From Dehalococcoidia bacterium (lineage in GTDB: Bacteria; Chloroflexota; Dehalococcoidia; Lucifugimonadales; Lucifugimonadaceae): 64,000 nucleotides of DNA. Positions 1-64,000 of the stretch are shown here, piece by piece. Made by a program: the position numbers and the translations under genes. The notes under the pieces are model-generated. The model was given only the letters and a program-made list of their open reading frames with translations. It made no database searches and was not told the DNA's origin. Where the stretch lies: positions 1 to 64,000 of the forward strand of contig SHXW01000002.1 in the NCBI GenBank assembly GCA_009693115.1, given 5' to 3'. Numbering within the stretch: the first letter of the stretch is position 1; each line of letters starts with the position of its first letter.

Positions 1-1
1 C

Positions 2-389
2 AGCGTCGCCGTCTCGGGCGACACCGCCGTGGTCGGGGCGTATGTCGATGATTCCTACAAGGGCTCCGCCTACGTGTTCACGAGGTCCGGGAGCACTTGG
101 ACGCAGCAGCAGAAACTGACGGCCTCCGACGGGGCCGCGGGCGACCGGTTCGGTTTCAGCGTCGCCATCTCGGGCGACACCGCCGTGGTCGGGGCGCCTG
201 ACGATGATTCCATCAAGGGCTCCGCCTACGTGTTCACGAGGTCCGGGAGCACTTGGACGCAGCAGCAGAAACTGACGGCCGATGACGGGGCCGCGGGCGA
301 CTGGTTCGGTTTCAGCGTCGCCGTCTCGGGCGACACCGCCGTGGTCGGGGCGTATGTCGATGATTCCTACAAGGGCTCCGCGTACATGT
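2..389 (+). repeat. 156-bp tandem repeat coding for FG-GAP units
   Basis: Units begin at 2, 158 and 314 (the last partial), a period of exactly 156 bp or 52 codons. Copies 1 and 2 differ at only a few positions, so the array looks recently duplicated or homogenised. It continues off the left edge. Confidence 0.9.
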
Positions 390-1267
390 TCGTCATCCCC
401 ACTGACACACCGACGCCTACGCCCACACCCACGCCGACTGCCACTGCCACGCCCACTGCGACACCAACTGTGACTCCCACGCCAACAGCCACCCCGACCC
501 CGACATCCACTCCCTTCCCGGCCTTCACGGTGGCGCCGGCATCCGCCATAACGCCTGTCGCAACATCCACTTCGGGCGGGAGCGTCTCGGTGGTTCAGCC
601 GGGTCAGACGGTGACGGTGACAGGCCCGGACTCCGGTGTATCCCTTGACGTGCCGTACGCGGTGGCAAACCGCACGCTGCAGCTTGAAATAAGGCCCATA
701 CCCGTCCGGGAGGCAGACACCCCGCTGGCGCCCAAAGACGCGGCCGTGCGTGTCTACAAGATCACGTGGTACGAGGCGGACGGATCAGTTATGGCAGACC
801 AGCAGCTCTGGCTCCCGGTGAAGGTCAGCATCCGTCTGACAGATGCCGAGGTGGAGGCGATGGGCGGGATAAACCAGATCATCGCTGACTACCAGGCCGG
901 GAAGATAGCCATACACCGCGCCACTCCGGGCGGCTGGGTCGCGCTGGCCACGGAGTTCAATATCTCGCGCAGGGAGTTCAGCGCACAGGTCAGCCGCTTT
1001 TCGACGTTCGGCCTGCTAAGCCCCAGACCGGCCGCCACGGCCACTCCCACGGCGGCCCCGACGGCCACTGCGACGCCCACGCGCACGCCTGCACCCACAC
1101 CAACGGCCACTCAGGTCCCGCCCACGCCAACGCCCATCCTGCCGCACACAGGCGGGCCGGGGCTGGACAGCCGTGCGCTGGGGCTGCTCGCCGGACTGGG
1201 CCTGCTGGGTGCGGGCATGGGCCTGCTCCTGATGAGAGGGCCCCGCTCCGCCAGGCCAACGGCCTGA
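2..1267 (+). CDS. FG-GAP repeat surface protein with LPXTG-type anchor (5' partial)
   Basis: The reading frame is open from base 2, so the start lies upstream of the window. The visible part has, in order: about two and a half FG-GAP-type beta-propeller repeats of 52 residues each (core GDTAVVGA, then [18 protein letters not shown]), a Thr-Pro-rich linker, a folded region of about 170 residues ending FSTFGLL, a second Thr-Pro linker, and a C-terminal sorting signal. The signal is LPHTGG, then a hydrophobic stretch of about 20 residues, then a short Arg-rich tail. This is the classic layout of a sortase substrate exposed on the cell surface. A sortase gene lies at 59557-60387 in the same window. 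The ligand is unknown; FG-GAP propellers usually serve in adhesion or binding. Confidence 0.85.
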
Positions 1268-1291
1268 CACCCATGCTTCAAGGCTCGCGAA

Positions 1292-1404
1292 GTGGTGCGG
1301 CACGGTTACATGCTCGCCAGCTACCGGCGCGTCCTGTACACGGGCGTGACCTGCGACCTTTTCGGCCGGATTGACCAGCACAAATGGGGAGCGCGCGGGG
1401 GCAC
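1292..1404 (+). pseudogene. GIY-YIG nuclease remnant
   Basis: Translation from the GTG at 1292 gives a piece that matches the N-terminal core of small GIY-YIG (YhbQ-like) nucleases: a Y-M-L-A-S strand, then VLYTGVTCDL, then a basic helix GRIDQHK. In intact proteins this is followed by about 50 more residues with the catalytic Glu. Here the similarity stops where the 3' end of the convergent dgt gene begins, and the rest of the frame is dgt antisense. I infer a truncated, non-functional relic. The match is from memory of the family pattern. Confidence 0.5.
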
Positions 1405-2478
1405 TCAGATATGCCCGTGGAAGACGCCCTCGGAAATGCCGGGCTGGATCTCTTCCGCGCGCATGAGAGCGAAGTTGTCCGTCATGCCGCAAACCCAGTC
1501 AGCCGCCGCCTGCTCCTTCGAGCCTGCCATATCAGTGAACTTCTGCGGCATCCCCTCCGGGTGGCGGAGGTAGTGATGGAAGAGAAGTTCGACGATGTCA
1601 GCGGCGCGTCTGCCCTCGCGGCCTTCGGATATGGGAAGGTAGAAATTCTCAAACATGAAGTTGCGCAGAGTCGTCGTGACGCGGCCCACGGGGTCAGACA
1701 TGCGCACCCAGGGTTTGCCGCCGCGCACAGGGACCTCACCTGAACAGTCCCATGACGCCTGCACGACGTCACAGACGAGCGTGTTGACCCGACGGCCGTG
1801 GTCCGTGCCCAGCGTTTCGGCCACCTCGGGCGGGAGGCTCGAGGGCTTAAGGAAACCGGAGCGGATGGCATCGCCAATGTCATGCGTCAGGTAGGCAAGG
1901 GCGTCCGAAAGGCGGACGACCTGGGCTTCGAGCGTGAGGTGCGAGACCGCCCCCTCATTCAGGAACTCGCCCTGAGGCTTTGAATGGTGGCGGATGGCCT
2001 CGACCACCTCCTCCGTCAGGTTCAGGCCGCGACCCTCTCCTTCAAGCAGTTCGACGATGCGCACGCTGTGGCGCGAGTGGTGGAAGCCGCCGGGGAGGAG
2101 CCTGTTTAGCACCGACTCGCCTATGTGCCCGAACGGGGTGTGGCCGAGGTCATGCCCAAGCGATGCGGCTTCAACAAGGTCTTCATTCAGGTTGAGCGCC
2201 CGGGCTATCGTGCGGCCTATCTGCTGGACCTCTATGACGTGCGTGAGGCGTGTGACGTAGTGGTCGCCCAGTGGGGCGACGAAGACCTGGCTCTTATGCT
2301 TCAGACGTCTGAAAGAGTTTGTGTGGATGATGCGGTCGCGGTCGCGCTGGAACTCGGTGCGGACCGGCGACGGAGGTTCGGGAAGCTTGCGGCCGCGGGA
2401 GCGCGTGGAGCGGACGGCGAAGGGAGAGAGTTCCTCTTCGCGGGCTTCGAAACGTTCCCGGATGGTGTTGAGGTTCAT
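1405..2478 (-). CDS. dgt: dGTPase-like HD-domain triphosphohydrolase
   Basis: The 357-residue protein fits the dGTP triphosphohydrolase-like family, which hydrolyses dNTPs to deoxynucleoside and triphosphate. Family marks are QRDRDRI near residue 44, the first metal His in RLTHV near 80, the HD pair in GHDLGHTPFGH near 108-118, and the last Asp in LSDALAYLTHD. The length is normal for the short bacterial subfamily. It lies 61 bp downstream of the MFS gene on the same strand. There is no clear Shine-Dalgarno site; instead TAAAAT sits six bases before the ATG, which suggests its own promoter and a leaderless transcript. Confidence 0.9.
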   Translation of the reverse strand: MNLNTIRERFEAREEELSPFAVRSTRSRGRKLPEPPSPVRTEFQRDRDRIIHTNSFRRLKHKSQVFVAPLGDHYVTRLTHVIEVQQIGRTIARALNLNEDLVEAASLGHDLGHTPFGHIGESVLNRLLPGGFHHSRHSVRIVELLEGEGRGLNLTEEVVEAIRHHSKPQGEFLNEGAVSHLTLEAQVVRLSDALAYLTHDIGDAIRSGFLKPSSLPPEVAETLGTDHGRRVNTLVCDVVQASWDCSGEVPVRGGKPWVRMSDPVGRVTTTLRNFMFENFYLPISEGREGRRAADIVELLFHHYLRHPEGMPQKFTDMAGSKEQAAADWVCGMTDNFALMRAEEIQPGISEGVFHGHI

Positions 2479-2484
2479 GAGGGG

Positions 2485-2490
2485 ATTTTA
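2485..2490 (-). promoter_or_regulatory. -10 box TAAAAT of dgt, leaderless-type
   Basis: On the minus strand TAAAAT is followed by six bases and then the dgt ATG at 2478. A transcript starting about six bases after the box would begin at or next to the start codon. The same spacing is seen at polA and acoX. Confidence 0.45.
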
Positions 2491-2539
2491 GGCGCAGAAC
2501 ACGGAGGGTGCGTGTCCACTTTACGGAGGGGGACCGCGC

Positions 2540-3799
2540 TCAGGCGGGCCGGTCTGCGCGGAGCCTGCGGCCGTCAAGCCCGCGGATATGCCGCTGTGTG
2601 AGGAAGACGGCAGCTGCGATGCAGGACAGGACGACGGCGGATGCGAAGACGGCCCAGCGGACGTCGAGTGCGTCTGCTATCGCGCCGCCCATCAGCCCGC
2701 CAAGCGGTATGAGGCTGAATGTGATGCCGTGCATGCCCATGACCCGGCCGCGGAGGCCGTCGGGGACGCTGAGTTGCATGGCGGTCATGGAGTTGACCAG
2801 GAATATGGCGTTGAAGAACGAGGCGCAGAAGATGAGAGGCAGGCTGATCCCATATGCCGGCGACCATGCGAAGCCCATCAGGAAGAGAGTAAACACGAAT
2901 GTGCCGCCGAGCATGGCCGCGCCGAGCCACTTCCCGGACTGGAACCTGTTGGCCGCCACCGTGCCGGCGACTGCGCCGATGCCCATCATCGAAAGCATCC
3001 AGCCGAAGCGGGTTGAATCGACATCGAAGCGGTCTGCGAAGAGGGGCATCAGGGTGATGTATTGCAGGCCGAAGAACATGTTGGCGTATGTGAATGGGAT
3101 GAGGACGCGGAAAAGGGGCGTGCGCCAGATGTAGCTGAAGCCTTCGCCCAGGTCTTTCGCGATGCTGCGTTTCGGCCTCGGGGGCACGGGCGGCGCGGAC
3201 AGGGTCAGCAGGATCAAGGTCATCGCCGTGAACCCGATCGCGCTCATGAAAAAGACCGTTGCGGTGCCGGTGAAGGCGATCGCGATGCCGCCTATGGCGG
3301 GAGCGACGATCCTGGTGCCCTGCCACATGACCGTGTTCAGCGTGACCGCGCTAGCCATGTGTTTGCGCCCTATCAACTGCGGGAAGAAGGCGTTGCGGGT
3401 GGGCCAGTCAAACCCGTTGACAAGGCCCAGTCCCACGGCGATGGCGACCACGTGCCACAGCCGGACCGTGTTCGTGACGTCAAGCACGGCCTGCGCCGCA
3501 AGCAGGAGCGCGGCCACCGCCGATGTGGCGAGGAGGATCTTTTTCCGGTCAAGCCTGTCCGCGAAGACGCCGCCAAACAGGTTGATGATGATGGTCGGTA
3601 TCGCTGTCGCCGCGCCGACAAGTCCGAGGGCCGTGCCGCTGCCCCCGAGTTCCTTGATGACGAGCCACCCGTTGCCGACCTGGACAAGCTGTATGCCCCC
3701 TACGGCCGCGAGAGAGCCGATCCAGAAGCGCCTGTACCCAGGCTCCGCCAGCGCGCCGAGCCGAGCCGCAAGCCCTTTGCGGGGCTGTTCTGGAGGCAC
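2540..3799 (-). CDS. MFS transporter, EntS-like (12 membrane segments)
   Basis: This 419-residue hydrophobic protein shows the major-facilitator pattern of the MFS_3/EntS-like exporters: about twelve membrane segments, a loop 2 motif GGVFADRLDRKK near residue 76, and a central cytoplasmic linker (PPVPPRPKRS) between the two halves. The second half carries a similar loop motif around GLRGRVMGMHG. The start chosen is the GTG at 3799, which gives a short N-terminal cytoplasmic tail before the first helix; no strong ribosome site supports it. The substrate cannot be read from sequence. It is downstream of plsC and upstream of dgt on the same strand. Confidence 0.85.
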   Translation of the reverse strand: MPPEQPRKGLAARLGALAEPGYRRFWIGSLAAVGGIQLVQVGNGWLVIKELGGSGTALGLVGAATAIPTIIINLFGGVFADRLDRKKILLATSAVAALLLAAQAVLDVTNTVRLWHVVAIAVGLGLVNGFDWPTRNAFFPQLIGRKHMASAVTLNTVMWQGTRIVAPAIGGIAIAFTGTATVFFMSAIGFTAMTLILLTLSAPPVPPRPKRSIAKDLGEGFSYIWRTPLFRVLIPFTYANMFFGLQYITLMPLFADRFDVDSTRFGWMLSMMGIGAVAGTVAANRFQSGKWLGAAMLGGTFVFTLFLMGFAWSPAYGISLPLIFCASFFNAIFLVNSMTAMQLSVPDGLRGRVMGMHGITFSLIPLGGLMGGAIADALDVRWAVFASAVVLSCIAAAVFLTQRHIRGLDGRRLRADRPA

Positions 3800-3948
3800 A
3801 GATGGCCCGGCGGGGGCGGGCGGGGTTGTGGTAGCCAGAGTGAGTTCCTTGCAGGGTCAAGTACGCAGGAACTAGCAGGCTACTACGGCATGAGGTGGTT
3901 GGCGAGCGGATGATCTGCCAAGCGCGTCCCGCGGCCAGCAGGCCGGGA

Positions 3949-4632
3949 TCAGGAAGGGGATTTGTCCGCGGTGACTTCGAACGGCATGTCCACTGTGCCG
4001 GCGTACTCGCCCCGGTACTCGGGAGGGAGCAGCCGGGCGAGGCGGGACATGGACTCGACGGTGAAGCGGTCTAACTGCTCACGGGTCGTCTTGCCGTCCG
4101 TCTTGAGGGTGAAGGGCTTGCCGATGCGTATGTGCAACTTTGCAACGGGGGCAAAGACCTTGAGGTAGTTCTGGAGGGGCTCCGAGCCTGTGATTGCGAC
4201 GGGGACGACGGGGGCACCGGTCATGGACGCCAGGAGTGCGATGCCAGGCTGGGCCTTGAGCAGGCCCTTTCCCCTGCTCCGCGTGCCCTCCGGGAAGAGG
4301 ACGACCGCGCCGCCCTTTTCTATCCTCCTGGCCGCCCACTTCAGCGCCCGCGTGTCCGCCCTGCCGCGTTCTATCGGGAAGGCGCCGTATCCGTACAGGA
4401 AGAAGGCGAGCGGCGGGAACCTGAAAAGCTCGCTTTTCGCCAGGAACCCCGGCCGGCGGGCCATGGCCACGCCAGCGATGGCCGGGTCCACATTCGACAG
4501 GTGGTTGCAGAGGACGATGAGCGGGCCTTCGGCCGGCATGTTCTCCTGGCCTTCGGTCCTGACCTTCGCGAAGATGCGGAGGTTCACCTTGAACAGCCAG
4601 TAGCAGAACGGGTATGCCCACTGGACGCTCAT
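3949..4632 (-). CDS. plsC: 1-acyl-sn-glycerol-3-phosphate acyltransferase
   Basis: A 227-residue lysophosphatidate acyltransferase that adds the second acyl chain in phosphatidic acid synthesis at the inner membrane. The catalytic NHxxxxD motif is NHLSNVD (residues 43-49) and the glycerol-phosphate-binding motif is FPEGTRS (113-119); a further block, FPIERGR, lies between them. The ATG at 4632 is chosen because it overlaps the stop of cmk as ATGA, a typical translational coupling; an ATG eleven codons upstream lies inside cmk. The cmk-plsC order is common in bacteria. Confidence 0.93.
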   Translation of the reverse strand: MSVQWAYPFCYWLFKVNLRIFAKVRTEGQENMPAEGPLIVLCNHLSNVDPAIAGVAMARRPGFLAKSELFRFPPLAFFLYGYGAFPIERGRADTRALKWAARRIEKGGAVVLFPEGTRSRGKGLLKAQPGIALLASMTGAPVVPVAITGSEPLQNYLKVFAPVAKLHIRIGKPFTLKTDGKTTREQLDRFTVESMSRLARLLPPEYRGEYAGTVDMPFEVTADKSPS

Positions 4633-5312
4633 CGGGCCCGCTCCGTGGCCAGCTTTTCCATGCAATCCACCACCTGCTCAAGGGTCAGGCCGTCCGAGTC
4701 CACCAGCCAGGCGTCAGCCGCCGGAATGAGGGGCGAGGCAGGCCGCGAAGAGTCAAGCCCGTCACGCCTGGTCAGCCCGGCCAGGACGTCATCGTATTTC
4801 ACCGTGCCGCCGGAGGCGCGGAGTTCTTCGTAACGGCGCCTGGCGCGAGTCTGACCGGAGGCGTCCAGGAAGATCTTCAGTTCGGCGTCTCTGAGGACGA
4901 CGGTGCCTATGTCCCGCCCGGCCATGACGATGTCTCCCCCGGATGCGATCTGCCGCTGCTTTTCGACGAGGACGGCCCTGACGCCAGGGACGGCAGACAC
5001 GATGGACACGCTGCGGTCAACCTCCGGGCTGCGCAAGCGCGCCGTTACGTCTTTTCCATTGAGCAGGATGCTGGCCCCGCCTCCCGGCGCAGTGTCGAGG
5101 CGGATGTCACTCCTGGCCGCCAGCGCCTCAAGCGCCGCAGGATCGCCCATGGGGACGTGTCCATCCAGCGCAGCGAGGGTCACGGCCCGGTACATGAGGC
5201 CGGTGTCAAGAAAGCGGTAGCCGAGGCGGGCCGCAAGGAGCCGTCCGGCGCTGGTCTTGCCCGCCCCGACAGGGCCGTCGATGGCGATGCGGAGGTTTTT
5301 CTTGATTGGCAT
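4629..5312 (-). CDS. cmk: Cytidylate kinase
   Basis: The 227-residue enzyme phosphorylates CMP and dCMP with ATP. The P-loop GPVGAGKT is at residues 13-20, followed by the NMP-binding DTGLMYRA near 36-43, a conserved GRDIGTVV, the RRRYEEL basic helix, and the C-terminal TRRDGLDSSR region. Length and order are typical for Cmk. It is the first gene of a minus-strand run and overlaps plsC by four bases. Confidence 0.95.
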   Translation of the reverse strand: MPIKKNLRIAIDGPVGAGKTSAGRLLAARLGYRFLDTGLMYRAVTLAALDGHVPMGDPAALEALAARSDIRLDTAPGGGASILLNGKDVTARLRSPEVDRSVSIVSAVPGVRAVLVEKQRQIASGGDIVMAGRDIGTVVLRDAELKIFLDASGQTRARRRYEELRASGGTVKYDDVLAGLTRRDGLDSSRPASPLIPAADAWLVDSDGLTLEQVVDCMEKLATERAR

Positions 5313-5670
5313 GAGCTTTGTTCAGTAGGTGGACGGTGGCTGGCAGTGTGTCAGGAGGATGTCACGCCGGACATGGTTCAGCGCCTGTGGTGGAGGGCGG
5401 TTCCTGACCGTTTCTCCATGTACGTGGGACCGGGCCGTCAGTGTACGATGCTGCGTTGCCTGCACCGTGCGGATTATAGTGACGCCCCCTGGCCCTGCCT
5501 GGCCCGAAGCGGCCCCCGGCGCTTCCGGGACCGGCCGTGTGGCGCTCCGGAATCCACTGCCGCCGTCCGCGCCCTGCCGCCTTCATCATGAGGAACAGGG
5601 GGTGTGCCGCTCCGGCGGCGGCGGGGTAGCCTTATCCTCCTGAACCTCATCACTCCTGTGGAGACATGCC
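5313..5670. other. Intergenic region between cmk and cvpA (358 bp)
   Basis: These bases separate the divergent genes cmk and cvpA and must hold both promoters. No convincing gene, tRNA or repeat is seen. An AT-richer patch with TTATAG lies near 5472. A purine-rich GTGGAG about ten bases before the cvpA ATG is a likely ribosome site. Confidence 0.5.
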
Positions 5671-6261
5671 ATGACTGTGTTCGACTGGGCCCTGATCGTC
5701 ATCTTCGCCCTGGCGGCGTTGTGGGGTTTCAGGAACGGGTTAATAGACTCGCTCCTGACGGTGATCGGCACGTATGTGGCCCTGCTCCTGAGCGGCCAGT
5801 TCGCGTCGCGGATAGTGAACTTCTTTGTGGACGATATTAAGAGCCAGGCCCTGGCAACGGCCATAGGCTACGTCCTCATCTTCCTTGCCGTGTTCATAGC
5901 CGCCCGGATCCTGGGCAAGATGCTCAAGACGGGGACGAAGATGCTCCTGCTGGGGTGGGTGGACAAATTGGGGGGACTGGCGTTCGGCGTGGTCGCGGGA
6001 GCGCTGCTGGTGGGAGCGACCGTTTCTGTCGCCGCCCGGTTCGTATATGACCCGGTCTCGAAGTCACCGATCCCGGCACAGGAACGGCAGTTCAGGGACC
6101 GTCTGCACGGCTGGATGGTGAAGGGAACCATCTCTGAGATGGCCATTGATGCCCGGGAGGTGGTGCCTGCGGACGTGCTGGGTATCATGCCGTCTGATTT
6201 CGCCAGGTCTCTGGACGCACTGAAGACGGACATTCAGCAGCGCCAAGACAATCAGTCCTGA
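5671..6261 (+). CDS. CvpA-family membrane protein
   Basis: A 196-residue protein with about four N-terminal membrane helices in the CvpA (colicin V production protein) pattern: a first helix starting FDWALIV, the conserved GFRNGLIDSL turn, and a second pair of helices with the GWVDKLGGLAFGVVAGALLVG motif near residues 90-110. The C-terminal third is soluble. CvpA-like proteins are widespread inner-membrane proteins of uncertain role, linked to envelope homeostasis. The ATG is preceded by GTGGAG. It stands alone between a divergent cmk and the HNH gene. Confidence 0.88.
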   Translation: MTVFDWALIVIFALAALWGFRNGLIDSLLTVIGTYVALLLSGQFASRIVNFFVDDIKSQALATAIGYVLIFLAVFIAARILGKMLKTGTKMLLLGWVDKLGGLAFGVVAGALLVGATVSVAARFVYDPVSKSPIPAQERQFRDRLHGWMVKGTISEMAIDAREVVPADVLGIMPSDFARSLDALKTDIQQRQDNQS

Positions 6262-6499
6262 GGGGCCACCCGAAAACGTTCGGGACGGGACCTTTGGGAC
6301 AGTCAGCTAGAATGGCAGCATGGCAATCAGGACGCATTCAGGCGCACAGATGCTGTTGACGTGGAACGGGCCGACGAATGGCCCCGGGCCCCGGCGCACA
6401 CTGTTCGCCGCCCGCAGCGTGGTCAGCGCCGCCTCTAACCTTGCGCGCGACAGATACGAGCCCCATACGATGGGACGAAAGGCGTGAGCAGGTAGGGAT

Positions 6500-7105
6500 A
6501 TGTTGATCCGCCAGCCGGTTCTGGTCCTTAATCAGAACTACCAGCCGCTGAACATCTGTGATGTGAGGCGTGCTGTGTCACTGATGGCCCGCGGCAAAGC
6601 GGAGTCTCTCCTGGCTTCCGGCCAGTTTCTCCGCAGCGCGTCCGCCTATCTTGACGCTCCCGCGGTCATCCGTCTGGTGTATCTGGTCAAGCGCCCCCTG
6701 CACCGGCGCAGGATGTCCCGGCGCGAGGTCTTCATGCGTGACGGGCACAAGTGCCTGTACTGCGGCCAGAAGTCACGCGACCTGACGCTGGACCACGTGC
6801 TCCCCAGGTCGCAGGGCGGGCAACATGTCTGGGACAACGTGGTGTCTGCCTGTAAGCACTGCAACCATCGCAAGGCCGGCCGCACTCCCCTGCAGGCCGG
6901 GATGAGGCTGCTGACTGAGCCGCGCGAGCCGCGCCCGAACCCTTATTCGTTCTTTCACGCCGAAAGGGTGCAGCCCTCGTGGCGTCCGTTCCTGCCCTGG
7001 ATGGACGACAGCCCTCACCTGATCAACGGGAAGAGTCATGGCGCGAACAGCAGCCCGAACGGGGTGCGCATGAATGGCGCGCTGGCCGCTGCAGGCGCTG
7101 ACTAG
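6500..7105 (+). CDS. HNH endonuclease family protein
   Basis: A 201-residue protein of the stand-alone HNH type common in Chloroflexi, cyanobacteria and actinobacteria. The N-terminal part starts PVLVLNQNYQPLNIC. The HNH core is complete: CLYC (C85, C88), LDHVLPRSQGG with Asp98-His99, NVV with Asn113, and CKHCNHRK (C118, C121). The two CxxC pairs would bind structural zinc. The basic HRRRMSRREVF stretch before the core likely contacts DNA. The true role is unknown. The preceding 238 bp also contain an unrecognised frame of 55 codons (6320-6487). Confidence 0.87.
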   Translation: MLIRQPVLVLNQNYQPLNICDVRRAVSLMARGKAESLLASGQFLRSASAYLDAPAVIRLVYLVKRPLHRRRMSRREVFMRDGHKCLYCGQKSRDLTLDHVLPRSQGGQHVWDNVVSACKHCNHRKAGRTPLQAGMRLLTEPREPRPNPYSFFHAERVQPSWRPFLPWMDDSPHLINGKSHGANSSPNGVRMNGALAAAGAD

Positions 7106-7264
7106 CGCGGACGCTCCGCCCGTCCAGTTGTGCAGGGGTCACCCTCTGAGCGGCTCGCCCCCGCTGGCGAGCGCGCATATTCGACACAGGCAGGAGGGTG
7201 AGCATGAGCCCGGCCCGCGCCCGCTGGCGAGCGCCCTGGCCATGGGAAGCGGGATGCTCCCGCC

Positions 7265-8422
7265 CTATTCCTGAACTGTGACTGCTGCCCGGTCAGGCAG
7301 GCCGACCACGGGTGAAAGGTTGACGGCCGGCAGCGTTGACGGGGCTATGAACGGCAGATCCAGCATCATCACATCGAGAGCAAGGCGAGAGTTGGCATTG
7401 GCCACCAGTGCGCTTCTGGTGCCGGTGAGGGTCTCGACCCCGCGTGCGATGGCATCTCCGTCAAGCTGTCTGCCAAGGGCGGCCAGGGTGGGTAGCCAGT
7501 CGATATACGTAACGAAGCGTTCCAGGCCGTTCCTGACCAGCGCTATGTCCCGCCACCAGTCGAGCCAGAAGTCCAATTCAAGGAATACGTCGTCGCGGTT
7601 TCGCCAGAAGCTGTCGCTCAGCTGTCGTGCGTAATTGAAGCGCGATTCCAGATCGCCTGCCAGCGCGGCCATGATGCGCTGTACGGCCTGCGCCTGGCGG
7701 TCCAGCGCGGTGGGGTCGCTGAGGGCGGATATGGCCCAGCCGGGGCGGCCTCTCGCCAGGCGCGCCAGGGTGCGGGCCTGTTCAGGCTCCGCCTTGTGGC
7801 GGATCGTAAGTTCCCGTTCGATTGTCTCTGTGGCGACAGGCCGCAATTCGATCAGCTGGCAGCGCGAGATGATTGTCGGCAGGAGAGCGCCTTTGTCTGC
7901 GGCCACCAGGATGAGGATGACCTGCGGGGGGGGCTCTTCGAGTGTCTTGAGGAGAGCGTTTGCGGCGGCAGGGTGAAGCAGCTCCGCGCCGTCAATGATG
8001 AAGGCCCGGCTGTTGCCCTCAAACGGTTTCAGCCATGCATCTCGCTCCATGTCGCGCACGTGCTCGATGCTGATCATGGTCTTGCGTGAGCGCGCTCCCT
8101 CCTCCTCTTCGTCACCGCCTCTTTTCTTTTCGGTGGGTGTGTCCACGTTGATGATGCGCACGTCGGAATGGATGCCGCGTGTGATGCGGACACACTGCGG
8201 ACATTCGCTGCAGGGTTTGTCCGGCGCGGCGCCGAAGAGGTCCGGCGCGGGCCGGCAGTTGACGGCGCGTGCGAGGTCAAGGGCGAGGGTCCTGCGGCCT
8301 GACTGTTTCGGCCCGGTGATGAGATAGGCGTGCGCCAGCCTCCCCGCCCTGAATGTGTTCAGCAGGAGGCGCGACGGGCCGCTGTGTCCGAATGTGGTCC
8401 AGCCTTTGGGCAAATCAGCCAT
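7265..8422 (-). CDS. holB: DNA polymerase III subunit delta prime
   Basis: A 385-residue AAA+ clamp-loader subunit. The N-terminal part has a P-loop position reading GPKQSGRRT, which departs from a functional Walker A as expected for delta prime. A four-Cys zinc module follows (NC, then CSECPQC). The sequence ALLKTLEEPPP and an SRCQ sensor-1 motif are hallmark AAA+ clamp-loader signatures. An acidic linker (EKKRGGDEEEEGA) interrupts the region after the zinc site. dnaX, its partner, is at 27711-29456. No Shine-Dalgarno site is evident before the ATG. Confidence 0.9.
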   Translation of the reverse strand: MADLPKGWTTFGHSGPSRLLLNTFRAGRLAHAYLITGPKQSGRRTLALDLARAVNCRPAPDLFGAAPDKPCSECPQCVRITRGIHSDVRIINVDTPTEKKRGGDEEEEGARSRKTMISIEHVRDMERDAWLKPFEGNSRAFIIDGAELLHPAAANALLKTLEEPPPQVILILVAADKGALLPTIISRCQLIELRPVATETIERELTIRHKAEPEQARTLARLARGRPGWAISALSDPTALDRQAQAVQRIMAALAGDLESRFNYARQLSDSFWRNRDDVFLELDFWLDWWRDIALVRNGLERFVTYIDWLPTLAALGRQLDGDAIARGVETLTGTRSALVANANSRLALDVMMLDLPFIAPSTLPAVNLSPVVGLPDRAAVTVQE

Positions 8423-8504
8423 GAATCAAACCCGTGAGGCAGGCCATCGCTGGCGCTCCCTGCCGGAATGTCCGCAATGTTTTGTCGGGCAACGTCCCCG
8501 CACC

Positions 8505-9839
8505 TTACATCACAGCGGTGGCGAGCAGATCAGCGTAAGTCTCGCGCCGACGGATCAGGCGGGCCTTGCCCTTGTTGACGAGGACGATGGCCGGGCGGGA
8601 GGCCATGTTGTAGTTAGAGGCCATGGGCACGCAGTAGGCTCCAGAGGCGGGCAGGGCAAGCAGGTCACCAGAGGCTATCGCAGGGACCTTGACGTCTCGC
8701 GCCAGCACGTCGCCAGACTCGCAGAACTTCCCGGCGATGGTCACTGTCTTGACGCCGCGTGCGGCGGGCTTCGTCACGTGCGTGACTGTGTACTTCGACC
8801 CGTATAGCGCGGGCCGGATGTTGTCCCCCATGCCGCCGTCCACGGAAACGTATGTGCGGACGCCGGGGATGTCCTTGATGCCGCCGACGGTGTACACGGC
8901 GACGCCTGCGCGGCCTACGATGGCCCGTCCCGGTTCTACTGTGAGGGAAGGTTCGGGCAGGCCGTGGGCGTCGCACCCGGCGCGTACGGCGGCGGCGATC
9001 TCGCGGGCGTATTCGGCGATGGCGGGTGGCATTTTCTCCCGGATGTACCCGATGGCCATGCCGCCTCCGGGGTTGAACTCCTTCAGTTGGAACCTGTACT
9101 TCCTGCGCATCTTCGCAGCGAAGTCCAGGACGTATGCCACGGCCTGCGTGTAGGGCTCCAGCTCGAAGAGGGGAGAGCCGAGGTGGAAGTGCAGGCCGAT
9201 GACGTTCAGGTGCTCCGAGGCCGCGGCCTGTTTCACGGCCTCCTCGGCCGCTCCAGTTTCGATTGAGAAGCCGAACTTGGAATCCAGGATGCCCGTCGTG
9301 GTCAGGAGGTGGGTGTGGGGGTCAATGCTGGGCGAGACGCGCAGCATCACGTCCTGGCGTAGTTTCTTTTCCCCGGCTATCGCGTTCAGGAGGCCAATTT
9401 CATGGAAGCTGTCGATCGTGATGCGGCCGATTCCATAGTCAAGCGCTTCACCCAGCTCCTGCCGCCCCTTGTTGTTTCCGTGGAAGTTCAGGTGGGCAGC
9501 GGGGAAGCCCGCGGCCTTCGCCACGGCGAGTTCGCCGCCGGTGACCACGTCCATGCCAAGGCCCTCCTCCTCGATGACCTTTGCCAGGGCAGGGTTTGCG
9601 AAGGCCTTCGAGGAGTAAGAGACGCGGGAGTCCGGGTACTCTTTCTTGAACGCGCCGGTGAACTCGCGGCACATGTGACGGATGGTCGCTTCGTCGTATA
9701 TGTAAACGGGCGTGCCGAACTTCCCGGCGAGGTCAGCGACGTCGCACCCGCCTATGGCGAGGCGGCCCTTCGCGTTGACCTCCGCTGTGATTGGGAAGAG
9801 GCCAGCCGCCGGGAGTTTGGTCTGTGTTCTGGCGGGCAT
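8505..9839 (-). CDS. lysA: Diaminopimelate decarboxylase
   Basis: This 444-residue fold-III PLP enzyme converts meso-diaminopimelate to lysine. The PLP lysine is K78 in SYSSKAF. The glycine loop reads FNPGGGM, the phosphate-binding Arg is in EPGRAIVG, and the catalytic Cys with its acidic neighbours is in CESGD. The ATG at 9839 (MPARTQ) is preferred over an upstream codon because it has AGGACGG upstream and because the extra 22 residues look non-coding. It is divergent from selD. No lysine riboswitch is recognisable in the 241-bp gap. Confidence 0.93.
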   Translation of the reverse strand: MPARTQTKLPAAGLFPITAEVNAKGRLAIGGCDVADLAGKFGTPVYIYDEATIRHMCREFTGAFKKEYPDSRVSYSSKAFANPALAKVIEEEGLGMDVVTGGELAVAKAAGFPAAHLNFHGNNKGRQELGEALDYGIGRITIDSFHEIGLLNAIAGEKKLRQDVMLRVSPSIDPHTHLLTTTGILDSKFGFSIETGAAEEAVKQAAASEHLNVIGLHFHLGSPLFELEPYTQAVAYVLDFAAKMRRKYRFQLKEFNPGGGMAIGYIREKMPPAIAEYAREIAAAVRAGCDAHGLPEPSLTVEPGRAIVGRAGVAVYTVGGIKDIPGVRTYVSVDGGMGDNIRPALYGSKYTVTHVTKPAARGVKTVTIAGKFCESGDVLARDVKVPAIASGDLLALPASGAYCVPMASNYNMASRPAIVLVNKGKARLIRRRETYADLLATAVM

Positions 9840-10080
9840 TTGTCCGTCCTGAAGAGGAGCATGGCTGCGGGGTGGCTTGTCCCGGGCGCAACAGGGTCCG
9901 GTCATGGGGGCGCACGCGCTGGGACCACCGAATGGTAGGTTTGCGCCGAGAGGATAGTCAAACGAGGGTCAGAAAACAGCGACCCCGAAGCACGTGGCCT
10001 CTCCGGGCGAGGGACAAAATCTGTGTAACCTGTGGAACCGGAAGGCTCCGGCTCTCATTGAATTCATGGAAAGGAGAAAC

Positions 10081-11133
10081 ATGGCAGACAGCGTGCGCCT
10101 GACCGGCCTGGCCGCCTGCGCCGGTTGAGCGGGTAAGTTCAGCCAAAAAGAACTGTCGCAGGTCCTGCGGCAGCTGCCACCGCCCTTCAGGGACCCCAAC
10201 GTCCTTGTGGGCGCCGAAACCGGAGATGACGCTGCTGTCTACCGGCTGGGGGAGGCTGTCGCCCTCGTGCTGACGGTGGACTTCTTTCCGCCGATCGTTG
10301 ATGACCCTTACGCATACGGCCAGATTTCCGCCGCCAACTCCATCTCGGACGTTTACGCAATGGGCGGGCGGCCCATCGCCGCGCTGGCCATAACAGCCTT
10401 CCCGCGTGACCTGCCGCCGGAGGTGCTCGCGAAGGTGTTGGCGGGAGGGGCGGACAAGGCGGCCGAGGCGGGGATAGCCATCATCGGCGGGCACACGGTG
10501 AACGATGCTGAACCGAAGTACGGTCTCGCCGTGATAGGGACGGTCAGGCCGGGAAGCCAGATAACGAATGCAGGCGCAAGGCCCGGAGACTTGCTCATTC
10601 TGACGAAGGCCATTGGCACCGGGGTCATTACAACGGCGGCGAAGAACAGCCCGAGGGAGCCAGGGCCTGCGGCTTTGAAGGGCGCCATAGAGTCCATGTC
10701 GCTGCTGAACCGGGGCGCCGCCGAGGCGATGGTGGCGGTGGGCGTGAACGCGGCGACGGATGTGACGGGCTTCGGTCTGACGGGCCACCTGCACGGGATG
10801 ATGCTGGGAAGCAAGACTGCGGCGCGTATTTTCACGGGCAGGGTGCCGCTGCTGGCCGGGGCAAGGGAGTTGGCCCTGGCGGGGTTCGTCGCAGGCGGGA
10901 CGGTGCGCAACATGGAAGCGGTGGCGCACGCGGTGACGTATCACCCCGGTGTGCAGGACATTGACCGGACGCTGCTTTCGGACGCCCAGACCTCCGGCGG
11001 GTTGCTCATTTCCGTGCCGGCTGCGAAGGCAGGGGCGCTGGCGGCCGAACTCAATAAGCGCGGGGCGCCCCATGCCGCGGTGGTGGGTGAAGTCATCGGA
11101 GGCGAGGCGGGCCGGATCTTTATCGAGCCGTGA
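10081..11133 (+). CDS. selD: Selenide, water dikinase (selenocysteine-containing SelD)
   Basis: SelD makes selenophosphate from selenide and ATP. The frame from the ATG at 10081, preceded by the strong ribosome site GGAAAGGAG, runs through an in-frame TGA at 10126-10128 into the SelD body. Read as selenocysteine (U16), the motif AGUAGK has the U-x-x-K spacing of the active-site Cys/Sec and catalytic Lys (K19). Metal and ATP residues follow in GAETGDDAAVY and in the GGHTVND and TDVTGFGLTGH blocks. The total is 350 residues, normal for the family. A bacterial SECIS hairpin lies just after the UGA. An automatic caller would start it wrongly at 10207. Confidence 0.95.
10126..10128 (+). other. Selenocysteine UGA codon of selD
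   Basis: The TGA is in frame with both the ATG at 10081 and the long downstream SelD frame, and falls exactly on the active-site Cys/Sec position of the family. The nearby hairpin supports recoding. Confidence 0.93.
10153..10173 (+). promoter_or_regulatory. Bacterial SECIS element in selD mRNA
   Basis: A nine-pair stem (CTGTCGCAG with CTGCGGCAG, one G-U pair) closes on GTC, giving an apical GCAGGUCCUGC very close to the GCAGGUCUGC tip of the E. coli fdhF SECIS. The loop starts 33 bases after the UGA, within the spacing I recall for bacterial SECIS elements. SelB should bind here and deliver Sec-tRNA. Confidence 0.88.
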
Positions 11134-11148
11134 GGGTCCGAGAATAGA

Positions 11149-12090
11149 TCAGCCGGCTCCGGTCTGTTTCCACAGGCGCGCCAGTTTTCTGGCAGGTACG
11201 CCAGCGAGTCCCGGACTGCCGGGATTCGCCAGCCTCTCCGCCCGTTTCACCCGGTCTCTGAAGCGCAGCGCCACGGCCCTGAGGGCAGTCTCCGGGTCAA
11301 CGCCCTCGCTGTGAAGTCGCTGCACGACCGCCCACAGATAGGCCCCGGCACGGGCCTCCTTCTGTTCGGCTGACTCGTCTTTGAGCGACGCGAAATCCGG
11401 CTCGCCGTCCCATGTCAACCCGGCCTTCGAGGCCCTGCGCTGGAGTGTCGCAGCAAAGGCGAGGGCGGGCATCCCCGAGGGGATGCTGTCCACGACTGAG
11501 TCCCGGCCGCCCTCTTTTTTCTTGATGGTCTCCCATTGGCCGGCGACCTCTCCGGCAGTGTCCAACTTCATGTCCCCAAAGACGTGCGGGTGGCGCCGGA
11601 CGAGTTTGGCGATGAGTGCGGAGAAGAGGGTCTGGGTGGTGAATTCGCCGTTGCGGCGGGCAATGTCGGTGTGGAAGGCGATGTGGGTCAGGAGGTCGCC
11701 CAGTTCCTCGGCGAGTTTCGCAGGGTCGCCGGACTCTATGGCTTCCAGGGTCTCGTAGGTTTCTTCAAGCAGGTGCTGGCGCAGGGAGGCGTGTGTCTGC
11801 TCCCGGTCCCATGGGCAGCCGCCGGGGCCGCACAGGCGGGTGACCACGGCCATGAGTGCGTCGAAGGTGTCACCGGAGGGAGTGGTGGCCTGGGGCCGTG
11901 CGGGTTTTTTGGGATTTGCTGGGAGGGTCCGAGCCTTGTCGTCACCATCCGCAAGCGGGTACCCGCCCTTTCCCACCGGGAGAGGGGAGGATGGATTGCC
12001 TCCGTCGCTCCTGGCCTTCTGCCGGGAAGCAGGGAGGGAGGATGTGTTTCGCCGGTGGGCCGCCGGTTTCGGGTTGCTGCGAGCCGTCAT
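11149..12090 (-). CDS. mazG: Nucleoside triphosphate pyrophosphohydrolase MazG
   Basis: The catalytic part is typical MazG: CGPGGCPWDREQTH near residue 92, then the EExxE metal helix LLEETYETLEAIE and AEELGDLL, and a second MazG half with KLVRRHPHVFGD and WETIKKKE. It hydrolyses NTPs and dNTPs to NMPs for nucleotide sanitation. The annotated ATG follows the TAA of the TPR gene with no gap, suggesting an operon. The first 75 residues are unlike MazG and include a dispersed repeat (11958-11987) also found inside polA. The real start could be further in. Confidence 0.9.
   Translation of the reverse strand: MTARSNPKPAAHRRNTSSLPASRQKARSDGGNPSSPLPVGKGGYPLADGDDKARTLPANPKKPARPQATTPSGDTFDALMAVVTRLCGPGGCPWDREQTHASLRQHLLEETYETLEAIESGDPAKLAEELGDLLTHIAFHTDIARRNGEFTTQTLFSALIAKLVRRHPHVFGDMKLDTAGEVAGQWETIKKKEGGRDSVVDSIPSGMPALAFAATLQRRASKAGLTWDGEPDFASLKDESAEQKEARAGAYLWAVVQRLHSEGVDPETALRAVALRFRDRVKRAERLANPGSPGLAGVPARKLARLWKQTGAG
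11958..11987. repeat. Family A repeat, in frame in mazG
   Basis: GGTACCCGCCCTTTCCC followed by GGGAGAGGGG. The left arm matches the polA copy at 41612 in 16 of 17 bases. It encodes part of the extra N-terminal segment of MazG without breaking the frame. Confidence 0.7.
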
Positions 12091-12510
12091 TTACGCCTTC
12101 TTTGGTTTCCGGCGGGTTTTCACGTAGTCGATGACCGTTTCCAGACCGGCGCGGTTGCCGCCGCGCCGTTCCGCCTCGTCAATGTCTGCCTGGCTCTTGC
12201 CATCTTCTCCCAGGGCGGCGTGTGCGACGGCGCGGTTGCCCCATGCGTCTGGCATGTCCGGCCTGAGGCGTACGGCGTTGGAAAGATTGATAAGGGCCTG
12301 CTCGAAGAGGCCCATCGAAAGATAAGAGGTGCCCAGGTTGAACTGAACCTCGGCGTCTTCCGGGTCGAGCCACGCCGCCTCCTCGAACTCCTTCGCCGCT
12401 TGGTCCAGGTGCCCGAGTTGCGCGGCGCGGAGTCCGCTCGCGAAGTGGGTCTGAGCGGCCTCTGCGGCGGACCCGGCCCCGTCTGACGATTTTGGGACTG
12501 ACTCTGTCAT
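12091..12510 (-). CDS. TPR-repeat protein
   Basis: A 139-residue protein made largely of tetratricopeptide units. Helix pairs with the A, G, Y/F and P positions can be seen in LDQAAKEFEEAAWLDPEDAEVQFN-type blocks, followed by LGTSYLSMGLFEQALINLS and RPDMPDAWGNRAVAHAALG. Two full repeats and flanking partial ones fit. There is no signal peptide, so it should be a cytoplasmic scaffold. Its stop touches the start of mazG, so the two are likely cotranscribed. The partner is unknown. Confidence 0.85.
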   Translation of the reverse strand: MTESVPKSSDGAGSAAEAAQTHFASGLRAAQLGHLDQAAKEFEEAAWLDPEDAEVQFNLGTSYLSMGLFEQALINLSNAVRLRPDMPDAWGNRAVAHAALGEDGKSQADIDEAERRGGNRAGLETVIDYVKTRRKPKKA

Positions 12511-12790
12511 GCCCGGAAAAGCCTGATGCGGTGAGGGAAATGGAGGGTCAATGGAACGTAAGGATACTTAAGTCCCACCCAATGAATAATCGTAAGAGAT
12601 CCTTTTGCCTGAGAAGCAGCACTGCATTCTCCCGTGCATGCGCCCCGGCGGTTGAAAGGGCCAGGCTCCCCGGCTGTTATACTCGGCCGCACTTCAATTT
12701 GAGATCAACAAGAGGCGACGAGCTAGTGGCGCACTCTTGTCTGCAAGGATGACCCCTCCAGCGCGAGGGTGCCATCAGGTGGAGAAAACA

Positions 12791-14026
12791 ATGCCCATAG
12801 ACGTGCTGCTGCCCCAGTGGGGCATGGGTATGAACGACGGCATGGTGGTGAAGTGGCTGAAGAAAGAGGGGGACGCCGTCAAGAAGGGCGACCCTCTCGT
12901 CGAGATCGAGTCGTCCAAGGTGAACGCCGCAGTCGAATCACCGTCGGACGGAACGCTCGGGCGCATCCTCGTCCATGAGGGCGTCGTCGTCCTCGTCGGC
13001 GTAAAAATCGCCCTGCTGCTCGCCGCCGGCGAAAGTGCGTCCGTGCTGCCGCCTCCCGTTCAGAAGGCGACGGCCGGTGCATCGCACGCTGCCGCCGCAG
13101 GCAGCGGCCCCTCACCGTCTCAGGGCGCAGGCGCACCGGTGGCATCCGCTGGCAGCGCGAAGCAGGTCACGCCGATCGCTCGCAGGATCGCAAAAGAGAT
13201 GGGCGTCGATGTCGAGCGCGTCGCCGGCACAGGTCCCGGGGGACGCGTGACGGAAGACGACGTGCGCAAAGCCGCGTCCGGCGCGCCCGCGGCGGCTGCC
13301 TCCGCCCCGGCCCGCCCTGTCCCGCCGTCCAACATCCCGCTCAAGGAAACGATCCCCATGACCGGCATGAGGGCGACCATCGCCCGTCGCATGACCGAAA
13401 GCGCGCAGGCGCCCATGGTCACGCTGAACTCGCACGCAGACGTGACTGCGACGACTGAACTCATGGCGAAACTCGTTGCCGACTGGCGGCAGCACCGGCT
13501 CAGGCCGCAGTACCAGGACCTCGTGCTCGCGGCAGTCGCCCGGGCATTGAAGGACCACCCGCGCGCCAACGCGCACCTCGCCGGAAACGAAATCAGGGTC
13601 TTCTCCCAGATCAACCTCGGCGTCGCGGTCGCTGTGCCGGACGGCCTCATCGTCCCGGTCATTAAGAACGCCGGGTCCAAGACTCTGCTCCAGATCGCAC
13701 AGACCGTGCGAGAACTGGCGCAAAAATCGAAGTCCAACCAGCTGACGATGGACGACATGACGGGCGCGACGTTCACCGTGACGAACCTGGGCGCGTACGA
13801 CGTCGAATCCTTCAACCCGCTCCTGAACCCGCCCGAGATCGGCATCCTGGGCGTGGGCCGCGTCGAGGAGCGTGTTGCGGTCGTTGGCGGGCAGGTGCAG
13901 GTGCGCTCGATAGGCCACCTGAGCCTCACGTTCGACCACCGGGCCTGGGACGGCGCGCCCGCAGGAGCGTTCCTGAAGGGCATCGCCGGATATCTCAAGG
14001 ACCCGGCGTGGATGGCGGCGGGATAA
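12791..14026 (+). CDS. 2-oxoacid/acetoin dehydrogenase E2 (dihydrolipoamide acyltransferase)
   Basis: A 411-residue E2 with the usual domain order: a lipoyl domain at residues 1-80 with the lipoylated Lys43 in IESSKVNA, an Ala-Pro linker, a peripheral subunit-binding domain near 125-160 (TPIARRIAKEMGVD, GTGPGGRVTEDDV), a second linker, and the catalytic domain ending in FDHRAWDG with the active His and Asp. The start ATG at 12791 has GGTGGAG upstream. The acoX gene 1.2 kb downstream and the E1 genes at 22-24 kb suggest an acetoin dehydrogenase or a related complex. The substrate is not provable from sequence. Confidence 0.9.
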   Translation: MPIDVLLPQWGMGMNDGMVVKWLKKEGDAVKKGDPLVEIESSKVNAAVESPSDGTLGRILVHEGVVVLVGVKIALLLAAGESASVLPPPVQKATAGASHAAAAGSGPSPSQGAGAPVASAGSAKQVTPIARRIAKEMGVDVERVAGTGPGGRVTEDDVRKAASGAPAAAASAPARPVPPSNIPLKETIPMTGMRATIARRMTESAQAPMVTLNSHADVTATTELMAKLVADWRQHRLRPQYQDLVLAAVARALKDHPRANAHLAGNEIRVFSQINLGVAVAVPDGLIVPVIKNAGSKTLLQIAQTVRELAQKSKSNQLTMDDMTGATFTVTNLGAYDVESFNPLLNPPEIGILGVGRVEERVAVVGGQVQVRSIGHLSLTFDHRAWDGAPAGAFLKGIAGYLKDPAWMAAG

Positions 14027-14055
14027 GGGCGGGCCGGACAGGACCAGAGCTAAAC

Positions 14056-15195
14056 ATGCCAACGGGCGAACTCGATCTCTTGGTCACCGCCTCCCGGATT
14101 GTGTGTCCGTCCACCGGCATTGACGGTCCTGGCGCAATCGGTGTCAGGAACGGTGTCATCTCGTTCGTCAAGACCGGCGCGCCGCCGGTCAGTATGCCGC
14201 GGGCGCGAAAAGTGCTGAACTTCAGCGATGGCGTTCTGCTGCCAGGTCTGGTGGACTTACACGCCCACCCGGCGCGTGAAGAGTCCAGGTTCGGGGTTGA
14301 TCCGGACATCCATCTGCTGCCCAGAGGTTCAACCACGGTCCTGTCGCAAGGTGATGCCGGCGCGCGCAATTTCGACGACTACAGGCGGCACACAATTGAA
14401 AAGTCCCGTACCAGGGTGAAGCTGGCCATCAACTTCTGCGCGAACGGCGAGTCCAATCCGGCCGGACGTTTTTTCAGTCTGGACGAAGCGAGCGTCGAGG
14501 AGTGCGTGGCTGCGATTGAACGAGGAGGCAGTCACGTATGGGGCATCTCCGTCAACATCGCCTTCATCCGCGGCAAATACGTGCGCCCGCTTGACGTGCT
14601 GCAAAGGGGAATAAGCGCAGCCGGGCAGACGGCCCGGCCCGTCATGTTCGGAGCGACCAAAACTTCAGACATCCCCTTGCGCGACCAGTTGAAACGGCTC
14701 CGGACCGGAGATGTGATGACCTACTGTTTCCACTCCGGCGAGGGGAGCATTTTGCAAGGTGGCCGGGTACTCGACTGCGTTTGGGATGCCCGTGAGCGCG
14801 GCGTCTTGTTCGATGTCGGTGACGGCACGGCCGCTTTCGGCTTCGACGTGGCGGAAGCAGCGATCGCAGATGGGTTCCTGCCCGACACGATCTCCACCGA
14901 TTTCTACCGTTACCATGTCACGACCGGCGAGCCGCATGACCTCCCACGGGTTGTCTCAAAGCTGATAGCCGCCGGCATGACGGCACAGCAGTGTTGGCCC
15001 CGGATCACGTCGGCGCCTGCACGAATCCTGGGCCTCGGTGATCAGATCGGATCGTTCAAGCCGGGCGCTCAGGCCGACATGGCGCTGTTGAAAATGGGGA
15101 CAGACCCCGAATTGTTGACCGACGGCCGCGGCGATGTCAGAAGGGGCCTACTGTGGGAACCGGTCGCCACTGTCAGAGCCGGTGTTCAGGTGTAG
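14056..15195 (+). CDS. Amidohydrolase/deacetylase-family metallohydrolase
   Basis: A 379-residue amidohydrolase-superfamily enzyme. Metal-binding HxH is in GLVDLHAHPA, and the DAGARN loop, the VGDG strand and the late Asp in DTISTDFY follow in the order of the EF_0837/AHA_3915 deacetylase-like group. The C-terminal beta-sandwich ends with the usual GSFKPGAQADMALL. The ATG at 14056 lies 29 bases after the E2 stop, so the two are probably cotranscribed. The substrate is unknown; members of this group act on N-acyl or cyclic amide compounds. Confidence 0.8.
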   Translation: MPTGELDLLVTASRIVCPSTGIDGPGAIGVRNGVISFVKTGAPPVSMPRARKVLNFSDGVLLPGLVDLHAHPAREESRFGVDPDIHLLPRGSTTVLSQGDAGARNFDDYRRHTIEKSRTRVKLAINFCANGESNPAGRFFSLDEASVEECVAAIERGGSHVWGISVNIAFIRGKYVRPLDVLQRGISAAGQTARPVMFGATKTSDIPLRDQLKRLRTGDVMTYCFHSGEGSILQGGRVLDCVWDARERGVLFDVGDGTAAFGFDVAEAAIADGFLPDTISTDFYRYHVTTGEPHDLPRVVSKLIAAGMTAQQCWPRITSAPARILGLGDQIGSFKPGAQADMALLKMGTDPELLTDGRGDVRRGLLWEPVATVRAGVQV

Positions 15196-15256
15196 GCGGT
15201 GAACATGGATTGCAGGGCGAACGCACCCGGCCCGCGCGGCCTCCGCGTGAGCCTGT

Positions 15257-15262
15257 TAGGCT
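15257..15262 (+). promoter_or_regulatory. Possible -10 box TAGGCT of acoX, leaderless-type
   Basis: TAGGCT ends six bases before the GTG start. It fits TANNNT with the same spacing as the dgt and polA boxes, but it is weaker and no clear -35 is seen. Confidence 0.3.
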
Positions 15263-15268
15263 GAGAGC

Positions 15269-16276
15269 GTGATCACAGTAGGCATCATCGCCAACCCGGC
15301 GGCGGGCAAAGACATACGCAGGCTCGTCGCGCACGGGCGGGTCGTCTCCAACCAGGAAAAAGCGAACACCCTGCGCCGCGTCTTCGCAGGGCTCGTCGCG
15401 TCGGGGGTCGAACGCATCCTCGTCATGCCGGACATGAGCGGCCTTGCGCGCCCTGCGGCAGAAGACAATAAGGGCAGGATTAAAGTCGAATATCTGGATA
15501 TGGCGCCCGCCGAGTCTCAGCACGACTCGACCCGCGCCGCCCGCGCCATGGCGGATCAGGGCGTGAAGTGCATCATCACCCTGGGTGGAGATGGAACGAA
15601 CCGCGTCGTGGCGAAGGGTTGCCGTGAGTCGCCCATCGTCCCCATCTCGACAGGCACCAACAATGTCTTTCCGCAGATGGTCGAGGGCACACTGGCCGGG
15701 CTTGCCGCGGGCGCAGTCGCCACGGGAGCCGCGCCGCTCGACAAGGTGAGCCGGCGTTCAAAAACCATAGAGATTTTTGTGGACGGCAAGGCCACGGACA
15801 TCGCGCTCGTTGACGCTGCGGTGACGTACCAGGCCTTCGTAGGGGCACGCGCCGTCTGGCAGGCCGAGAACCTTGCCGAACTCTTTCTGACAAGGGCGGA
15901 GCCGGCGTCTATTGGCCTCTCCTCGGTCGGCTCGCGCCTGCGGCCTGTCGAGATAGACGAGCCGCACGGGCTCTACATCAGGTTGTCGGGCGAACCGGGC
16001 CACAACGCCACGACCGTGCGTGCGCCTGTCGCTCCGGGGGTGATAAGTGATATTGAGATCAAGGAGTGGTCTCTGCTGAAGCCCGGAGACCGCTACGAGG
16101 TGACTGTCTGCCCCGGCACCGTGGCGCTGGACGGCGAACGCGAGGTGGAGTTGTTGCCCCGCCACAAGGCCGAGATCGCTCTGAGCATGAACGGGCCGCG
16201 CGTTGTGGATGTGGCGCTGACGCACGCGTTGCTGGCTGCGACGTCGGCGGCCGCGGTGGCAGCCAGGGGCCGGTAA
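15269..16276 (+). CDS. acoX: AcoX-like ATP-NAD kinase-family protein
   Basis: A 335-residue protein with the NAD-kinase/diacylglycerol-kinase fold of the AcoX group. The nucleotide motif GGDGTNR is at residues 106-112 and STGTNNVFP follows, as in AcoX and related predicted kinases. AcoX is encoded in acetoin dehydrogenase operons, which agrees with the E2 gene upstream. Its reaction is not established. The start is the GTG at 15269; TAGGCT sits six bases before it, suggesting a leaderless transcript rather than a ribosome site. Confidence 0.82.
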   Translation: MITVGIIANPAAGKDIRRLVAHGRVVSNQEKANTLRRVFAGLVASGVERILVMPDMSGLARPAAEDNKGRIKVEYLDMAPAESQHDSTRAARAMADQGVKCIITLGGDGTNRVVAKGCRESPIVPISTGTNNVFPQMVEGTLAGLAAGAVATGAAPLDKVSRRSKTIEIFVDGKATDIALVDAAVTYQAFVGARAVWQAENLAELFLTRAEPASIGLSSVGSRLRPVEIDEPHGLYIRLSGEPGHNATTVRAPVAPGVISDIEIKEWSLLKPGDRYEVTVCPGTVALDGEREVELLPRHKAEIALSMNGPRVVDVALTHALLAATSAAAVAARGR

Positions 16277-16398
16277 CAACACGGAGTTGGTGAGCGGGTG
16301 ATAACATCCGCGCCACAACCGCCAATCATCCATTGTGGCTCTTGCGGCCGTCCGGAACGAATTCTTCCCGGCCCCCTGCCGGGGATGGAGAGCGACGC

Positions 16399-17379
16399 AT
16401 GTCCAGGCTCACGCCGGAACAGAAGGAACACTTCAAGGAGTTCGGGTACGTCCCGGTCAGGAAGGTCTTTGACCCGAAAGAGGTCATTGACCCGGTCATA
16501 GAGGAGTACCACGAAGTTCTGGACAGGCTGGCGAAGGAACTTTTTGCAAAGGGTAAGATTCACTCGACCTACGACAACCTGCCCTTCGGTGAACGGATCA
16601 CCGTGATTTACGCCGAGAGCAAGGAAGTCCACAACTCGTACTTTGACTTCTCACTCCCCCTGACCGGCTGCAAGCCGGACTCGCCCTTCTGGGCCGGGCC
16701 GTCAGTGTTCCGGGCGCTGACCAGCCAGGACCTGCTCGACACTGTTGAAGGGTTCATTGGGGCAGAGATCTACTCGAACCCGGTGCAGCATGTGCGCATC
16801 AAGCCGCCCGAGAGCCGCTCCCCGCGCGACGACAAGGGGAACGTCATGTTCGGTGTGACGCCCTGGCATCAGGACAACGGTGTTGTTACAGCCGACGCCG
16901 ACAAGACCGAGATGCTAACGGTGTGGTTCCCGCTCATGTCCGCCAACGTTCAGAACGGGTGCCTGAAGGTGGTGCCGAAGTCGCACCGCAACGATCTGCT
17001 GACGCACTGCCCCGGCTACAAGGGTGCGGCGGGGTTGCAGATCCCGGAAGCCCTGTTCAATCCTGAGGACGCGGTGGCTGTCCCGCTGGAAGCCGGCGAC
17101 GCGCTGTTCATGCACAAGAAGACGATCCATTCGTCTCTGCCGAATATGTCGGACCGCATCCGTTGGAGCTTTGACCTGCGGTTTAACCCGACGGGCCAGG
17201 CGACGGGCCGCGGCGTGTTCCCGGGCTTCATCGCCCGCAGCAAGGCTGACCCTGTGGCGGAGTTGCACAACCCGAACGAGTGGAACCGCATGTGGCACGA
17301 GACTCGGGCGTCCCTCGCCACCACTGGCGACCCCGGCTTCTTCAACCGCTGGAATTCCGACGCGCCCATCTGCGCGTAA
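16399..17379 (+). CDS. Phytanoyl-CoA dioxygenase-family protein
   Basis: A 326-residue Fe(II)/2-oxoglutarate oxygenase of the PhyH family. The iron triad is His157-x-Asp159 in TPWHQDNG and His244 in KTIHSSLPN; the 2-oxoglutarate Arg is in RIRWSFDLRF just after it. The core strand CLKVVPKSHR lies between, as in the family. The ATG at 16399 has GGAG upstream. Bacterial PhyH proteins hydroxylate very varied small molecules, so the substrate is open. It follows acoX on the same strand after about 120 bp. Confidence 0.88.
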   Translation: MSRLTPEQKEHFKEFGYVPVRKVFDPKEVIDPVIEEYHEVLDRLAKELFAKGKIHSTYDNLPFGERITVIYAESKEVHNSYFDFSLPLTGCKPDSPFWAGPSVFRALTSQDLLDTVEGFIGAEIYSNPVQHVRIKPPESRSPRDDKGNVMFGVTPWHQDNGVVTADADKTEMLTVWFPLMSANVQNGCLKVVPKSHRNDLLTHCPGYKGAAGLQIPEALFNPEDAVAVPLEAGDALFMHKKTIHSSLPNMSDRIRWSFDLRFNPTGQATGRGVFPGFIARSKADPVAELHNPNEWNRMWHETRASLATTGDPGFFNRWNSDAPICA

Positions 17380-17428
17380 GTCACGGCTTGTATATCAGTC
17401 ATGCGTTGGTTCGCGCTTGGAGCGCGTG

Positions 17429-17870
17429 CTAGCTCGGAGCGTGCGCGTGGAGCCGTGCGACAACCCCGAGGAACCGGGCAGACTTCCTAAGCGTTTGGAG
17501 GTTAGCCTGCGAGAGGGGGTCAGGGTCGAAGTGAGTGACATCGTTCCGGATGTCGCGGACGCGTACCATTGCTTCGGCGAACGTTTGGCGGTCTAGTTTC
17601 AGGCCTAACTTCGCCCACTCGTCCGGCCGAGACAGATAGAGAATGCATTCTCCGAAGGTCAGATCCGAGACTTTTTCGATTCTGCGTGCGGGGTCGTTTG
17701 GGGTTTTGGCCGTCCGCAGGGCTTCAGGGGCGAAATGCGGCTCTATAAGGTTCCGCAGGTGGTTCTCTATTTCACCGATCAGTAGGAATGGCTCTGCCAA
17801 GGTCCGGAACTCAATGGTGAAGTCAGACGCCGTAACAATCCCCACGACCTTTTCAGTACGGTTGCGTCGC
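17429..17870 (-). pseudogene. 5'-truncated CBS-HEPN protein fragment
   Basis: Translation gives the last strand and helix of a CBS domain (VVGIVTASDFT), then a helical domain starting AEPFLLIGEIENHLRNLIEP and ending near the gyrB-distal side. The helical part carries RNDVTH, the Rx4H motif of HEPN ribonucleases. The rest of the CBS domain is missing: upstream sequence is the end of gyrB, whose stop is at 17874. A GTG at 17845 could still start a protein of about 138 residues with an intact HEPN domain, so it may be a degraded gene or a short active one. Confidence 0.55.
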
Positions 17871-17873
17871 AGC

Positions 17874-20755
<2,882 letters not shown>

Positions 20756-21724
20756 ATGAAAGCCATAAGAGTCCACCAGCCCGGCGGCCCGGAGAACATG
20801 GTTTATGAAGACGTCCCCATGCCTTCTGTGGGGCAGGGACAGGCTCTGGTAAAACTTCGGGCCATCGGTGTGAACTACATGGACATATACCTGCGCCAGG
20901 GGGCGCAGAGGAGCACCTTCCCCCTCATACCCGGGGGCGAGGGAGCTGGAGTTGTCGAAGCAACAGGTCAGGGGGTGACGGAGGTGAGGGTCGGGGACCT
21001 GGTGGCATATACGGGGGCCGGGTCGTCTTACGCGGAGCACGTCGTCGTGCCGTCGTGGAGACTGGTCAAGCTGCCCCAGGGCGTGGACGCCTCCATGGGG
21101 GCGGCGTCAATCCTGCAGGGCATGACGGCGCACTACCTGGCGAACTCGACCTATCCGTTGAAGGCCGGAGATACCTGTCTCGTTCACGCCGCGGCCGGAG
21201 GCGTCGGGCTGCTCCTTGTCCAGATGGCGAAGATGCGCGGCGCCAGGGTGATCGCCACCGTTTCGACATCCGAGAAGGCGAAGCTGGCCGCTGGCGCAGG
21301 CGCGGACGAGGTGGTCAATTACACGGAACAGGACTTCGAGGCGGAGGTGAAGCGAATCACCGGGGGCAAGGGCTGTCAGGTGGTGTACGACGCAGTGGGC
21401 AAGGCGACGTTCGACAAGAGCCTGGCGAGCCTCGCTCCGCGCGGGCTGCTCGCACTGTATGGCGCAGCGAGCGGGCCCGTGCCACCGCTGGACATAAACC
21501 GCCTGGGAGGGGTGATGTCTCTTTCCTTGACGAGGCCGAGCCTTACGGCTTACACGGCGACGCGTGAGGAGCTGCTGCTAAGGGCGGGTGAACTGTTCTC
21601 ATGGATTGGTTCGGGCAAATTGAAAGTACGCATTGAAGAGACGTTCAAACTGTCCAGCGCAGTGGAGGCGCACCGGAAGTTGGAGGGGCGGCTGACCGCG
21701 GGCAAATTGCTGCTCGTTCCGTAG
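20756..21724 (+). CDS. qorA: NADPH:quinone reductase (zeta-crystallin-like)
   Basis: A 322-residue medium-chain dehydrogenase of the quinone oxidoreductase type. It begins MKAIRVHQPGGPE like QorA, has GVNYMDIYLRQG near residue 38, the NADPH-binding VHAAAGGVGLLLVQMAK near 145-160, and lacks the structural zinc Cys cluster of alcohol dehydrogenases. It should reduce quinones by one electron with NADPH. An excellent ribosome site, AGGAGG, lies about six bases before the ATG. It is divergent from gyrB and followed by the E1 alpha gene after a repeat-containing gap. Confidence 0.9.
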   Translation: MKAIRVHQPGGPENMVYEDVPMPSVGQGQALVKLRAIGVNYMDIYLRQGAQRSTFPLIPGGEGAGVVEATGQGVTEVRVGDLVAYTGAGSSYAEHVVVPSWRLVKLPQGVDASMGAASILQGMTAHYLANSTYPLKAGDTCLVHAAAGGVGLLLVQMAKMRGARVIATVSTSEKAKLAAGAGADEVVNYTEQDFEAEVKRITGGKGCQVVYDAVGKATFDKSLASLAPRGLLALYGAASGPVPPLDINRLGGVMSLSLTRPSLTAYTATREELLLRAGELFSWIGSGKLKVRIEETFKLSSAVEAHRKLEGRLTAGKLLLVP

Positions 21725-21942
21725 AGGATTCGGAACAGTTCACTCTCTCAGCGGGTTGCCCTTCGGGCCCGCATGAATCATGTCGGGCAGCACAAGGGCT
21801 ATAATGCGCCCGCTCTATGCGGGCCGTTATGAAAAAGGCCTCGTTCTGCCGTCAACCGGAAGATGGAGCAGCGCGCGGGGTTGTGTTGACCCTGGCATCC
21901 TCACCCCTCACCCTTTCCTGATAGCAGCGTGGAGACGACCCA

Positions 21943-21975
21943 CACCCTGACCCTCTCCCTTGACGGGAGAGGGGG
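21943..21975. repeat. Family A repeat before E1 alpha
   Basis: CACCCTGACCCTCTCCC then GGGAGAGGGGG. The first 17 bases are identical to those of the copy at 51312. It lies in a frame that stays open into the E1 alpha gene and would add residues if an upstream GTG were used. Confidence 0.7.
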
Positions 21976-21994
21976 CCCGCGGAGGTCTGGTGCA

Positions 21995-22987
21995 TTGAAC
22001 ATCCCCAAAGACAAACTGATGCTGATGCTCGAGCGGATGTGGCTCATCCGCAACTTCGAGTTGAAGGTGATCGAGGCGCACAAGACCGGCGAGTTCGCCG
22101 GCGGCGCGCACCCCTACATCGGCGAGGAAGCCGTCGCGGTCGGAGCGTGTATCGCGATGCGTGACACGGACTACATCGCCGGCAACCACCGTTCGCACGG
22201 GCACCCCATCGCCAAGGGCGCGAGCCTGAACAAGGCCATGGCTGAGATATTTGGCCGGCGCGACGGTTACTGCAAGGGCAAGGGCGGCTCAATGCACCTG
22301 GCTGACTTCTCGGTCGGCATCCTGGGCGAGTCCGGCATCGTCGGTTCGTCGGTGCCCATTGCGACGGGCGCGGCGCTGGCGTCAAAGCTCCAGAAAAAGG
22401 ACTTCGTCTCGGCGGTGTTCTTCGGGGACGGCGCTTCCAACCAGGGAGCGTGCCACGAGTCCATGAACCTGGCTTCCGTCTGGAAGCTGCCGGTGATCTT
22501 CATATGCGAGAACAACCAGTACGCGGTGACGACGTCCTACAAGTCCACCGTGGCTGTGGAGCATGTCTCGGACCGGGCATCGGCATACAACATGCCTGGC
22601 GTGCTCGTGGACGGCCAGGACTGCATCGCCATGTACGAGGCCATGACGGAAGCCGTGCGACGGGCGCGGGCCGGCGAGGGGCCGACGCTCCTTGAGGGTC
22701 TGACTTACCGCTTCGAGGAGCACTCGCTGGGCCTCGGCAAGATCCGCAGGTCCGAGTACCGGACTGAGGACGAGATCAATTCCTGGCGGAAGCGCGACCC
22801 CATCGTGATCCACGAGGACAGGCTGCTGAAGAGCGAGATCGCATCACAGGCCGAAGTCCAGCACGTGCGCGACCACACAGAGAAGCTGTCCATGGAGGCG
22901 TTGGAGTTCGCACGGAAGTCGCCCTGGCCGGAGGTGAGCGAGCTTTTCGAAGATATGTGGGCGGACAAGACCATGCCCATACCGTAG
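21995..22987 (+). CDS. Thiamine-dependent 2-oxoacid/acetoin dehydrogenase E1 alpha
   Basis: A 330-residue E1 alpha subunit that decarboxylates its substrate with thiamine diphosphate. The cofactor motif runs from GDGASNQG to ENNQYAVTT near residue 150-190, and GKGGSMH and YRFEEHS are conserved. The TTG at 21995 is chosen: it has GGAGGT ten bases upstream and gives the family N-terminus (IPKDKLMLMLERMWLIRNFE). A GTG at 21929 would add 22 residues encoded mostly by a dispersed repeat. It pairs with the beta gene 103 bp downstream. Whether it uses acetoin, pyruvate or a branched oxoacid is undecided; AcoX favours acetoin. Confidence 0.9.
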   Translation: MNIPKDKLMLMLERMWLIRNFELKVIEAHKTGEFAGGAHPYIGEEAVAVGACIAMRDTDYIAGNHRSHGHPIAKGASLNKAMAEIFGRRDGYCKGKGGSMHLADFSVGILGESGIVGSSVPIATGAALASKLQKKDFVSAVFFGDGASNQGACHESMNLASVWKLPVIFICENNQYAVTTSYKSTVAVEHVSDRASAYNMPGVLVDGQDCIAMYEAMTEAVRRARAGEGPTLLEGLTYRFEEHSLGLGKIRRSEYRTEDEINSWRKRDPIVIHEDRLLKSEIASQAEVQHVRDHTEKLSMEALEFARKSPWPEVSELFEDMWADKTMPIP

Positions 22988-23001
22988 GGACGACCTCAGA
23001 C

Positions 23002-23027
23002 CTCCCTCTCCCTGCAACGGGGAGGGT
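23002..23027. repeat. Family A repeat between E1 alpha and E1 beta
   Basis: CCTCCCTCTCCC followed by GGGGAGGG. A short imperfect palindrome in the 103-bp gap between two cotranscribed genes; it could fold in the mRNA. Confidence 0.6.
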
Positions 23028-23090
23028 CGAGACTTCCCTCCAGAGTGGACGGGGCGGCATTCAAAATGACAAGAGCGCAGAGGTAACAAC

Positions 23091-24074
23091 ATGCCTGAAA
23101 TGATGGTTATGCAGGCCCTGAACCAGGCGATCGCCGAAGAGATGCGGCGAGACCCCAAGGTGTTCCTCATGGGCGAGGACGTGCGCGCCTCCGTGTATGG
23201 CGCGTCGGCGAACCTGTCCAGAGAGTTCGGGCCAGACCGGATCATTGACACTCCGTTGTCGGAGAACGGGTTCTTCGGTGCGGCCATAGGCGCGTCTGCC
23301 GTGGGCATGAGGCCCATTGTCGAGACGCTGACCAGCTTCATGTGGGTGGGCATGGACCAGCTCGTATCGCAGGCGGCAAAGATGCGATACATGTTCGGCG
23401 GCCAGGTGAACCTGCCCGTCGTCTTCCGGGCGGTCATGTACTACGGTGGAGGCTCGGCGGCGCACCACTCCGACCGCTCATACCCGCTGTTCATGAATAT
23501 CGGCGGTCTGAAGGTGATCGTGCCGGGGACGGCGAGGGACGCCAAGGGCCTGCTTAAGACGGCCATACGCGATAACGACCCTGTGATCTGTTTTGAGGAC
23601 GGCACGCTGCTCGGCCAGCGCGGGTTCGTGCCGGACAATTCGGAGCTGCCTGGGGGCGAGCTGCTCGTGCCGTTTGGCAAGGCGGCCATCCACAGGCAGG
23701 GGACTGACTGCACGGTGGTGGCGATCGCAGGGTGCGTGGGACTTGCGATACAGGCCGCGGACGAGCTTCAGAAAGAGGGCATCTCGGTAGAGGTGGTTGA
23801 CCCGCGCACTCTGGTGCCCCTGGACAAGACCTCTATTCTGGAGTCCGTGGCCAAGACGGGCCGCTGCGTGATAGCAGACCCGGCGGCGAAGGTATGCAGC
23901 GCGGCGAGCGAGATAGCTTCCATTGTGGCCGAGGAGGCGTTCTGGTCGCTTCAGGCGCCGATCATGAAGGTGGCGTCCGAGCAGGTGCACATACCGTTCT
24001 CGCAGGCGCTCGAGAAGCATGTGTACCCGACCAAGGAAAAGATCATGGCGGCCGTCAAGAAGACGATGGGTTAA
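23091..24074 (+). CDS. 2-oxoacid/acetoin dehydrogenase E1 beta
   Basis: A 327-residue partner of E1 alpha. The pyrimidine-binding domain begins MMVMQALNQAIAEEM, with GEDV near residue 25 and DTPLSENGF near 58; the region MRYMFGGQ to HHSDRSYPLF is the conserved core. The C-terminal transketolase-like domain has VVDPRTLVPLD. An AGAGGTAAC ribosome site precedes the ATG. A strong bidirectional terminator follows about 80 bp after the stop. Confidence 0.92.
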   Translation: MPEMMVMQALNQAIAEEMRRDPKVFLMGEDVRASVYGASANLSREFGPDRIIDTPLSENGFFGAAIGASAVGMRPIVETLTSFMWVGMDQLVSQAAKMRYMFGGQVNLPVVFRAVMYYGGGSAAHHSDRSYPLFMNIGGLKVIVPGTARDAKGLLKTAIRDNDPVICFEDGTLLGQRGFVPDNSELPGGELLVPFGKAAIHRQGTDCTVVAIAGCVGLAIQAADELQKEGISVEVVDPRTLVPLDKTSILESVAKTGRCVIADPAAKVCSAASEIASIVAEEAFWSLQAPIMKVASEQVHIPFSQALEKHVYPTKEKIMAAVKKTMG

Positions 24075-24156
24075 GTACAGACTGTCATCCTGAGGCCCGG
24101 AGGGCCGAAGGACTCCTTCTAGTCCGGCTTCGATTAAGCACGGCGCTTGAACTGCC

Positions 24157-24192
24157 AAAAGGCCCCTCTCTGTAGACAGAAAGGGGCCTTTT
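24157..24192. terminator. Bidirectional intrinsic terminator
   Basis: AAAAGGCCCCT and AGGGGCCTTTT form an 11-bp perfect stem with extra TCTGT/ACAGA pairing inside. A-rich and T-rich flanks serve both strands. It sits between the convergent E1 beta (+) and recO (-) genes; recO stops at 24195. Confidence 0.92.
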
Positions 24193-24194
24193 GC

Positions 24195-25124
24195 TTATCC
24201 GGATACTTCGTCCTCTGGGAGGGGAGGACGGCGCCCCCCGTTCCGCCACTTGCGAACCTCATCCATAAAGGCGGCGGAATTGATCTTGTGGTCTATCACA
24301 TGGCGCAGGTGAGTACGCAAGATGCGCTCGGCCTGGGCGAGATCGTCGGGAGGTACGCGCAGGCCCTCGACGGCGGGCCAGTCCGACCGGGCCATGTGTC
24401 GCAGGAGTTTTATCGCAGGGACACCGGCAGGCAGCAGCCGCTCGCCGCCGCCCGCGGTCTTGCAATCAGGGCATAGCAAGCCGCCCCGCTCTGCCGAAAA
24501 GACGTGGTCGCGCTGTTCAAGGTCGCGGCCGCACTCGGCGCAGGAACTGAAACGCGGCAGGAACCCGGACAGGTGGAGGATGCGGATTTCAAACCAGCGT
24601 GCGAGGAGGTCGAGGGTCGGGCTGTCGGTGGCTGGACGCGTGGCAAGGTCGCTACTTTGAGCAAGATTCTTCGCTTCGCTCAGAATGACACCTTGTGCAG
24701 GGACGGGACGGGCCGAGGTGCCATCCCAGGTCTTTTCGATCAGGCCAAGCGCGCTGGCGAGGAGGCGGAAGACCGACGGGTTGGGCGCGTCCTCGACAGA
24801 GAACCGTTCTGCAAGCTCGGCCATGTATATGCCCCGTGACATGCGCCCCAGGTCTTCGCGCAAGCCGCGGTAACTCTCGATGCCCTCGACCTGGCCGACG
24901 GCGCGGAAGGTGTGGCCCTCGGATACGGTGAGGGAGACATGGCGCAGCAGGTCAAGGTGCCCGCCGATCTTGGACGTGGTCTTGCGAGCGCCCCTTGCGA
25001 CGGCCCGGACCAGGCCTCGGTCGGGCGTGAGGAGGGTGATGAACCGATCCGCCTCGCCGGCATCCCGGTGGCGGAGGACGATGCCCTCGCACCTGAAGGA
25101 TTGGGCACGGGAGGGTGAGGTCAT
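24195..25124 (-). CDS. recO: DNA repair protein RecO
   Basis: A 309-residue RecO, which loads RecA together with RecR (gene at 26505). It has the N-terminal OB fold (GIVLRHRDAGEADRFITLLTPDRG), the helical middle part, and a zinc module with CAECGR and CPDC. Between the helical part and the zinc module there is an insertion of about 30 residues (GVILSEAKNLAQSS and flanks) that looks like a captured dispersed repeat rather than RecO sequence. The chosen ATG gives the usual N-terminus. The stop overlaps the terminator region. Confidence 0.9.
   Translation of the reverse strand: MTSPSRAQSFRCEGIVLRHRDAGEADRFITLLTPDRGLVRAVARGARKTTSKIGGHLDLLRHVSLTVSEGHTFRAVGQVEGIESYRGLREDLGRMSRGIYMAELAERFSVEDAPNPSVFRLLASALGLIEKTWDGTSARPVPAQGVILSEAKNLAQSSDLATRPATDSPTLDLLARWFEIRILHLSGFLPRFSSCAECGRDLEQRDHVFSAERGGLLCPDCKTAGGGERLLPAGVPAIKLLRHMARSDWPAVEGLRVPPDDLAQAERILRTHLRHVIDHKINSAAFMDEVRKWRNGGRRPPLPEDEVSG
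24661..24690. repeat. Family B repeat, in frame in recO
   Basis: TTCGCTTCGCTCAGAATGAC resembles the intergenic copy GCGCTCCGCTCAGATTCGGG at 25190. On the minus strand it encodes VILSEAKNL in RecO. Confidence 0.6.
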
Positions 25125-25178
25125 GAGGCCAGTCTAGCGCGCCAGGGAGGTGCACCGTCAGGACTTCGACCCACACCT

Positions 25179-25214
25179 TGATCCCTCCCTGCGCTCCGCT
25201 CAGATTCGGGATGA
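25179..25214. repeat. Family B repeat next to recO
   Basis: GATCCCTCCCTGCGCTCCGC followed by TCAGATTCGGGATGAC, between recO and the beta-lactamase-fold gene. It shares CGCT-C-CGCTCAGA with the copy inside recO. Confidence 0.55.
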
Positions 25215-25219
25215 CGCCC

Positions 25220-26305
25220 TCACGCGCACAGCGCCGTCGCCGCGGCGTTGCTGCATGCAGCGATGGCCGCGCCTTCACCATCAAGGGTGCCATTGCTGAG
25301 CAGGACGAAGGAAATACGCGACTTCGGGTCGGCCCATGCGATGGTCCCGGTCGCACCGCCGTGGCCGAATGCGCCCGCGGGCACCGCTGAACCGAACCAC
25401 GCCCCTGTGCCCTGCCGGATGATGCGCCAGCCCAGGCCCCAACCTTCCCGCAGGCGTGCCTCGGTGGGGAGGCCGGGCATGGCCGCGGACTGGTCGGCGA
25501 GCAGGAGACGGACTGTGCCGGGCCCGAAGACGCGAGAGCCTTTGGCGGAGAGGCCGCCGTTAAGCAAGACGCCCAGGAACCGGGCGATGCCGACGGAGTC
25601 CGAGTGGACGCCGCCCCAGGGCGCGCCAAAGTCCCGCCAGTAGTGTGAGTTGTGGTCCCAGGTTTCGCTTCCAGGACCGTGGACGGCCTTCGCAGCGACG
25701 TTGCGTGTCGCAAACTCCTCACGCCAGCCAAGGTGAGCCGATGTGATGCCGGAGGGAGCGAGGACCCAATCGTGGAGGAGGTCCCTGACGCGGCGGCCCG
25801 TGACGCGCTCGGCGGTTTCGGAGAGCATGAGGATGCCCGCGCTCTGGTAGCGGGTGTCAGTGCCGGGCTCGAACAGCAGCCGGGACTGGCAGGCGGAGGC
25901 GACGTAGGCGGACATCGGGGCATGGGTCTTCCGCAGGTCAGTGTCGGCGGGGACCATGTCCGTGAGGCCGCTTGTGTGAGTGAAGCAGTGGCGCAGCGTC
26001 ACTCCCTGTTTGCCGTTGGCGGCGAACTCTGGGACGTGCTTCGCGACGGGGTCATCGAGGTCAATGTGACCGGACTCGATGAGCTTTGCGACTGTGGACG
26101 TGACCATGGGTTTCGTGATCGAGGCGATGAGGAAGACACTGGCGGGTGTCACCGGGCCGCCCCGCCCTCCGAACTCGCGCGTTCCTCCAGCCCATTCGAA
26201 GAGCGGCATGCCTTCGCGTTCAATGCGGACAGTGGCGCCGCTCATACCGCCTGCGGCAATGCGGGCGGTGAGTATGCGGGCCACGTGGTCTTGATAAACG
26301 GGCAT
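25220..26305 (-). CDS. Beta-lactamase-fold serine hydrolase (class C/EstB-like)
   Basis: A 361-residue serine hydrolase of the penicillin-binding/class C family. The nucleophile motif SxxK is SITK (S62, K65), the second motif reads YQS, and the third HGG is in FGHGGATGT. There is no signal peptide, so it is more likely a cytoplasmic esterase or amidase than a secreted beta-lactamase. The HTSGLTD block is typical. It stands between recO and recR without close coupling. Confidence 0.85.
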   Translation of the reverse strand: MPVYQDHVARILTARIAAGGMSGATVRIEREGMPLFEWAGGTREFGGRGGPVTPASVFLIASITKPMVTSTVAKLIESGHIDLDDPVAKHVPEFAANGKQGVTLRHCFTHTSGLTDMVPADTDLRKTHAPMSAYVASACQSRLLFEPGTDTRYQSAGILMLSETAERVTGRRVRDLLHDWVLAPSGITSAHLGWREEFATRNVAAKAVHGPGSETWDHNSHYWRDFGAPWGGVHSDSVGIARFLGVLLNGGLSAKGSRVFGPGTVRLLLADQSAAMPGLPTEARLREGWGLGWRIIRQGTGAWFGSAVPAGAFGHGGATGTIAWADPKSRISFVLLSNGTLDGEGAAIAACSNAAATALCA

Positions 26306-26504
26306 GAGAGTGTGTCTCCGTGTTGTGTCATTCTGATGCGCAGAGAGGAATCCGGGGAAGGGTTGAGATCATTGTGAACGACCACCCCAGATCCCTCACC
26401 GCGTTCGGGGCGACGGGGCGACACGCTTCGGAGACAGCCGGATAGGCCTCCGATCCTGCCCCGGGTTATTCGTTTCGTGCTGGGCCTTCACTTTTAATGA
26501 CAGA

Positions 26505-27134
26505 TCACTGGCCGGTCTTGAACTCCGACCGGGCCTCCAGCGCGTGTGCCAGCGTGGCGTCGTCGGCGTATTCGAGGTCGGCCCCGGCGGGCAGGCCGCG
26601 GGCGAGGCGCGTGACCTTGACGCCGAGGGGGGAAATCAGACGCTGGAGGTACATCGCGGTCGCCTCGCCCTCCAGGTTGGGGTTTGTGGCGACGATGATC
26701 TCCTGCACCGTCCCATCGCGCAGTCGTTCGAGTAGTTCGCGCACCTTGAGTTCTTCCGGGCCGATGCCGTTCGAAGGGGAGATGACGCCGTGAAGGACGT
26801 GGTACTGGCCCCGGAAGGCGCGTGTGCGTTCAATGGAGACCACGTCAAGAGGTTCTTCCACGGCGCAGATGCGGGTACTGTCACGGCGGAGGTCGGAGCA
26901 GATGGCACACACGGGGGTCTCCGTGACGTTCTGACACCTGCCGCACAGGACGATGCGGTCCTTGATGGAGAGGATTGACTCTGCCAGTTCTTCGGCCTGC
27001 TCGCGCGGCATGCGGATGAGATGGTAGGTGAGCCTCTGTGCGGTCTTTGGGCCGATGCCGGGCAGCCTGTGGAAGGCTTCGATGAGGCGCGCGACAGGCG
27101 CGGCTGTTGAGGGGGCGATATCTGGCGTGGACAT
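26505..27134 (-). CDS. recR: Recombination protein RecR
   Basis: A 209-residue RecR. It shows the helix-hairpin-helix LPGIGPKTAQRLTYHL near residue 26, a four-Cys zinc finger (CGRC, CAIC) near 65-82, and the Toprim domain with CAVEEPLDV and ATNPNLEGEATA. It acts with RecO in gap repair. The ATG at 27134 is chosen over an upstream GTG six codons earlier. ybaB, dnaX and ybeY follow upstream in the common dnaX-ybaB-recR order. Confidence 0.93.
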   Translation of the reverse strand: MSTPDIAPSTAAPVARLIEAFHRLPGIGPKTAQRLTYHLIRMPREQAEELAESILSIKDRIVLCGRCQNVTETPVCAICSDLRRDSTRICAVEEPLDVVSIERTRAFRGQYHVLHGVISPSNGIGPEELKVRELLERLRDGTVQEIIVATNPNLEGEATAMYLQRLISPLGVKVTRLARGLPAGADLEYADDATLAHALEARSEFKTGQ

Positions 27135-27156
27135 GGGATCGCCTGTGACCATGGAA

Positions 27157-27182
27157 GAACCCCCCTCCCAGCGGGAGAGGGC
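27157..27182. repeat. Family A repeat before recR
   Basis: CCCCCCTCCC then GGGAGAGGG, a short palindrome in the gap between ybaB and recR. Further copies occur at about 27570 and 27670, so each gap of this operon carries one. Confidence 0.55.
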
Positions 27183-27245
27183 GGGTGGCGGGAGGAGGAG
27201 CAGACCTGATGGATCTAGTTTATTTTGCGCGGCCGGTTGCGCAGG

Positions 27246-27554
27246 TTACATGAGGCCGGGGATGTTCATGCCCCCTGTGACGGATGCCATGCGGGCGGCG
27301 GCGTCTTTCTGGGCCTTTTCCATGGCTTCATTGGTGGCGGCAATGATGAGGTCCTGAAGCATTCCAACGTCGTTCGGGTCAACTGCCTCTTTTGCGATGG
27401 TCAGAGATGCGAGCTTCGCGCCGCCGATGACGACGGCTTTGACAGCGCCCCCGCCTGCGGTGGCCTCGGTGCGCATTTGCGCGATCTCTTCCTGGACCTT
27501 GTTGAGGCGCACCTGCATCTGCTGCGCCTGCTGGATGAGTTTGCGGTTGATCAT
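27246..27554 (-). CDS. ybaB: YbaB/EbfC nucleoid-associated protein
   Basis: A 102-residue DNA-binding protein of the YbaB/EbfC family. The N-terminal helix with QQAQQMQVRLNKVQEE and the strand GGAVKAVVIGGAKLASLTIAKEAVDPND are diagnostic, as is the second helix ending in a Gly-Met-rich tail. It binds DNA as a dimer. AGGCAGGA precedes the ATG. It lies between dnaX and recR, the usual place. Confidence 0.94.
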   Translation of the reverse strand: MINRKLIQQAQQMQVRLNKVQEEIAQMRTEATAGGGAVKAVVIGGAKLASLTIAKEAVDPNDVGMLQDLIIAATNEAMEKAQKDAAARMASVTGGMNIPGLM

Positions 27555-27710
27555 TCCTGCCTCTGTTCACCCTCCCGGTTGGAGAGGGGGCGCGTAACCG
27601 TCAGCGACGGGTGTTGAGGGTTGAAGGCTGCGGAAGGTGCAAGGGTAGCAGGGAGGCGCGACACCCCCCTGCCCTCTCTCGCTCAGGGGGCACCCGAGGG
27701 AGAGGGAGTG

Positions 27711-29456
27711 TTATTGCGGCTCCGGCGCGTCCTCTTCGCCGATGACGCGAGCGCCCATGGCGAGGGCGGCTCGCACGACCGGGCTTTCGCTTGCCGCGGA
27801 TGCGCCTCCAGCCTGCCCTGCTGCCCCGCCATTGGCATCAGACAGTGCGATGGCGATCTTCAAGGGCAGGCCGTACACCTCGGCAACGGCCTTTTCAACC
27901 GCGTCCATGACGCGCTGGTCCTGAAACTCCTCCGCAACGTTCTGGCGGAGGGTTTTGCTGGCGATGTGCAGTAGGAGCGTGCCGCCCTCCGGCTCATTGA
28001 CCCTTGCGCCTGTGAGCAGCGGACCGATGACAAATTTCCTGAATTTTGTCCTGCGCAGGGTGTTCGTTACCCGGGTCCACTTCTGGTCGGCCGGGGACGC
28101 GGGCTGCCTGGATGACGGTGAAGGTTCATCCAGGTCTGGCCCGGCTGAGGGGGCCGGGCCACGGTTCATAGGCGCAGTCACGGTAGTCCGCGACGCGCCT
28201 GTGCTCGGCGCATAGGGCTGTGGCGACTGTCCGGGCGGGCGGCCGAAACGTGAAGGAGCTGGCGCGCCTGCGGGCGGTCTCTGGGCAGGCGCTGGCGCGG
28301 GTGGCGTGGAGGTTGTCACTGTCGCAGGCGCGGTTGCTGCCGAAGTAGCCCGCAACACTGCTAGTTCGAACGGCAGTGGCGACGATGAGTCGCCTTTGAT
28401 ATCGGCCTGTCCGATGACTGACAGGGTGTGGAGCAGGCGGTCCATGCTGACAGGCCGGCCTGCCGTTTTCATGGCCTCGACCACTTCTGCCGGGTGGGCC
28501 AGGGCATCCTGGACTCCGGCCTTCTGGAGGAGGGCGCAGCGGAGGGCGTCAACGGTGGCGTTGCGGAGGCCGCGGAGGTCCGTACCGCGTCCGGCCTCGC
28601 GGTTGATGACTCCGAGGGAACGCCCTGCATCGCCCGCGAGCAGGGCCCCGGCGAGCTCGATTGCAGACGCGGTGTCGCCCAGCCCAAGGAGTTCCCGGAC
28701 GTGCTCAGGTTTGATTTCGGTACTCTGGCGACCCGGCTCGCTGCCTTCCGCCTGGCTGGACGCACCCCCGTATGAGACAGCAAGCTGCTCAAGTAGGTTT
28801 TCGGCGTCGCGCAGGGACCCCCATGCGTGCCGGGCGATCATGTTCAGGACTTCCGGGTCGCACTCGATTTCCTCCGCCCCGCAGATGCCAGCAAGCCGGT
28901 CAATGACGTCTTCGTTGGAGAGACGTCGGAAGTCGTACCTCTGGCAGCGCGAGACGATGGTGAGGGGTACCTTGTGGACATCAGTGGTGGCAAGGACCAT
29001 AACGATTCGGGGCGGCGGCTCTTCGAGCGTCTTCAGGAGCGCGTTGGCGGCCTGTTCGGTGAGCATGTGGACTTCGTCAATGATGTAAACCTTCCACCCG
29101 CCTGAGATGGGGGAGAAGGCTGTGTTGTCACGGAGCTTGCGGATGTCGTCTATGCCACGGTTGGAGGCGGCGTCTATCTCGATCAGGTCCAGCATCCGGT
29201 CTTCGAGGGCGGCCTGGCAGTTGGCGCAGGTGTTGTCGGGCTCGCCTTCCTTGGGGCTGAGGCAGTTGAGTGCCTTGGCCAGGATGCGAGCGGAGGACGT
29301 CTTGCCGACGCCGCGCGGGCCTGTAAACAGGTATGCATGGGCGACACGGCCTGTCGTTACGGCCTTGCGCAGGGTCAGGGTGACGTGTTCCTGACCAGAG
29401 ACGTCATCGAAGCGCTGTGGCCGCCACTTGCGATAAAAGACCTGGGTGCCCTTCAT
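27711..29456 (-). CDS. dnaX: DNA polymerase III subunits gamma/tau
   Basis: A 581-residue clamp-loader ATPase. Walker A GPRGVGKTSS is at residues 46-55, a zinc module with CANC follows, Walker B reads IIDEVHML, and LLKTLEEPPP and SRCQRYDF complete the AAA+ core. Past residue 370 come a Pro-Ala-rich linker and a C-terminal alpha-helical domain. The full-length frame encodes tau; no frameshift site was established. The ATG overlaps the ybeY stop as ATGA, indicating translational coupling. Confidence 0.93.
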   Translation of the reverse strand: MKGTQVFYRKWRPQRFDDVSGQEHVTLTLRKAVTTGRVAHAYLFTGPRGVGKTSSARILAKALNCLSPKEGEPDNTCANCQAALEDRMLDLIEIDAASNRGIDDIRKLRDNTAFSPISGGWKVYIIDEVHMLTEQAANALLKTLEEPPPRIVMVLATTDVHKVPLTIVSRCQRYDFRRLSNEDVIDRLAGICGAEEIECDPEVLNMIARHAWGSLRDAENLLEQLAVSYGGASSQAEGSEPGRQSTEIKPEHVRELLGLGDTASAIELAGALLAGDAGRSLGVINREAGRGTDLRGLRNATVDALRCALLQKAGVQDALAHPAEVVEAMKTAGRPVSMDRLLHTLSVIGQADIKGDSSSPLPFELAVLRATSAATAPATVTTSTPPAPAPAQRPPAGAPAPSRFGRPPGQSPQPYAPSTGASRTTVTAPMNRGPAPSAGPDLDEPSPSSRQPASPADQKWTRVTNTLRRTKFRKFVIGPLLTGARVNEPEGGTLLLHIASKTLRQNVAEEFQDQRVMDAVEKAVAEVYGLPLKIAIALSDANGGAAGQAGGASAASESPVVRAALAMGARVIGEEDAPEPQ

Positions 29457-30193
29457 TCCGGCTGACTCCCTGCGCGGGCCTTCAAGGCGCGACCTCTGGC
29501 AGGCACAGCGGGCGTGCTCTTTGTCAGGTCCGAGGCGCTCTCAGACGGCACCGCTGATTTCCGGCGCACCGGCCTGGCTCGTGTCTTTGCCCCTACTCCA
29601 ACCTGTGCGACCTGCGGACTCGCGCCGTTGTTGAAAACTGACGCCAGGATCTGGTCTGTCTTGCCGAACATGACGCGCTCTTCGGCAGGATCGGCGTGGT
29701 CATAGCCGAGGAGGTGGAGGAGGCCGTGCACGGCGAGCATGGCGAGTTCATGTTCGACTGACTGGCCGGCGGCCCCGGCCTGCCGTTCCACCTGCGGCAG
29801 GGAGATCACGATATCTCCGAGCCGAGCGTCTTCGCCGGAGAGCTCCGGGAATGTGATCTGCGGCCCTTCGCCCTGTTCGGTGCGCGCCAGGCCAGGGCGA
29901 CCGGCGAGTACGCCGGGTGTTTCGTTGCCTCCGGCGAGTACGCCGGGTGTTTCGTTGAACGAAAGAACATCCGTGACTTCGTCCACGCCGTTGAAACGGT
30001 GGTTGAGGTCACGCAGCGTCTTGTCACCCGTGAGAAAGACGGTGACGCGGGGGTGGCCAGAGACGCGCTCCGCGGCGAGGGCGGCTTCGACAGCCCGTTC
30101 GACGAGGGTTTCCGGGGCGCGGCCCAAAAAGGCATCGTCGGTGATGACTTCGATGCGCGGCTCCGGCTGGCGTGTGCGAGCGGGCATTGGCAC
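29453..30193 (-). CDS. ybeY: Endoribonuclease YbeY with repeat insertion
   Basis: YbeY matures rRNA and takes part in ribosome quality control. The zinc motif HGLLHLLGYDH is intact (H156, H160, H166), preceded by LNHRFNGVDEVTDVLSF and LGDIVISL. Two oddities are visible. Residues 80-125 are inserted between the conserved DVLSF and LGDIVIS blocks and include NETPGVLAGG twice, from a 27-bp direct repeat. About 60 basic, low-complexity residues extend past the normal C-terminus. The total of 246 residues compares with about 150 for the family. It overlaps dnaX. Confidence 0.9.
   Translation of the reverse strand: MPMPARTRQPEPRIEVITDDAFLGRAPETLVERAVEAALAAERVSGHPRVTVFLTGDKTLRDLNHRFNGVDEVTDVLSFNETPGVLAGGNETPGVLAGRPGLARTEQGEGPQITFPELSGEDARLGDIVISLPQVERQAGAAGQSVEHELAMLAVHGLLHLLGYDHADPAEERVMFGKTDQILASVFNNGASPQVAQVGVGAKTRARPVRRKSAVPSESASDLTKSTPAVPARGRALKARAGSQPE
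29901..29957. repeat. 27-bp direct repeat inside ybeY
   Basis: Two exact 27-bp copies at 29901-29927 and 29931-29957 with a 3-bp spacer give a 30-bp period. On the coding (minus) strand this yields the repeated NETPGVLAG unit. The element keeps the frame. Confidence 0.9.
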
Positions 30194-30300
30194 TTTGCAG
30201 GGGCGTTTATAGGGCGGCTGGTTGAACTCAGGCCGAGTTCAGCCATGCTAGCACAGGGGACGGACAGCGCCCGGTGCTGCGTCATTGCCACGGCGCAGGG

Positions 30301-30609
30301 CTATTTCCGCTGCGGGCGGGCGGTGTTTGAGGCCTCTTCCCTGAGGAGGCGGATACGGCTGAGTAGCGGCGCGAACTTCGGGTCTGTGTCGGCAAGCTCA
30401 CTGGCTGTCATGGCGGCCCGGGCGATGGCCAGGCCGATTTCCGGCGCGGAAAGCTGGCCCACCTCGACGTATGTGCGCGCGTCGTAGAGCGCGGGGATCA
30501 GTTCGCCGCCGATGCGCTTGCGCGCCCAGCGGTCCTCGGACTGCGCGGCCATCTCTTCTGCCGAGGCGACAATGGACTCCAATTTGAAAAACAGGGGCGG
30601 CTTACGCAC
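30301..30609 (-). CDS. Hypothetical 102-residue protein
   Basis: The frame from the GTG at 30609 overlaps the last codons and stop of the vanZ-like gene, which suggests coupling. The protein begins MRKPPLFFKLESIVASAEEM and is mostly helical and charged. I do not recognise a family. There is no signal or membrane segment. The frame extends further upstream inside the vanZ-like gene, but that part is a Pro-rich shadow. Confidence 0.6.
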   Translation of the reverse strand: MRKPPLFFKLESIVASAEEMAAQSEDRWARKRIGGELIPALYDARTYVEVGQLSAPEIGLAIARAAMTASELADTDPKFAPLLSRIRLLREEASNTARPQRK

Positions 30610-31048
30610 GTTTTGCCCTCCAGTCGGACCGGATCCTGCCCCAGGCGGCCCAGGCACCGGCGGCGGCGCAGGCGCCGAGGAGATCGGCCAGGAGATCGAG
30701 GAGGCTGAAGTCACGGCCGTCAACGTAGGTCTGGTGGTACTCGTCGCTCAGGCCATATGACGTGGCGATGAGAACTGCGCTCTGCGCGGCGGTCAGCCAG
30801 CCCAGGCGGAACCTTGCGCGATGGAGCAACCGGAGGGTAAGGCCGCCCAGAATGAAGTAAAGGCCGCCATGGACGAAGTAAGACCTCCAGGGGAGCCAAG
30901 CGAGGTAACGGCTCGCGTCTTCATACCCGCTTGCCGGCACGGATGAAAGGAGGAAGATCACTCCAGCCCATGCGACCGGAGGGATGGCATAGGAGATGGG
31001 CCATAACCGCGTCCATGCACCAGAAGTGTTGTTGTCAGAGTGTTGCAT
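30602..31048 (-). CDS. VanZ-like membrane protein
   Basis: A 148-residue protein with about four membrane helices. The family motif SDEYHQTYVDGRDFSLLDLLAD, near residues 102-122, is the VanZ-like signature; the first helix begins PPVAWAGVIFLLS. VanZ-like proteins are linked to teicoplanin resistance in enterococci, but in most bacteria the role is unknown. It is followed by a small overlapping gene on the same strand. Confidence 0.88.
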   Translation of the reverse strand: MQHSDNNTSGAWTRLWPISYAIPPVAWAGVIFLLSSVPASGYEDASRYLAWLPWRSYFVHGGLYFILGGLTLRLLHRARFRLGWLTAAQSAVLIATSYGLSDEYHQTYVDGRDFSLLDLLADLLGACAAAGAWAAWGRIRSDWRAKRA

Positions 31049-31113
31049 CAGATGCCCTCATCCCAGCCCCGCGCCCGATGTAGGACGGCACATGTCTCTC
31101 AGTCGGGCCAACC

Positions 31114-31455
31114 TTACTTCGACCACTCGGTGTCGAAGACGCGTTTCATTTCACCCCACCACTCTTTGGCCGGGGTTTCCGGGAGCTTTTGCTGGAAGGT
31201 CATCATCAGTTCGTTCCACTCGACGGACCTTTTTGATTTCGTGTACTTCTGGAAATCCCTTTTCGCGTCAAAGCTGTCGGGCACCTGGCAGTACATGAAA
31301 AGGTGGTTGCCGATTCGGAAGATCTCCATGCGGATGATGCCGTTGCTTTTCAGGTCGTTAAGCACCTCGGGCCAGACATCGCGATGGTATTTCTCGTACA
31401 GCTCGATTGTCTTTTTGTCGTCCTTGAGGTCGAGGGCCTGGGCGAGGGACTTCAT
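31114..31455 (-). CDS. L-rhamnose mutarotase-family protein
   Basis: A 113-residue protein of the RhaM family, which interconverts the anomers of L-rhamnose and related sugars. The catalytic-site pattern YEKYHRDVWPEV (Tyr and His four apart, then WPE) and the later MFMYCQV-like strand and W-N-E-L-M block fit. An AGGAGAGG ribosome site precedes the ATG at 31455. It is divergent from a fused double-domain mutarotase, so the 214-bp gap may hold shared control. The exact sugar is unknown. Confidence 0.87.
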   Translation of the reverse strand: MKSLAQALDLKDDKKTIELYEKYHRDVWPEVLNDLKSNGIIRMEIFRIGNHLFMYCQVPDSFDAKRDFQKYTKSKRSVEWNELMMTFQQKLPETPAKEWWGEMKRVFDTEWSK

Positions 31456-31669
31456 GGGCCTCTCCTGAGTGTCCGGGCGCGCGGTCGAATGTTGATCGAC
31501 TGGATAGCCTACACTTCCGCCTGCGTTGCTGAGGGCGCCGTCCAGAAGAAGTCATCCTGACTCCGAGCGTAACTGGCGGGAGCAGCTCTTCCCGTGGCCT
31601 CCACCCTCGCCCCGCCCATCTCCCTCCCATGGCAGGTGGCACATCAGAGTTAGATTCACGGAGTTGGTG

Positions 31670-32347
31670 ATGAAGCGAATCGGGTTCCTGCTGAAGGTGA
31701 AAGACGACCAGGCGTTGCAGGCGGACTACAAGAAACATCACCGCGAGGTCTGGCCGGATATGCTCGCCGCGCTGCGCCGCCATGGGTGGCGCAACTTCTC
31801 GCTCTTCATGCGCCCGGACGGGCTCATGTTCGGGTACGCCGAGGTCCCTGTGAGCCTGCAAAGGTGTCTGGACGGGATGGCGAAGGAGGAGCCGAACCTG
31901 CGCTGGCAGGAAATGATGAAGCCGTTCTTTGAAATCCCGCAGGGGGCGCGGCCGGATCAGTCGATGATCGAACTTGAGGAGGTCTTTTACATGCAGGGGG
32001 CCGGGTACAGCCGGGCGAGGGTGACGCGGGCGTGCCTGCAGCTCAAGGTCAAGTCAGACGCCTACTCCCTGGCGGAGTACAGACGGACGCACGCTGCAGT
32101 GTGGCCTGAGATGATCGAATCATTGACTCGGAACGGGTGGAGCAACTATTCGATCTGGACTCGGCCGGACGGGACCATCTACCTGTATTCCGAACTATGG
32201 CAGAACCCGGTGAAGGCGCAAAAAGCGCATTCAGCGGAGGACGCATCGAAGCGGTGGTCGGAATACATGAAACCGCTGTTTGAGGCCGGGCCGGACGGAG
32301 TGACGGGCAGGCCCGTGCCCATGGAAGAGGTGTTCCACACGGACTAG
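31670..32347 (+). CDS. Fused double-domain L-rhamnose mutarotase-like protein
   Basis: A 225-residue protein made of two RhaM-type domains in tandem. Domain 1 (residues 1-110) has DYKKHHREVWPDM with Tyr20 and His24 and RWQEMM; domain 2 (about 114-225) has EYRRTHAAVWPEM and RWSEYM. Both end with an EEVF motif. Family members are usually single domains of about 105 residues that dimerise, so this may be a covalent dimer. The ATG at 31670 has GGAG upstream and gives an immediate domain start. It is divergent from the single-domain gene. Confidence 0.87.
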   Translation: MKRIGFLLKVKDDQALQADYKKHHREVWPDMLAALRRHGWRNFSLFMRPDGLMFGYAEVPVSLQRCLDGMAKEEPNLRWQEMMKPFFEIPQGARPDQSMIELEEVFYMQGAGYSRARVTRACLQLKVKSDAYSLAEYRRTHAAVWPEMIESLTRNGWSNYSIWTRPDGTIYLYSELWQNPVKAQKAHSAEDASKRWSEYMKPLFEAGPDGVTGRPVPMEEVFHTD

Positions 32348-32412
32348 GCAACGGCGCGGACGGCGGGAAGACAGCGACCGCCTAGAACACTAGCTGGCCC
32401 AGCGGGCGTGTG

Positions 32413-32503
32413 TGGCGGAGGGAGTGGGGTTCGAACCCACGATGCACCGTAGGTGCATACCGGTTTTCAAGACCGGCGCATTCGGCCGCTCTGCCATCCC
32501 TCC
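32413..32503 (-). tRNA. tRNA-Ser (anticodon UGA)
   Basis: Reading the minus strand, a 7-bp acceptor stem (GGAGGGA with TCCCTCC) encloses a D arm, an anticodon arm with loop CTTGAAA (anticodon TGA, plus-strand 32467-32469), a long class II variable arm (TGCACC/GGTGCA) and a T arm with GTTCGAA. The discriminator is G, as expected for Ser, and CCA is encoded. Its anticodon reads serine UCA, so it is not tRNA-Sec. Confidence 0.95.
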
Positions 32504-32548
32504 GCGGCGAAGACTCATTGAGTGTAACGGCGGAGCGCCGGGGACGCG

Positions 32549-32590
32549 TCATTTCGAACCTGAGCCTGGCGAAGGCAAGGAATCTGGGGA
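32549..32590. repeat. Family C repeat after tRNA-Ser
   Basis: TTTCGAACCTGAGCCTGGCG followed by AAGGCAAGGAATCTGGG. On the reverse strand its core GGCTCAGG with TTCG flanks matches the segments inserted in lysS and in the acyl-CoA synthetase. A family A copy follows at about 32690-32735. Confidence 0.55.
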
Positions 32591-32739
32591 AGCAGGGTAC
32601 AGTGGGCCCCGGCCCAGACCCCTCTGCGACCCGCGCCCACTCCAGTGGGCACCCGGCGGGAACCCCGGCCTCGGTATGGCGACACCCTCTCCCTGGCCCG
32701 CGCCCAATGGGCACCTGATCGAGGGGGAGGGAAGCGGTC

Positions 32740-33549
32740 CTACCTCTGGCACTTCGAGCAGTAGTAGGCGGAGCGGCCTCCAAACTTCATCGTCCGCAAC
32801 GGCGCGCTGCACTCTGGACAGGGCCGGCCGGCGTTGCGGGGCAGGCGCATCCGTTCGTCATAGGCATCCACAATCTGTGGCCTGCCGTCGTCCAAGAGGT
32901 GAGAGGCAATGAAATCTATGGCCTGCACGAGGACCTCATGGACGGCGACGTAGAGGGCGTGCAGGCGAGCCTCACTCACCTTGTTTGCGGCGCGGGCGGG
33001 TGAGATGCCGGCCCGAAATAGCGCCTCGTCGGCGTAAATGTTGCCGACGCCCGCGAGGACGTGCTGGTCGAGCAGGACGGCCTTGATGGCGGAGCGTTTC
33101 GGGCTGACCCGCCGGATGAACTCGGCTGCGGTGAAGGCGGGGTCCACTGCGTCCGGCCCAAGGCCGCCGGTGAGATCCTCAGCGTTGTTCACCAGGACGA
33201 CCGAGGCCCACCTGCGGGGGTCGTCAAGCTCTATGCGGCGGCCGTCGTCGAGGTGAAAGACGGTGCGGGCGTACTTGAGGCGGGGGTCGGCGGGCCCCCG
33301 GATGGCGAGGGAGCCTGTCATGCCCATGTGCAGGCCAAGGAGGCCCCTGTCGAGTTTGACCACCAACTGCTTGCCGTGCCGACCGACCGCCCTGATCCGC
33401 CTGCCGGGCAGGTCGGCGAGGCCTCCCTTGCCGTCATCGGACATCGCTACGCCCGGCCAGTGCAAGTCCACTCCCATGATTGCGCGGCCTGTGACCCGCT
33501 CCCGAATGAGGTAGCGGCGCAGGCTTTCCACTTCAGGCAGTTCGGGCAT
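32740..33549 (-). CDS. mutM: Formamidopyrimidine-DNA glycosylase
   Basis: A 269-residue base-excision repair enzyme that removes 8-oxoguanine. After Met removal the catalytic Pro is first in MPELPEVES, with Glu next. The helix-two-turn-helix region has DQHVLAGVGNIYADEALF, and the C-terminal zinc finger has CPEC and CSKC. The start is set at the ATG whose next codon is Pro (33549); an upstream start would abolish the catalytic N-terminus. Confidence 0.94.
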   Translation of the reverse strand: MPELPEVESLRRYLIRERVTGRAIMGVDLHWPGVAMSDDGKGGLADLPGRRIRAVGRHGKQLVVKLDRGLLGLHMGMTGSLAIRGPADPRLKYARTVFHLDDGRRIELDDPRRWASVVLVNNAEDLTGGLGPDAVDPAFTAAEFIRRVSPKRSAIKAVLLDQHVLAGVGNIYADEALFRAGISPARAANKVSEARLHALYVAVHEVLVQAIDFIASHLLDDGRPQIVDAYDERMRLPRNAGRPCPECSAPLRTMKFGGRSAYYCSKCQR

Positions 33550-33615
33550 ACACAACCCACAGATGACACAGACTTACACAGACACGGGCATTACTGGGCA
33601 GATCCGGTGTCAGAT

Positions 33616-34392
33616 CTACGGGCTCACACTGAAGCCGCCGTCAACGGCGATGGCCGCGCCGGTGACAAAGCCCGAAGCCTTGCTGGCCAGGAAGACAGCG
33701 GGGCCGGCCATCTCGTCAGGTTGCGCCCAGCGGCCTGCGGGCGTGCGTTTGACGATCTCAGCCTGCCGGTCCGGGAACATCTTCAAAAAGGCGTCGGTCA
33801 TGTCGGTGTGGACCCATCCGGGCAGGATGCAGTTGACCTGAATGTTGTACTTGGCCCAGGCGATGGCGCAGGACTTCGTGTACTGCACCACGCCGCCCTT
33901 GCTGGCCGAGTACGCGCTGGCGTAGGGGCTGCCGAAGACGGACATCATCGAGCCGATGTTGATGACCTTGCCGCCACCGCGCGCCTTCATGTGCGGAAAC
34001 GCGGCGACGCTGACACGGTGGACGCTGTTCAGGTTCACATCCACGACGTATTCAAAGTCGTCCTGCGACAGGTCTTGAAGCTCCGGGGCGCGGCGGCTCG
34101 TGCCGGAATTGTTTACGAGGATGTCCAGGCCGCCAAGATGGCGGGCGGCTTCCTCCACGGCCTCCTGGACGGAGGCCTTGCTCGTGACGTCGCACTCGAC
34201 CGCGATAGCCTTGCCCTTCAGGGCCGTGAGTTCGCCGAGCGCGGCCTGCATCTTGCCTTTGTTGCGCGCTGCGATGGCCACTGACGCGCCTTGCCTGACG
34301 AAGCCTTTTGCGATGCCGAGGCCAATGCCGCCGTTGCCTCCCGTGATGAAGGCGACCTTGTTCGTCAAGTCAAAGAGGTCGCTTGCGGGCAT
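33616..34392 (-). CDS. Short-chain dehydrogenase/reductase
   Basis: A 258-residue classical SDR. The cofactor motif GGNGGIG is at residues 18-24, NNSG near 94-97, and the catalytic Ser148, Tyr161 and Lys165 (YSASK). The AAR after the second strand suggests NADP(H). AAGGAG precedes the ATG. It is divergent from the acyl-CoA synthetase gene. It could be a gluconate/sugar or 3-oxoacyl reductase; the substrate cannot be assigned. Confidence 0.9.
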   Translation of the reverse strand: MPASDLFDLTNKVAFITGGNGGIGLGIAKGFVRQGASVAIAARNKGKMQAALGELTALKGKAIAVECDVTSKASVQEAVEEAARHLGGLDILVNNSGTSRRAPELQDLSQDDFEYVVDVNLNSVHRVSVAAFPHMKARGGGKVINIGSMMSVFGSPYASAYSASKGGVVQYTKSCAIAWAKYNIQVNCILPGWVHTDMTDAFLKMFPDRQAEIVKRTPAGRWAQPDEMAGPAVFLASKASGFVTGAAIAVDGGFSVSP

Positions 34393-34431
34393 GGGACTAT
34401 CTCCTTTAGGTATCCTCTGCGGGTGGTTCCT

Positions 34432-34457
34432 CCCCTCTCCCCTGCGGGATGAGAGGA
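34432..34457. repeat. Family A repeat between SDR and acyl-CoA synthetase
   Basis: CCCCTCTCCCC followed by GGGATGAGAGG, in the divergent promoter region. Confidence 0.55.
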
Positions 34458-34537
34458 GACGGGAACATGCTCACACACCTAGCCCCCTCCCGACGGAGCG
34501 GGGACGTTTGGAGCAAGGCCCCCTGGGCCGGAGCGTT

Positions 34538-36163
34538 ATGACGGAGCGAACGATACAGCTTGTTGATCGGGCGCGGAAATACGAGAACCGCCTTGCGATG
34601 ATCGCGCCAGAAGGCAGCTTTTCCTACCGCGACCTGCTCAGCGCATCGGGGCGGGCGGCGGGAGCGCTGCTCGGCGGCGCGGGCGACCTGCGTGAGGCGC
34701 GGGTGGTGTTCATGGTCCCTGGTGGCTGGCATTACGCAGTCACACAGTGGGGCATCTGGCGTGCAGGCGGCGTAGCAGTCCCGCTGAAGCTCACGAACCC
34801 GCCGCCGCAGCTTGAGTACGCAGTCGCGGATTCGCAGGCGTCGGTCGCCGTCGCCCACCCTCAATACGAACCGGTGCTGCGGCCCATCGCGGACAGGCTC
34901 GGGCTGCGGTTCCTGGTGACCGACGCGTTGGTGGCTGTGCAACCCGAGTTTGTCGAAGGGCCCACGGCGCTCGGACGGGGTCCCTCGGCAGGCTCAGGAC
35001 GAGCGAAACAGGGTGCCGCCTCGGTCGAGAAGGGAACGGTGAGCCTCCCCGCGCTCGCGCCCGGCCGCGCCGCGATGATTCTCTACACGAGCGGGACGAC
35101 GAGCCTCCCCAAGGGTGTGCTGACCACCCACGGAAACATAGAGGCGCAGGTACGGTCTCTGGTGCAGGCGTGGGAGTGGTCTCAGGAAGACCGCATCCTG
35201 CTCTTTCTGCCCATGGACCACATCCACGGCATAGTGAACATGCTTTCGTGCGCGCTGTGGTCGGGCGCGGTGTGCGAAGCGATGCCAGCCTTCGACGCTG
35301 ACAAGGTCTGGGACAGGGTATGCCGGGGCGGACTGACACTCTTCATGGCAGTGCCCGATGTGTACTCCCGGCTGATCGCTGCGTGGCAGAAGGCGAGTCC
35401 CGACCGGCAACGCCAGATGTCCGAGGCGTGTGGAAAGATGCGCCTGATGGTGTCAGGCTCGTCTGCGTTGCCTGTGCCGAGGCTGGAGGCGTGGAAGGAA
35501 ATCACGGGACATACGCTGCTCGAGCGTTACGGCATGACTGAGATCGGCATGGGGCTGTCAAACCCACTGCACGGCGAACGCAGGCCGGGGTATGTCGGCT
35601 CACCGCTGCCGCTCGTCGAGGTGCGGCTGACGGACGAGGCGGGTCACACTGTGCCGCCGGGGTCGCCGGGTGAAATCCAGGTGCGCGGCGCGACGGTGTT
35701 CCGAGAATACTGGAAGCGGCCTGAGGCGACGGAGCAAGCGTTCACAGGCGGTTGGTTCCGTACGGGCGATCTGGCGGTGGTTGAGGCAGGGGCGCACCGG
35801 ATACTCGGACGGATGAGCACGGACATAATCAAGTCCGGCGGCGAAAAGGTCTCCGCTCTTGAAATCGAGCCTGTAGTGTTGCGCCACCCAGCCGTGGCGG
35901 ACTGCGCAGTTCTGGGCATGCCTGACCTGAAGTGGGGGGAGGCCGTGACTGCCGCCGTCGCTCTGAGATCGGGGCACGCGCTGTCCCTGGCAGAGTTGCG
36001 GGAGTTCGCAAAGCAACACCTTGCCGCCGCGAGCGTGCCGACTCGTCTGGAGATCGTTGACGCGTTGCCCCGCAATGCCATGGGCAAGGTCGTGAAGCCT
36101 GAACTCAAGAAGATCATCGAGGCGCGCCAGTTCCCCTCCCCCGCTGGGAGAGGGTCAGGGTGA
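34538..36163 (+). CDS. ACSF3/MatB-like malonyl- or methylmalonyl-CoA synthetase
   Basis: A 541-residue AMP-forming ligase. The phosphate loop is LYTSGTTSLPKG, and LLERYGMTEIGMGLSNPL is close to the ACSF3/MatB malonyl-CoA synthetases; the hinge TGDL and the C-terminal catalytic Lys in PRNAMGKVVK follow. The ATG at 34538 has GGAG upstream. Residues 135-168 before the phosphate loop are an insertion made of a dispersed repeat, and the last residues and stop codon derive from a family A repeat. The CoA transferase starts five bases later, so both act on acyl-CoA and are cotranscribed. Confidence 0.87.
   Translation: MTERTIQLVDRARKYENRLAMIAPEGSFSYRDLLSASGRAAGALLGGAGDLREARVVFMVPGGWHYAVTQWGIWRAGGVAVPLKLTNPPPQLEYAVADSQASVAVAHPQYEPVLRPIADRLGLRFLVTDALVAVQPEFVEGPTALGRGPSAGSGRAKQGAASVEKGTVSLPALAPGRAAMILYTSGTTSLPKGVLTTHGNIEAQVRSLVQAWEWSQEDRILLFLPMDHIHGIVNMLSCALWSGAVCEAMPAFDADKVWDRVCRGGLTLFMAVPDVYSRLIAAWQKASPDRQRQMSEACGKMRLMVSGSSALPVPRLEAWKEITGHTLLERYGMTEIGMGLSNPLHGERRPGYVGSPLPLVEVRLTDEAGHTVPPGSPGEIQVRGATVFREYWKRPEATEQAFTGGWFRTGDLAVVEAGAHRILGRMSTDIIKSGGEKVSALEIEPVVLRHPAVADCAVLGMPDLKWGEAVTAAVALRSGHALSLAELREFAKQHLAAASVPTRLEIVDALPRNAMGKVVKPELKKIIEARQFPSPAGRGSG
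34941..35015. repeat. Family C repeat, in frame in acyl-CoA synthetase
   Basis: TTTGTCGAAGGGCCC followed, after about 20 bases, by TCGGCAGGCTCAGGACGAGC. The GGCTCAGG core with a preceding TCG is shared with the copies in lysS and at 32549. It encodes a Gly-Pro-Ser-rich insertion. Confidence 0.65.
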
Positions 36164-36166
36164 GGG
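36133..36166. repeat. Family A repeat at the 3' end of the acyl-CoA synthetase gene
   Basis: CCCCTCCCCCGCTGGGAGAG then GGTCAGGGTGAGGG. It supplies the last ten or so codons and the TGA stop of the synthetase gene. Confidence 0.65.
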
Positions 36167-36167
36167 C

Positions 36168-37412
36168 ATGAACAACCAGGCTTCGAAACCCCCGCAACCT
36201 GTCGGCCCCCTCGCCGGAATGACGGTGCTGGATCTGACGCAGATCATGGCCGGGCCCTTCTGCACGATGCTCCTGGCCGATATGGGAGCAGAGGTGGTCA
36301 AGGTTGAGCGTCCGGGTGGCGGCGATGATTCGCGTCGGCTTGGCCCGCCCTTTGTCGCTCCAGACGGCCCCTCACAGACAGGGGGCGAGTCCACGGCGTT
36401 CCTGGGCCTGAACCGCAACAAGAAGTCCGTCGTGCTGGACCTGAAGACCCCGCGTGCCGTCGAGGTGGTCCGGCGCATGGCGGCGAAGGCGGATGTGCTG
36501 GTGGAAAACTGGCGGCCAGGGACGATGGAGAGCCTCGGCCTCGGGTACAGGGACCTGTCCGCATTGAACCCTGCGCTGGTCTACTGCTCGATCACAGGGT
36601 TTGGGCTGACCGGGCCGTACTCGCAGCGGGGTGGGTTCGATCTCGTGGCGCAGGGCATGAGCGGGCTGATGAGCATCACCGGCCACCCTGACCAGCCGCC
36701 CGTGAAGGTGGGCGTGCCCATCGCCGACCTGAACGCAGGCGCGCTGGCAGCCTACGGGGTGTTGTCGGCTTACATCCACAGGCTGAAGACGGGGCGCGGG
36801 CAGTACCTCGAAACTTCGCTCCTCGAGGCTGCGTTGTCGTACACCGTGTACGAGTCCATGTTGTACCTGAACGCCGGACACCTTTCGGGGCCGCTGGGGT
36901 CGTCACACAGGCTCGCGGCGCCGTACCAGGCGCTTCGGACGAAGGACGGATATATCAACGTGGGCGCGGCGAACCAGGCGAACTGGGAGAGGTTCGCGAA
37001 GGTGATCGGGCGCGAAGAACTGCTGGTGGACGCACGTTTCCGGGTGAACTCTGACCGGATGCAGAACCTGGGCGTGCTTGTGCCGGAGCTTGAACGGACG
37101 CTGGTGACGCGGACGCGGTCTGAATGGCTTGAAGCGCTTGAAAAGGCAGGCGTGCCCGCGGGGCCGATCTACGACATGGCCGAGGTCTGGGCCGATGAAC
37201 ATGTGCTGGCGCGCGGTATGCGGGCGGAGGCGCCGCACGCGTCCCTGGGGCAGGTGAGCCACATCGGTGTGCCAGTGAAGATGTCGGACACGCCAGCTTC
37301 GGTGCGTATTGCCGCGCCTGTACTCGGGCAGCATACAGACGAGGTATTGGCCTGGTCCGGGTATTCGCCGGCGGAAATAGCGTCGCTTCGGCGCGACAAG
37401 GTGGCGGGGTAG
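36168..37412 (+). CDS. CaiB/BaiF-family (class III) CoA transferase
   Basis: A 414-residue family III CoA transferase that moves CoA between carboxylic acids through an aspartyl-CoA intermediate. The N-terminus LAGMTVLDLTQIMAGPF and VKVERPGGGDD are typical; the catalytic Asp is D187 in PIADLNAG; ENWRPGTMESLGLGY and SITGFGLTGPY are conserved. Length is normal. It follows the ACSF3/MatB-like gene by five bases, and the pair may activate and exchange a dicarboxylic or branched acid. Substrates are unknown. Confidence 0.9.
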   Translation: MNNQASKPPQPVGPLAGMTVLDLTQIMAGPFCTMLLADMGAEVVKVERPGGGDDSRRLGPPFVAPDGPSQTGGESTAFLGLNRNKKSVVLDLKTPRAVEVVRRMAAKADVLVENWRPGTMESLGLGYRDLSALNPALVYCSITGFGLTGPYSQRGGFDLVAQGMSGLMSITGHPDQPPVKVGVPIADLNAGALAAYGVLSAYIHRLKTGRGQYLETSLLEAALSYTVYESMLYLNAGHLSGPLGSSHRLAAPYQALRTKDGYINVGAANQANWERFAKVIGREELLVDARFRVNSDRMQNLGVLVPELERTLVTRTRSEWLEALEKAGVPAGPIYDMAEVWADEHVLARGMRAEAPHASLGQVSHIGVPVKMSDTPASVRIAAPVLGQHTDEVLAWSGYSPAEIASLRRDKVAG

Positions 37413-37420
37413 GAGGCTTT

Positions 37421-37460
37421 CACCCTCTCCCCCAACCCTCCCCCATCGAGGGGGAGGGAG
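37421..37460. repeat. Family A repeat between convergent genes
   Basis: CACCCTCTCCCCCAACCCTC then a CCCCATCGAGGGGGAGGGAG hairpin, between the CoA transferase (+) and the dehydratase (-). It could also help termination, but no T-run is present. Confidence 0.65.
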
Positions 37461-37463
37461 AGA

Positions 37464-38552
37464 TTATGCAAGCGCCTTTTTCAGTGCCGTCTCGTTGAGG
37501 GTCAGGCCCCAGCCGGGCTTGTCCGATATGTGGGCGAAGCCCTTGTTGTCCGGCAGGACAGGCTCATTGAACAGGTCCTGGACGGCGTGCGGGTCGCCTG
37601 AGAACTCGGTCGAGTACTCGTGCGGGCGCGTGGCGTTGGCGATAGTCGAGTAGAGGTGCAGTGACGCCATCGAGTTGATGCCCGCCGTCGGGCTGTGGGG
37701 CATTACGGGCTTGTTGTACGTCACGGCCAGGGCGTAGATCTTCTGCATCTCCGAGATGCCGCCTGCGTTCAGGATGTCGGGCTGGAGTATGTCCGGGTTG
37801 CCGAGAGCGATCAGGTCTGCGAAACGCCAGCGGTGCGACTCCTGCTCGCCCGTCGTGACGGGCACGGCGAGGGCGTCTGCCACCTGTCGCAGGCCGGGGA
37901 GGTCGTAGAGCGGCAGAGGCTCCTCGAAGTGGTCCACGCCGAGCTCCTGCATCTTCAGGCCGTGCCGGATGGCGGTCGAGACGGAGTAGCCATTGTTGGC
38001 GTCGAAGCCCAGATAGATGCCCTTCGGCAGGAACTCGCGCACGAGCTTGAACATGGCGAAGTCCTTGTCAGGGTTGGCGTCCTGTCTGTACCCCCGCCAG
38101 TCCATGCGGATCTTGAAGTAGCGGAAACCCTGGTCCCAGCCGGCCTTGATGTCAGCGAGCATCTGCTCGGGGGTCTTCTTCCAGCCGTTGCCGATGCTCC
38201 AGTAGAGGGGTATGTCGTGGCGCGCCGCTCCTCCCATGAGCGCGTGGCAGGGCATGTTGGCGGCTTTGCCGAGGATGTCCCAGAGCGCGATGTCTATGCT
38301 GCCGACGACCGGCGCAGGGAACTTCGTGGTGACGGCGTCGGTGCCAAAGGACAGGGCCTCCCAGTGGCGGTCGATCTGGCGCGGGTCCTTGCCGACGAGG
38401 AGGGGCTTGATGCCTTCCTCGACGTATGCCCTGAAGATGCCGGGGATGCGCCCGCCGTGCTCGGCGATGCCGGTGATTCCTTCGTCCGTGATGACGCGGA
38501 CGATAAACCGCCCGGACTTGATCAGGTCGGCGCGTATGTCTGTGATCTTCAT
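37464..38552 (-). CDS. Enolase-superfamily dehydratase (mandelate racemase/MLE group), copy 1
   Basis: A 362-residue enzyme with the capping domain at residues 1-120 and a barrel. The metal ligands are D184 (LGFDANNG), E210 (HFEEPL) and E236 (TTGEQE). General bases are K147 in FKIRMD and the H286-D259 pair (MPHSP, LQPDIL). Such enzymes dehydrate or epimerise sugar acids and aromatic acids through an enolate. The substrate is open. It is one of three paralogues in the window; the other two share this layout but are diverged. Confidence 0.88.
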   Translation of the reverse strand: MKITDIRADLIKSGRFIVRVITDEGITGIAEHGGRIPGIFRAYVEEGIKPLLVGKDPRQIDRHWEALSFGTDAVTTKFPAPVVGSIDIALWDILGKAANMPCHALMGGAARHDIPLYWSIGNGWKKTPEQMLADIKAGWDQGFRYFKIRMDWRGYRQDANPDKDFAMFKLVREFLPKGIYLGFDANNGYSVSTAIRHGLKMQELGVDHFEEPLPLYDLPGLRQVADALAVPVTTGEQESHRWRFADLIALGNPDILQPDILNAGGISEMQKIYALAVTYNKPVMPHSPTAGINSMASLHLYSTIANATRPHEYSTEFSGDPHAVQDLFNEPVLPDNKGFAHISDKPGWGLTLNETALKKALA

Positions 38553-38571
38553 GTATGGCTCCGATGGCGTT

Positions 38572-38604
38572 CCCCTCTCCCGGCGGGAGAGGGCGAGGGT
38601 GAGA
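38572..38604. repeat. Family A repeat upstream of dehydratase copy 1
   Basis: CCCCTCTCCC and GGGAGAGGG form a perfect nine-base palindrome with a short loop, followed by CGAGGGTGAG. Confidence 0.7.
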
Positions 38605-38694
38605 GGCGCAGCCGGGGCGAAAGGATAGCGGCCCTGGAAACGTGCGTCACTTTATACGTCGATGACGGACTCGAATGGCGAAGGGAGTGCGGGC

Positions 38695-38958
38695 CTAACG
38701 CCGACAGGTCGCCTCGTTGCGCCGGGCCACCTTCAGGATGACCACCAGTTGTTCTTCATCCAGCACGTCATAGACCACGCGAAACGATCCGATTCTGATT
38801 CGCCAGGCGGTCTTGTCACTCTGGAGTTTCTTCGACCCGGATGGTCTGGGAATTTCTGCCAGCGAGAGGATGGGGTGAGGGAGCCGGGCCTGCGTGGCAA
38901 CGGGCAGTTTCTTGCTGTCACGCTGGGCCGCGGGGGCGATTTCCACACGGTACGCCAC
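38695..38958 (-). CDS. RelE/ParE-family toxin
   Basis: An 87-residue protein with the RelE/ParE fold: MAYRVEIAPAAQRDSKKLP at the start, KKLQSDKTAWRIRIGSFRVVYDVLDEEQLVVIL in the middle, and a basic end. RelE-type toxins cut mRNA on the ribosome and ParE-type toxins target gyrase; which applies is unclear. Its gene starts three bases after the antitoxin gene, so the two are cotranscribed as an antitoxin-first module. Confidence 0.85.
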   Translation of the reverse strand: MAYRVEIAPAAQRDSKKLPVATQARLPHPILSLAEIPRPSGSKKLQSDKTAWRIRIGSFRVVYDVLDEEQLVVILKVARRNEATCRR

Positions 38959-38961
38959 GGG

Positions 38962-39219
38962 CTACTTCGATTTGGCGGGCCTGCGCCCGCGGGTAGATCC
39001 GGCGAAGAACTCCGCCGCCTCGACGCCGCCAACGCGTTTCAGTTCACCGCGGATTTCATCAAGCCCCTCACTGAGATCCGCATCCTTCTGGGCCTCCAGC
39101 CATTTGTACAGAGCCTGCGCCACGATGTCCGTGGCGTGCCGGCCCGTACGCGCGGCTTCGACCTTCACGGCGGTGTAAAGGGCCTCATCGTCGAAGACCA
39201 CAGTCATGCGCTTGGACAT
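38962..39219 (-). CDS. Ribbon-helix-helix antitoxin
   Basis: An 85-residue protein with an N-terminal ribbon-helix-helix (RMTVVFDDEALYTAVKVEAA then TGRHATDIVAQAL), followed by an acidic helix and a basic tail (RGRRPAKSK). It likely binds the toxin through the C-terminal half and represses the operon through the ribbon. It is the upstream gene of the pair. Confidence 0.82.
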   Translation of the reverse strand: MSKRMTVVFDDEALYTAVKVEAARTGRHATDIVAQALYKWLEAQKDADLSEGLDEIRGELKRVGGVEAAEFFAGSTRGRRPAKSK

Positions 39220-39251
39220 ACATACGACTCTCCGCTTATGCGTCTACACGT

Positions 39252-39267
39252 CTGGGTATAACCCCAG
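39252..39267. promoter_or_regulatory. Possible antitoxin operator
   Basis: A palindrome CTGGG-TATAAC-CCCAG lies about 30 bases before the antitoxin start and contains an AT core that could be the -10 region. Antitoxin repression would fit, but this is inference. Confidence 0.35.
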
Positions 39268-39425
39268 CTCAATATGACATTCAGACAGTGGAACAGGCTT
39301 CGGAAGCGCAACGCCGCGCAGAAACCGCGCTGCGTGTCTCGATGATGCGACATGTCTGCGCTCACCGTGAACGGCGAGGCCGGTAACGCCTTCGTGGCCG
39401 GGCCAGACTTTTTGGAGCAGGCGCC

Positions 39426-42400
39426 CTACTCCATATCTCCCCAGGTCGGGCCGGACTTGGTCTCGACGTTCAGCGGCACGGTGAGCGACATTGCGGCGGG
39501 CATCATCTTGACGGCGAGGGCGCGCATTTCGTCCAACTCGCCGGGCGCGACCTCGAAGATAAGTTCGTCGTGGACCTGGATGAGCATGCGGGAGCGCAGC
39601 CTGCGGCGTTTGAGTTCAGCGGCGATTTGAATCATCGCGATCTTGATGACGTCAGCCGCGGTGCCCTGAATCGGCATGTTGATTGCCATGCGCTCGGCAG
39701 CGGCGCGGGCCTGCTGGCTGTGCGAACGCAGGTCCGGCAGGCGTCGGCGACGGCCCGTCATAGTCTCGACGTAGCCCCGCGTCCGGGCCTCGGACTTGAC
39801 CCGGTCTATGTAGCCGCGTACGCCCGGGTACTTGCCGAAGTACATGTCTATGAACTGCTGGCCCTGTTGCCGGGACAGGTCCGTCTGCATGGCGACACCG
39901 TGTGCGCCCAGACCGTAGATGACGCCGAAGTTCAGCACCTTGGCGATGCGCCTCTGTTCCGAAGACACCTTTTCGCCCTCGGCCACCCCGTACATAGTCC
40001 GCGCCGTGGCGCTGTGGATGTCCTCGCCGTGCTTGAACGCGGCGAGCAGGTGCGGCTCCTGCGACATGTGCGCCAGGATGCGCAGTTCGATCTGCGAGTA
40101 GTCGGCCCCGAGGAGCAGCCAGCCGTTCTTATGGTCGGCCACAAACGCCTTCCGGACGCGCCTGCCAAGCTCGGTGCGGACCGGGATGTTCTGGACGTTG
40201 GGGTCGGTGGAGGACAGGCGGCCCGTGGCGGAACCGACCTGGTTAAAGCTCGTGTGGACACGGCCGGTGCGGGGGTGGATGAGGTCCGGCAGGGAGTCAA
40301 CGTATGTGGATTTGATCTTGGCGAGTTCGCGGTACTTCAGGATGTTCTTGATGAGGTGGTAGGCCCGGTTGTCCAGGTTTTCGTCTTCCAGCAGACCTTC
40401 AAGGGCGTTGGCGTCCATCGTGTAGCCGGTCTTCGTGCGGCGGGTGCGCGGGACGTTGAGTTCGTCGAAGAGGATGGCGGCTAGCTGCTGGTTGGCGTTT
40501 AAATTCAGTTCCCTGCCGCCGAGCACGCCTGATGCCTCCGTGTTGATGGCGGCTATGTCCGAGGTCAGCTGCTCGGACATTTCGGACAGGACGGAGCGGT
40601 CAACCATGATGCCGGCGCGCTCCATTTCCACTATGACCGGCAATAGGGGCATCTCGATGTCGAACAGGACTCTGCCCTGGTTGTCGCGGTCTATCTCGGA
40701 CCGCAGGCGGTCCTGGATGCGCCAGGCGAAATCGGCATCGGCAGAGGCGTATGGCGCGGCCGATTCGACAGGGACGCGGTCCATCGTGATTTGCTTGCGG
40801 CCCGTGCCAATGAGTTCCGTGATGGACGTCATTTCGACATGCAGCATTTCAAGGGAGAGGTCTTTGAGGCCGATGGCGCGCCGCCCGACGAGCGCGGCCG
40901 CGATCATGGAATCGAAGGCCATGCCGCGCACTTCGATGCCGTGCTCGGCGAGGACGGTGAGGTCGTAGTTGGCGTTGTGCGCGGTTTTGGGGACTGTGGC
41001 GTCCGAGAAGACCGGGCGCAGCGCGGCGAGTACCTCTTCGCGCGGGATCTGGCCGGTAACGAGGGGGCGCCGCACTCCCTCCACCTGCTGGAGGGGGGAG
41101 TCGAGGGACTCGGGCGTCGTGTGACCGACGGGGACGTACCAGCCTTTCGTCGCACCCGTCGAGAAAGACAGGCCGACGAGTTCAGCCCGCATGGAGTCAG
41201 TTCCTGTGGTCTCGGTATCGAAGGCGAAGCCGGCAGGGGTGTTGAGCAAAGCGATGAGACCGTCGAGTTCGTCGCGGGTCGTAACCGTGCGGTAGTCGGT
41301 GCCGTTGCGCCAGTCCTGTGTCGAAGGAGGCGTGCCCGGCCTGTCAGACGGCGCCCGTCCGCCGGTCATGACTAGCTGTCGGCCGTTGTCCGGGGCATCG
41401 GGCGAGAGGACGGGAGCGGCGGCGGAAGGAGAAGGCGCGACGTCAGCGAAGCTGATCTGGCGGGGCCACTCGCTGCGTTTCGTGTGCGCGGTATGGCGCC
41501 CCTCACCCGCGCTCACATCTAGAAGGATCGTGTCTCCCGGCGGGAGCGGTGAGGCGGCCGGGGCAGTGGCAGCGGGGGCGCGGGAAATGCCCTCATCACC
41601 CGTCTTGGACTGGTACCCGCCCTCTCCCGGGGCGAGAGGGGATGCGGAAGGCTCGGGGACGTGGGCGATGATCGAGCGGAACTCGAGGTTGAGGAGGGTC
41701 TCGACGACTTCGCGGCGGTCGTAACGCCAGAACTGGCAGTCGTCCAGCTTGAAGTCAACGGGAGCGTCGCGGACGATCGTCGTCAGCACCTTGCCGAGCA
41801 GGGCGTCGTCCTTGAACTGCTCAAGGAGGGTGCGGGCGCGCTTTGCGCCCCGCAGGCCGGGGACTCTTTCGACATCGTCGAGGTGTTCGTAGATGTTCTC
41901 GATCGTCCCAAGCTGGGTCAGGACCGAGATGGCCGTTTTTTCACCCAGACCGGGGACGCCCTTGATGTTGTCCGAAGGGTCACCTGTGATGGCCTTGATG
42001 TCGGGGACTTTGTCCGGCCCGAGGCCGCCGTACTTCTGCTTGACACCGTCCACGTCATAGACGCGGGTATCGGCGAAGCCGGTGTACATGAGGAGGCGAG
42101 TGCTGGCGGACACGAGCTGGAGCTGGTCGGCATCGCCGGTGACGATCAGGACCTCGGCGCCCTGCTCCTCGCACAGCCGAGCAATGGTGCCGACCACGTC
42201 ATCCGCCTCGAAGCCGTCCTTTTCGAATACGGGGACCTTGAAGACGGACAGGATCTGCTTGACCAGGGGGATCTGGGCCTGGAGGTCTTCCGGCACAGGG
42301 GGGCGCTGGGCCTTGTACCCCTTGAAAAGTTCGTCGCGGAAGGTGGGGGCGCGGGTGTCGAAGGCGACGGCGACGTGCGTGGGCTTGCGGTCCCGGATGA

Positions 42401-42551
42401 CCTTGAGGAAGGTGTTGAGGAAGCCGTACGCGCCGCGCGTGTCCGTGCCCAGGGATGTGGAAAGGCGCTCGGGGATCGAGAACCAGGCGCGGAAGACCAT
42501 GGCGTGGCCGTCCACGAGCATGAGGAGTTTGCGGTCTGTTGTAGAGGGCAT
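39426..42551 (-). CDS. polA: DNA polymerase I
   Basis: At 1041 residues the protein is longer than the usual 900 or so. Order: a 5'-3' exonuclease (LLMLVDGHAMVFRAWFS, then FEADDVVGT and GDADQLQL), a low-complexity insertion of roughly 110 residues, a complete 3'-5' exonuclease (FDTETTGTD, NANYDL, YASADADFA), and the polymerase (YSQIELRILAHMS, RRIAKVLNFGVIYGL, VHDELIFEV). Proofreading therefore looks intact. The insertion includes an in-frame family A repeat. The ATG at 42551 has no ribosome site but a TATAAT six bases upstream. Confidence 0.95.
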   Translation of the reverse strand: MPSTTDRKLLMLVDGHAMVFRAWFSIPERLSTSLGTDTRGAYGFLNTFLKVIRDRKPTHVAVAFDTRAPTFRDELFKGYKAQRPPVPEDLQAQIPLVKQILSVFKVPVFEKDGFEADDVVGTIARLCEEQGAEVLIVTGDADQLQLVSASTRLLMYTGFADTRVYDVDGVKQKYGGLGPDKVPDIKAITGDPSDNIKGVPGLGEKTAISVLTQLGTIENIYEHLDDVERVPGLRGAKRARTLLEQFKDDALLGKVLTTIVRDAPVDFKLDDCQFWRYDRREVVETLLNLEFRSIIAHVPEPSASPLAPGEGGYQSKTGDEGISRAPAATAPAASPLPPGDTILLDVSAGEGRHTAHTKRSEWPRQISFADVAPSPSAAAPVLSPDAPDNGRQLVMTGGRAPSDRPGTPPSTQDWRNGTDYRTVTTRDELDGLIALLNTPAGFAFDTETTGTDSMRAELVGLSFSTGATKGWYVPVGHTTPESLDSPLQQVEGVRRPLVTGQIPREEVLAALRPVFSDATVPKTAHNANYDLTVLAEHGIEVRGMAFDSMIAAALVGRRAIGLKDLSLEMLHVEMTSITELIGTGRKQITMDRVPVESAAPYASADADFAWRIQDRLRSEIDRDNQGRVLFDIEMPLLPVIVEMERAGIMVDRSVLSEMSEQLTSDIAAINTEASGVLGGRELNLNANQQLAAILFDELNVPRTRRTKTGYTMDANALEGLLEDENLDNRAYHLIKNILKYRELAKIKSTYVDSLPDLIHPRTGRVHTSFNQVGSATGRLSSTDPNVQNIPVRTELGRRVRKAFVADHKNGWLLLGADYSQIELRILAHMSQEPHLLAAFKHGEDIHSATARTMYGVAEGEKVSSEQRRIAKVLNFGVIYGLGAHGVAMQTDLSRQQGQQFIDMYFGKYPGVRGYIDRVKSEARTRGYVETMTGRRRRLPDLRSHSQQARAAAERMAINMPIQGTAADVIKIAMIQIAAELKRRRLRSRMLIQVHDELIFEVAPGELDEMRALAVKMMPAAMSLTVPLNVETKSGPTWGDME
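41612..41642. repeat. Family A repeat, in frame in polA
   Basis: GGTACCCGCCCTCTCCC followed by GAGAGGGGA; the left arm differs by one base from the mazG copy at 11958. It encodes part of the linker SASPLAPGEGGYQSK between the exonuclease domains. Confidence 0.72.
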
Positions 42552-42557
42552 GGGCGG

Positions 42558-42563
42558 ATTATA
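42558..42563 (-). promoter_or_regulatory. -10 box TATAAT of polA, leaderless-type
   Basis: A perfect TATAAT ends six bases before the polA ATG on the minus strand, with no Shine-Dalgarno sequence between. Transcription would start at or next to the A of ATG. A -35 box is not obvious. Confidence 0.55.
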
Positions 42564-42780
42564 GGCCCGGTGAACTGGCCACCTGAGCAGTGCACGTCGG
42601 TCGTGACCCGAAGCCTGACCGTCATCCCCCAACCAGATAAAATCCGTTGAGGGATGCCGGGACGACAACGGTGCCCCTCGACTCTCCGGCTCCGATCAGG
42701 GGGGCCTGTGCCTGGGGCAGGCAGGCCAGAGGAAAAAGCCGCATCCAATCGAGACACACCCGGTCAAGAGGCCTAGCACG

Positions 42781-43557
42781 ATGAAAAAACTGTTCAGCGT
42801 GGGCGAGACACTAACGGAGTCTGTGCAGGCGCACTATACGGAGTTGGCCGAGCGAGGCGAGGCGGCGGCAATAGCAGGCGCAGCTGTTGCCTCAACCGAG
42901 TGTTGTTCGACGAAGGAGGTCTATTCGTCCGAAGAGCTGGCGGCCCTGACATCAGGCGTGACGGCGGCTTCCGCGGGGTGCGGGAACCCCGTCGCTCTCG
43001 CAGACTTGAAGAAGGGCGAAGTTGTGCTGGACCTGGGGTCAGGCGGCGGGATCGATTGCTTCCTGGCGGCCAGGTTTGTCGGTCCGACGGGGCGTGTGAT
43101 AGGCGTGGATATGACTCTGGCGATGGTGGGGCTCGCCCGTAAGAACGCGGAACGAATGGACGCTCAGAACGTGATCTTCAAGATGGGGCGGATAGAGGCG
43201 ATACCCGAACGGGACGCGACTGTGGACATGGTGATGTCGAACTGTGTGATCAACCTGTCGGAGCGCAAGGATCTGGTGTTCGCCGAGGTGTTCCGCGTCC
43301 TGAAGCCTGGCGGGAGAATGGTGATATCGGACATGGTCGTTGACCGGGAGTTGCCGCCTGAGGTCCGGGCCGACCGGAAGCAGTGGTGGGCGTGTGTCGG
43401 CGGCGCAGAGGTGAAAGCCGACTACCTGGGCCGGATACGCGACGCGGGGCTCGAGCGGATGGAGGTGTTGGAAGACGTGCGTTCCATGATCGCTCCCGAG
43501 GGCGACTGGCGGTCTTCGGTGCGGAGCATTACGGTGAGGGCGTTCAGGCCGGTCTGA
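42781..43557 (+). CDS. arsM: Arsenite methyltransferase
   Basis: A 258-residue SAM-dependent methyltransferase of the ArsM family, which methylates As(III). The SAM motif DLGSGGGID is at residues 84-92. Conserved cysteines are C41/C42 (ECCSTKEVY), C67 (AGCGNP), C155 (SNCVINLS) and C205 (WACVGG); the last two are 50 residues apart, like the As-binding pair in known ArsM. An AAGAGG ribosome site lies before the ATG. No arsR or arsenite pump is beside it. Confidence 0.92.
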
Positions 43558-43564
43558 AGTCGCG

Positions 43565-43598
43565 CATCTCCCGGCACGCCGGGGCGCGCCGGGAGATG
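43565..43598 (+). terminator. Inverted repeat after arsM
   Basis: Arms CATCTCCCGGC and GCCGGGAGATG make an 11-bp perfect stem with a 12-base loop, eight bases after the arsM stop, followed by GAAAAAC rather than a T-run. It may end arsM transcription or protect the 3' end. Its CCCGGCACGCCGGG core recurs at 59573 inside the sortase gene. Confidence 0.5.
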
Positions 43599-43780
43599 GA
43601 AAAACAATCGGGATCCGACCCTCTCCCTTGCGGGGCGAAAGGTTGGCGCAAGACGCAGGCGGGGTCTTAAATCCCGCCTGCACGAGCCATGTTTCAGTTT
43701 GGCGCCCTCACCCTCGCCCGCGCCCCAAAGGGCACCCGGCCGGGAGGGGGTGATGATGAGCAGCCGGCGGCGTGGCGCCG

Positions 43781-44371
43781 TTAGTCTGCGGCGGCGACGG
43801 CGCGGTGGTCCAGCAGGTCAATGCCGGAGCGGACCTGGCCGAGCACGTCTGCGACCTTCTCTTCAAGCGTGAACAGCACTTCGCGGGCGTAGTTGTCGGC
43901 GCCCTTGCGGCGGTCGTCGGCCTGTTTTTCGGCTTCCGCGAGGATGCCATTCAGCTTGCCTTTGGCCTCGCCCAGAATGTGCTGCGCCTTGATCTCTGCG
44001 TCGTGCATGATCTGTTCGGCGCGCTGGTGGGCGGCCTTGACCACTTCCTGACCCTGGATCATGGTCTCGGACTGTTGCCGGGCGGCGGAGAGGGACTTGG
44101 CGGACTCTTCACCAGCCATCTTGCGGATAGTGGTGGCCTCCTCGTCGGCGTAGGCGCGGGCGCGCTTCGCCTCGACCTCTGCCTGCTTGAGGATGGCGTC
44201 CTTCTGGCGTATCACGGACTCCGCCTCGTTCAGGTGGTCCGGCATCCCGTGCTTGACCTCCTGAAGGAGGGCGGACATTTTCTCCAGGTTGACGAGCGTG
44301 CGTGCTGTGCCGGGAACGCGGCCGGTTGCGATGAGAGACTCGATCTTTTCCACGGTGTCCAGGACGGTCAT
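43781..44371 (-). CDS. Coiled-coil (DivIVA/ATP synthase b-like) protein
   Basis: A 196-residue, Ala/Glu/Lys-rich protein that is almost wholly helical. A heptad pattern runs from about residue 50 to 170 (for example ILKQAEVEAKRARAYADEEA, then AQHILGEAKGKLNGILAEAEKQ). It has no membrane segment. Related coiled-coil proteins are labelled DivIVA-like or subunit b-like, with a possible role in division or scaffolding. It is downstream of rsmD and coaD on the same strand, so an operon is likely. The function is not proven. Confidence 0.75.
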   Translation of the reverse strand: MTVLDTVEKIESLIATGRVPGTARTLVNLEKMSALLQEVKHGMPDHLNEAESVIRQKDAILKQAEVEAKRARAYADEEATTIRKMAGEESAKSLSAARQQSETMIQGQEVVKAAHQRAEQIMHDAEIKAQHILGEAKGKLNGILAEAEKQADDRRKGADNYAREVLFTLEEKVADVLGQVRSGIDLLDHRAVAAAD

Positions 44372-44411
44372 TTCTCCTCCAGGCGCCCTTGCGGGCTATT
44401 TGCCACAGGCG

Positions 44412-44900
44412 TTACTTCGCGCCCGCGGGCTTCAACTTTGTTTTCAACAGAGGCACGACATGGGGCGGCACCATGTTCGAGACGTTTCCGCCAAGGCTCT
44501 CTATTTCTTTTACACGCGTTGAACTTATGAACTGGTGCTCAAGGGAACTGAGCAGACAGACGGTCTCCACGTCAGGCTGCATGGACCGGTTCAACAGAGC
44601 CATCTCCCGTTCGTATTCAAAATCGCTGCCTATGCGCAGGCCCCGGACGATCACAGTGGCCCCGACCCTGCGGGCGAGATCCACTGTGAGGCCGTGGTAT
44701 TCGATGACCTCGACGCCTCCGATGTGGGAGGTTGATTGTTTGAACATCGCCACGCGTTCTTTCACGTCAAACGTGAGCCGCTTTGGAGGGTCTATGTAGA
44801 CGCCGACGACAAGTTTTTCGAAGAGGCGGTGCGCCCGCTCGACAATGTCGAGATGCCCTACTGTGACCGGGTCGAATGTCCCCGGGAACACCGCTTTCAC
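44412..44900 (-). CDS. coaD: Phosphopantetheine adenylyltransferase
   Basis: A 162-residue enzyme that makes dephospho-CoA from phosphopantetheine and ATP. The nucleotidyltransferase motif is GTFDPVTVGHLDI and the second is ISSTRVKE near the end; LLSSLEHQFISST is typical. The GTG at 44900 gives the family N-terminus (VKAVFPGTFDP); TTG one codon upstream is equally possible. A longer start at 44963 would add residues encoded by a family A repeat (44916-44932) and is rejected. It lies between rsmD and the coiled-coil gene. Confidence 0.93.
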   Translation of the reverse strand: MKAVFPGTFDPVTVGHLDIVERAHRLFEKLVVGVYIDPPKRLTFDVKERVAMFKQSTSHIGGVEVIEYHGLTVDLARRVGATVIVRGLRIGSDFEYEREMALLNRSMQPDVETVCLLSSLEHQFISSTRVKEIESLGGNVSNMVPPHVVPLLKTKLKPAGAK

Positions 44901-44981
44901 CAAGTTCGCTCTGGTCCTCTCCCTTGCGGGAGCTGGCCCCCTTCCCTGCGGAGGAGGGTTCATGTCGGGGTTTAATCCCGC

Positions 44982-45533
44982 CTACTCTTGTGAAGCCGGC
45001 CGGTACACGGACACGGCGGCGTCGCCGTACTTTCTTGTGTCTATGCGCCTCGCCCCGGGGAGTGCATCCGGCAGCAGGGTGCGTGCCGAGTGCTCCAGGA
45101 AGGCGATGGCCTCTTTCGCCATCATCCTGCGACGGTGCAGCCTTTCGAACAGGTCGCTAAACGGGTCCATCGCGTACGGCGGGTCGGCGAAGATCAGGTC
45201 GAACTCGCCTTCCAGCCTTTCGGTCACCTTCAGGACGTCGCCCCTGTGAACGCGGCCACGGTCTGCGAAACCCAGGTCTTCCATCGCCTTCTTGATGTCG
45301 CGGCAGCGGCGTTCGTCGAGTTCTACAAAGTCGGCTGAGGCCGCTCCCCTGCTGAGGGCTTCCAACCCAAAGGCGCCGGTGCCTGCGTAAAGGTCCAGCG
45401 TCCTCAGGCCCCTGGTCCCGTCAGGGCCGAGCATGGAAAAGACAGCCGCCCGAACCCGCGATGTGGTCGGACGTATATCTCCCCGGCCCGGCTTGAGCCT
45501 GCGGCCCCGGGCTTCGCCTCCGCCTATTCGCAA
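44982..45533 (-). CDS. rsmD: 16S rRNA (guanine-966-N2)-methyltransferase
   Basis: A 183-residue SAM methyltransferase for G966 of 16S rRNA. It begins MRIGGGEARGRRLKPGRGDIRPTTSRVRAAVF-like, has the SAM motif LDLYAGTGAFGLEALSRGA near residues 45-63 and the catalytic DPPY near 117. The order rsmD-coaD is widely conserved. It is the first gene of this minus-strand group, divergent from lysS. Confidence 0.93.
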   Translation of the reverse strand: MRIGGGEARGRRLKPGRGDIRPTTSRVRAAVFSMLGPDGTRGLRTLDLYAGTGAFGLEALSRGAASADFVELDERRCRDIKKAMEDLGFADRGRVHRGDVLKVTERLEGEFDLIFADPPYAMDPFSDLFERLHRRRMMAKEAIAFLEHSARTLLPDALPGARRIDTRKYGDAAVSVYRPASQE

Positions 45534-45702
45534 CAGGAGTCCTCTCTGACTGCACCGGCTAACGCGGGAAACCGCGTAAGCCAGCGAACGCCAGCGGATG
45601 CAGAGAATTATTGGGCGAGAAGGGGCATGCCTTCATAGCTGGAGCCAAGCGGCTTTCACGGGATTTCGCAATCAGGAGGTTATGTGCGGCCCCGCCAGAA
45701 CG

Positions 45703-45708
45703 TAGAAT
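45703..45708 (+). promoter_or_regulatory. -10 box TAGAAT of lysS, possible leaderless start
   Basis: TAGAAT ends eight bases before the ATG at 45717. An AGGAGG at 45674 is too far to serve that ATG and almost touches an ATG of a seven-codon frame, so a leaderless start is a reasonable alternative. Confidence 0.4.
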
Positions 45709-45716
45709 TGGCCCCT

Positions 45717-47420
45717 ATGTCAGAACAACAACAACCGGACGCAGGCGCAGGCGGCGACGCGGCGCAGGCGGGAATCGAAGAGCACAGGCTCATCAGGCAG
45801 CGTCTGGAGAAGATGCGGTCGCTGCGGTCGCGCGGGATCGATCCCTACCCGGCCCGGTTCAAGCGCACACACACGAGCGCTCAGGCGAGGGCACTGTTCG
45901 AGGGACTGGTGGGCGGCACATCTGACAAGCTCCCGCTGCCGACACCGGCTGGTCAGGACCTGGGCGAGAGAATGGCTCCCGCCGCATCAAAAGGCGCTGA
46001 GACAGCCGCCAGGCCCCAGGGTGAAAGAGCGCCGGAGGGCCACTCACCTGACATGAAAACCGCGCCCGTCCGCATAGCCGGGCGGGTCATGGGCCGGCGC
46101 GGCATGGGCAAGGCGTCGTTCCTAGACATCAAGGACGGTGACGGCCGCATCCAGACGCACGCCCGCGCAGACGTGCTGGGTGAGGCTTATGCCCTGCTGG
46201 ATGACGTTGATCTGGGGGATTTCATAGGCGTTGAAGGGCCGGTATTCAGGACGCGCCGGGGCGAAATCTCGGTTGAGGCGACGTCGCTGACCATGCTCTC
46301 CAAGGCGTTGCGGCCCCTGCCTGAAAAGTGGCACGGCCTTCAGGACACCGAGCAGCGGTTCAGGCAGCGTTATCTGGATTTGGTCTCGAATGAACGCGCG
46401 ATGGAGATCGCGCGCATGAGGGCGAACATTGTCGCTTCCATGCGGAGGTTCCTGCACGGGCGCGGGTTCATCGAGGTCGAGACGCCGATGCTCGTCGCGG
46501 TGGCGGCGGGCGCGATGGCGAAACCGTTCGTTACTCACCACAACGCTCTCGACCGCCAGCTTTACCTGCGAATAGCGTCCGAACTTTATTTGAAGAGGCT
46601 GATCGTTGGCGGGATGGACCGGGTCTTTGAGATAGGCCGTATGTTCCGCAACGAGGGGATAGACCACGACCACAACCCTGAATTCACCACGCTGGAGTCT
46701 TACGAGGCGTACGCGGACTACAACGACGTGATGGAGATGGTGGAGCAGATGGTGTACGCCATAGCGATGGATGTGCTGGGCTCGCCTGTGATCAAGACAC
46801 AGACATCTTCGACGGGCTCAGGGCAGGCAGATACCGCCGGCATTGCCGGGGTTGAGATCAACGTAACGCCTCCGTGGCCGAGGCTTGACCTGCGCGGCGA
46901 AATCCTGAAGCGAACTGGCATAGACATCCTCAGGCACAAAGACCGAAACTCGCTCGCGGTGGCGATGGGGGAGCGCGGCATCCACGTCGAGGCCGGTTCA
47001 AGCAGGGGGCGGCTGCTCGACAAGATCATCTCCTCAGAAGTGGAGCCGCACCTGATACAGCCATCGTTCCTGGTGGACTACCCGGTCGAAATGTCTCCGC
47101 TGGCGAAGCGGAAGCCGGGGGTGGAGGGAACCGTAGAGCGGTTCGAGGCGTTCGCCTTCGGGACGGAGATAGCGAACGCATTTTCAGAGTTGAACGACCC
47201 GGTAGACCAGCGCGGGCGGTTCGAGGAGCAGGAGCGGCTACGAAATGAATTCGGCGAGCAGGAGGAGACGGACCGGCTGGACGAGGACTTTCTGATAGCT
47301 GTCGAGCACGGGATGCCGCCGACTGGTGGGCTGGGCATGGGCGTGGATAGGCTTACCATGTTGCTGTCAGGCGAAAGGTCCATCCGCGAGGTGGTGCTGT
47401 TCCCGCAGTTGAAGACCTAG
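45717..47420 (+). CDS. lysS: Lysyl-tRNA synthetase, class II
   Basis: A 567-residue class II synthetase. The OB anticodon domain has VRIAGRVMGRRGMGKASFLDIKDG; class II motif 1 lies around RRFLHGRGFIEVETPM, motif 2 has MFRNEGIDHDHNPEFT, and motif 3 has GLGMGVDRLTMLL. Two segments are unlike LysRS: an Ala/Glu-rich stretch before the OB fold (about residues 76-112) and an insertion TSSTGSGQADTA in the catalytic domain from a family C repeat. A GTG at 45684 would add eleven residues. serS follows 75 bp downstream. Confidence 0.95.
   Translation: MSEQQQPDAGAGGDAAQAGIEEHRLIRQRLEKMRSLRSRGIDPYPARFKRTHTSAQARALFEGLVGGTSDKLPLPTPAGQDLGERMAPAASKGAETAARPQGERAPEGHSPDMKTAPVRIAGRVMGRRGMGKASFLDIKDGDGRIQTHARADVLGEAYALLDDVDLGDFIGVEGPVFRTRRGEISVEATSLTMLSKALRPLPEKWHGLQDTEQRFRQRYLDLVSNERAMEIARMRANIVASMRRFLHGRGFIEVETPMLVAVAAGAMAKPFVTHHNALDRQLYLRIASELYLKRLIVGGMDRVFEIGRMFRNEGIDHDHNPEFTTLESYEAYADYNDVMEMVEQMVYAIAMDVLGSPVIKTQTSSTGSGQADTAGIAGVEINVTPPWPRLDLRGEILKRTGIDILRHKDRNSLAVAMGERGIHVEAGSSRGRLLDKIISSEVEPHLIQPSFLVDYPVEMSPLAKRKPGVEGTVERFEAFAFGTEIANAFSELNDPVDQRGRFEEQERLRNEFGEQEETDRLDEDFLIAVEHGMPPTGGLGMGVDRLTMLLSGERSIREVVLFPQLKT
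46806..46826. repeat. Family C repeat, in frame in lysS
   Basis: TCTTCGACGGGCTCAGGGCA. Shares TTCG-x-x-GGCTCAGG with the copies at 32549 (reverse strand) and 35000. It encodes STGSGQA inside LysRS. Confidence 0.6.
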
Positions 47421-47495
47421 GTGGTTTGGCCCTCTCCCATGTCGGAGTGGAGGCCATGTACCGATATGCCTGATCTGACTCAGAGAAGATGAAAA

Positions 47496-48755
47496 ATGCT
47501 TTCACTTGAACTGATCGTAAACGAAACAGTGAAGGTCAAAGCCGCGCTCGCCCGCAGGGGTGGCGAGTACCCCATTGACGAGGCATTGCGCCTGGACACC
47601 CGCAGGCGCGAGCTCATCAAGGAGACGGACGCGCTGCGTGCTCGGCGCAACGAGGTGTCGAAGAGGATCGGTGCGGAGAAACGGAAGCCGTCGCAGGCTG
47701 AGTCGGACGAAATGCGCACCACTGGCGACAAGATCAAGTCTGACGAGCAGGAACTGGACGGCATCAAGGGCCAGCTCGAAGCGCTCCTGCTGACACTGCC
47801 CAACCTGCCGCTGGCGGACGTGCCTGATGGGCCGGACGCATCGGGCAACGTCATCGTAAAGACGTGGGGCGAACCGCGTAACTTCGCCCATGCGAAGCCG
47901 CACTGGGAGATTGGGACCCGGCTCGGCATCGTGGACATGGAGGCGGGGGCGCGCATCACGGGTGCGCGGTTTTACGTCCTCAGGGGCAAGGGCGCGACGC
48001 TCCAGCGCGCGTTGTCCAACTGGTTCCTGGATGTGCATACCCGGGAGCAGGGCTATATCGAGATCGAGCCGCCGTATCTCGTCAAGCGCGAAACGATGAC
48101 CGGCTCGGGCAACCTGCCAAAGTTCGCCGACAACCTGTTCCACGATGATGAATCGGGCTACTGGCTGCTGCCTACAGCCGAGGTGGCCCTGAACGGCATC
48201 CACCAGGGGACGATCCTTGAACCTGGCGTGCTGCCGGTGAAATACGTGGCGCGCACGCCGTGTTTCCGCAAGGAGAAGACGGCGGCCGGGCGTGACGTGC
48301 GCGGAATCAAGCGCGTTCACCAGTTCGAAAAGGTGGAGATGTTCCGGTATGTGGAGCCGGAGAAGTCCGAGGCGGCGCTTGAAGAGATGGTCTCGGAAGC
48401 CACTGTGCTGTGCGAGAGGCTGGGCCTGCCCTACCGCCTGCTGAAGCTGTGCGCCGGGGACATAGGGTTCCAGTCGGCCAAGACGTTTGACATAGAGGTG
48501 TGGTCGCCGGGGTGTCAGGAGTGGCTCGAAGTGTCGTCGCTTTCGACATGCACGGACTTCCAGGCGCGCCGGAACAACACCCGCTACCGCCCTGAACGAG
48601 GGGGGCCGACGCGGATGCCGCACATGCTGAACGGGTCGGGGCTGGCGCTCCCGCGTTTGATCATTGCGGTCATCGAGAACTACCTGCAACCGGACGGGTC
48701 GGTGGTGATACCCGAGGTTCTCCGCAAGTACACCGGCTTCGACTGGATCCCATAG
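47496..48755 (+). CDS. serS: Seryl-tRNA synthetase
   Basis: A 419-residue class II synthetase. The N-terminal coiled-coil arm (residues 30-100, KETDALRARRNEVSKRIG) that reads the long variable arm of tRNA-Ser is present. Motif 2 is FRKEKTAAGRDVRGIKRVHQFEKVE, and motif 3 is MLNGSGLALPRLIIAVIENY. SerRS also charges tRNA-Sec, needed for the selenoprotein SelD in this genome. A GAGAAGATG stretch upstream is the probable ribosome site. Confidence 0.95.
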   Translation: MLSLELIVNETVKVKAALARRGGEYPIDEALRLDTRRRELIKETDALRARRNEVSKRIGAEKRKPSQAESDEMRTTGDKIKSDEQELDGIKGQLEALLLTLPNLPLADVPDGPDASGNVIVKTWGEPRNFAHAKPHWEIGTRLGIVDMEAGARITGARFYVLRGKGATLQRALSNWFLDVHTREQGYIEIEPPYLVKRETMTGSGNLPKFADNLFHDDESGYWLLPTAEVALNGIHQGTILEPGVLPVKYVARTPCFRKEKTAAGRDVRGIKRVHQFEKVEMFRYVEPEKSEAALEEMVSEATVLCERLGLPYRLLKLCAGDIGFQSAKTFDIEVWSPGCQEWLEVSSLSTCTDFQARRNNTRYRPERGGPTRMPHMLNGSGLALPRLIIAVIENYLQPDGSVVIPEVLRKYTGFDWIP

Positions 48756-49043
48756 AGATGTTCCGGCGCTGCCCGCATCCTTCGGAATCCGCGTAATTCC
48801 CGACCCTGAACGGAGCGGAGGGGAGGGATCTGGGGTGGCCAGCTGCGTTGGGGTTCCCTGCCCCAGATCCTGCGGCTTCCCAGGCCTCAGGATGACGCGT
48901 TGAGGCGGCTTCTGGAAGACGACGCGGTGGTATATTTGTATATGCAACTAAACTAGGGCGCACCGCTCTTGCCGTGGAGCGGCCTGCTTCTGACAATATG
49001 ATCTGCGGCGGTGGACTTGGAACGCCTGCGTACTGGAGCAAAC
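48756..49043. other. serS-pirin gap with long inverted repeat
   Basis: The 288 bp contain family B repeat sequence with perfect arms GGATCTGGGG (48826-48835) and CCCCAGATCC (48861-48870), then CTCAGGATGACG. An AT-rich patch (TATATTTGTATATG) near 48932 is the best promoter candidate for the pirin gene. Confidence 0.5.
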
Positions 49044-49790
49044 ATGCCAGGACTTGATCTTGCGCCAAACATTGACGTGCGGTTGTCGGACACGCGGGAC
49101 CGGACGGAGCTGGGCTGGCTCGACGCCCGGCACTCGTTCAATTTCAACTGGCACAACACGCCGGGCAACTCGAACTTCGGCCTGCTCGTGGTGAACAACC
49201 ACGACCTTATCCTGCCAGGGACGGGGTTCGAGACGCACCCGCACCGGGACATGGAGATCGTGACGTGGATACTGCAGGGTGGGGTTGAGCACAAGGACTC
49301 TGAGGGACATTCAGGCGTGATCGTGCCGGGCGAGGCGCAGCGGATGTCCGCTGGGCGTGGCATCTGGCATTCGGAGATGAACGGCTCGCCGGAAACCCCG
49401 CTCAGGCTGGTGCAGATGTGGGTCGTGCCTGACGAGTCGAAGGTGGCGCCGTCGTACGAGCAGACGGACATCACGAGCGACCTTAAGTCTGGGCAGCTGG
49501 TGGCGGTGGCATCTGGCCGCGGGCTATCGGGCGCGGTGAAGATCCACCAGAAGCACGCCACGCTGTGGGCGGCTCGCCTGAAGCCGGGGGAGACGGTCCT
49601 GCTGCCGTCTGCGCCGTGGGTGCACCTGTTCGTGCCGCAGGGCGAGGTGGACGTCGAGGGCATCGGCGCGCTTAAGGGCGGCGACGCAGTACGGTTCACA
49701 GCGTCTGCGGAGGGTCAGAAGGTGACGGGCGTGGCGGACGCCGAGGTGCTCATCTGGGAGATGCACAGGGCCATTGGGCCGGGACGCTAG
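49044..49790 (+). CDS. Pirin-family cupin protein
   Basis: A 248-residue bicupin. The metal ligands are in the first cupin: H65 and H67 of THPHRDME, then the later His and Glu of SAGRGIWHSEMN. The HKDSEGHSGVIVPGEAQRM block is diagnostic. The second cupin (about residues 150-245) lacks these ligands, as in other pirins. Bacterial pirins include quercetinase-like enzymes and regulators; the role is unknown here. GGAG lies before the ATG at 49044. Confidence 0.9.
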   Translation: MPGLDLAPNIDVRLSDTRDRTELGWLDARHSFNFNWHNTPGNSNFGLLVVNNHDLILPGTGFETHPHRDMEIVTWILQGGVEHKDSEGHSGVIVPGEAQRMSAGRGIWHSEMNGSPETPLRLVQMWVVPDESKVAPSYEQTDITSDLKSGQLVAVASGRGLSGAVKIHQKHATLWAARLKPGETVLLPSAPWVHLFVPQGEVDVEGIGALKGGDAVRFTASAEGQKVTGVADAEVLIWEMHRAIGPGR

Positions 49791-49828
49791 GCGGCTCTGG
49801 GGATATGTGCCTCACCCAGAAGTGGCGA

Positions 49829-51094
49829 TCAGGGAGACTTGCGGGCCGGAGCAGGGGGAACGCCCCGCTTTGCGCCCTTTGCGGGGACCTCGGGTGAATA
49901 CCAGTGCGGCGTCTTCTGGCCGGGGTCTATGAAGCCGGGCCAGTTCCATTCACGCGCCTCGGTCGTCGTCTCGACATGCACGTCGGAGCGGTCGAGGACT
50001 GACTTCTTCAGGCGCGTCCCCAGTCCGGGGCCCTCGGGGGCAAACAGAAAGCCGTCCTTGATCGTTATGTTCGGCTCGACGAACCTGTCGTACCAGCCCC
50101 TGTAATAGGCGCGGTTTGTCTCCTGGACCATGACGTTCGGGCAGGACATGGAGATGTGGGCGCAGGCGAAGACGTTCACCGGGCCAGTCCAGTCGTGCGG
50201 GGCGACGGGCGTCTGGTAGGTCTCGGCGAGAGCGGCGATCTTCTTCGTTTCGGTGATGCCGCCGGTCCAGATGAGGTCAGGCATGACGATCTCGGCTGCG
50301 CCGCGCTCGATGAACTCCCGGAAGTGCCACTTGGTGATCAGGCGTTCGGCGGCGCAGATGGGTGCCTTCGTCACCTCGGCCAGCTTCAGGTGCGTTTCGA
50401 CGTTTATGGGGCGGATCATCTCTTCCTGCCATAAGATGTCGTACTCATCCATGGCCTGCGTGATTGTCATTGCGGGCGCCAGCTGCCACTGGCCGCCGCC
50501 ATCATGCGCGATTTCGATCTGGTCGCCGAGGGCCTTGCGCTGCTTCGCGAGGGGCGCGAGCGCCTCCCGTATGTCTTTGCGGGATATGAAATTCCCGCCC
50601 GACGCGGCGGCGTACGGCCCCATGTAGTAGGCCTTGACTATGGTTATGCCATCATCGAGGAGGTTCTGGAGGAAGCCGACGGGGTCCCGCTGCTCGAACT
50701 CGTTGTCTTGAATCTCGCCGTAGGAGCCGACGGTGTTATAGATCTTGACTCTGTCACGGCACCTTCCGCCGAGCATGTCGTAGATGGGCCGCTTGACCGC
50801 CTGCCCGGCGAGGTCCCAGAGGGCGGTGTCCACGGCTGACAGGGCACGTAGCTCCGCCCCGGCGTACCCGAAGCCTTCCACATTGCCGAACATGGCGGAC
50901 CATAGGGCCTCGCGGTCCATGGGGTCCTTGCCGATGAGCATGGGCGCGTACATTTCGTGGATGACGGACGAGACGGCGCGCGGGAGGTACCAGGTTTCGC
51001 CGAGGCCGATGAGCCCGTTGTCTGTGTGTATGCGAACCCATAGGACATGGAAGAACTCATCAACGCGGATGGTCTCCACCTTTGTGATCTTCAC
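49829..51094 (-). CDS. Enolase-superfamily dehydratase, copy 2
   Basis: A 421-residue member of the mandelate racemase group. Catalytic Lys is K154 in TIVKAYYMG; metal ligands D198 (IAHDGGGQW), E224 (WQEEMIRP) and E250 (CAAERL); the His-Asp dyad is H300 (VAPHDWTG) with D273 (VMPDLIW). The GTG at 51094 gives the family N-terminus KITKVETIRVDEF; a longer start would add residues encoded by a family A repeat (51115-51140). The C-terminal 40 residues are a Pro-rich tail (PPAPARKSP). A sugar-acid dehydratase role is likely. Confidence 0.88.
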   Translation of the reverse strand: MKITKVETIRVDEFFHVLWVRIHTDNGLIGLGETWYLPRAVSSVIHEMYAPMLIGKDPMDREALWSAMFGNVEGFGYAGAELRALSAVDTALWDLAGQAVKRPIYDMLGGRCRDRVKIYNTVGSYGEIQDNEFEQRDPVGFLQNLLDDGITIVKAYYMGPYAAASGGNFISRKDIREALAPLAKQRKALGDQIEIAHDGGGQWQLAPAMTITQAMDEYDILWQEEMIRPINVETHLKLAEVTKAPICAAERLITKWHFREFIERGAAEIVMPDLIWTGGITETKKIAALAETYQTPVAPHDWTGPVNVFACAHISMSCPNVMVQETNRAYYRGWYDRFVEPNITIKDGFLFAPEGPGLGTRLKKSVLDRSDVHVETTTEAREWNWPGFIDPGQKTPHWYSPEVPAKGAKRGVPPAPARKSP

Positions 51095-51114
51095 GAGGCT
51101 GGCCCCTTCACCTT

Positions 51115-51140
51115 CACCCTCTCCCGCAAGGGGGGAGGAG
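51115..51140. repeat. Family A repeat before dehydratase copy 2
   Basis: CACCCTCTCCC then GGGGGGAGGAG, lying just before the chosen GTG. Confidence 0.6.
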
Positions 51141-51311
51141 ATAAAGCCGCTGCATGCACGGCGTCCGAATGGCGGCACAAGGGTATCTCAGGCCTGGGAC
51201 GGGGGTGGGACCAGGCGGACAGGCCGGGTTGTGCGATCACGCGCCTGTGGGTAACATCAGGCCCGTACCGGAGAGCGCCTGTATGCGTCCCGGAAATCCT
51301 CTGAATTCCCT

Positions 51312-51341
51312 CACCCTGACCCTCTCCCGCCGGAAGAGGGG
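51312..51341. repeat. Family A repeat before the aminotransferase
   Basis: CACCCTGACCCTCTCCC followed by GGAAGAGGGG. Its first 17 bases equal those of the copy at 21943. Confidence 0.7.
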
Positions 51342-51360
51342 ATACGCCACGGAGACACAC

Positions 51361-52335
51361 ATGCCTGCGTCAAAGTCCGGGTCAAAACTCTTCACTGAAG
51401 GCCCGGCCCCCCGCGCCGGCGAGCGCGTCGCATATTTCAACGGCAAAATTGTCCCCGAAAGCCAGGTGCTTGTCCCCTTCCGGGACAGGGGCTTCAAGTA
51501 CGGCGACGCCGTGTTCGACATGACCCGCACCTTCGGCCACGAGATATTCAAGCTCGAAGGCCATATCGAACGCTTTCAGGACTCCCTGAAATATGTACAG
51601 ATAGACCCCGGCCTGACGAAGAAGCAGTGGATGGACCTGAGCATGGAGGTCGTCGGCCGCAACCTGAAACTCATCGGCCCCGATGACGATTACTGGGTCG
51701 GTCAGCGCGTCTCCCGCGGGGTTGACCTCGTCGGCGGCGACATGTGGGAGACATCCGGCGGGCCCACCGTCATCATCGAGTGCATGCCGCTCCCGCTAAA
51801 GGCGCGGGCGCGCCTCTACAGGGACGGAATAGACGTGGTCGTGCCGAGTGTGCGCCGCGTGCCCCCGCAATCCATCTCGCCAAGGGCCAAGTCACACAAC
51901 TACCTGAACCTCATCATGGGAGACCTTGAGGCAAAAGCCTCGAACAAGGACGCCTGGGCCATCCTGCTGGACATCAACGGCAACCTGGCGGAGGGCATCG
52001 GGTCAAACATCTTCACGATCAAGGACGGCAAACTGCGGACGCCAAAGGTGCAGAACGTGCTGGGCGGCATCTCACGCGAGACGGCGATCGAGCTGGCGCA
52101 CAAGCTGGACATCCCTGTCGAGGAGGCGGACCTGGACATGTTCGATGCACAGACGGCGGATGAGGTCTTTCTGACTTCGACGAGCCTGTGCATATGCGGC
52201 GTGCGTTCGGTGCAGGGGGCGAAGGTGGGCGATGGCAAGACCCCCGGGCCCATTACGAAGGCCCTCCAGGACGCCTATGTTGACCTCGTGAATTTTGACT
52301 GGGTGGGCCAGTACCTGCGCCGCCTCGAGGGGTAG
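51361..52335 (+). CDS. Class IV PLP aminotransferase (branched-chain/D-amino acid type)
   Basis: A 324-residue fold-IV aminotransferase. The PLP lysine is K177 in SPRAKSHNYLN, and EGIGSNIFTIKDG and DEVFLTSTS are the usual cofactor contacts. AYFNGKIVPESQVLVPFRDRGFKYGDAVFD fits the BCAT/DAAT N-domain. It could transaminate branched-chain amino acids (IlvE-like) or D-amino acids. The ATG at 51361 follows GGAGACACAC. It is divergent from dehydratase copy 2. Confidence 0.87.
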   Translation: MPASKSGSKLFTEGPAPRAGERVAYFNGKIVPESQVLVPFRDRGFKYGDAVFDMTRTFGHEIFKLEGHIERFQDSLKYVQIDPGLTKKQWMDLSMEVVGRNLKLIGPDDDYWVGQRVSRGVDLVGGDMWETSGGPTVIIECMPLPLKARARLYRDGIDVVVPSVRRVPPQSISPRAKSHNYLNLIMGDLEAKASNKDAWAILLDINGNLAEGIGSNIFTIKDGKLRTPKVQNVLGGISRETAIELAHKLDIPVEEADLDMFDAQTADEVFLTSTSLCICGVRSVQGAKVGDGKTPGPITKALQDAYVDLVNFDWVGQYLRRLEG

Positions 52336-52408
52336 GAGCGAAAAGGGCGACCCACGTTGTCCCCCCCTCCTCAGGGGATGTGGCAGGCCTCTCGCACCTC
52401 CGGGTCCG

Positions 52409-53020
52409 CTAAACCGCCGGGTAGGAAGGACGCACGCCCTGCGGGGCGGGAGTCTGCGGCAATGCCATGGAGGGAGTGGCCTGTTCAGACTTCGTCCGGA
52501 GTTGCTCCACCTGCGACAGGAAGGCCTCGGCCCGCGCTGTCGCCTTGCCGCCGACCTCGCCGCGCAAGCGCCCGCCCGCCGACGTGAAAAGCAGCCCGGT
52601 GCCGCCGGGCCGGAACCAGTAGTCCGCGAACAGCCCGAGCGAAATGACCCCCACAACCGCGCCGGCGATCGCGCCGACATTCGCGTTGGACGACACCTGC
52701 CAGACGCCCACCGCCCCCGTCGCGCCAAGCAACGCCCAGACGAGCGACTTCCGGTCCCTCGCCCGCCTTGTCAGCGCCACTGAAGATATGTCCCCGAGCC
52801 GCATGGACGAGTAAAACGTCTCTTCCTCACCGCCTCCGTAGTGGATGATGCGGCGGTCTGTGAGCACGAAGGAAGCCCCACCCGTTCCGGGGAGGTCTGA
52901 GACCAGGGTCTCTCCGGATATGAGGTCGCGCAGTCTGGCGGCGCGCTCAGGCGCGGCTGTAGCTTCAGCGCGCCCCGCGGAAGGGATGGGAAGGGCCGGT
53001 GTCTGCTGGAGTGTTGCCAT
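52409..53020 (-). CDS. PH-like domain membrane protein
   Basis: A 203-residue protein. After a 45-residue polar start, a short PH-like beta domain can be read (ETLVSDLPG, ASFVLTDRRIIHYGGGEEETFYSSMRLGDISSVALTRRARD), followed by two membrane helices (LVWALLGATGAVGVW and VGAIAGAVVGVISLGLFADYWF) and a Pro-rich tail. The FVLTDRRIIH strand resembles bacterial PH (bPH) domains. The function is unknown; it may sense or organise the membrane. Confidence 0.7.
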   Translation of the reverse strand: MATLQQTPALPIPSAGRAEATAAPERAARLRDLISGETLVSDLPGTGGASFVLTDRRIIHYGGGEEETFYSSMRLGDISSVALTRRARDRKSLVWALLGATGAVGVWQVSSNANVGAIAGAVVGVISLGLFADYWFRPGGTGLLFTSAGGRLRGEVGGKATARAEAFLSQVEQLRTKSEQATPSMALPQTPAPQGVRPSYPAV

Positions 53021-53248
53021 GTTCTAGCCGGGGCAAAAAAGCGAACCCACAGGTTTCACAGGTTACACAGATTTGTCGGGGCGAGATAGATGACGGCCCA
53101 CAAACGTCTCCCGCATATCAAAGTAGAGGAGGGTTTCACCACCGGACCTGCCCGGCACATCCCGGCATCTTTCCGTCCTGAATCTGTGACGCCTGTTTTG
53201 ACCTTCCACTTGCTTATGACGGTGTCTACGGATGATCGCCGGTTCACA

Positions 53249-54661
53249 TCAGAGGAGAGGAAGCTGGCGCGGCAGGATGACCGGCGACGTCATGGCGCGA
53301 AATAACAGGTGCAGCCCCTGCTGTTCCCGTGCGCCATTCACGTCCGGTCTTAGCCCCTGCCCGGCAAGGAGAGCACGGGCCTCTTTCGTTATGGCGTTCT
53401 CCGGCAGCTTCGGCCATGCTCGAAATAGCTCAAGGCAGCGGGCCGCCAGCGCACCGTCGCCCCTGAGCCGGGCGACGGCATGCAGTCCCGGAAGGACGGC
53501 GTTCACGGCGATGTCCCCCGCCCGTCCCTGTCCGATGAGCGCCCTCGAGCCTGCGCCGTCATCATGCACTGAAATAAGAGCAAGGATGGCCTCTGCGCCT
53601 GGCCCCTCCATGACAGAGCGTGTCAGCGCGGCTGAAGGGCCACCCGCGGCATGCCACCTCGCGGCCAAGACAGCGGCGCCAGATATGCGCCGCCTCGGGT
53701 GGTTATCGGGCCTGCCGCCCGGCAGGTCCCATTCTGGCGCGTGTCCTCCAATCGGCGGAGCGTTTGCCGGTCTTGGCCCAAACCCGGCGGCCCAAAAGAG
53801 GAGCGCCTTGAATTGAGCCGCTGTCTGGGTGTCGCCCGGCAAGAGCCCGCTGGAAAGCAGTGCCCAGGGGAGCCGGGCGGAAAACCTCCTGAACTGGCCC
53901 CGGTTCCGAGGGTAGCCCAAACAGTCGAGCACCGCGGCATAAAGCATCTGGTCCGGCCCGACGCGCCCGGCCTCCATTGTCAGACCAGCGCTCTTCGCCA
54001 GGAACCTCTGGTCCCCGGCTGCGCCCAGGTCCATGAACGGCATGGGGGCCGGGGAAACTCGAGCACGTCCAAGCCGGGTATCGTCATGCGGCTGCACGGA
54101 CGGTGCCGGACGGACGGCTGGTTCCCCCTTCACATCCGACGCTACGTGAGTCTGTTTGATCTGCGCAGGCCCCAACACAAGCAGGGGAACTCTGATACCG
54201 GCGGCGTTCTCCGCCTCTGGACCGCCGCCCAGATAGGCGACGTGGAGTACGCCGCCGTTGTACCGCCTGTCCGAGCCGTGCCCGTGGTCGCGCCACCCTG
54301 AGGGCCTCACGTGGACCTCTATGTCTCCGCAGAGGCGGGTGCCATCCTCCCGTTCCAGCACCGCGTCGAGGAAATCCGGGCCGCGCCCAGGGCCCGGCCT
54401 CCCCGGGTAGAGCACGCGGTAGGAGTGGCCGTCCCTCGTCTGTACCGTCAGCCGACGTTCACCGGCGCGCCTCCAGGTCGCCTGCAGGATCGCCTCGGAG
54501 AGCGCGTCGCCCGGAGTCGGGGCCGCGTAGGACGGGCGCTGCTCATAGACGGCCAGCGCCGTAATGCGGACGAACTCGTGTGCCCGGTAGACAAACGGCC
54601 CCGCCGCTGGGCCTTCAGTTCGCAGCGGGGCCGCTCTGTCACTCTTCAACAACGCAGTCAA
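53249..54661 (-). CDS. DUF2851-family protein
   Basis: A 470-residue protein with the DUF2851 signature: GDIEVHVRPSGWRDHGHGSDRRYNGGVLHVAY near residues 112-143. This is a nuclease-like pattern (D..E.H plus GH.HD-like residues), so an enzymatic role on nucleic acid is possible but unproven. The middle has a low-complexity insertion with PAVRPAPSVQPHDD. The TTG start at 54661 is uncertain. Confidence 0.75.
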   Translation of the reverse strand: MTALLKSDRAAPLRTEGPAAGPFVYRAHEFVRITALAVYEQRPSYAAPTPGDALSEAILQATWRRAGERRLTVQTRDGHSYRVLYPGRPGPGRGPDFLDAVLEREDGTRLCGDIEVHVRPSGWRDHGHGSDRRYNGGVLHVAYLGGGPEAENAAGIRVPLLVLGPAQIKQTHVASDVKGEPAVRPAPSVQPHDDTRLGRARVSPAPMPFMDLGAAGDQRFLAKSAGLTMEAGRVGPDQMLYAAVLDCLGYPRNRGQFRRFSARLPWALLSSGLLPGDTQTAAQFKALLFWAAGFGPRPANAPPIGGHAPEWDLPGGRPDNHPRRRISGAAVLAARWHAAGGPSAALTRSVMEGPGAEAILALISVHDDGAGSRALIGQGRAGDIAVNAVLPGLHAVARLRGDGALAARCLELFRAWPKLPENAITKEARALLAGQGLRPDVNGAREQQGLHLLFRAMTSPVILPRQLPLL

Positions 54662-54736
54662 AGCCGCAAGTCCATCACACGCGTTCCGGATCCCGTCAAA
54701 CCGAGCGGATCCGGGAGCCCTCGGGAGGGGCCGGTA

Positions 54737-55534
54737 TTACTGCTTCTTTGCCTTTGGGGCAGCCTTCGGAGACTTCGCCGACGGCGCAGTGCACTTGTCA
54801 TTCTTGTGCTTCTCGGCGAACGCGCGCGCCGCTCCGAGGATGAGTTCCGGCAGCCCGGTGCCGTTGGCCCGGTCCGAGCCTGCGTCCTTGCCAGCAAGCC
54901 TGGCCCTGCGGTCGGCATCGGCGGTCATCCTCTGCCGTTCCGGGTGGTCCGGCTCGCCAGGGTGCCCGAGGGAGGCGGAGAAGTCGTGCGGCCCGCCCGT
55001 GATGCCCGTCAGGCCTTTCACGGAGAGGATGCCGTCCAGGTTGTCATAGGCCTTCTTGGACTCTATCTGGGCGGTCACGATCATGTTCTTGTTGGACCAC
55101 TTTGCGAAGCCCAGTTTGCCGCCGTACCGCTCGGTCAGCACCTTCGAGTCGTTAAATTCCGTGCCGCGTCCGCCGCCCCAGGATCGCTGGCCATCCGGGG
55201 GGAACAGGCAGGCATCGGCGAGGGCCTGCGCCTCGGCCTTGCTCTCGATGTGCGGGCCGGTAACGCCCTGTATGCCGCGGTCGAGCCACAGGTTGATTGT
55301 GTTGGCCGCGTTATTTGGGACGCGGGCGATGACGGACATGCCATAGCCATTCGCCACGCGGGCGATGTCGTCAACGTCCTGTGACGTGAACGCGCCGTGC
55401 TCGCCATCGAGGGAAATGGCGTCGAACCCGGCCTGATGCGCCAGTTCGACGGCCTGCAGGTCCCTGTATGTCATGGCGAAGACGAGGGCCTTCCGGCCTT
55501 CTCTGTTTGCCTTAAGGACTGTGTTTTCTATCAA
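54737..55534 (-). CDS. HpcH/HpaI-family aldolase
   Basis: A 265-residue class II aldolase-like barrel. The start is GKALVFAMTYRDLQAVELAHQAGFDAISLDGEHG-like with DGEH near residue 43, the Arg in VIARVPNN, and the metal-site IES in GPHIESKAEA. The C-terminal 30 residues are Lys/Pro/Ala-rich. It likely cleaves 2-oxo-3-deoxy acids to pyruvate plus an aldehyde. TTG with AGGAGG upstream supports the start. It neighbours an SDR and dehydratase copy 3, a combination expected in sugar-acid breakdown. Confidence 0.85.
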   Translation of the reverse strand: MIENTVLKANREGRKALVFAMTYRDLQAVELAHQAGFDAISLDGEHGAFTSQDVDDIARVANGYGMSVIARVPNNAANTINLWLDRGIQGVTGPHIESKAEAQALADACLFPPDGQRSWGGGRGTEFNDSKVLTERYGGKLGFAKWSNKNMIVTAQIESKKAYDNLDGILSVKGLTGITGGPHDFSASLGHPGEPDHPERQRMTADADRRARLAGKDAGSDRANGTGLPELILGAARAFAEKHKNDKCTAPSAKSPKAAPKAKKQ

Positions 55535-55698
55535 TCTGACCTCCTAGTCGGGCCGCAAGGCAAGCGCCATGCAGCCGGGCGGCAGTATAACCTCCGGCGC
55601 GCCTCCCCCGGCGCGGCGTGTCCGGGCCGGGTATCTTGTGCGCCAGGCTGGACCGCTCCCTTTCCTGCCAGAGAGGGAGGATTACAAGGAGTGCCGCA

Positions 55699-56538
55699 AT
55701 GGCATCGATACACGAACTCCTCGATATGACCGGCCGCGTCGCCGTCATCACGGGCGGAGGCACCCACCTGGGTAACGCGATGGCCGAGGCCATCTGTGAA
55801 CTCGGAGGGGCGGTCTACATCGCCTCGCGCCGGGGTGACATGTGCGAGCAGGTGGCTGCCGAGATGCGTGCCGCGAGCGCAGGTGCGGCTTCAACGACCG
55901 CGCCCAAGAGCGCCGCCGCCAGACCATGGGACATCACCGGGCTCGCCTGCGACGCTACAAGGGAGGACCAGGTCAACGCCCTCGTGGACCGCATTGTCAG
56001 GGAGCGCGGCAGGCTAGATGTGATGATCTCCAACGCAGGCGGCGGGCGGCCCACTTCCTACCCGCCGCATGGAAAACTCGCTGAATTCATGGAGACAATC
56101 GAGATCAACATGGTCTCGACCTACCTGTGCGCCCAGGCCGCCGCCCGCGCCATGGCCCCTGCGCGGCGTGGCAGCATCATCACGCTCGGCTCCATCGCCG
56201 CCGTCCTGGGGACGGATAGGCGCTCCTATTCGCCCAGGTTCACACGCTCCGGCCCGCACTACATGGCGGCCAAGGGCGGCGTGCTCCAGCTCTCCCGCGC
56301 CCTCGCCTGCGAGTTCGGCGAGTTCGGCATCACCGTGAACTGCCTCTCGCCCGGACAGATCCCGAAGCCCGGCGTGACCGACCCGGAGCAGGCCGAGCGT
56401 TTCCGGAACATGAACCCGCTGCTTAAGACGGGCACAAGGGACGACATCAAAGGCGTTGTCGCAGTCCTGGCCTCCGACGCCGGCCGCTGGATCACAGGCC
56501 AGAACTTCCTCGTTGACGGCGGATGGAGCGCGTGGTGA
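55699..56538 (+). CDS. Short-chain dehydrogenase (gluconate 5-dehydrogenase-like)
   Basis: A 279-residue SDR. The cofactor motif TGGGTHLG is at residues 18-25, SNAGGG is the NNAG-like motif, and the catalytic Tyr and Lys are in HYMAAKGG. An insertion after the second strand (AASAGAASTTAPKSAAARP) is Ala-rich. NADP(H) use is suggested by ASRRGD. AAGGAG precedes the ATG at 55699. It lies between the divergent aldolase and the convergent dehydratase copy 3. Confidence 0.87.
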   Translation: MASIHELLDMTGRVAVITGGGTHLGNAMAEAICELGGAVYIASRRGDMCEQVAAEMRAASAGAASTTAPKSAAARPWDITGLACDATREDQVNALVDRIVRERGRLDVMISNAGGGRPTSYPPHGKLAEFMETIEINMVSTYLCAQAAARAMAPARRGSIITLGSIAAVLGTDRRSYSPRFTRSGPHYMAAKGGVLQLSRALACEFGEFGITVNCLSPGQIPKPGVTDPEQAERFRNMNPLLKTGTRDDIKGVVAVLASDAGRWITGQNFLVDGGWSAW

Positions 56539-56544
56539 GAAACG

Positions 56545-57699
56545 TCACTGATCTATCACTGACCCATCGGCATGCAGGCGCGTCGTCACCTCGCGTGGCT
56601 TCATAGGGGCCTTCGTCAGCGCACCGGGCTTGAGGTCCATCCCGATCCCCGGCCTGTCCGAGATGACGAGGTAACCCTTGCCGTCATGTTCGGCTATGCC
56701 CGTCACCATGTCCGATTTGGGCGGGCGGTCCTCCCCTATCGGGTATTCCTGCAGGGCAAAGTTCGGGATGCAGGCCGCTATCTGCAGGCAGGCCGCGGTG
56801 CTGACGGGCGAGAGCGGGTTGTGCGGCACGACACCCACATGGCGCGCCTCTGCCAGCGCAGCTATTTTCTTGGCCCCTGAAATCCCGCCAACCAGGCAGA
56901 CATCAGGCCGCACATACTGAACAGCATTGCGGGAGAGTGCCATCTCGAACTCCCACAGAGATGTGTACCTCTCGCCGGTGGCAATGGGGATGTTGATCTT
57001 ATCCGCCACGTATGCCATCTCGTCAAAGTTATCCGGTGTCACGGGATCCTCGAAGAAGAACGGGGTGTACTTCTCGATCCCGAGGCCCAGCTGCACCGCC
57101 TCCGCAGGCGTCAGGCGGCGGTGGATCTCGATGCACAGGTCCACCTCATTGCCCACCGCCTCGCGGTACAGGCGTACGGCGTCTATAGCCTCCGCCATCT
57201 TCTGCGCGTGCGTCTTGAAGTACGGCACGGCACGATCCTCGTCCAGGAAGGGCGTCAGGTGGCCCACGGCCGTGAAGCCGCGCTTCTTGGCGTCCTTCAC
57301 CCCGTTGACGAGCTCGTCACGGGTCTCGCCGAAGACGTGGTAGTAAACACGCGCCTTCTCGCGCACCTTGCCTCCGAGGAGCTGGTATACGGGCGTCTTG
57401 AAATGCTTGCCTGCGATGTCCCACAGGGCGATGTCTAGCGCGCTGAGAGCGCCCATGATCGCTGCTCCGCGGAAGTGCGAAAAGCGGTACATGTACTGCC
57501 AGTGGTGCTCGATCTTCAGCGGGTCCTGCCCGACCAGATAGCGCCCGAACTTTTCGATGGCCGCCCCGGACGCTTCGAGGAACCCCCACGCGCCGGATTC
57601 ACCGAGGCCCGTGATGCCAGCGTCCGTCTCGACGGTGACCAGGAGGTAGCGGTCCACCATCAGTGGCGTGACCCTCGTGATTTTCATTGCCTTCGGCAT
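56545..57699 (-). CDS. Enolase-superfamily dehydratase (galactonate/mannonate type), copy 3
   Basis: A 384-residue enzyme of the galactonate/mannonate dehydratase branch. The metal and acid ligands are E191 and H193 in LCIEIHRRLTP, E217 in FFFEDPVTP, and E243 in TGERYTS; the His-Asp pair is H293 (VVPHNPLS) and D266 (VRPDVC). EIHRRLTP is typical of that branch. It likely removes water from a sugar acid. The ATG at 57699 has AGGAG upstream. It is next to an SDR and an aldolase. Confidence 0.9.
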   Translation of the reverse strand: MPKAMKITRVTPLMVDRYLLVTVETDAGITGLGESGAWGFLEASGAAIEKFGRYLVGQDPLKIEHHWQYMYRFSHFRGAAIMGALSALDIALWDIAGKHFKTPVYQLLGGKVREKARVYYHVFGETRDELVNGVKDAKKRGFTAVGHLTPFLDEDRAVPYFKTHAQKMAEAIDAVRLYREAVGNEVDLCIEIHRRLTPAEAVQLGLGIEKYTPFFFEDPVTPDNFDEMAYVADKINIPIATGERYTSLWEFEMALSRNAVQYVRPDVCLVGGISGAKKIAALAEARHVGVVPHNPLSPVSTAACLQIAACIPNFALQEYPIGEDRPPKSDMVTGIAEHDGKGYLVISDRPGIGMDLKPGALTKAPMKPREVTTRLHADGSVIDQ

Positions 57700-58004
57700 T
57701 TGTTCGGCTCCTGATGTTGAGTCCCCTCTCCCCGCCAGGGACCTGGTGCCCGCGGAAACGGACCGATAGGCGTGGGAAGTGACTCCAACCTGAGATCCTC
57801 GATGGGACACGCTGTGAAGGATGCCTGCACGGCGGAGAGCAACTCCATCGCAGGCATCAGGCGGGAGGATGTTACCGGCGCGCCTTTCGCTCCGCCAACG
57901 GACAGGCGCAGATCTGCGCTGTCTGCACTGTGGCGACTTCTCCCGCACCACCCGCCTGTGCTCTAGGCGAGCCGGACTGGGTGAGGGTGTCCTGGCGCCG
58001 CTCT
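57700..58004. other. Gap between dehydratase copy 3 and tsaD (305 bp)
   Basis: It contains a family A fragment (CCCCTCTCCCCGCCAGGGAC near 57723) and no recognisable gene or RNA. The dehydratase promoter is expected here. The tsaD stop faces the gap. Confidence 0.45.
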
Positions 58005-59108
58005 CTATTGACCGATGCGGAGCCCAGGGTCCACGTCCAGACTGAAGTCCGAGACCATCCCTGCCTTGAATCTGTACATGCCGGACATGGCGATCATCGC
58101 ACCGTTGTCTGTGCACAGCGACGGGTGCGGGACGGCGACGGGCAGGGGGGACTCTGCGACAAACTTCATACGCAACGCCTTGTTGGCTGCGACGCCCCCT
58201 GCGACGACGATGCCGCGGCAGTCGTGCCGCTCCGCCGCCTCCAGCGTCTTGCGCACGAGCACGTCCACCACCGCGGACTGGAAGGCCTTCGCCAGTGCGG
58301 CCACGGTCTGCCGGTCGACGCCCCCCTCCGGGGCGGGATAGACGCCGACTTCTCTGGCGCGGCGTATCAGAGCGCTTTTGAGGCCCGAGAAGGAAAAGTC
58401 ATCTGAGCCGCGCACGTAAGGCCGGGTGAAGCGTTCCGTCGTGGGCGCGTTCTCGGCTAGGCGCTGTATCTCCGGCCCGCCCGGATAGGGCAGGCCCAGG
58501 ACGCGGGCGGCCTTGTCGAACGCTTCACCGGCGGCATCGTCCCGCGTCTCTCCCTTCAGAGAGAACGCATTCGCAGAACCTGCGGCATTGTCAGGGTGCC
58601 CGAGCATGAGCACTAGCTCGGTGTGGCCACCTGAGACGATCAGGCACATCAGTGGGAAGCCGGGCTCTATGCCGAAGTCAACCCGTGCGCTCCCGCTCGC
58701 CCCCGGTGTCGCTTTATGTGCGCCCATCGGCTGGGGGGGGTGTTGCACCCAGGCGCCGTAGATGTGTCCTTCGAGGTGATTCACCCCTACGAGGGGCTTG
58801 CCCAGTGACGCTGCGATCCCCTTCGCCGCATTGACTCCAACGATGAGAGAGCCGGCCAGCCCCGGCCCGTGTGTGACGGCCACGGCATCTATGTCCGCCC
58901 ACGAAACACCGGCGTCGGCGACCGCCTTCCTCACGACCGGGCCCATCGCCAGCACGTGCTGGCGGGACGCCACTTCCGGCACGATCCCGCCGTATCTGGC
59001 GTGCACCTCGACCTGGGTCGCGACTGTATTTGACAGCATCAGGCCGTTATCGCCGACGACGGCCACCGCCGTTTCATCACAGGATGTTTCTATTCCGAGT
59101 ATCAGCAT
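58005..59108 (-). CDS. tsaD: tRNA N6-adenosine threonylcarbamoyltransferase TsaD
   Basis: A 367-residue ASKHA-fold enzyme that adds threonylcarbamoyl to A37 of ANN-decoding tRNAs. It starts MLILGIETSCDETAVAVV; the metal site is in NHLEGHIYG, with VSGGHTELV and GGVAANKALR. About 22 residues (QPMGAHKATPGASGSARV) interrupt the region after the metal site and are not normal for TsaD. Partner tsaB and tsaE are not in the window. Confidence 0.93.
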   Translation of the reverse strand: MLILGIETSCDETAVAVVGDNGLMLSNTVATQVEVHARYGGIVPEVASRQHVLAMGPVVRKAVADAGVSWADIDAVAVTHGPGLAGSLIVGVNAAKGIAASLGKPLVGVNHLEGHIYGAWVQHPPQPMGAHKATPGASGSARVDFGIEPGFPLMCLIVSGGHTELVLMLGHPDNAAGSANAFSLKGETRDDAAGEAFDKAARVLGLPYPGGPEIQRLAENAPTTERFTRPYVRGSDDFSFSGLKSALIRRAREVGVYPAPEGGVDRQTVAALAKAFQSAVVDVLVRKTLEAAERHDCRGIVVAGGVAANKALRMKFVAESPLPVAVPHPSLCTDNGAMIAMSGMYRFKAGMVSDFSLDVDPGLRIGQ

Positions 59109-59289
59109 TAGACGATGAAAGCACAGGCGCGCTCAAGAGTCCACTCCCGGCGCAGCCTGGAGGGCCCGTAGCCCGCCTTGGAACAGGCCCTTCTTGTAAC
59201 ATGAGGTCGTGACGTGGTCCGTTCCCAAGAGGGACGGACGGACGGAGGGCTGGCGCTGGCCGGCCGTTGTGAGGCAGGAAAGGAACCCC

Positions 59290-59496
59290 GTGGAACAGAA
59301 CACTTGGCCAATCTGCAAGGCATGCGACTCGGGCGAGCTGGTGCCCCTCTCTGACTTTGGCGGTCAGGGTGCGGCGATCCATTACAAGGCCTGGGTCTGC
59401 ACGAACCCCCAATGCGGCTTCAACCTGAAGATCCGCAACGGCGAGGTGCACATCAACGAACCCATCGTCTCCGGGGCGACTCCTCGTAACCGGTAA
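59290..59496 (+). CDS. Small zinc-ribbon protein
   Basis: A 68-residue protein starting with GTG at 59290, with AGGAAAGG upstream. It has a four-Cys ribbon: CKAC (C9, C12) and C37-x4-C42 in CTNPQC, with IHYKAWV between. It is likely a structural or nucleic-acid-binding module. The longer frame upstream lacks plausible sequence. Function unknown; it precedes the sortase gene. Confidence 0.7.
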   Translation: MEQNTWPICKACDSGELVPLSDFGGQGAAIHYKAWVCTNPQCGFNLKIRNGEVHINEPIVSGATPRNR

Positions 59497-59556
59497 CCTG
59501 TCTCTGCTGCAGGGGCTGGCGCTTCTCGTCCGGCCCAGCGGGATGGGCGCAGGCTG

Positions 59557-60387
59557 ATGTCCACGCATGAGTCCCGGCACGCCGGGACCCGCAAGGCCCC
59601 ACGGAAGTTTTCACTCCCGCGCATTACCGGGACGGTGCTGGCTGTCCTCGGGCTGGCGCTCATTTCGGTAGCGGTGTGGCAGTTCATAGAACGGGCCCGT
59701 TCTGGGTCAGACGTGGCGCGCTTCGACTTTCAAGTTGCTCCCGAAGAACGCCCTGCTCTGCTCGGCCATGTGGCGGCTGCGGCGCCCGCTGGCCGCTTCG
59801 CAAGCCTTTACCCCGGCGACCGCATGAACCCGAAGTACTGGGACGATCCTCTCTGGGCAGGCTCGTCACCGTTCGGGGGCCCGGTCATTCCGCTGGGGTT
59901 TGAGCCATTGGCCGCCAACGACCTTGCGCTCGTACAGAGCGAATCTGCGAACCGGATGCGCATCCCGGCGATCGGCCTGGACTCTCCAGTCTCGGCGCTC
60001 CGAATATTCAAGCTTGACGACGCACGCGAGTACGAAACCCCGAAAAACGTTGTCGGGTTCATCCCGGAGACTGCTCCGCCCGGCAATGCGTCGAGCGGCT
60101 GGTACTTCGGCCACCTGCAGAGCGTGCTCCTGGGTGAGGGGAGCGTGTTCCACAACCTGCCCAAAGTGGCAGACCTCGTGCGCGAGGACCCGGTGGACAT
60201 CATCCTGGACACGACGAAGGCAGAGTATCTGTACCGGGTGACCTCCACCCGGCAGGTGCGCCAGAGTGACCTTGCGGTTTCGGACGCGAAGACGGCATCG
60301 ATCATTCTTGTGACCTGCTGGCCACCGCGCATCTATGACCAGCGGATACTCGTGACTGCTGAACTCATAGCCATCCGCAGGTTCTGA
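59557..60387 (+). CDS. Sortase-family transpeptidase
   Basis: A 276-residue membrane-anchored sortase. A single N-terminal membrane helix (about residues 24-42) precedes the catalytic domain. The catalytic His is H186 in GWYFGHLQS, the Cys is C254 in IILVTCWP, and the Arg is R263 in YDQRILVTAEL. Sortases cut LPxTG-like signals and attach proteins to the envelope. The LPHTG protein at the left edge of the window is a probable client. A short CCCGGC-AC-GCCGGG repeat lies in the first codons (59571-59588). Confidence 0.88.
   Translation: MSTHESRHAGTRKAPRKFSLPRITGTVLAVLGLALISVAVWQFIERARSGSDVARFDFQVAPEERPALLGHVAAAAPAGRFASLYPGDRMNPKYWDDPLWAGSSPFGGPVIPLGFEPLAANDLALVQSESANRMRIPAIGLDSPVSALRIFKLDDAREYETPKNVVGFIPETAPPGNASSGWYFGHLQSVLLGEGSVFHNLPKVADLVREDPVDIILDTTKAEYLYRVTSTRQVRQSDLAVSDAKTASIILVTCWPPRIYDQRILVTAELIAIRRF
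59571..59588. repeat. Short palindrome at sortase N-terminus
   Basis: GTCCCGGC-AC-GCCGGGAC. The CCCGGCACGCCGGG core is identical to that of the inverted repeat after arsM at 43571. Here it encodes part of the cytoplasmic start SRHAGTRK. Confidence 0.6.
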
Positions 60388-60517
60388 CCTGCCTGTGACC
60401 GCCTTCGTTGACCGTGATGGTTCATGCCCCCTAGAATCCGCGATAGTCTGTGATGGCTGTTTCCATCCCGCCGCGAGTGAGATCGCGGTTGGACTGTTCT
60501 GAACGTCGGTGGGCCTG

Positions 60518-61543
60518 ATGTCTCCGAAGAAACCCCCTGTGGCCACGAACATCCCCGGTCTGGCGAACGGACGGCTGTCGCGCGCTCCAGGAAAGGCGGC
60601 GCGGCCTGACCGTCTGCTGACAGCACTGCTTGCCGTGGCGGTGCTGGGTGTTGTGCTACAGATCACGGTTGGCGGGGTCGTGCGAGTGACAGGGTCGGGC
60701 CTCGGCTGTCCCGACTGGCCGCTATGCCACGGGAGCATAATCCCAGTTTTCAGGGACTATCACGTGGCTCTTGAGTGGAGCCACCGGGCGACAGGGACGG
60801 CCGTGGGGCTGACGCTCATCGCGGCGACGGCGCGGGCGCTATTCACGAAGCCGAGGGACAGGACGGTCTTGTGGGGAGTCAGCGGTACGCTGGCCCTGAC
60901 TGCCGTGGTGGGTGTTATTGGCGCGGCCGTTGTGCTGACAGAGTTGAGCCCTTCGCTCAGGACGCTCCATCTCGCCCTGGCCGAGGGTGTCGTACTGATA
61001 GCCGCCTTCACCTGGGCGGCGTCTGCCTACGCGCCGGAGCCGGGAACGGATGGCGCCGGGTCGCGCGAATTCAGGTTGGTCGCGATCGCAGGTGTTCTGG
61101 TACTGGTGTCGCTGCTCTCGGGTTCGTACGCCGTATGGAGAGGCGCAGGGGCAGTGTGCCCGTCCTGGCCCCTGTGCGGCGGGCCTATCGTGCCGGCCAG
61201 CGCACTCACGTGGATACACGTGGCGCACCGGGTGCTGGCGGGGCTCGGTGCGGTGCTCGCGCTGGCGGCCGCGCACAGGGCGTACAGGTCAGCAGGGGCG
61301 CCGAGGGCGTTGAAGCGGGCGGCGCTAGCCGTGCTGGTCCTGGTCGTCGCGCAGGTCATCATCGGCGCGGCGAACCCGTGGAGCGGCTTCGACCAATGGG
61401 CCCGCGCCCTGCACCTGAGTCTGGGCACCATGCTGTGGCTGGCCCTTATCGTGACTGGACTCCTTATCTTGCGGCCCGCGCTGAGGGTGTCGGGCCGGCA
61501 CTCAGCGTCCGCACCAGACCCCATGGAGGCCGCATCGCAATGA
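60518..61543 (+). CDS. ctaA: Heme A synthase (COX15/CtaA family)
   Basis: A 341-residue membrane protein with about eight helices. The heme-ligand His blocks are visible: LEWSHRATG, LRTLHLALAE, TWIHVAHRVLAG and RALHLSLGT. Two Cys pairs, GCPDWPLCHG and VCPSWPLCGG, match the cofactor-binding loops. It converts heme O to heme A for an aa3-type oxidase. It overlaps ctaB as ATGA. The start at 60518 has GGTGGG upstream; a GTG three codons earlier is also possible. Confidence 0.92.
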   Translation: MSPKKPPVATNIPGLANGRLSRAPGKAARPDRLLTALLAVAVLGVVLQITVGGVVRVTGSGLGCPDWPLCHGSIIPVFRDYHVALEWSHRATGTAVGLTLIAATARALFTKPRDRTVLWGVSGTLALTAVVGVIGAAVVLTELSPSLRTLHLALAEGVVLIAAFTWAASAYAPEPGTDGAGSREFRLVAIAGVLVLVSLLSGSYAVWRGAGAVCPSWPLCGGPIVPASALTWIHVAHRVLAGLGAVLALAAAHRAYRSAGAPRALKRAALAVLVLVVAQVIIGAANPWSGFDQWARALHLSLGTMLWLALIVTGLLILRPALRVSGRHSASAPDPMEAASQ

Positions 61544-62439
61544 CGACGGTTGGACAGACGCGCCCGGGATCACTACGCGGGGTGATGAGCGACTACATGG
61601 CGCTGACCAAGCCGCGCGTCATGTCGCTCCTGCTGGTCACTGCCCTGACCGGTCTCGTGCTGGCGAGCCGCGGTCTGCCGGGAGTGATGTTGACGCTGAC
61701 GGTGCTGGCCGGGGGAGCGCTGGCATCGGGTGGCGCGGGCGCCCTGAACCACTGGTACGAGGAGGACCTGGACCGCCGCATGGGCCGCACGAAGAGCCGG
61801 CCTGTTGCGACAGGCCGCATCTCCTCTCGTAACGCGCTCATCTTCGGCCTCGTGCTGAATGCGCTTTCGTTCACGGTGCTGGTGTTGGGCGCGAACCTTC
61901 TTGCCGCGTCTCTGGCGATGATGGGGACGGCGGTCTATTTCTTTGTGTACACGATGTGGTTGAAGCGGACGACGCCGCAGAACATCGTCATCGGTGGCGC
62001 GGCCGGGGCCATACCGCCTCTTGTGGGTTGGGCCGCGGCGACGGGGTCGCTAGCGCTGCCTGCCTGGTATCTCTTCGCCATCATCTTCTTCTGGACTCCG
62101 CCGCACTTCTGGGCGCTCGCCATCGTGATACGCGACGACTACGCCCGCGCTGGCGTGCCGATGATGCCGGTGATAGAAGGCGAAGCGCGGACGCGGGTGC
62201 AGATCGTGCTGTATTCAATCCTGCTCGCCGGCCTGGCCGTGCTGTTCGTCGTGGCGGACCCTGCGCTGGGGTTGGTTTACGGCGTGGGGGCAGCAGTCCT
62301 GAGCGCGGGGCTGATTTACTTCGCCGTGCGCCTGCTGCGGGACGGCACGAAGGCGAGGGCGTGGGCCCTCTATCGCTTCTCTCTGATCTACCTGGCGCTG
62401 CTGTTTGTCCTTGTGATGGTGGACGGAAGCGTCATTTGA
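61540..62439 (+). CDS. ctaB: Protoheme IX farnesyltransferase
   Basis: A 299-residue UbiA-family prenyltransferase with about nine membrane helices that makes heme O. The prenyl-binding motif is NHWYEEDLDRRMGRTKSRPVATGRIS near residues 68-93; FWTPPHFWALA and MMPVIEGEARTR are also diagnostic. Its ATG overlaps the ctaA stop (ATGA), so the two are translationally coupled. No oxidase genes follow in the window. Confidence 0.95.
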   Translation: MTTVGQTRPGSLRGVMSDYMALTKPRVMSLLLVTALTGLVLASRGLPGVMLTLTVLAGGALASGGAGALNHWYEEDLDRRMGRTKSRPVATGRISSRNALIFGLVLNALSFTVLVLGANLLAASLAMMGTAVYFFVYTMWLKRTTPQNIVIGGAAGAIPPLVGWAAATGSLALPAWYLFAIIFFWTPPHFWALAIVIRDDYARAGVPMMPVIEGEARTRVQIVLYSILLAGLAVLFVVADPALGLVYGVGAAVLSAGLIYFAVRLLRDGTKARAWALYRFSLIYLALLFVLVMVDGSVI

Positions 62440-62773
62440 CCTGCTGCACATGGCAGCAAGACTTGTCATGCTGAAACTGGTCGGCACCGGTTTGTTCGAG
62501 CGCGGGCATTCCTTGCCAGGGAGCAGGGAATCGGCGTGACAGGCGAGCGAGCGATCTCCGCCCATGTCCCTCGGCGGCCTGACTGCGGCGGGCGGCCCTG
62601 TCTGGGGATGTCGGACAGCCGCCGACGGCGAATGAAGCCGGCCAGTCTTAACCCAGTGACGCGAACAGGGGCCCGGGTTCAACCCGGGCCCCTGGCATTT
62701 CAGACTGTTGAAAACCCGGCAGGCGCCTGCCGTGGCGATGCTGAAATCAGTTCAGCAGTCATCCGTGTGACTT
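62440..62773. other. Convergent gap between ctaB and rplT (334 bp)
   Basis: No gene is supported. Two hairpins are seen: TGCTGC/GCAGCA right after the ctaB stop (62442-62458), and a very stable GGGGCCCGGG/CCCGGGCCCC at 62668-62692. Confidence 0.5.
62668..62692. terminator. Strong hairpin between convergent ctaB and rplT
   Basis: A 10-bp GC stem, GGGGCCCGGG/CCCGGGCCCC, with loop TTCAA. Neither side has a long T-run, but its place between converging genes suggests termination of one or both. Confidence 0.5.
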
Positions 62774-63133
62774 CTAAGCGGTCAGTGCGGACTTCGCCGT
62801 GGTCAGAACCTGGCCAAAGGCGACAGGCTCGCGGATGGCAAGTTCTGCCAGAGACTTGCGGTCGATCGTCACGCCGGCGAGCTTGAGCCCGTGTATGAGG
62901 TCCCTGTATGTCATGCCGGCCGCTCGAGCCGCCGCGTTTATGCGGACGATGGCGAGCGAGCGCATGTCGCTCTTCTTCTCGCGGCGGTGGACTGTTGCAT
63001 AGTCCATCGCGTGCATGACGGCTTCGTGCGCGACCTTGTAGCGGCGGCTGCGTGACCCGATATAGCCGCTGGCGGCCTTCATTACTTTATTGTGCCGTCG
63101 GCGGGACTTTACTCCACCCTTTACCCTGGGCAT
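62774..63133 (-). CDS. rplT: Ribosomal protein bL20
   Basis: A 119-residue, very basic protein matching bL20 from MPRVKGGVKSRRRHNKVMK through YRDLIHGLK, with the expected central block YIGSRSRRYKVA. It helps assemble the 50S subunit. GGAGGATGAA precedes the ATG. It is the last gene of the infC-rpmI-rplT operon. Known bL20 proteins can repress their own operon; no such site was seen in the 118-bp gap. Confidence 0.97.
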   Translation of the reverse strand: MPRVKGGVKSRRRHNKVMKAASGYIGSRSRRYKVAHEAVMHAMDYATVHRREKKSDMRSLAIVRINAAARAAGMTYRDLIHGLKLAGVTIDRKSLAELAIREPVAFGQVLTTAKSALTA

Positions 63134-63251
63134 TTCATCCTCCCGGATGTTTCCTTAAGAAGGCAGCGCTCGGGCGCGCCCTGTTCGGTACTGACCGTGT
63201 TTGCGAGCGTGAAGTTGCAGGCGGTTCGTCCTGCACGTGGGCCACTTCATA

Positions 63252-63449
63252 TCAGGCGTAGGGCATGAGGGCCTTGATGCGCCTGGCGAAGGATTTTGAG
63301 ACGCCTACTTTTCCGGCCAACTTGCTTTTCACGCGGTCGGACTTGCGACGGCGCAGGTGGCTTTTGGGCCCCTTCGTACGCAGGACCTTGCCCCCGGCGG
63401 TGATGTGGAACCGGCGCTTGGCACCGGAATGTGTCTTGATCTTCGGCAT
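63252..63449 (-). CDS. rpmI: Ribosomal protein bL35
   Basis: A 65-residue basic protein of the 50S subunit: MPKIKTHSGAKRRFHITAGG start, GPKSHLRRRKSDRVKSKL centre and MPYA end, all typical of bL35. It follows infC by six bases, indicating coupling. Confidence 0.97.
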   Translation of the reverse strand: MPKIKTHSGAKRRFHITAGGKVLRTKGPKSHLRRRKSDRVKSKLAGKVGVSKSFARRIKALMPYA

Positions 63450-63455
63450 TTGCTT

Positions 63456-64000
63456 CTAATTTCCGCCGGGCTGTTGAGCCGGCACGCTTGTCTGTCTGGC
63501 ACCTGCCGCCCCTGCAGGCGTGGTAGGTGTGGGCACCGGGCCCGACTGTTGGGCCGGCCCGCTAGTCTGTCTGATGCCTGCCGCTCCGGCAGGTCTGGCA
63601 ACTGTAGGTGCCGGGCCAGACTGTTGGGTCGGTACCTCTGCCTGTCCGTCATCTGCCGCCCCGGGGGCCTTGATTGCAGCTGGCGACAGGATGATGCTCA
63701 GGGAACGCTGTTCCATTGTCGGTGGTTTTTCGAGTTTTGCCTTGGAGGCCACGCCCTCTGCCACCCTGCGAAGAACCCTTATCGCCAGTTCCGGGTGGGT
63801 TATCTGCCGACCTCTGAAGAATACAGCCACCCTTACTTTGGAGCCGTCATCCAGAAGCCCGCTTACCGAGCGGATTTTTGATTGTATGTCGTGTTCCGCG
63901 ATATTCGGGGTCAGGCGCACTTCGCGCATGTCGCTTGAGTGGACTTTCTGGGTCCGCCTGGCCTCGCGCGCCTTCTTGTCCTGAACAAACTGAAATTTTC
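63456..64000 (-). CDS. infC: Translation initiation factor IF-3 (5' partial), with repetitive tail
   Basis: The frame is open to the window edge, so the start is outside. The visible part begins in the linker of IF-3 (KKAREARRTQKVHSSDMREVRLTPNI) and carries the C-terminal domain (KVRVAVFFRGRQITHPELAIRVLRRV). After residue LSIILSPAA the normal protein would end, but about 65 more residues follow. These are Pro/Ala/Gln-rich with a 25-residue repeat (TSGPAQQSGPVPTPTTPAGA). This tail is unusual for IF-3. Confidence 0.92.
   Translation of the reverse strand, partial: KFQFVQDKKAREARRTQKVHSSDMREVRLTPNIAEHDIQSKIRSVSGLLDDGSKVRVAVFFRGRQITHPELAIRVLRRVAEGVASKAKLEKPPTMEQRSLSIILSPAAIKAPGAADDGQAEVPTQQSGPAPTVARPAGAAGIRQTSGPAQQSGPVPTPTTPAGAAGARQTSVPAQQPGGN
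63468..63636. repeat. 75-bp imperfect tandem repeat in the infC tail
   Basis: Units begin at about 63468, 63543 and 63618 (each with CTGTTG-GCCGG or a close form), a period of 75 bp or 25 codons. They code for the extra C-terminal tail of IF-3. Confidence 0.75.

Follow-up and report, generated by a model that had tools for sequence, protein, structure and literature searches.

The window, a 64,000-nucleotide stretch of DNA from a Dehalococcoidia bacterium that very probably belongs to the SAR202 group, an uncultured lineage of Chloroflexota, carries at 10081..11133 on the plus strand a gene for selenide water dikinase (selenophosphate synthetase, SelD), which stands alone between a divergent lysA (8505-9905) and a convergent mazG-like gene (11149-12090). 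Its reading frame runs from ATG 10081 through a single internal TGA at 10126-10128 to the terminal TGA at 11131-11133, and read-through translation yields a product of 350 aa with selenocysteine (Sec) at residue 16. This product is matched by the SelD model TIGR00476 over residues 6-316 (E 9.6e-109; 363 bits against a curated cut-off of 125), and the E. coli SelD structure 3u0o aligns with it from end to end (E 6.2e-72). The strong ribosome site described in the initial annotation is present as AGGAG at 10072-10076 (+), 4 nt upstream of ATG 10081, and its position favours this start over an alternative in-frame ATG at 10066. In a mechanically made list of open reading frames the gene begins at GTG 10207, with the loss of exactly the 42 codons that routine gene calling had been expected to drop.

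The in-frame UGA codon and its conservation

Alignment with E. coli SelD places the Sec UGA codon (10126..10128, plus strand) at the position equivalent to Cys17, with U16-A-G-K19 of the window protein opposite C17-G-C-K20. The Cys17 site and the lysine at +3 form the catalytic pair of SelD. The two enzymes are homologous over their full length and have the catalytic lysine in common, whereas the E. coli gene encodes Cys17 without a UGA. The in-frame UGA falls where homologues carry Cys, as expected of a bacterial selenoprotein, and the earlier proposals that this gene encodes a SelD that is itself a selenoprotein, with UGA exactly on the active-site Cys/Sec position (U-x-x-K), are supported.

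Conservation of the codon was followed in a set of 80 genomes, in which the genome of the window was joined by 79 others of the same family and order. A TGA followed by two residues and a lysine was found in 64/64 of the relatives' SelD copies spanning the site, the window's own copy being additional to this count, and no sense codon corresponding to 10126-10128 appeared among them; the sole SelD without the TGA site, L036, is interrupted by a contig end ahead of it. When the recoded protein was aligned with Sec- and Cys-type SelD of 80 named genomes from many phyla, only Sec or Cys codons were found at the site (TGA in 64, TGC in 15, TGT in 1). The uniform TGA among relatives, together with the restriction to TGA, TGC and TGT across the named genomes, excludes a sequencing error as the origin of the TGA at 10126-10128. 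A pair of Sec-type SelD genes is present in each of two genomes from the order, G051 (L040 and L043, whose site regions are nearly identical) and G050 (L062 and L068).

In a codon-usage scan of TGA-bridged frames in the window, selD ranked fourth. The three frames above it were rejected as recoded genes: those at 5324 on the minus strand and 47490 on the plus strand are followed directly behind the TGA by a normal ATG start codon, and read-through of the one at 1265 (+) is without domain support past the stop. The last follows an FG-GAP repeat protein (29-1267, +) ending at TGA 1265, beyond which a further 101 codons are free of stops and resemble coding sequence. The window also encodes a small HNH endonuclease (201 aa; 6500-7105, +) to which models of IscB and Cas9d also match, with scores under the respective cut-offs.

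A predicted SECIS hairpin downstream of the UGA

A bacterial SECIS hairpin is predicted from fold and covariation at 10153..10173 on the plus strand (CUGUCGCAGGUCCUGCGGCAG), with arms at 10153-10160 and 10166-10173 and an apical GGUCC at 10161-10165. It folds at -12.8 kcal/mol (z -4.8), a value equalled by 0/200 shuffles, and can be drawn with either nine pairs around GUC or eight pairs around GGUCC, the loop starting 32-33 nt after the UGA. A published model of the bacterial SECIS describes an apical loop of 3-9 nt with a G in the first two loop positions, a stem of 4-16 bp, a spacing of 16-37 nt and a minimum free energy of -7.5 or lower (PMC13188914). The SelD hairpin lies within all of these ranges, with a loop of 3 or 5 nt whose first base is G, a stem of 9 or 8 bp, a spacing of 33 or 32 nt and the folding energy given above. 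Rfam models applied at the gathering threshold returned no SECIS match in the window and found only a tRNA-Ser.

Comparison among relatives indicates that the stem is maintained by compensatory changes. When the SelD of the window was set beside 30 others from relatives, giving a diverse set of 31 sequences, pairing held in 78% of stem cells and was missing in about 22%. Stem cells changed on both sides number 27 against 9.0 in shuffles, with 0/500 shuffles as high, and the stem scores 0.353 for covariation, compared with 0.173 after shuffling and no more than 0.128 when the stem is slid as a control. Over 64 distinct sequences, an average of 6.58 of 8 pairs is observed where a synonymous-codon null gives 5.00 of 8 (sd 0.13). 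For the window alone, 4.8% of draws from the same null already form all eight pairs (P 0.048), a mild signal that is probably accounted for by the encoded peptide LSQVLRQL, which favours CUG/CAG pairing. With a window-only P of about 0.05, single-sequence folding is weak evidence, and the case therefore rests on the comparative data, which are strong.

The initial annotation had likened the hairpin closely to the SECIS of E. coli fdhF. The nine pairs, the apical GGUC and a plausible distance from the UGA all hold, and in both elements GGUC caps a stem that follows the UGA; the resemblance does not extend to the spacing or to the upper stem. The fdhF loop begins 18 nt after the UGA, whereas that of the window's selD lies 14 nt further, at 32 nt, and the unpaired, bulged U in the upper stem of fdhF has no counterpart in the SelD hairpin, whose loop is GGUCC or GUC.

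Selenocysteine machinery and a second selenoprotein gene

The source genome assembly (2.02 Mb, 95.6% complete) contains the partner genes that a selenoprotein would imply: a full-length selB on contig C6 (C6:9254-11098) and a selA (C22:774-2105), both over their family cut-offs, and a tRNA-Sec gene with anticodon TCA (UCA) at C16:19717-19810. The predicted presence elsewhere in the genome of a SelA/SelB/SelC system is thus matched at the level of genes, and the system may be expected to work. A second match to RF01852 over cut-off, at C34:59692, is a tRNA-Ser(GCT) rather than a second tRNA-Sec. Within G000:C16:19717-22455 the tRNA-Sec gene adjoins a second formate-dehydrogenase-like gene, a frame of 943 aa with no internal stop in the match. 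A selenouridine role was also considered, and a search of the genome for SelU/YbbB found none, which agrees with a report that Chloroflexi are without the selenouridine trait (PMC1794560).

A formate dehydrogenase gene, FdhA, on contig C19 has a TGA at its catalytic site (NNIDNCSRTUHAPTVAGL) and a hairpin with a core in common with that of SelD, GTCGCNGGTCYNGCGG (GUCGCNGGUCYNGCGG). The core occurs exactly at these two sites only in the 2.0 Mb genome, the pattern having been written from them so that its exact matches arise by construction; further copies were sought genome-wide, and only one-mismatch matches were seen, at a rate no higher than that of a reversed-pattern control. The two hairpins differ at the closing pair, where A-U is replaced by C-G with both sides changed, and at one loop base. 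As the cores are read in different frames, their likeness is not due to a shared peptide.

It is almost certain that 10081-11133 encodes a Sec-type SelD in which UGA is used as selenocysteine, which is the best explanation overall. An ordinary Cys-type SelD in which a TGC or TGT has become TGA by sequencing or assembly error would be only one base away, and Cys-type enzymes do occur in other phyla (16/80); however, an error would have to recur in every one of the 64 relatives' copies, which come from other assembled genomes, and would leave the conserved, covarying hairpin unaccounted for, making this reading exceedingly improbable. Hardly more credible is a pseudogene, or a true protein that begins at GTG 10207 without its N-terminal part. 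The mechanically called frame does start there, but the 42 codons ahead of it align with SelD of known structure, contain the catalytic site, are conserved in relatives and are preceded by the ribosome site, which lies ahead of 10081.

Read-through of UGA as another residue, such as Trp or Cys, in place of SelB-directed Sec insertion has a precedent in the discussion of UGA-containing SPS1 genes of insects (PMC4561486). Against it stand the presence of selA, selB and tRNA-Sec, the conserved hairpin with its core repeated in FdhA, and the finding that only Cys replaces Sec at the site among the named genomes. Other genes in the window terminate at TGA, so general recoding is not at work, and the chance that the codon is read in this manner is very slight.

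With the gene, its UGA codon, the covarying hairpin, all partner genes and a second selenoprotein gene observed directly, the known pathway would have SelB-GTP carrying Sec-tRNA(UCA) bind the hairpin just 3′ of the UGA, and selenocysteine would be inserted at residue 16 in place of termination. SelD would then convert selenide, with ATP, into selenophosphate, and SelA would draw on this selenophosphate to make Sec-tRNA. SelD would thus depend on the very compound it produces in order to be synthesized.

Distribution among relatives and comparison with known systems

Among the 80 genomes, selB over cut-off was found in 62/64 genomes with SelD and 2/16 without it, and selA in 58/64 and 2/16, respectively. 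Joint absence of SelD, SelA and SelB falls largely in the small-genome genera g5 and g6 of the family. One genome, G076, has selA and selB but no SelD was found in it, which may be explained by genome incompleteness. It seems rather likely that SAR202-type Chloroflexota widely possess and retain Sec decoding together with a Sec-type SelD that depends on itself, and that genera of this family with small genomes have lost SelD, SelA and SelB as a set. The open literature searched seems to contain no report of such a distribution.

Sec-containing SelD is a textbook case, among the best-known and commonest of bacterial selenoproteins, and the genus Dehalogenimonas, from which one is known, belongs to the class Dehalococcoidia. 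In a reference set published in 2015, Sec-type enzymes accounted for 19% of all SelD, with Sec always at this position (PMC4561486). Dehalogenimonas alkenigignens is reported to have tRNA-Sec, SelA, SelB, and Sec-type SelD (DEALK_04975) and FdhA with putative SECIS elements downstream (PMC4918011); its SelD is the same enzyme with an in-frame UGA, and no mechanistic difference from the window's SelD was found, although the lineage differs, the window very probably belonging to the SAR202 group. A study of sponge symbionts covering bins from various phyla, SAR202 bins included, reports SelA and SelB in most of the bins (PMC5649159). Among the openly accessible papers searched, none connects SAR202 with selenoproteins. 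Sec-type SelD is thus long known and already reported in the same class, and what is new is the lineage only, which is apparently unreported.

The understanding of selenoproteins is unchanged by this SelD, and annotation without recoding loses its catalytic N-terminus. The evidence indicates that the SAR202-group bacterium examined here decodes UGA as selenocysteine, so that the Sec trait is now recorded in one more lineage, together with a case of its joint loss in small-genome relatives.
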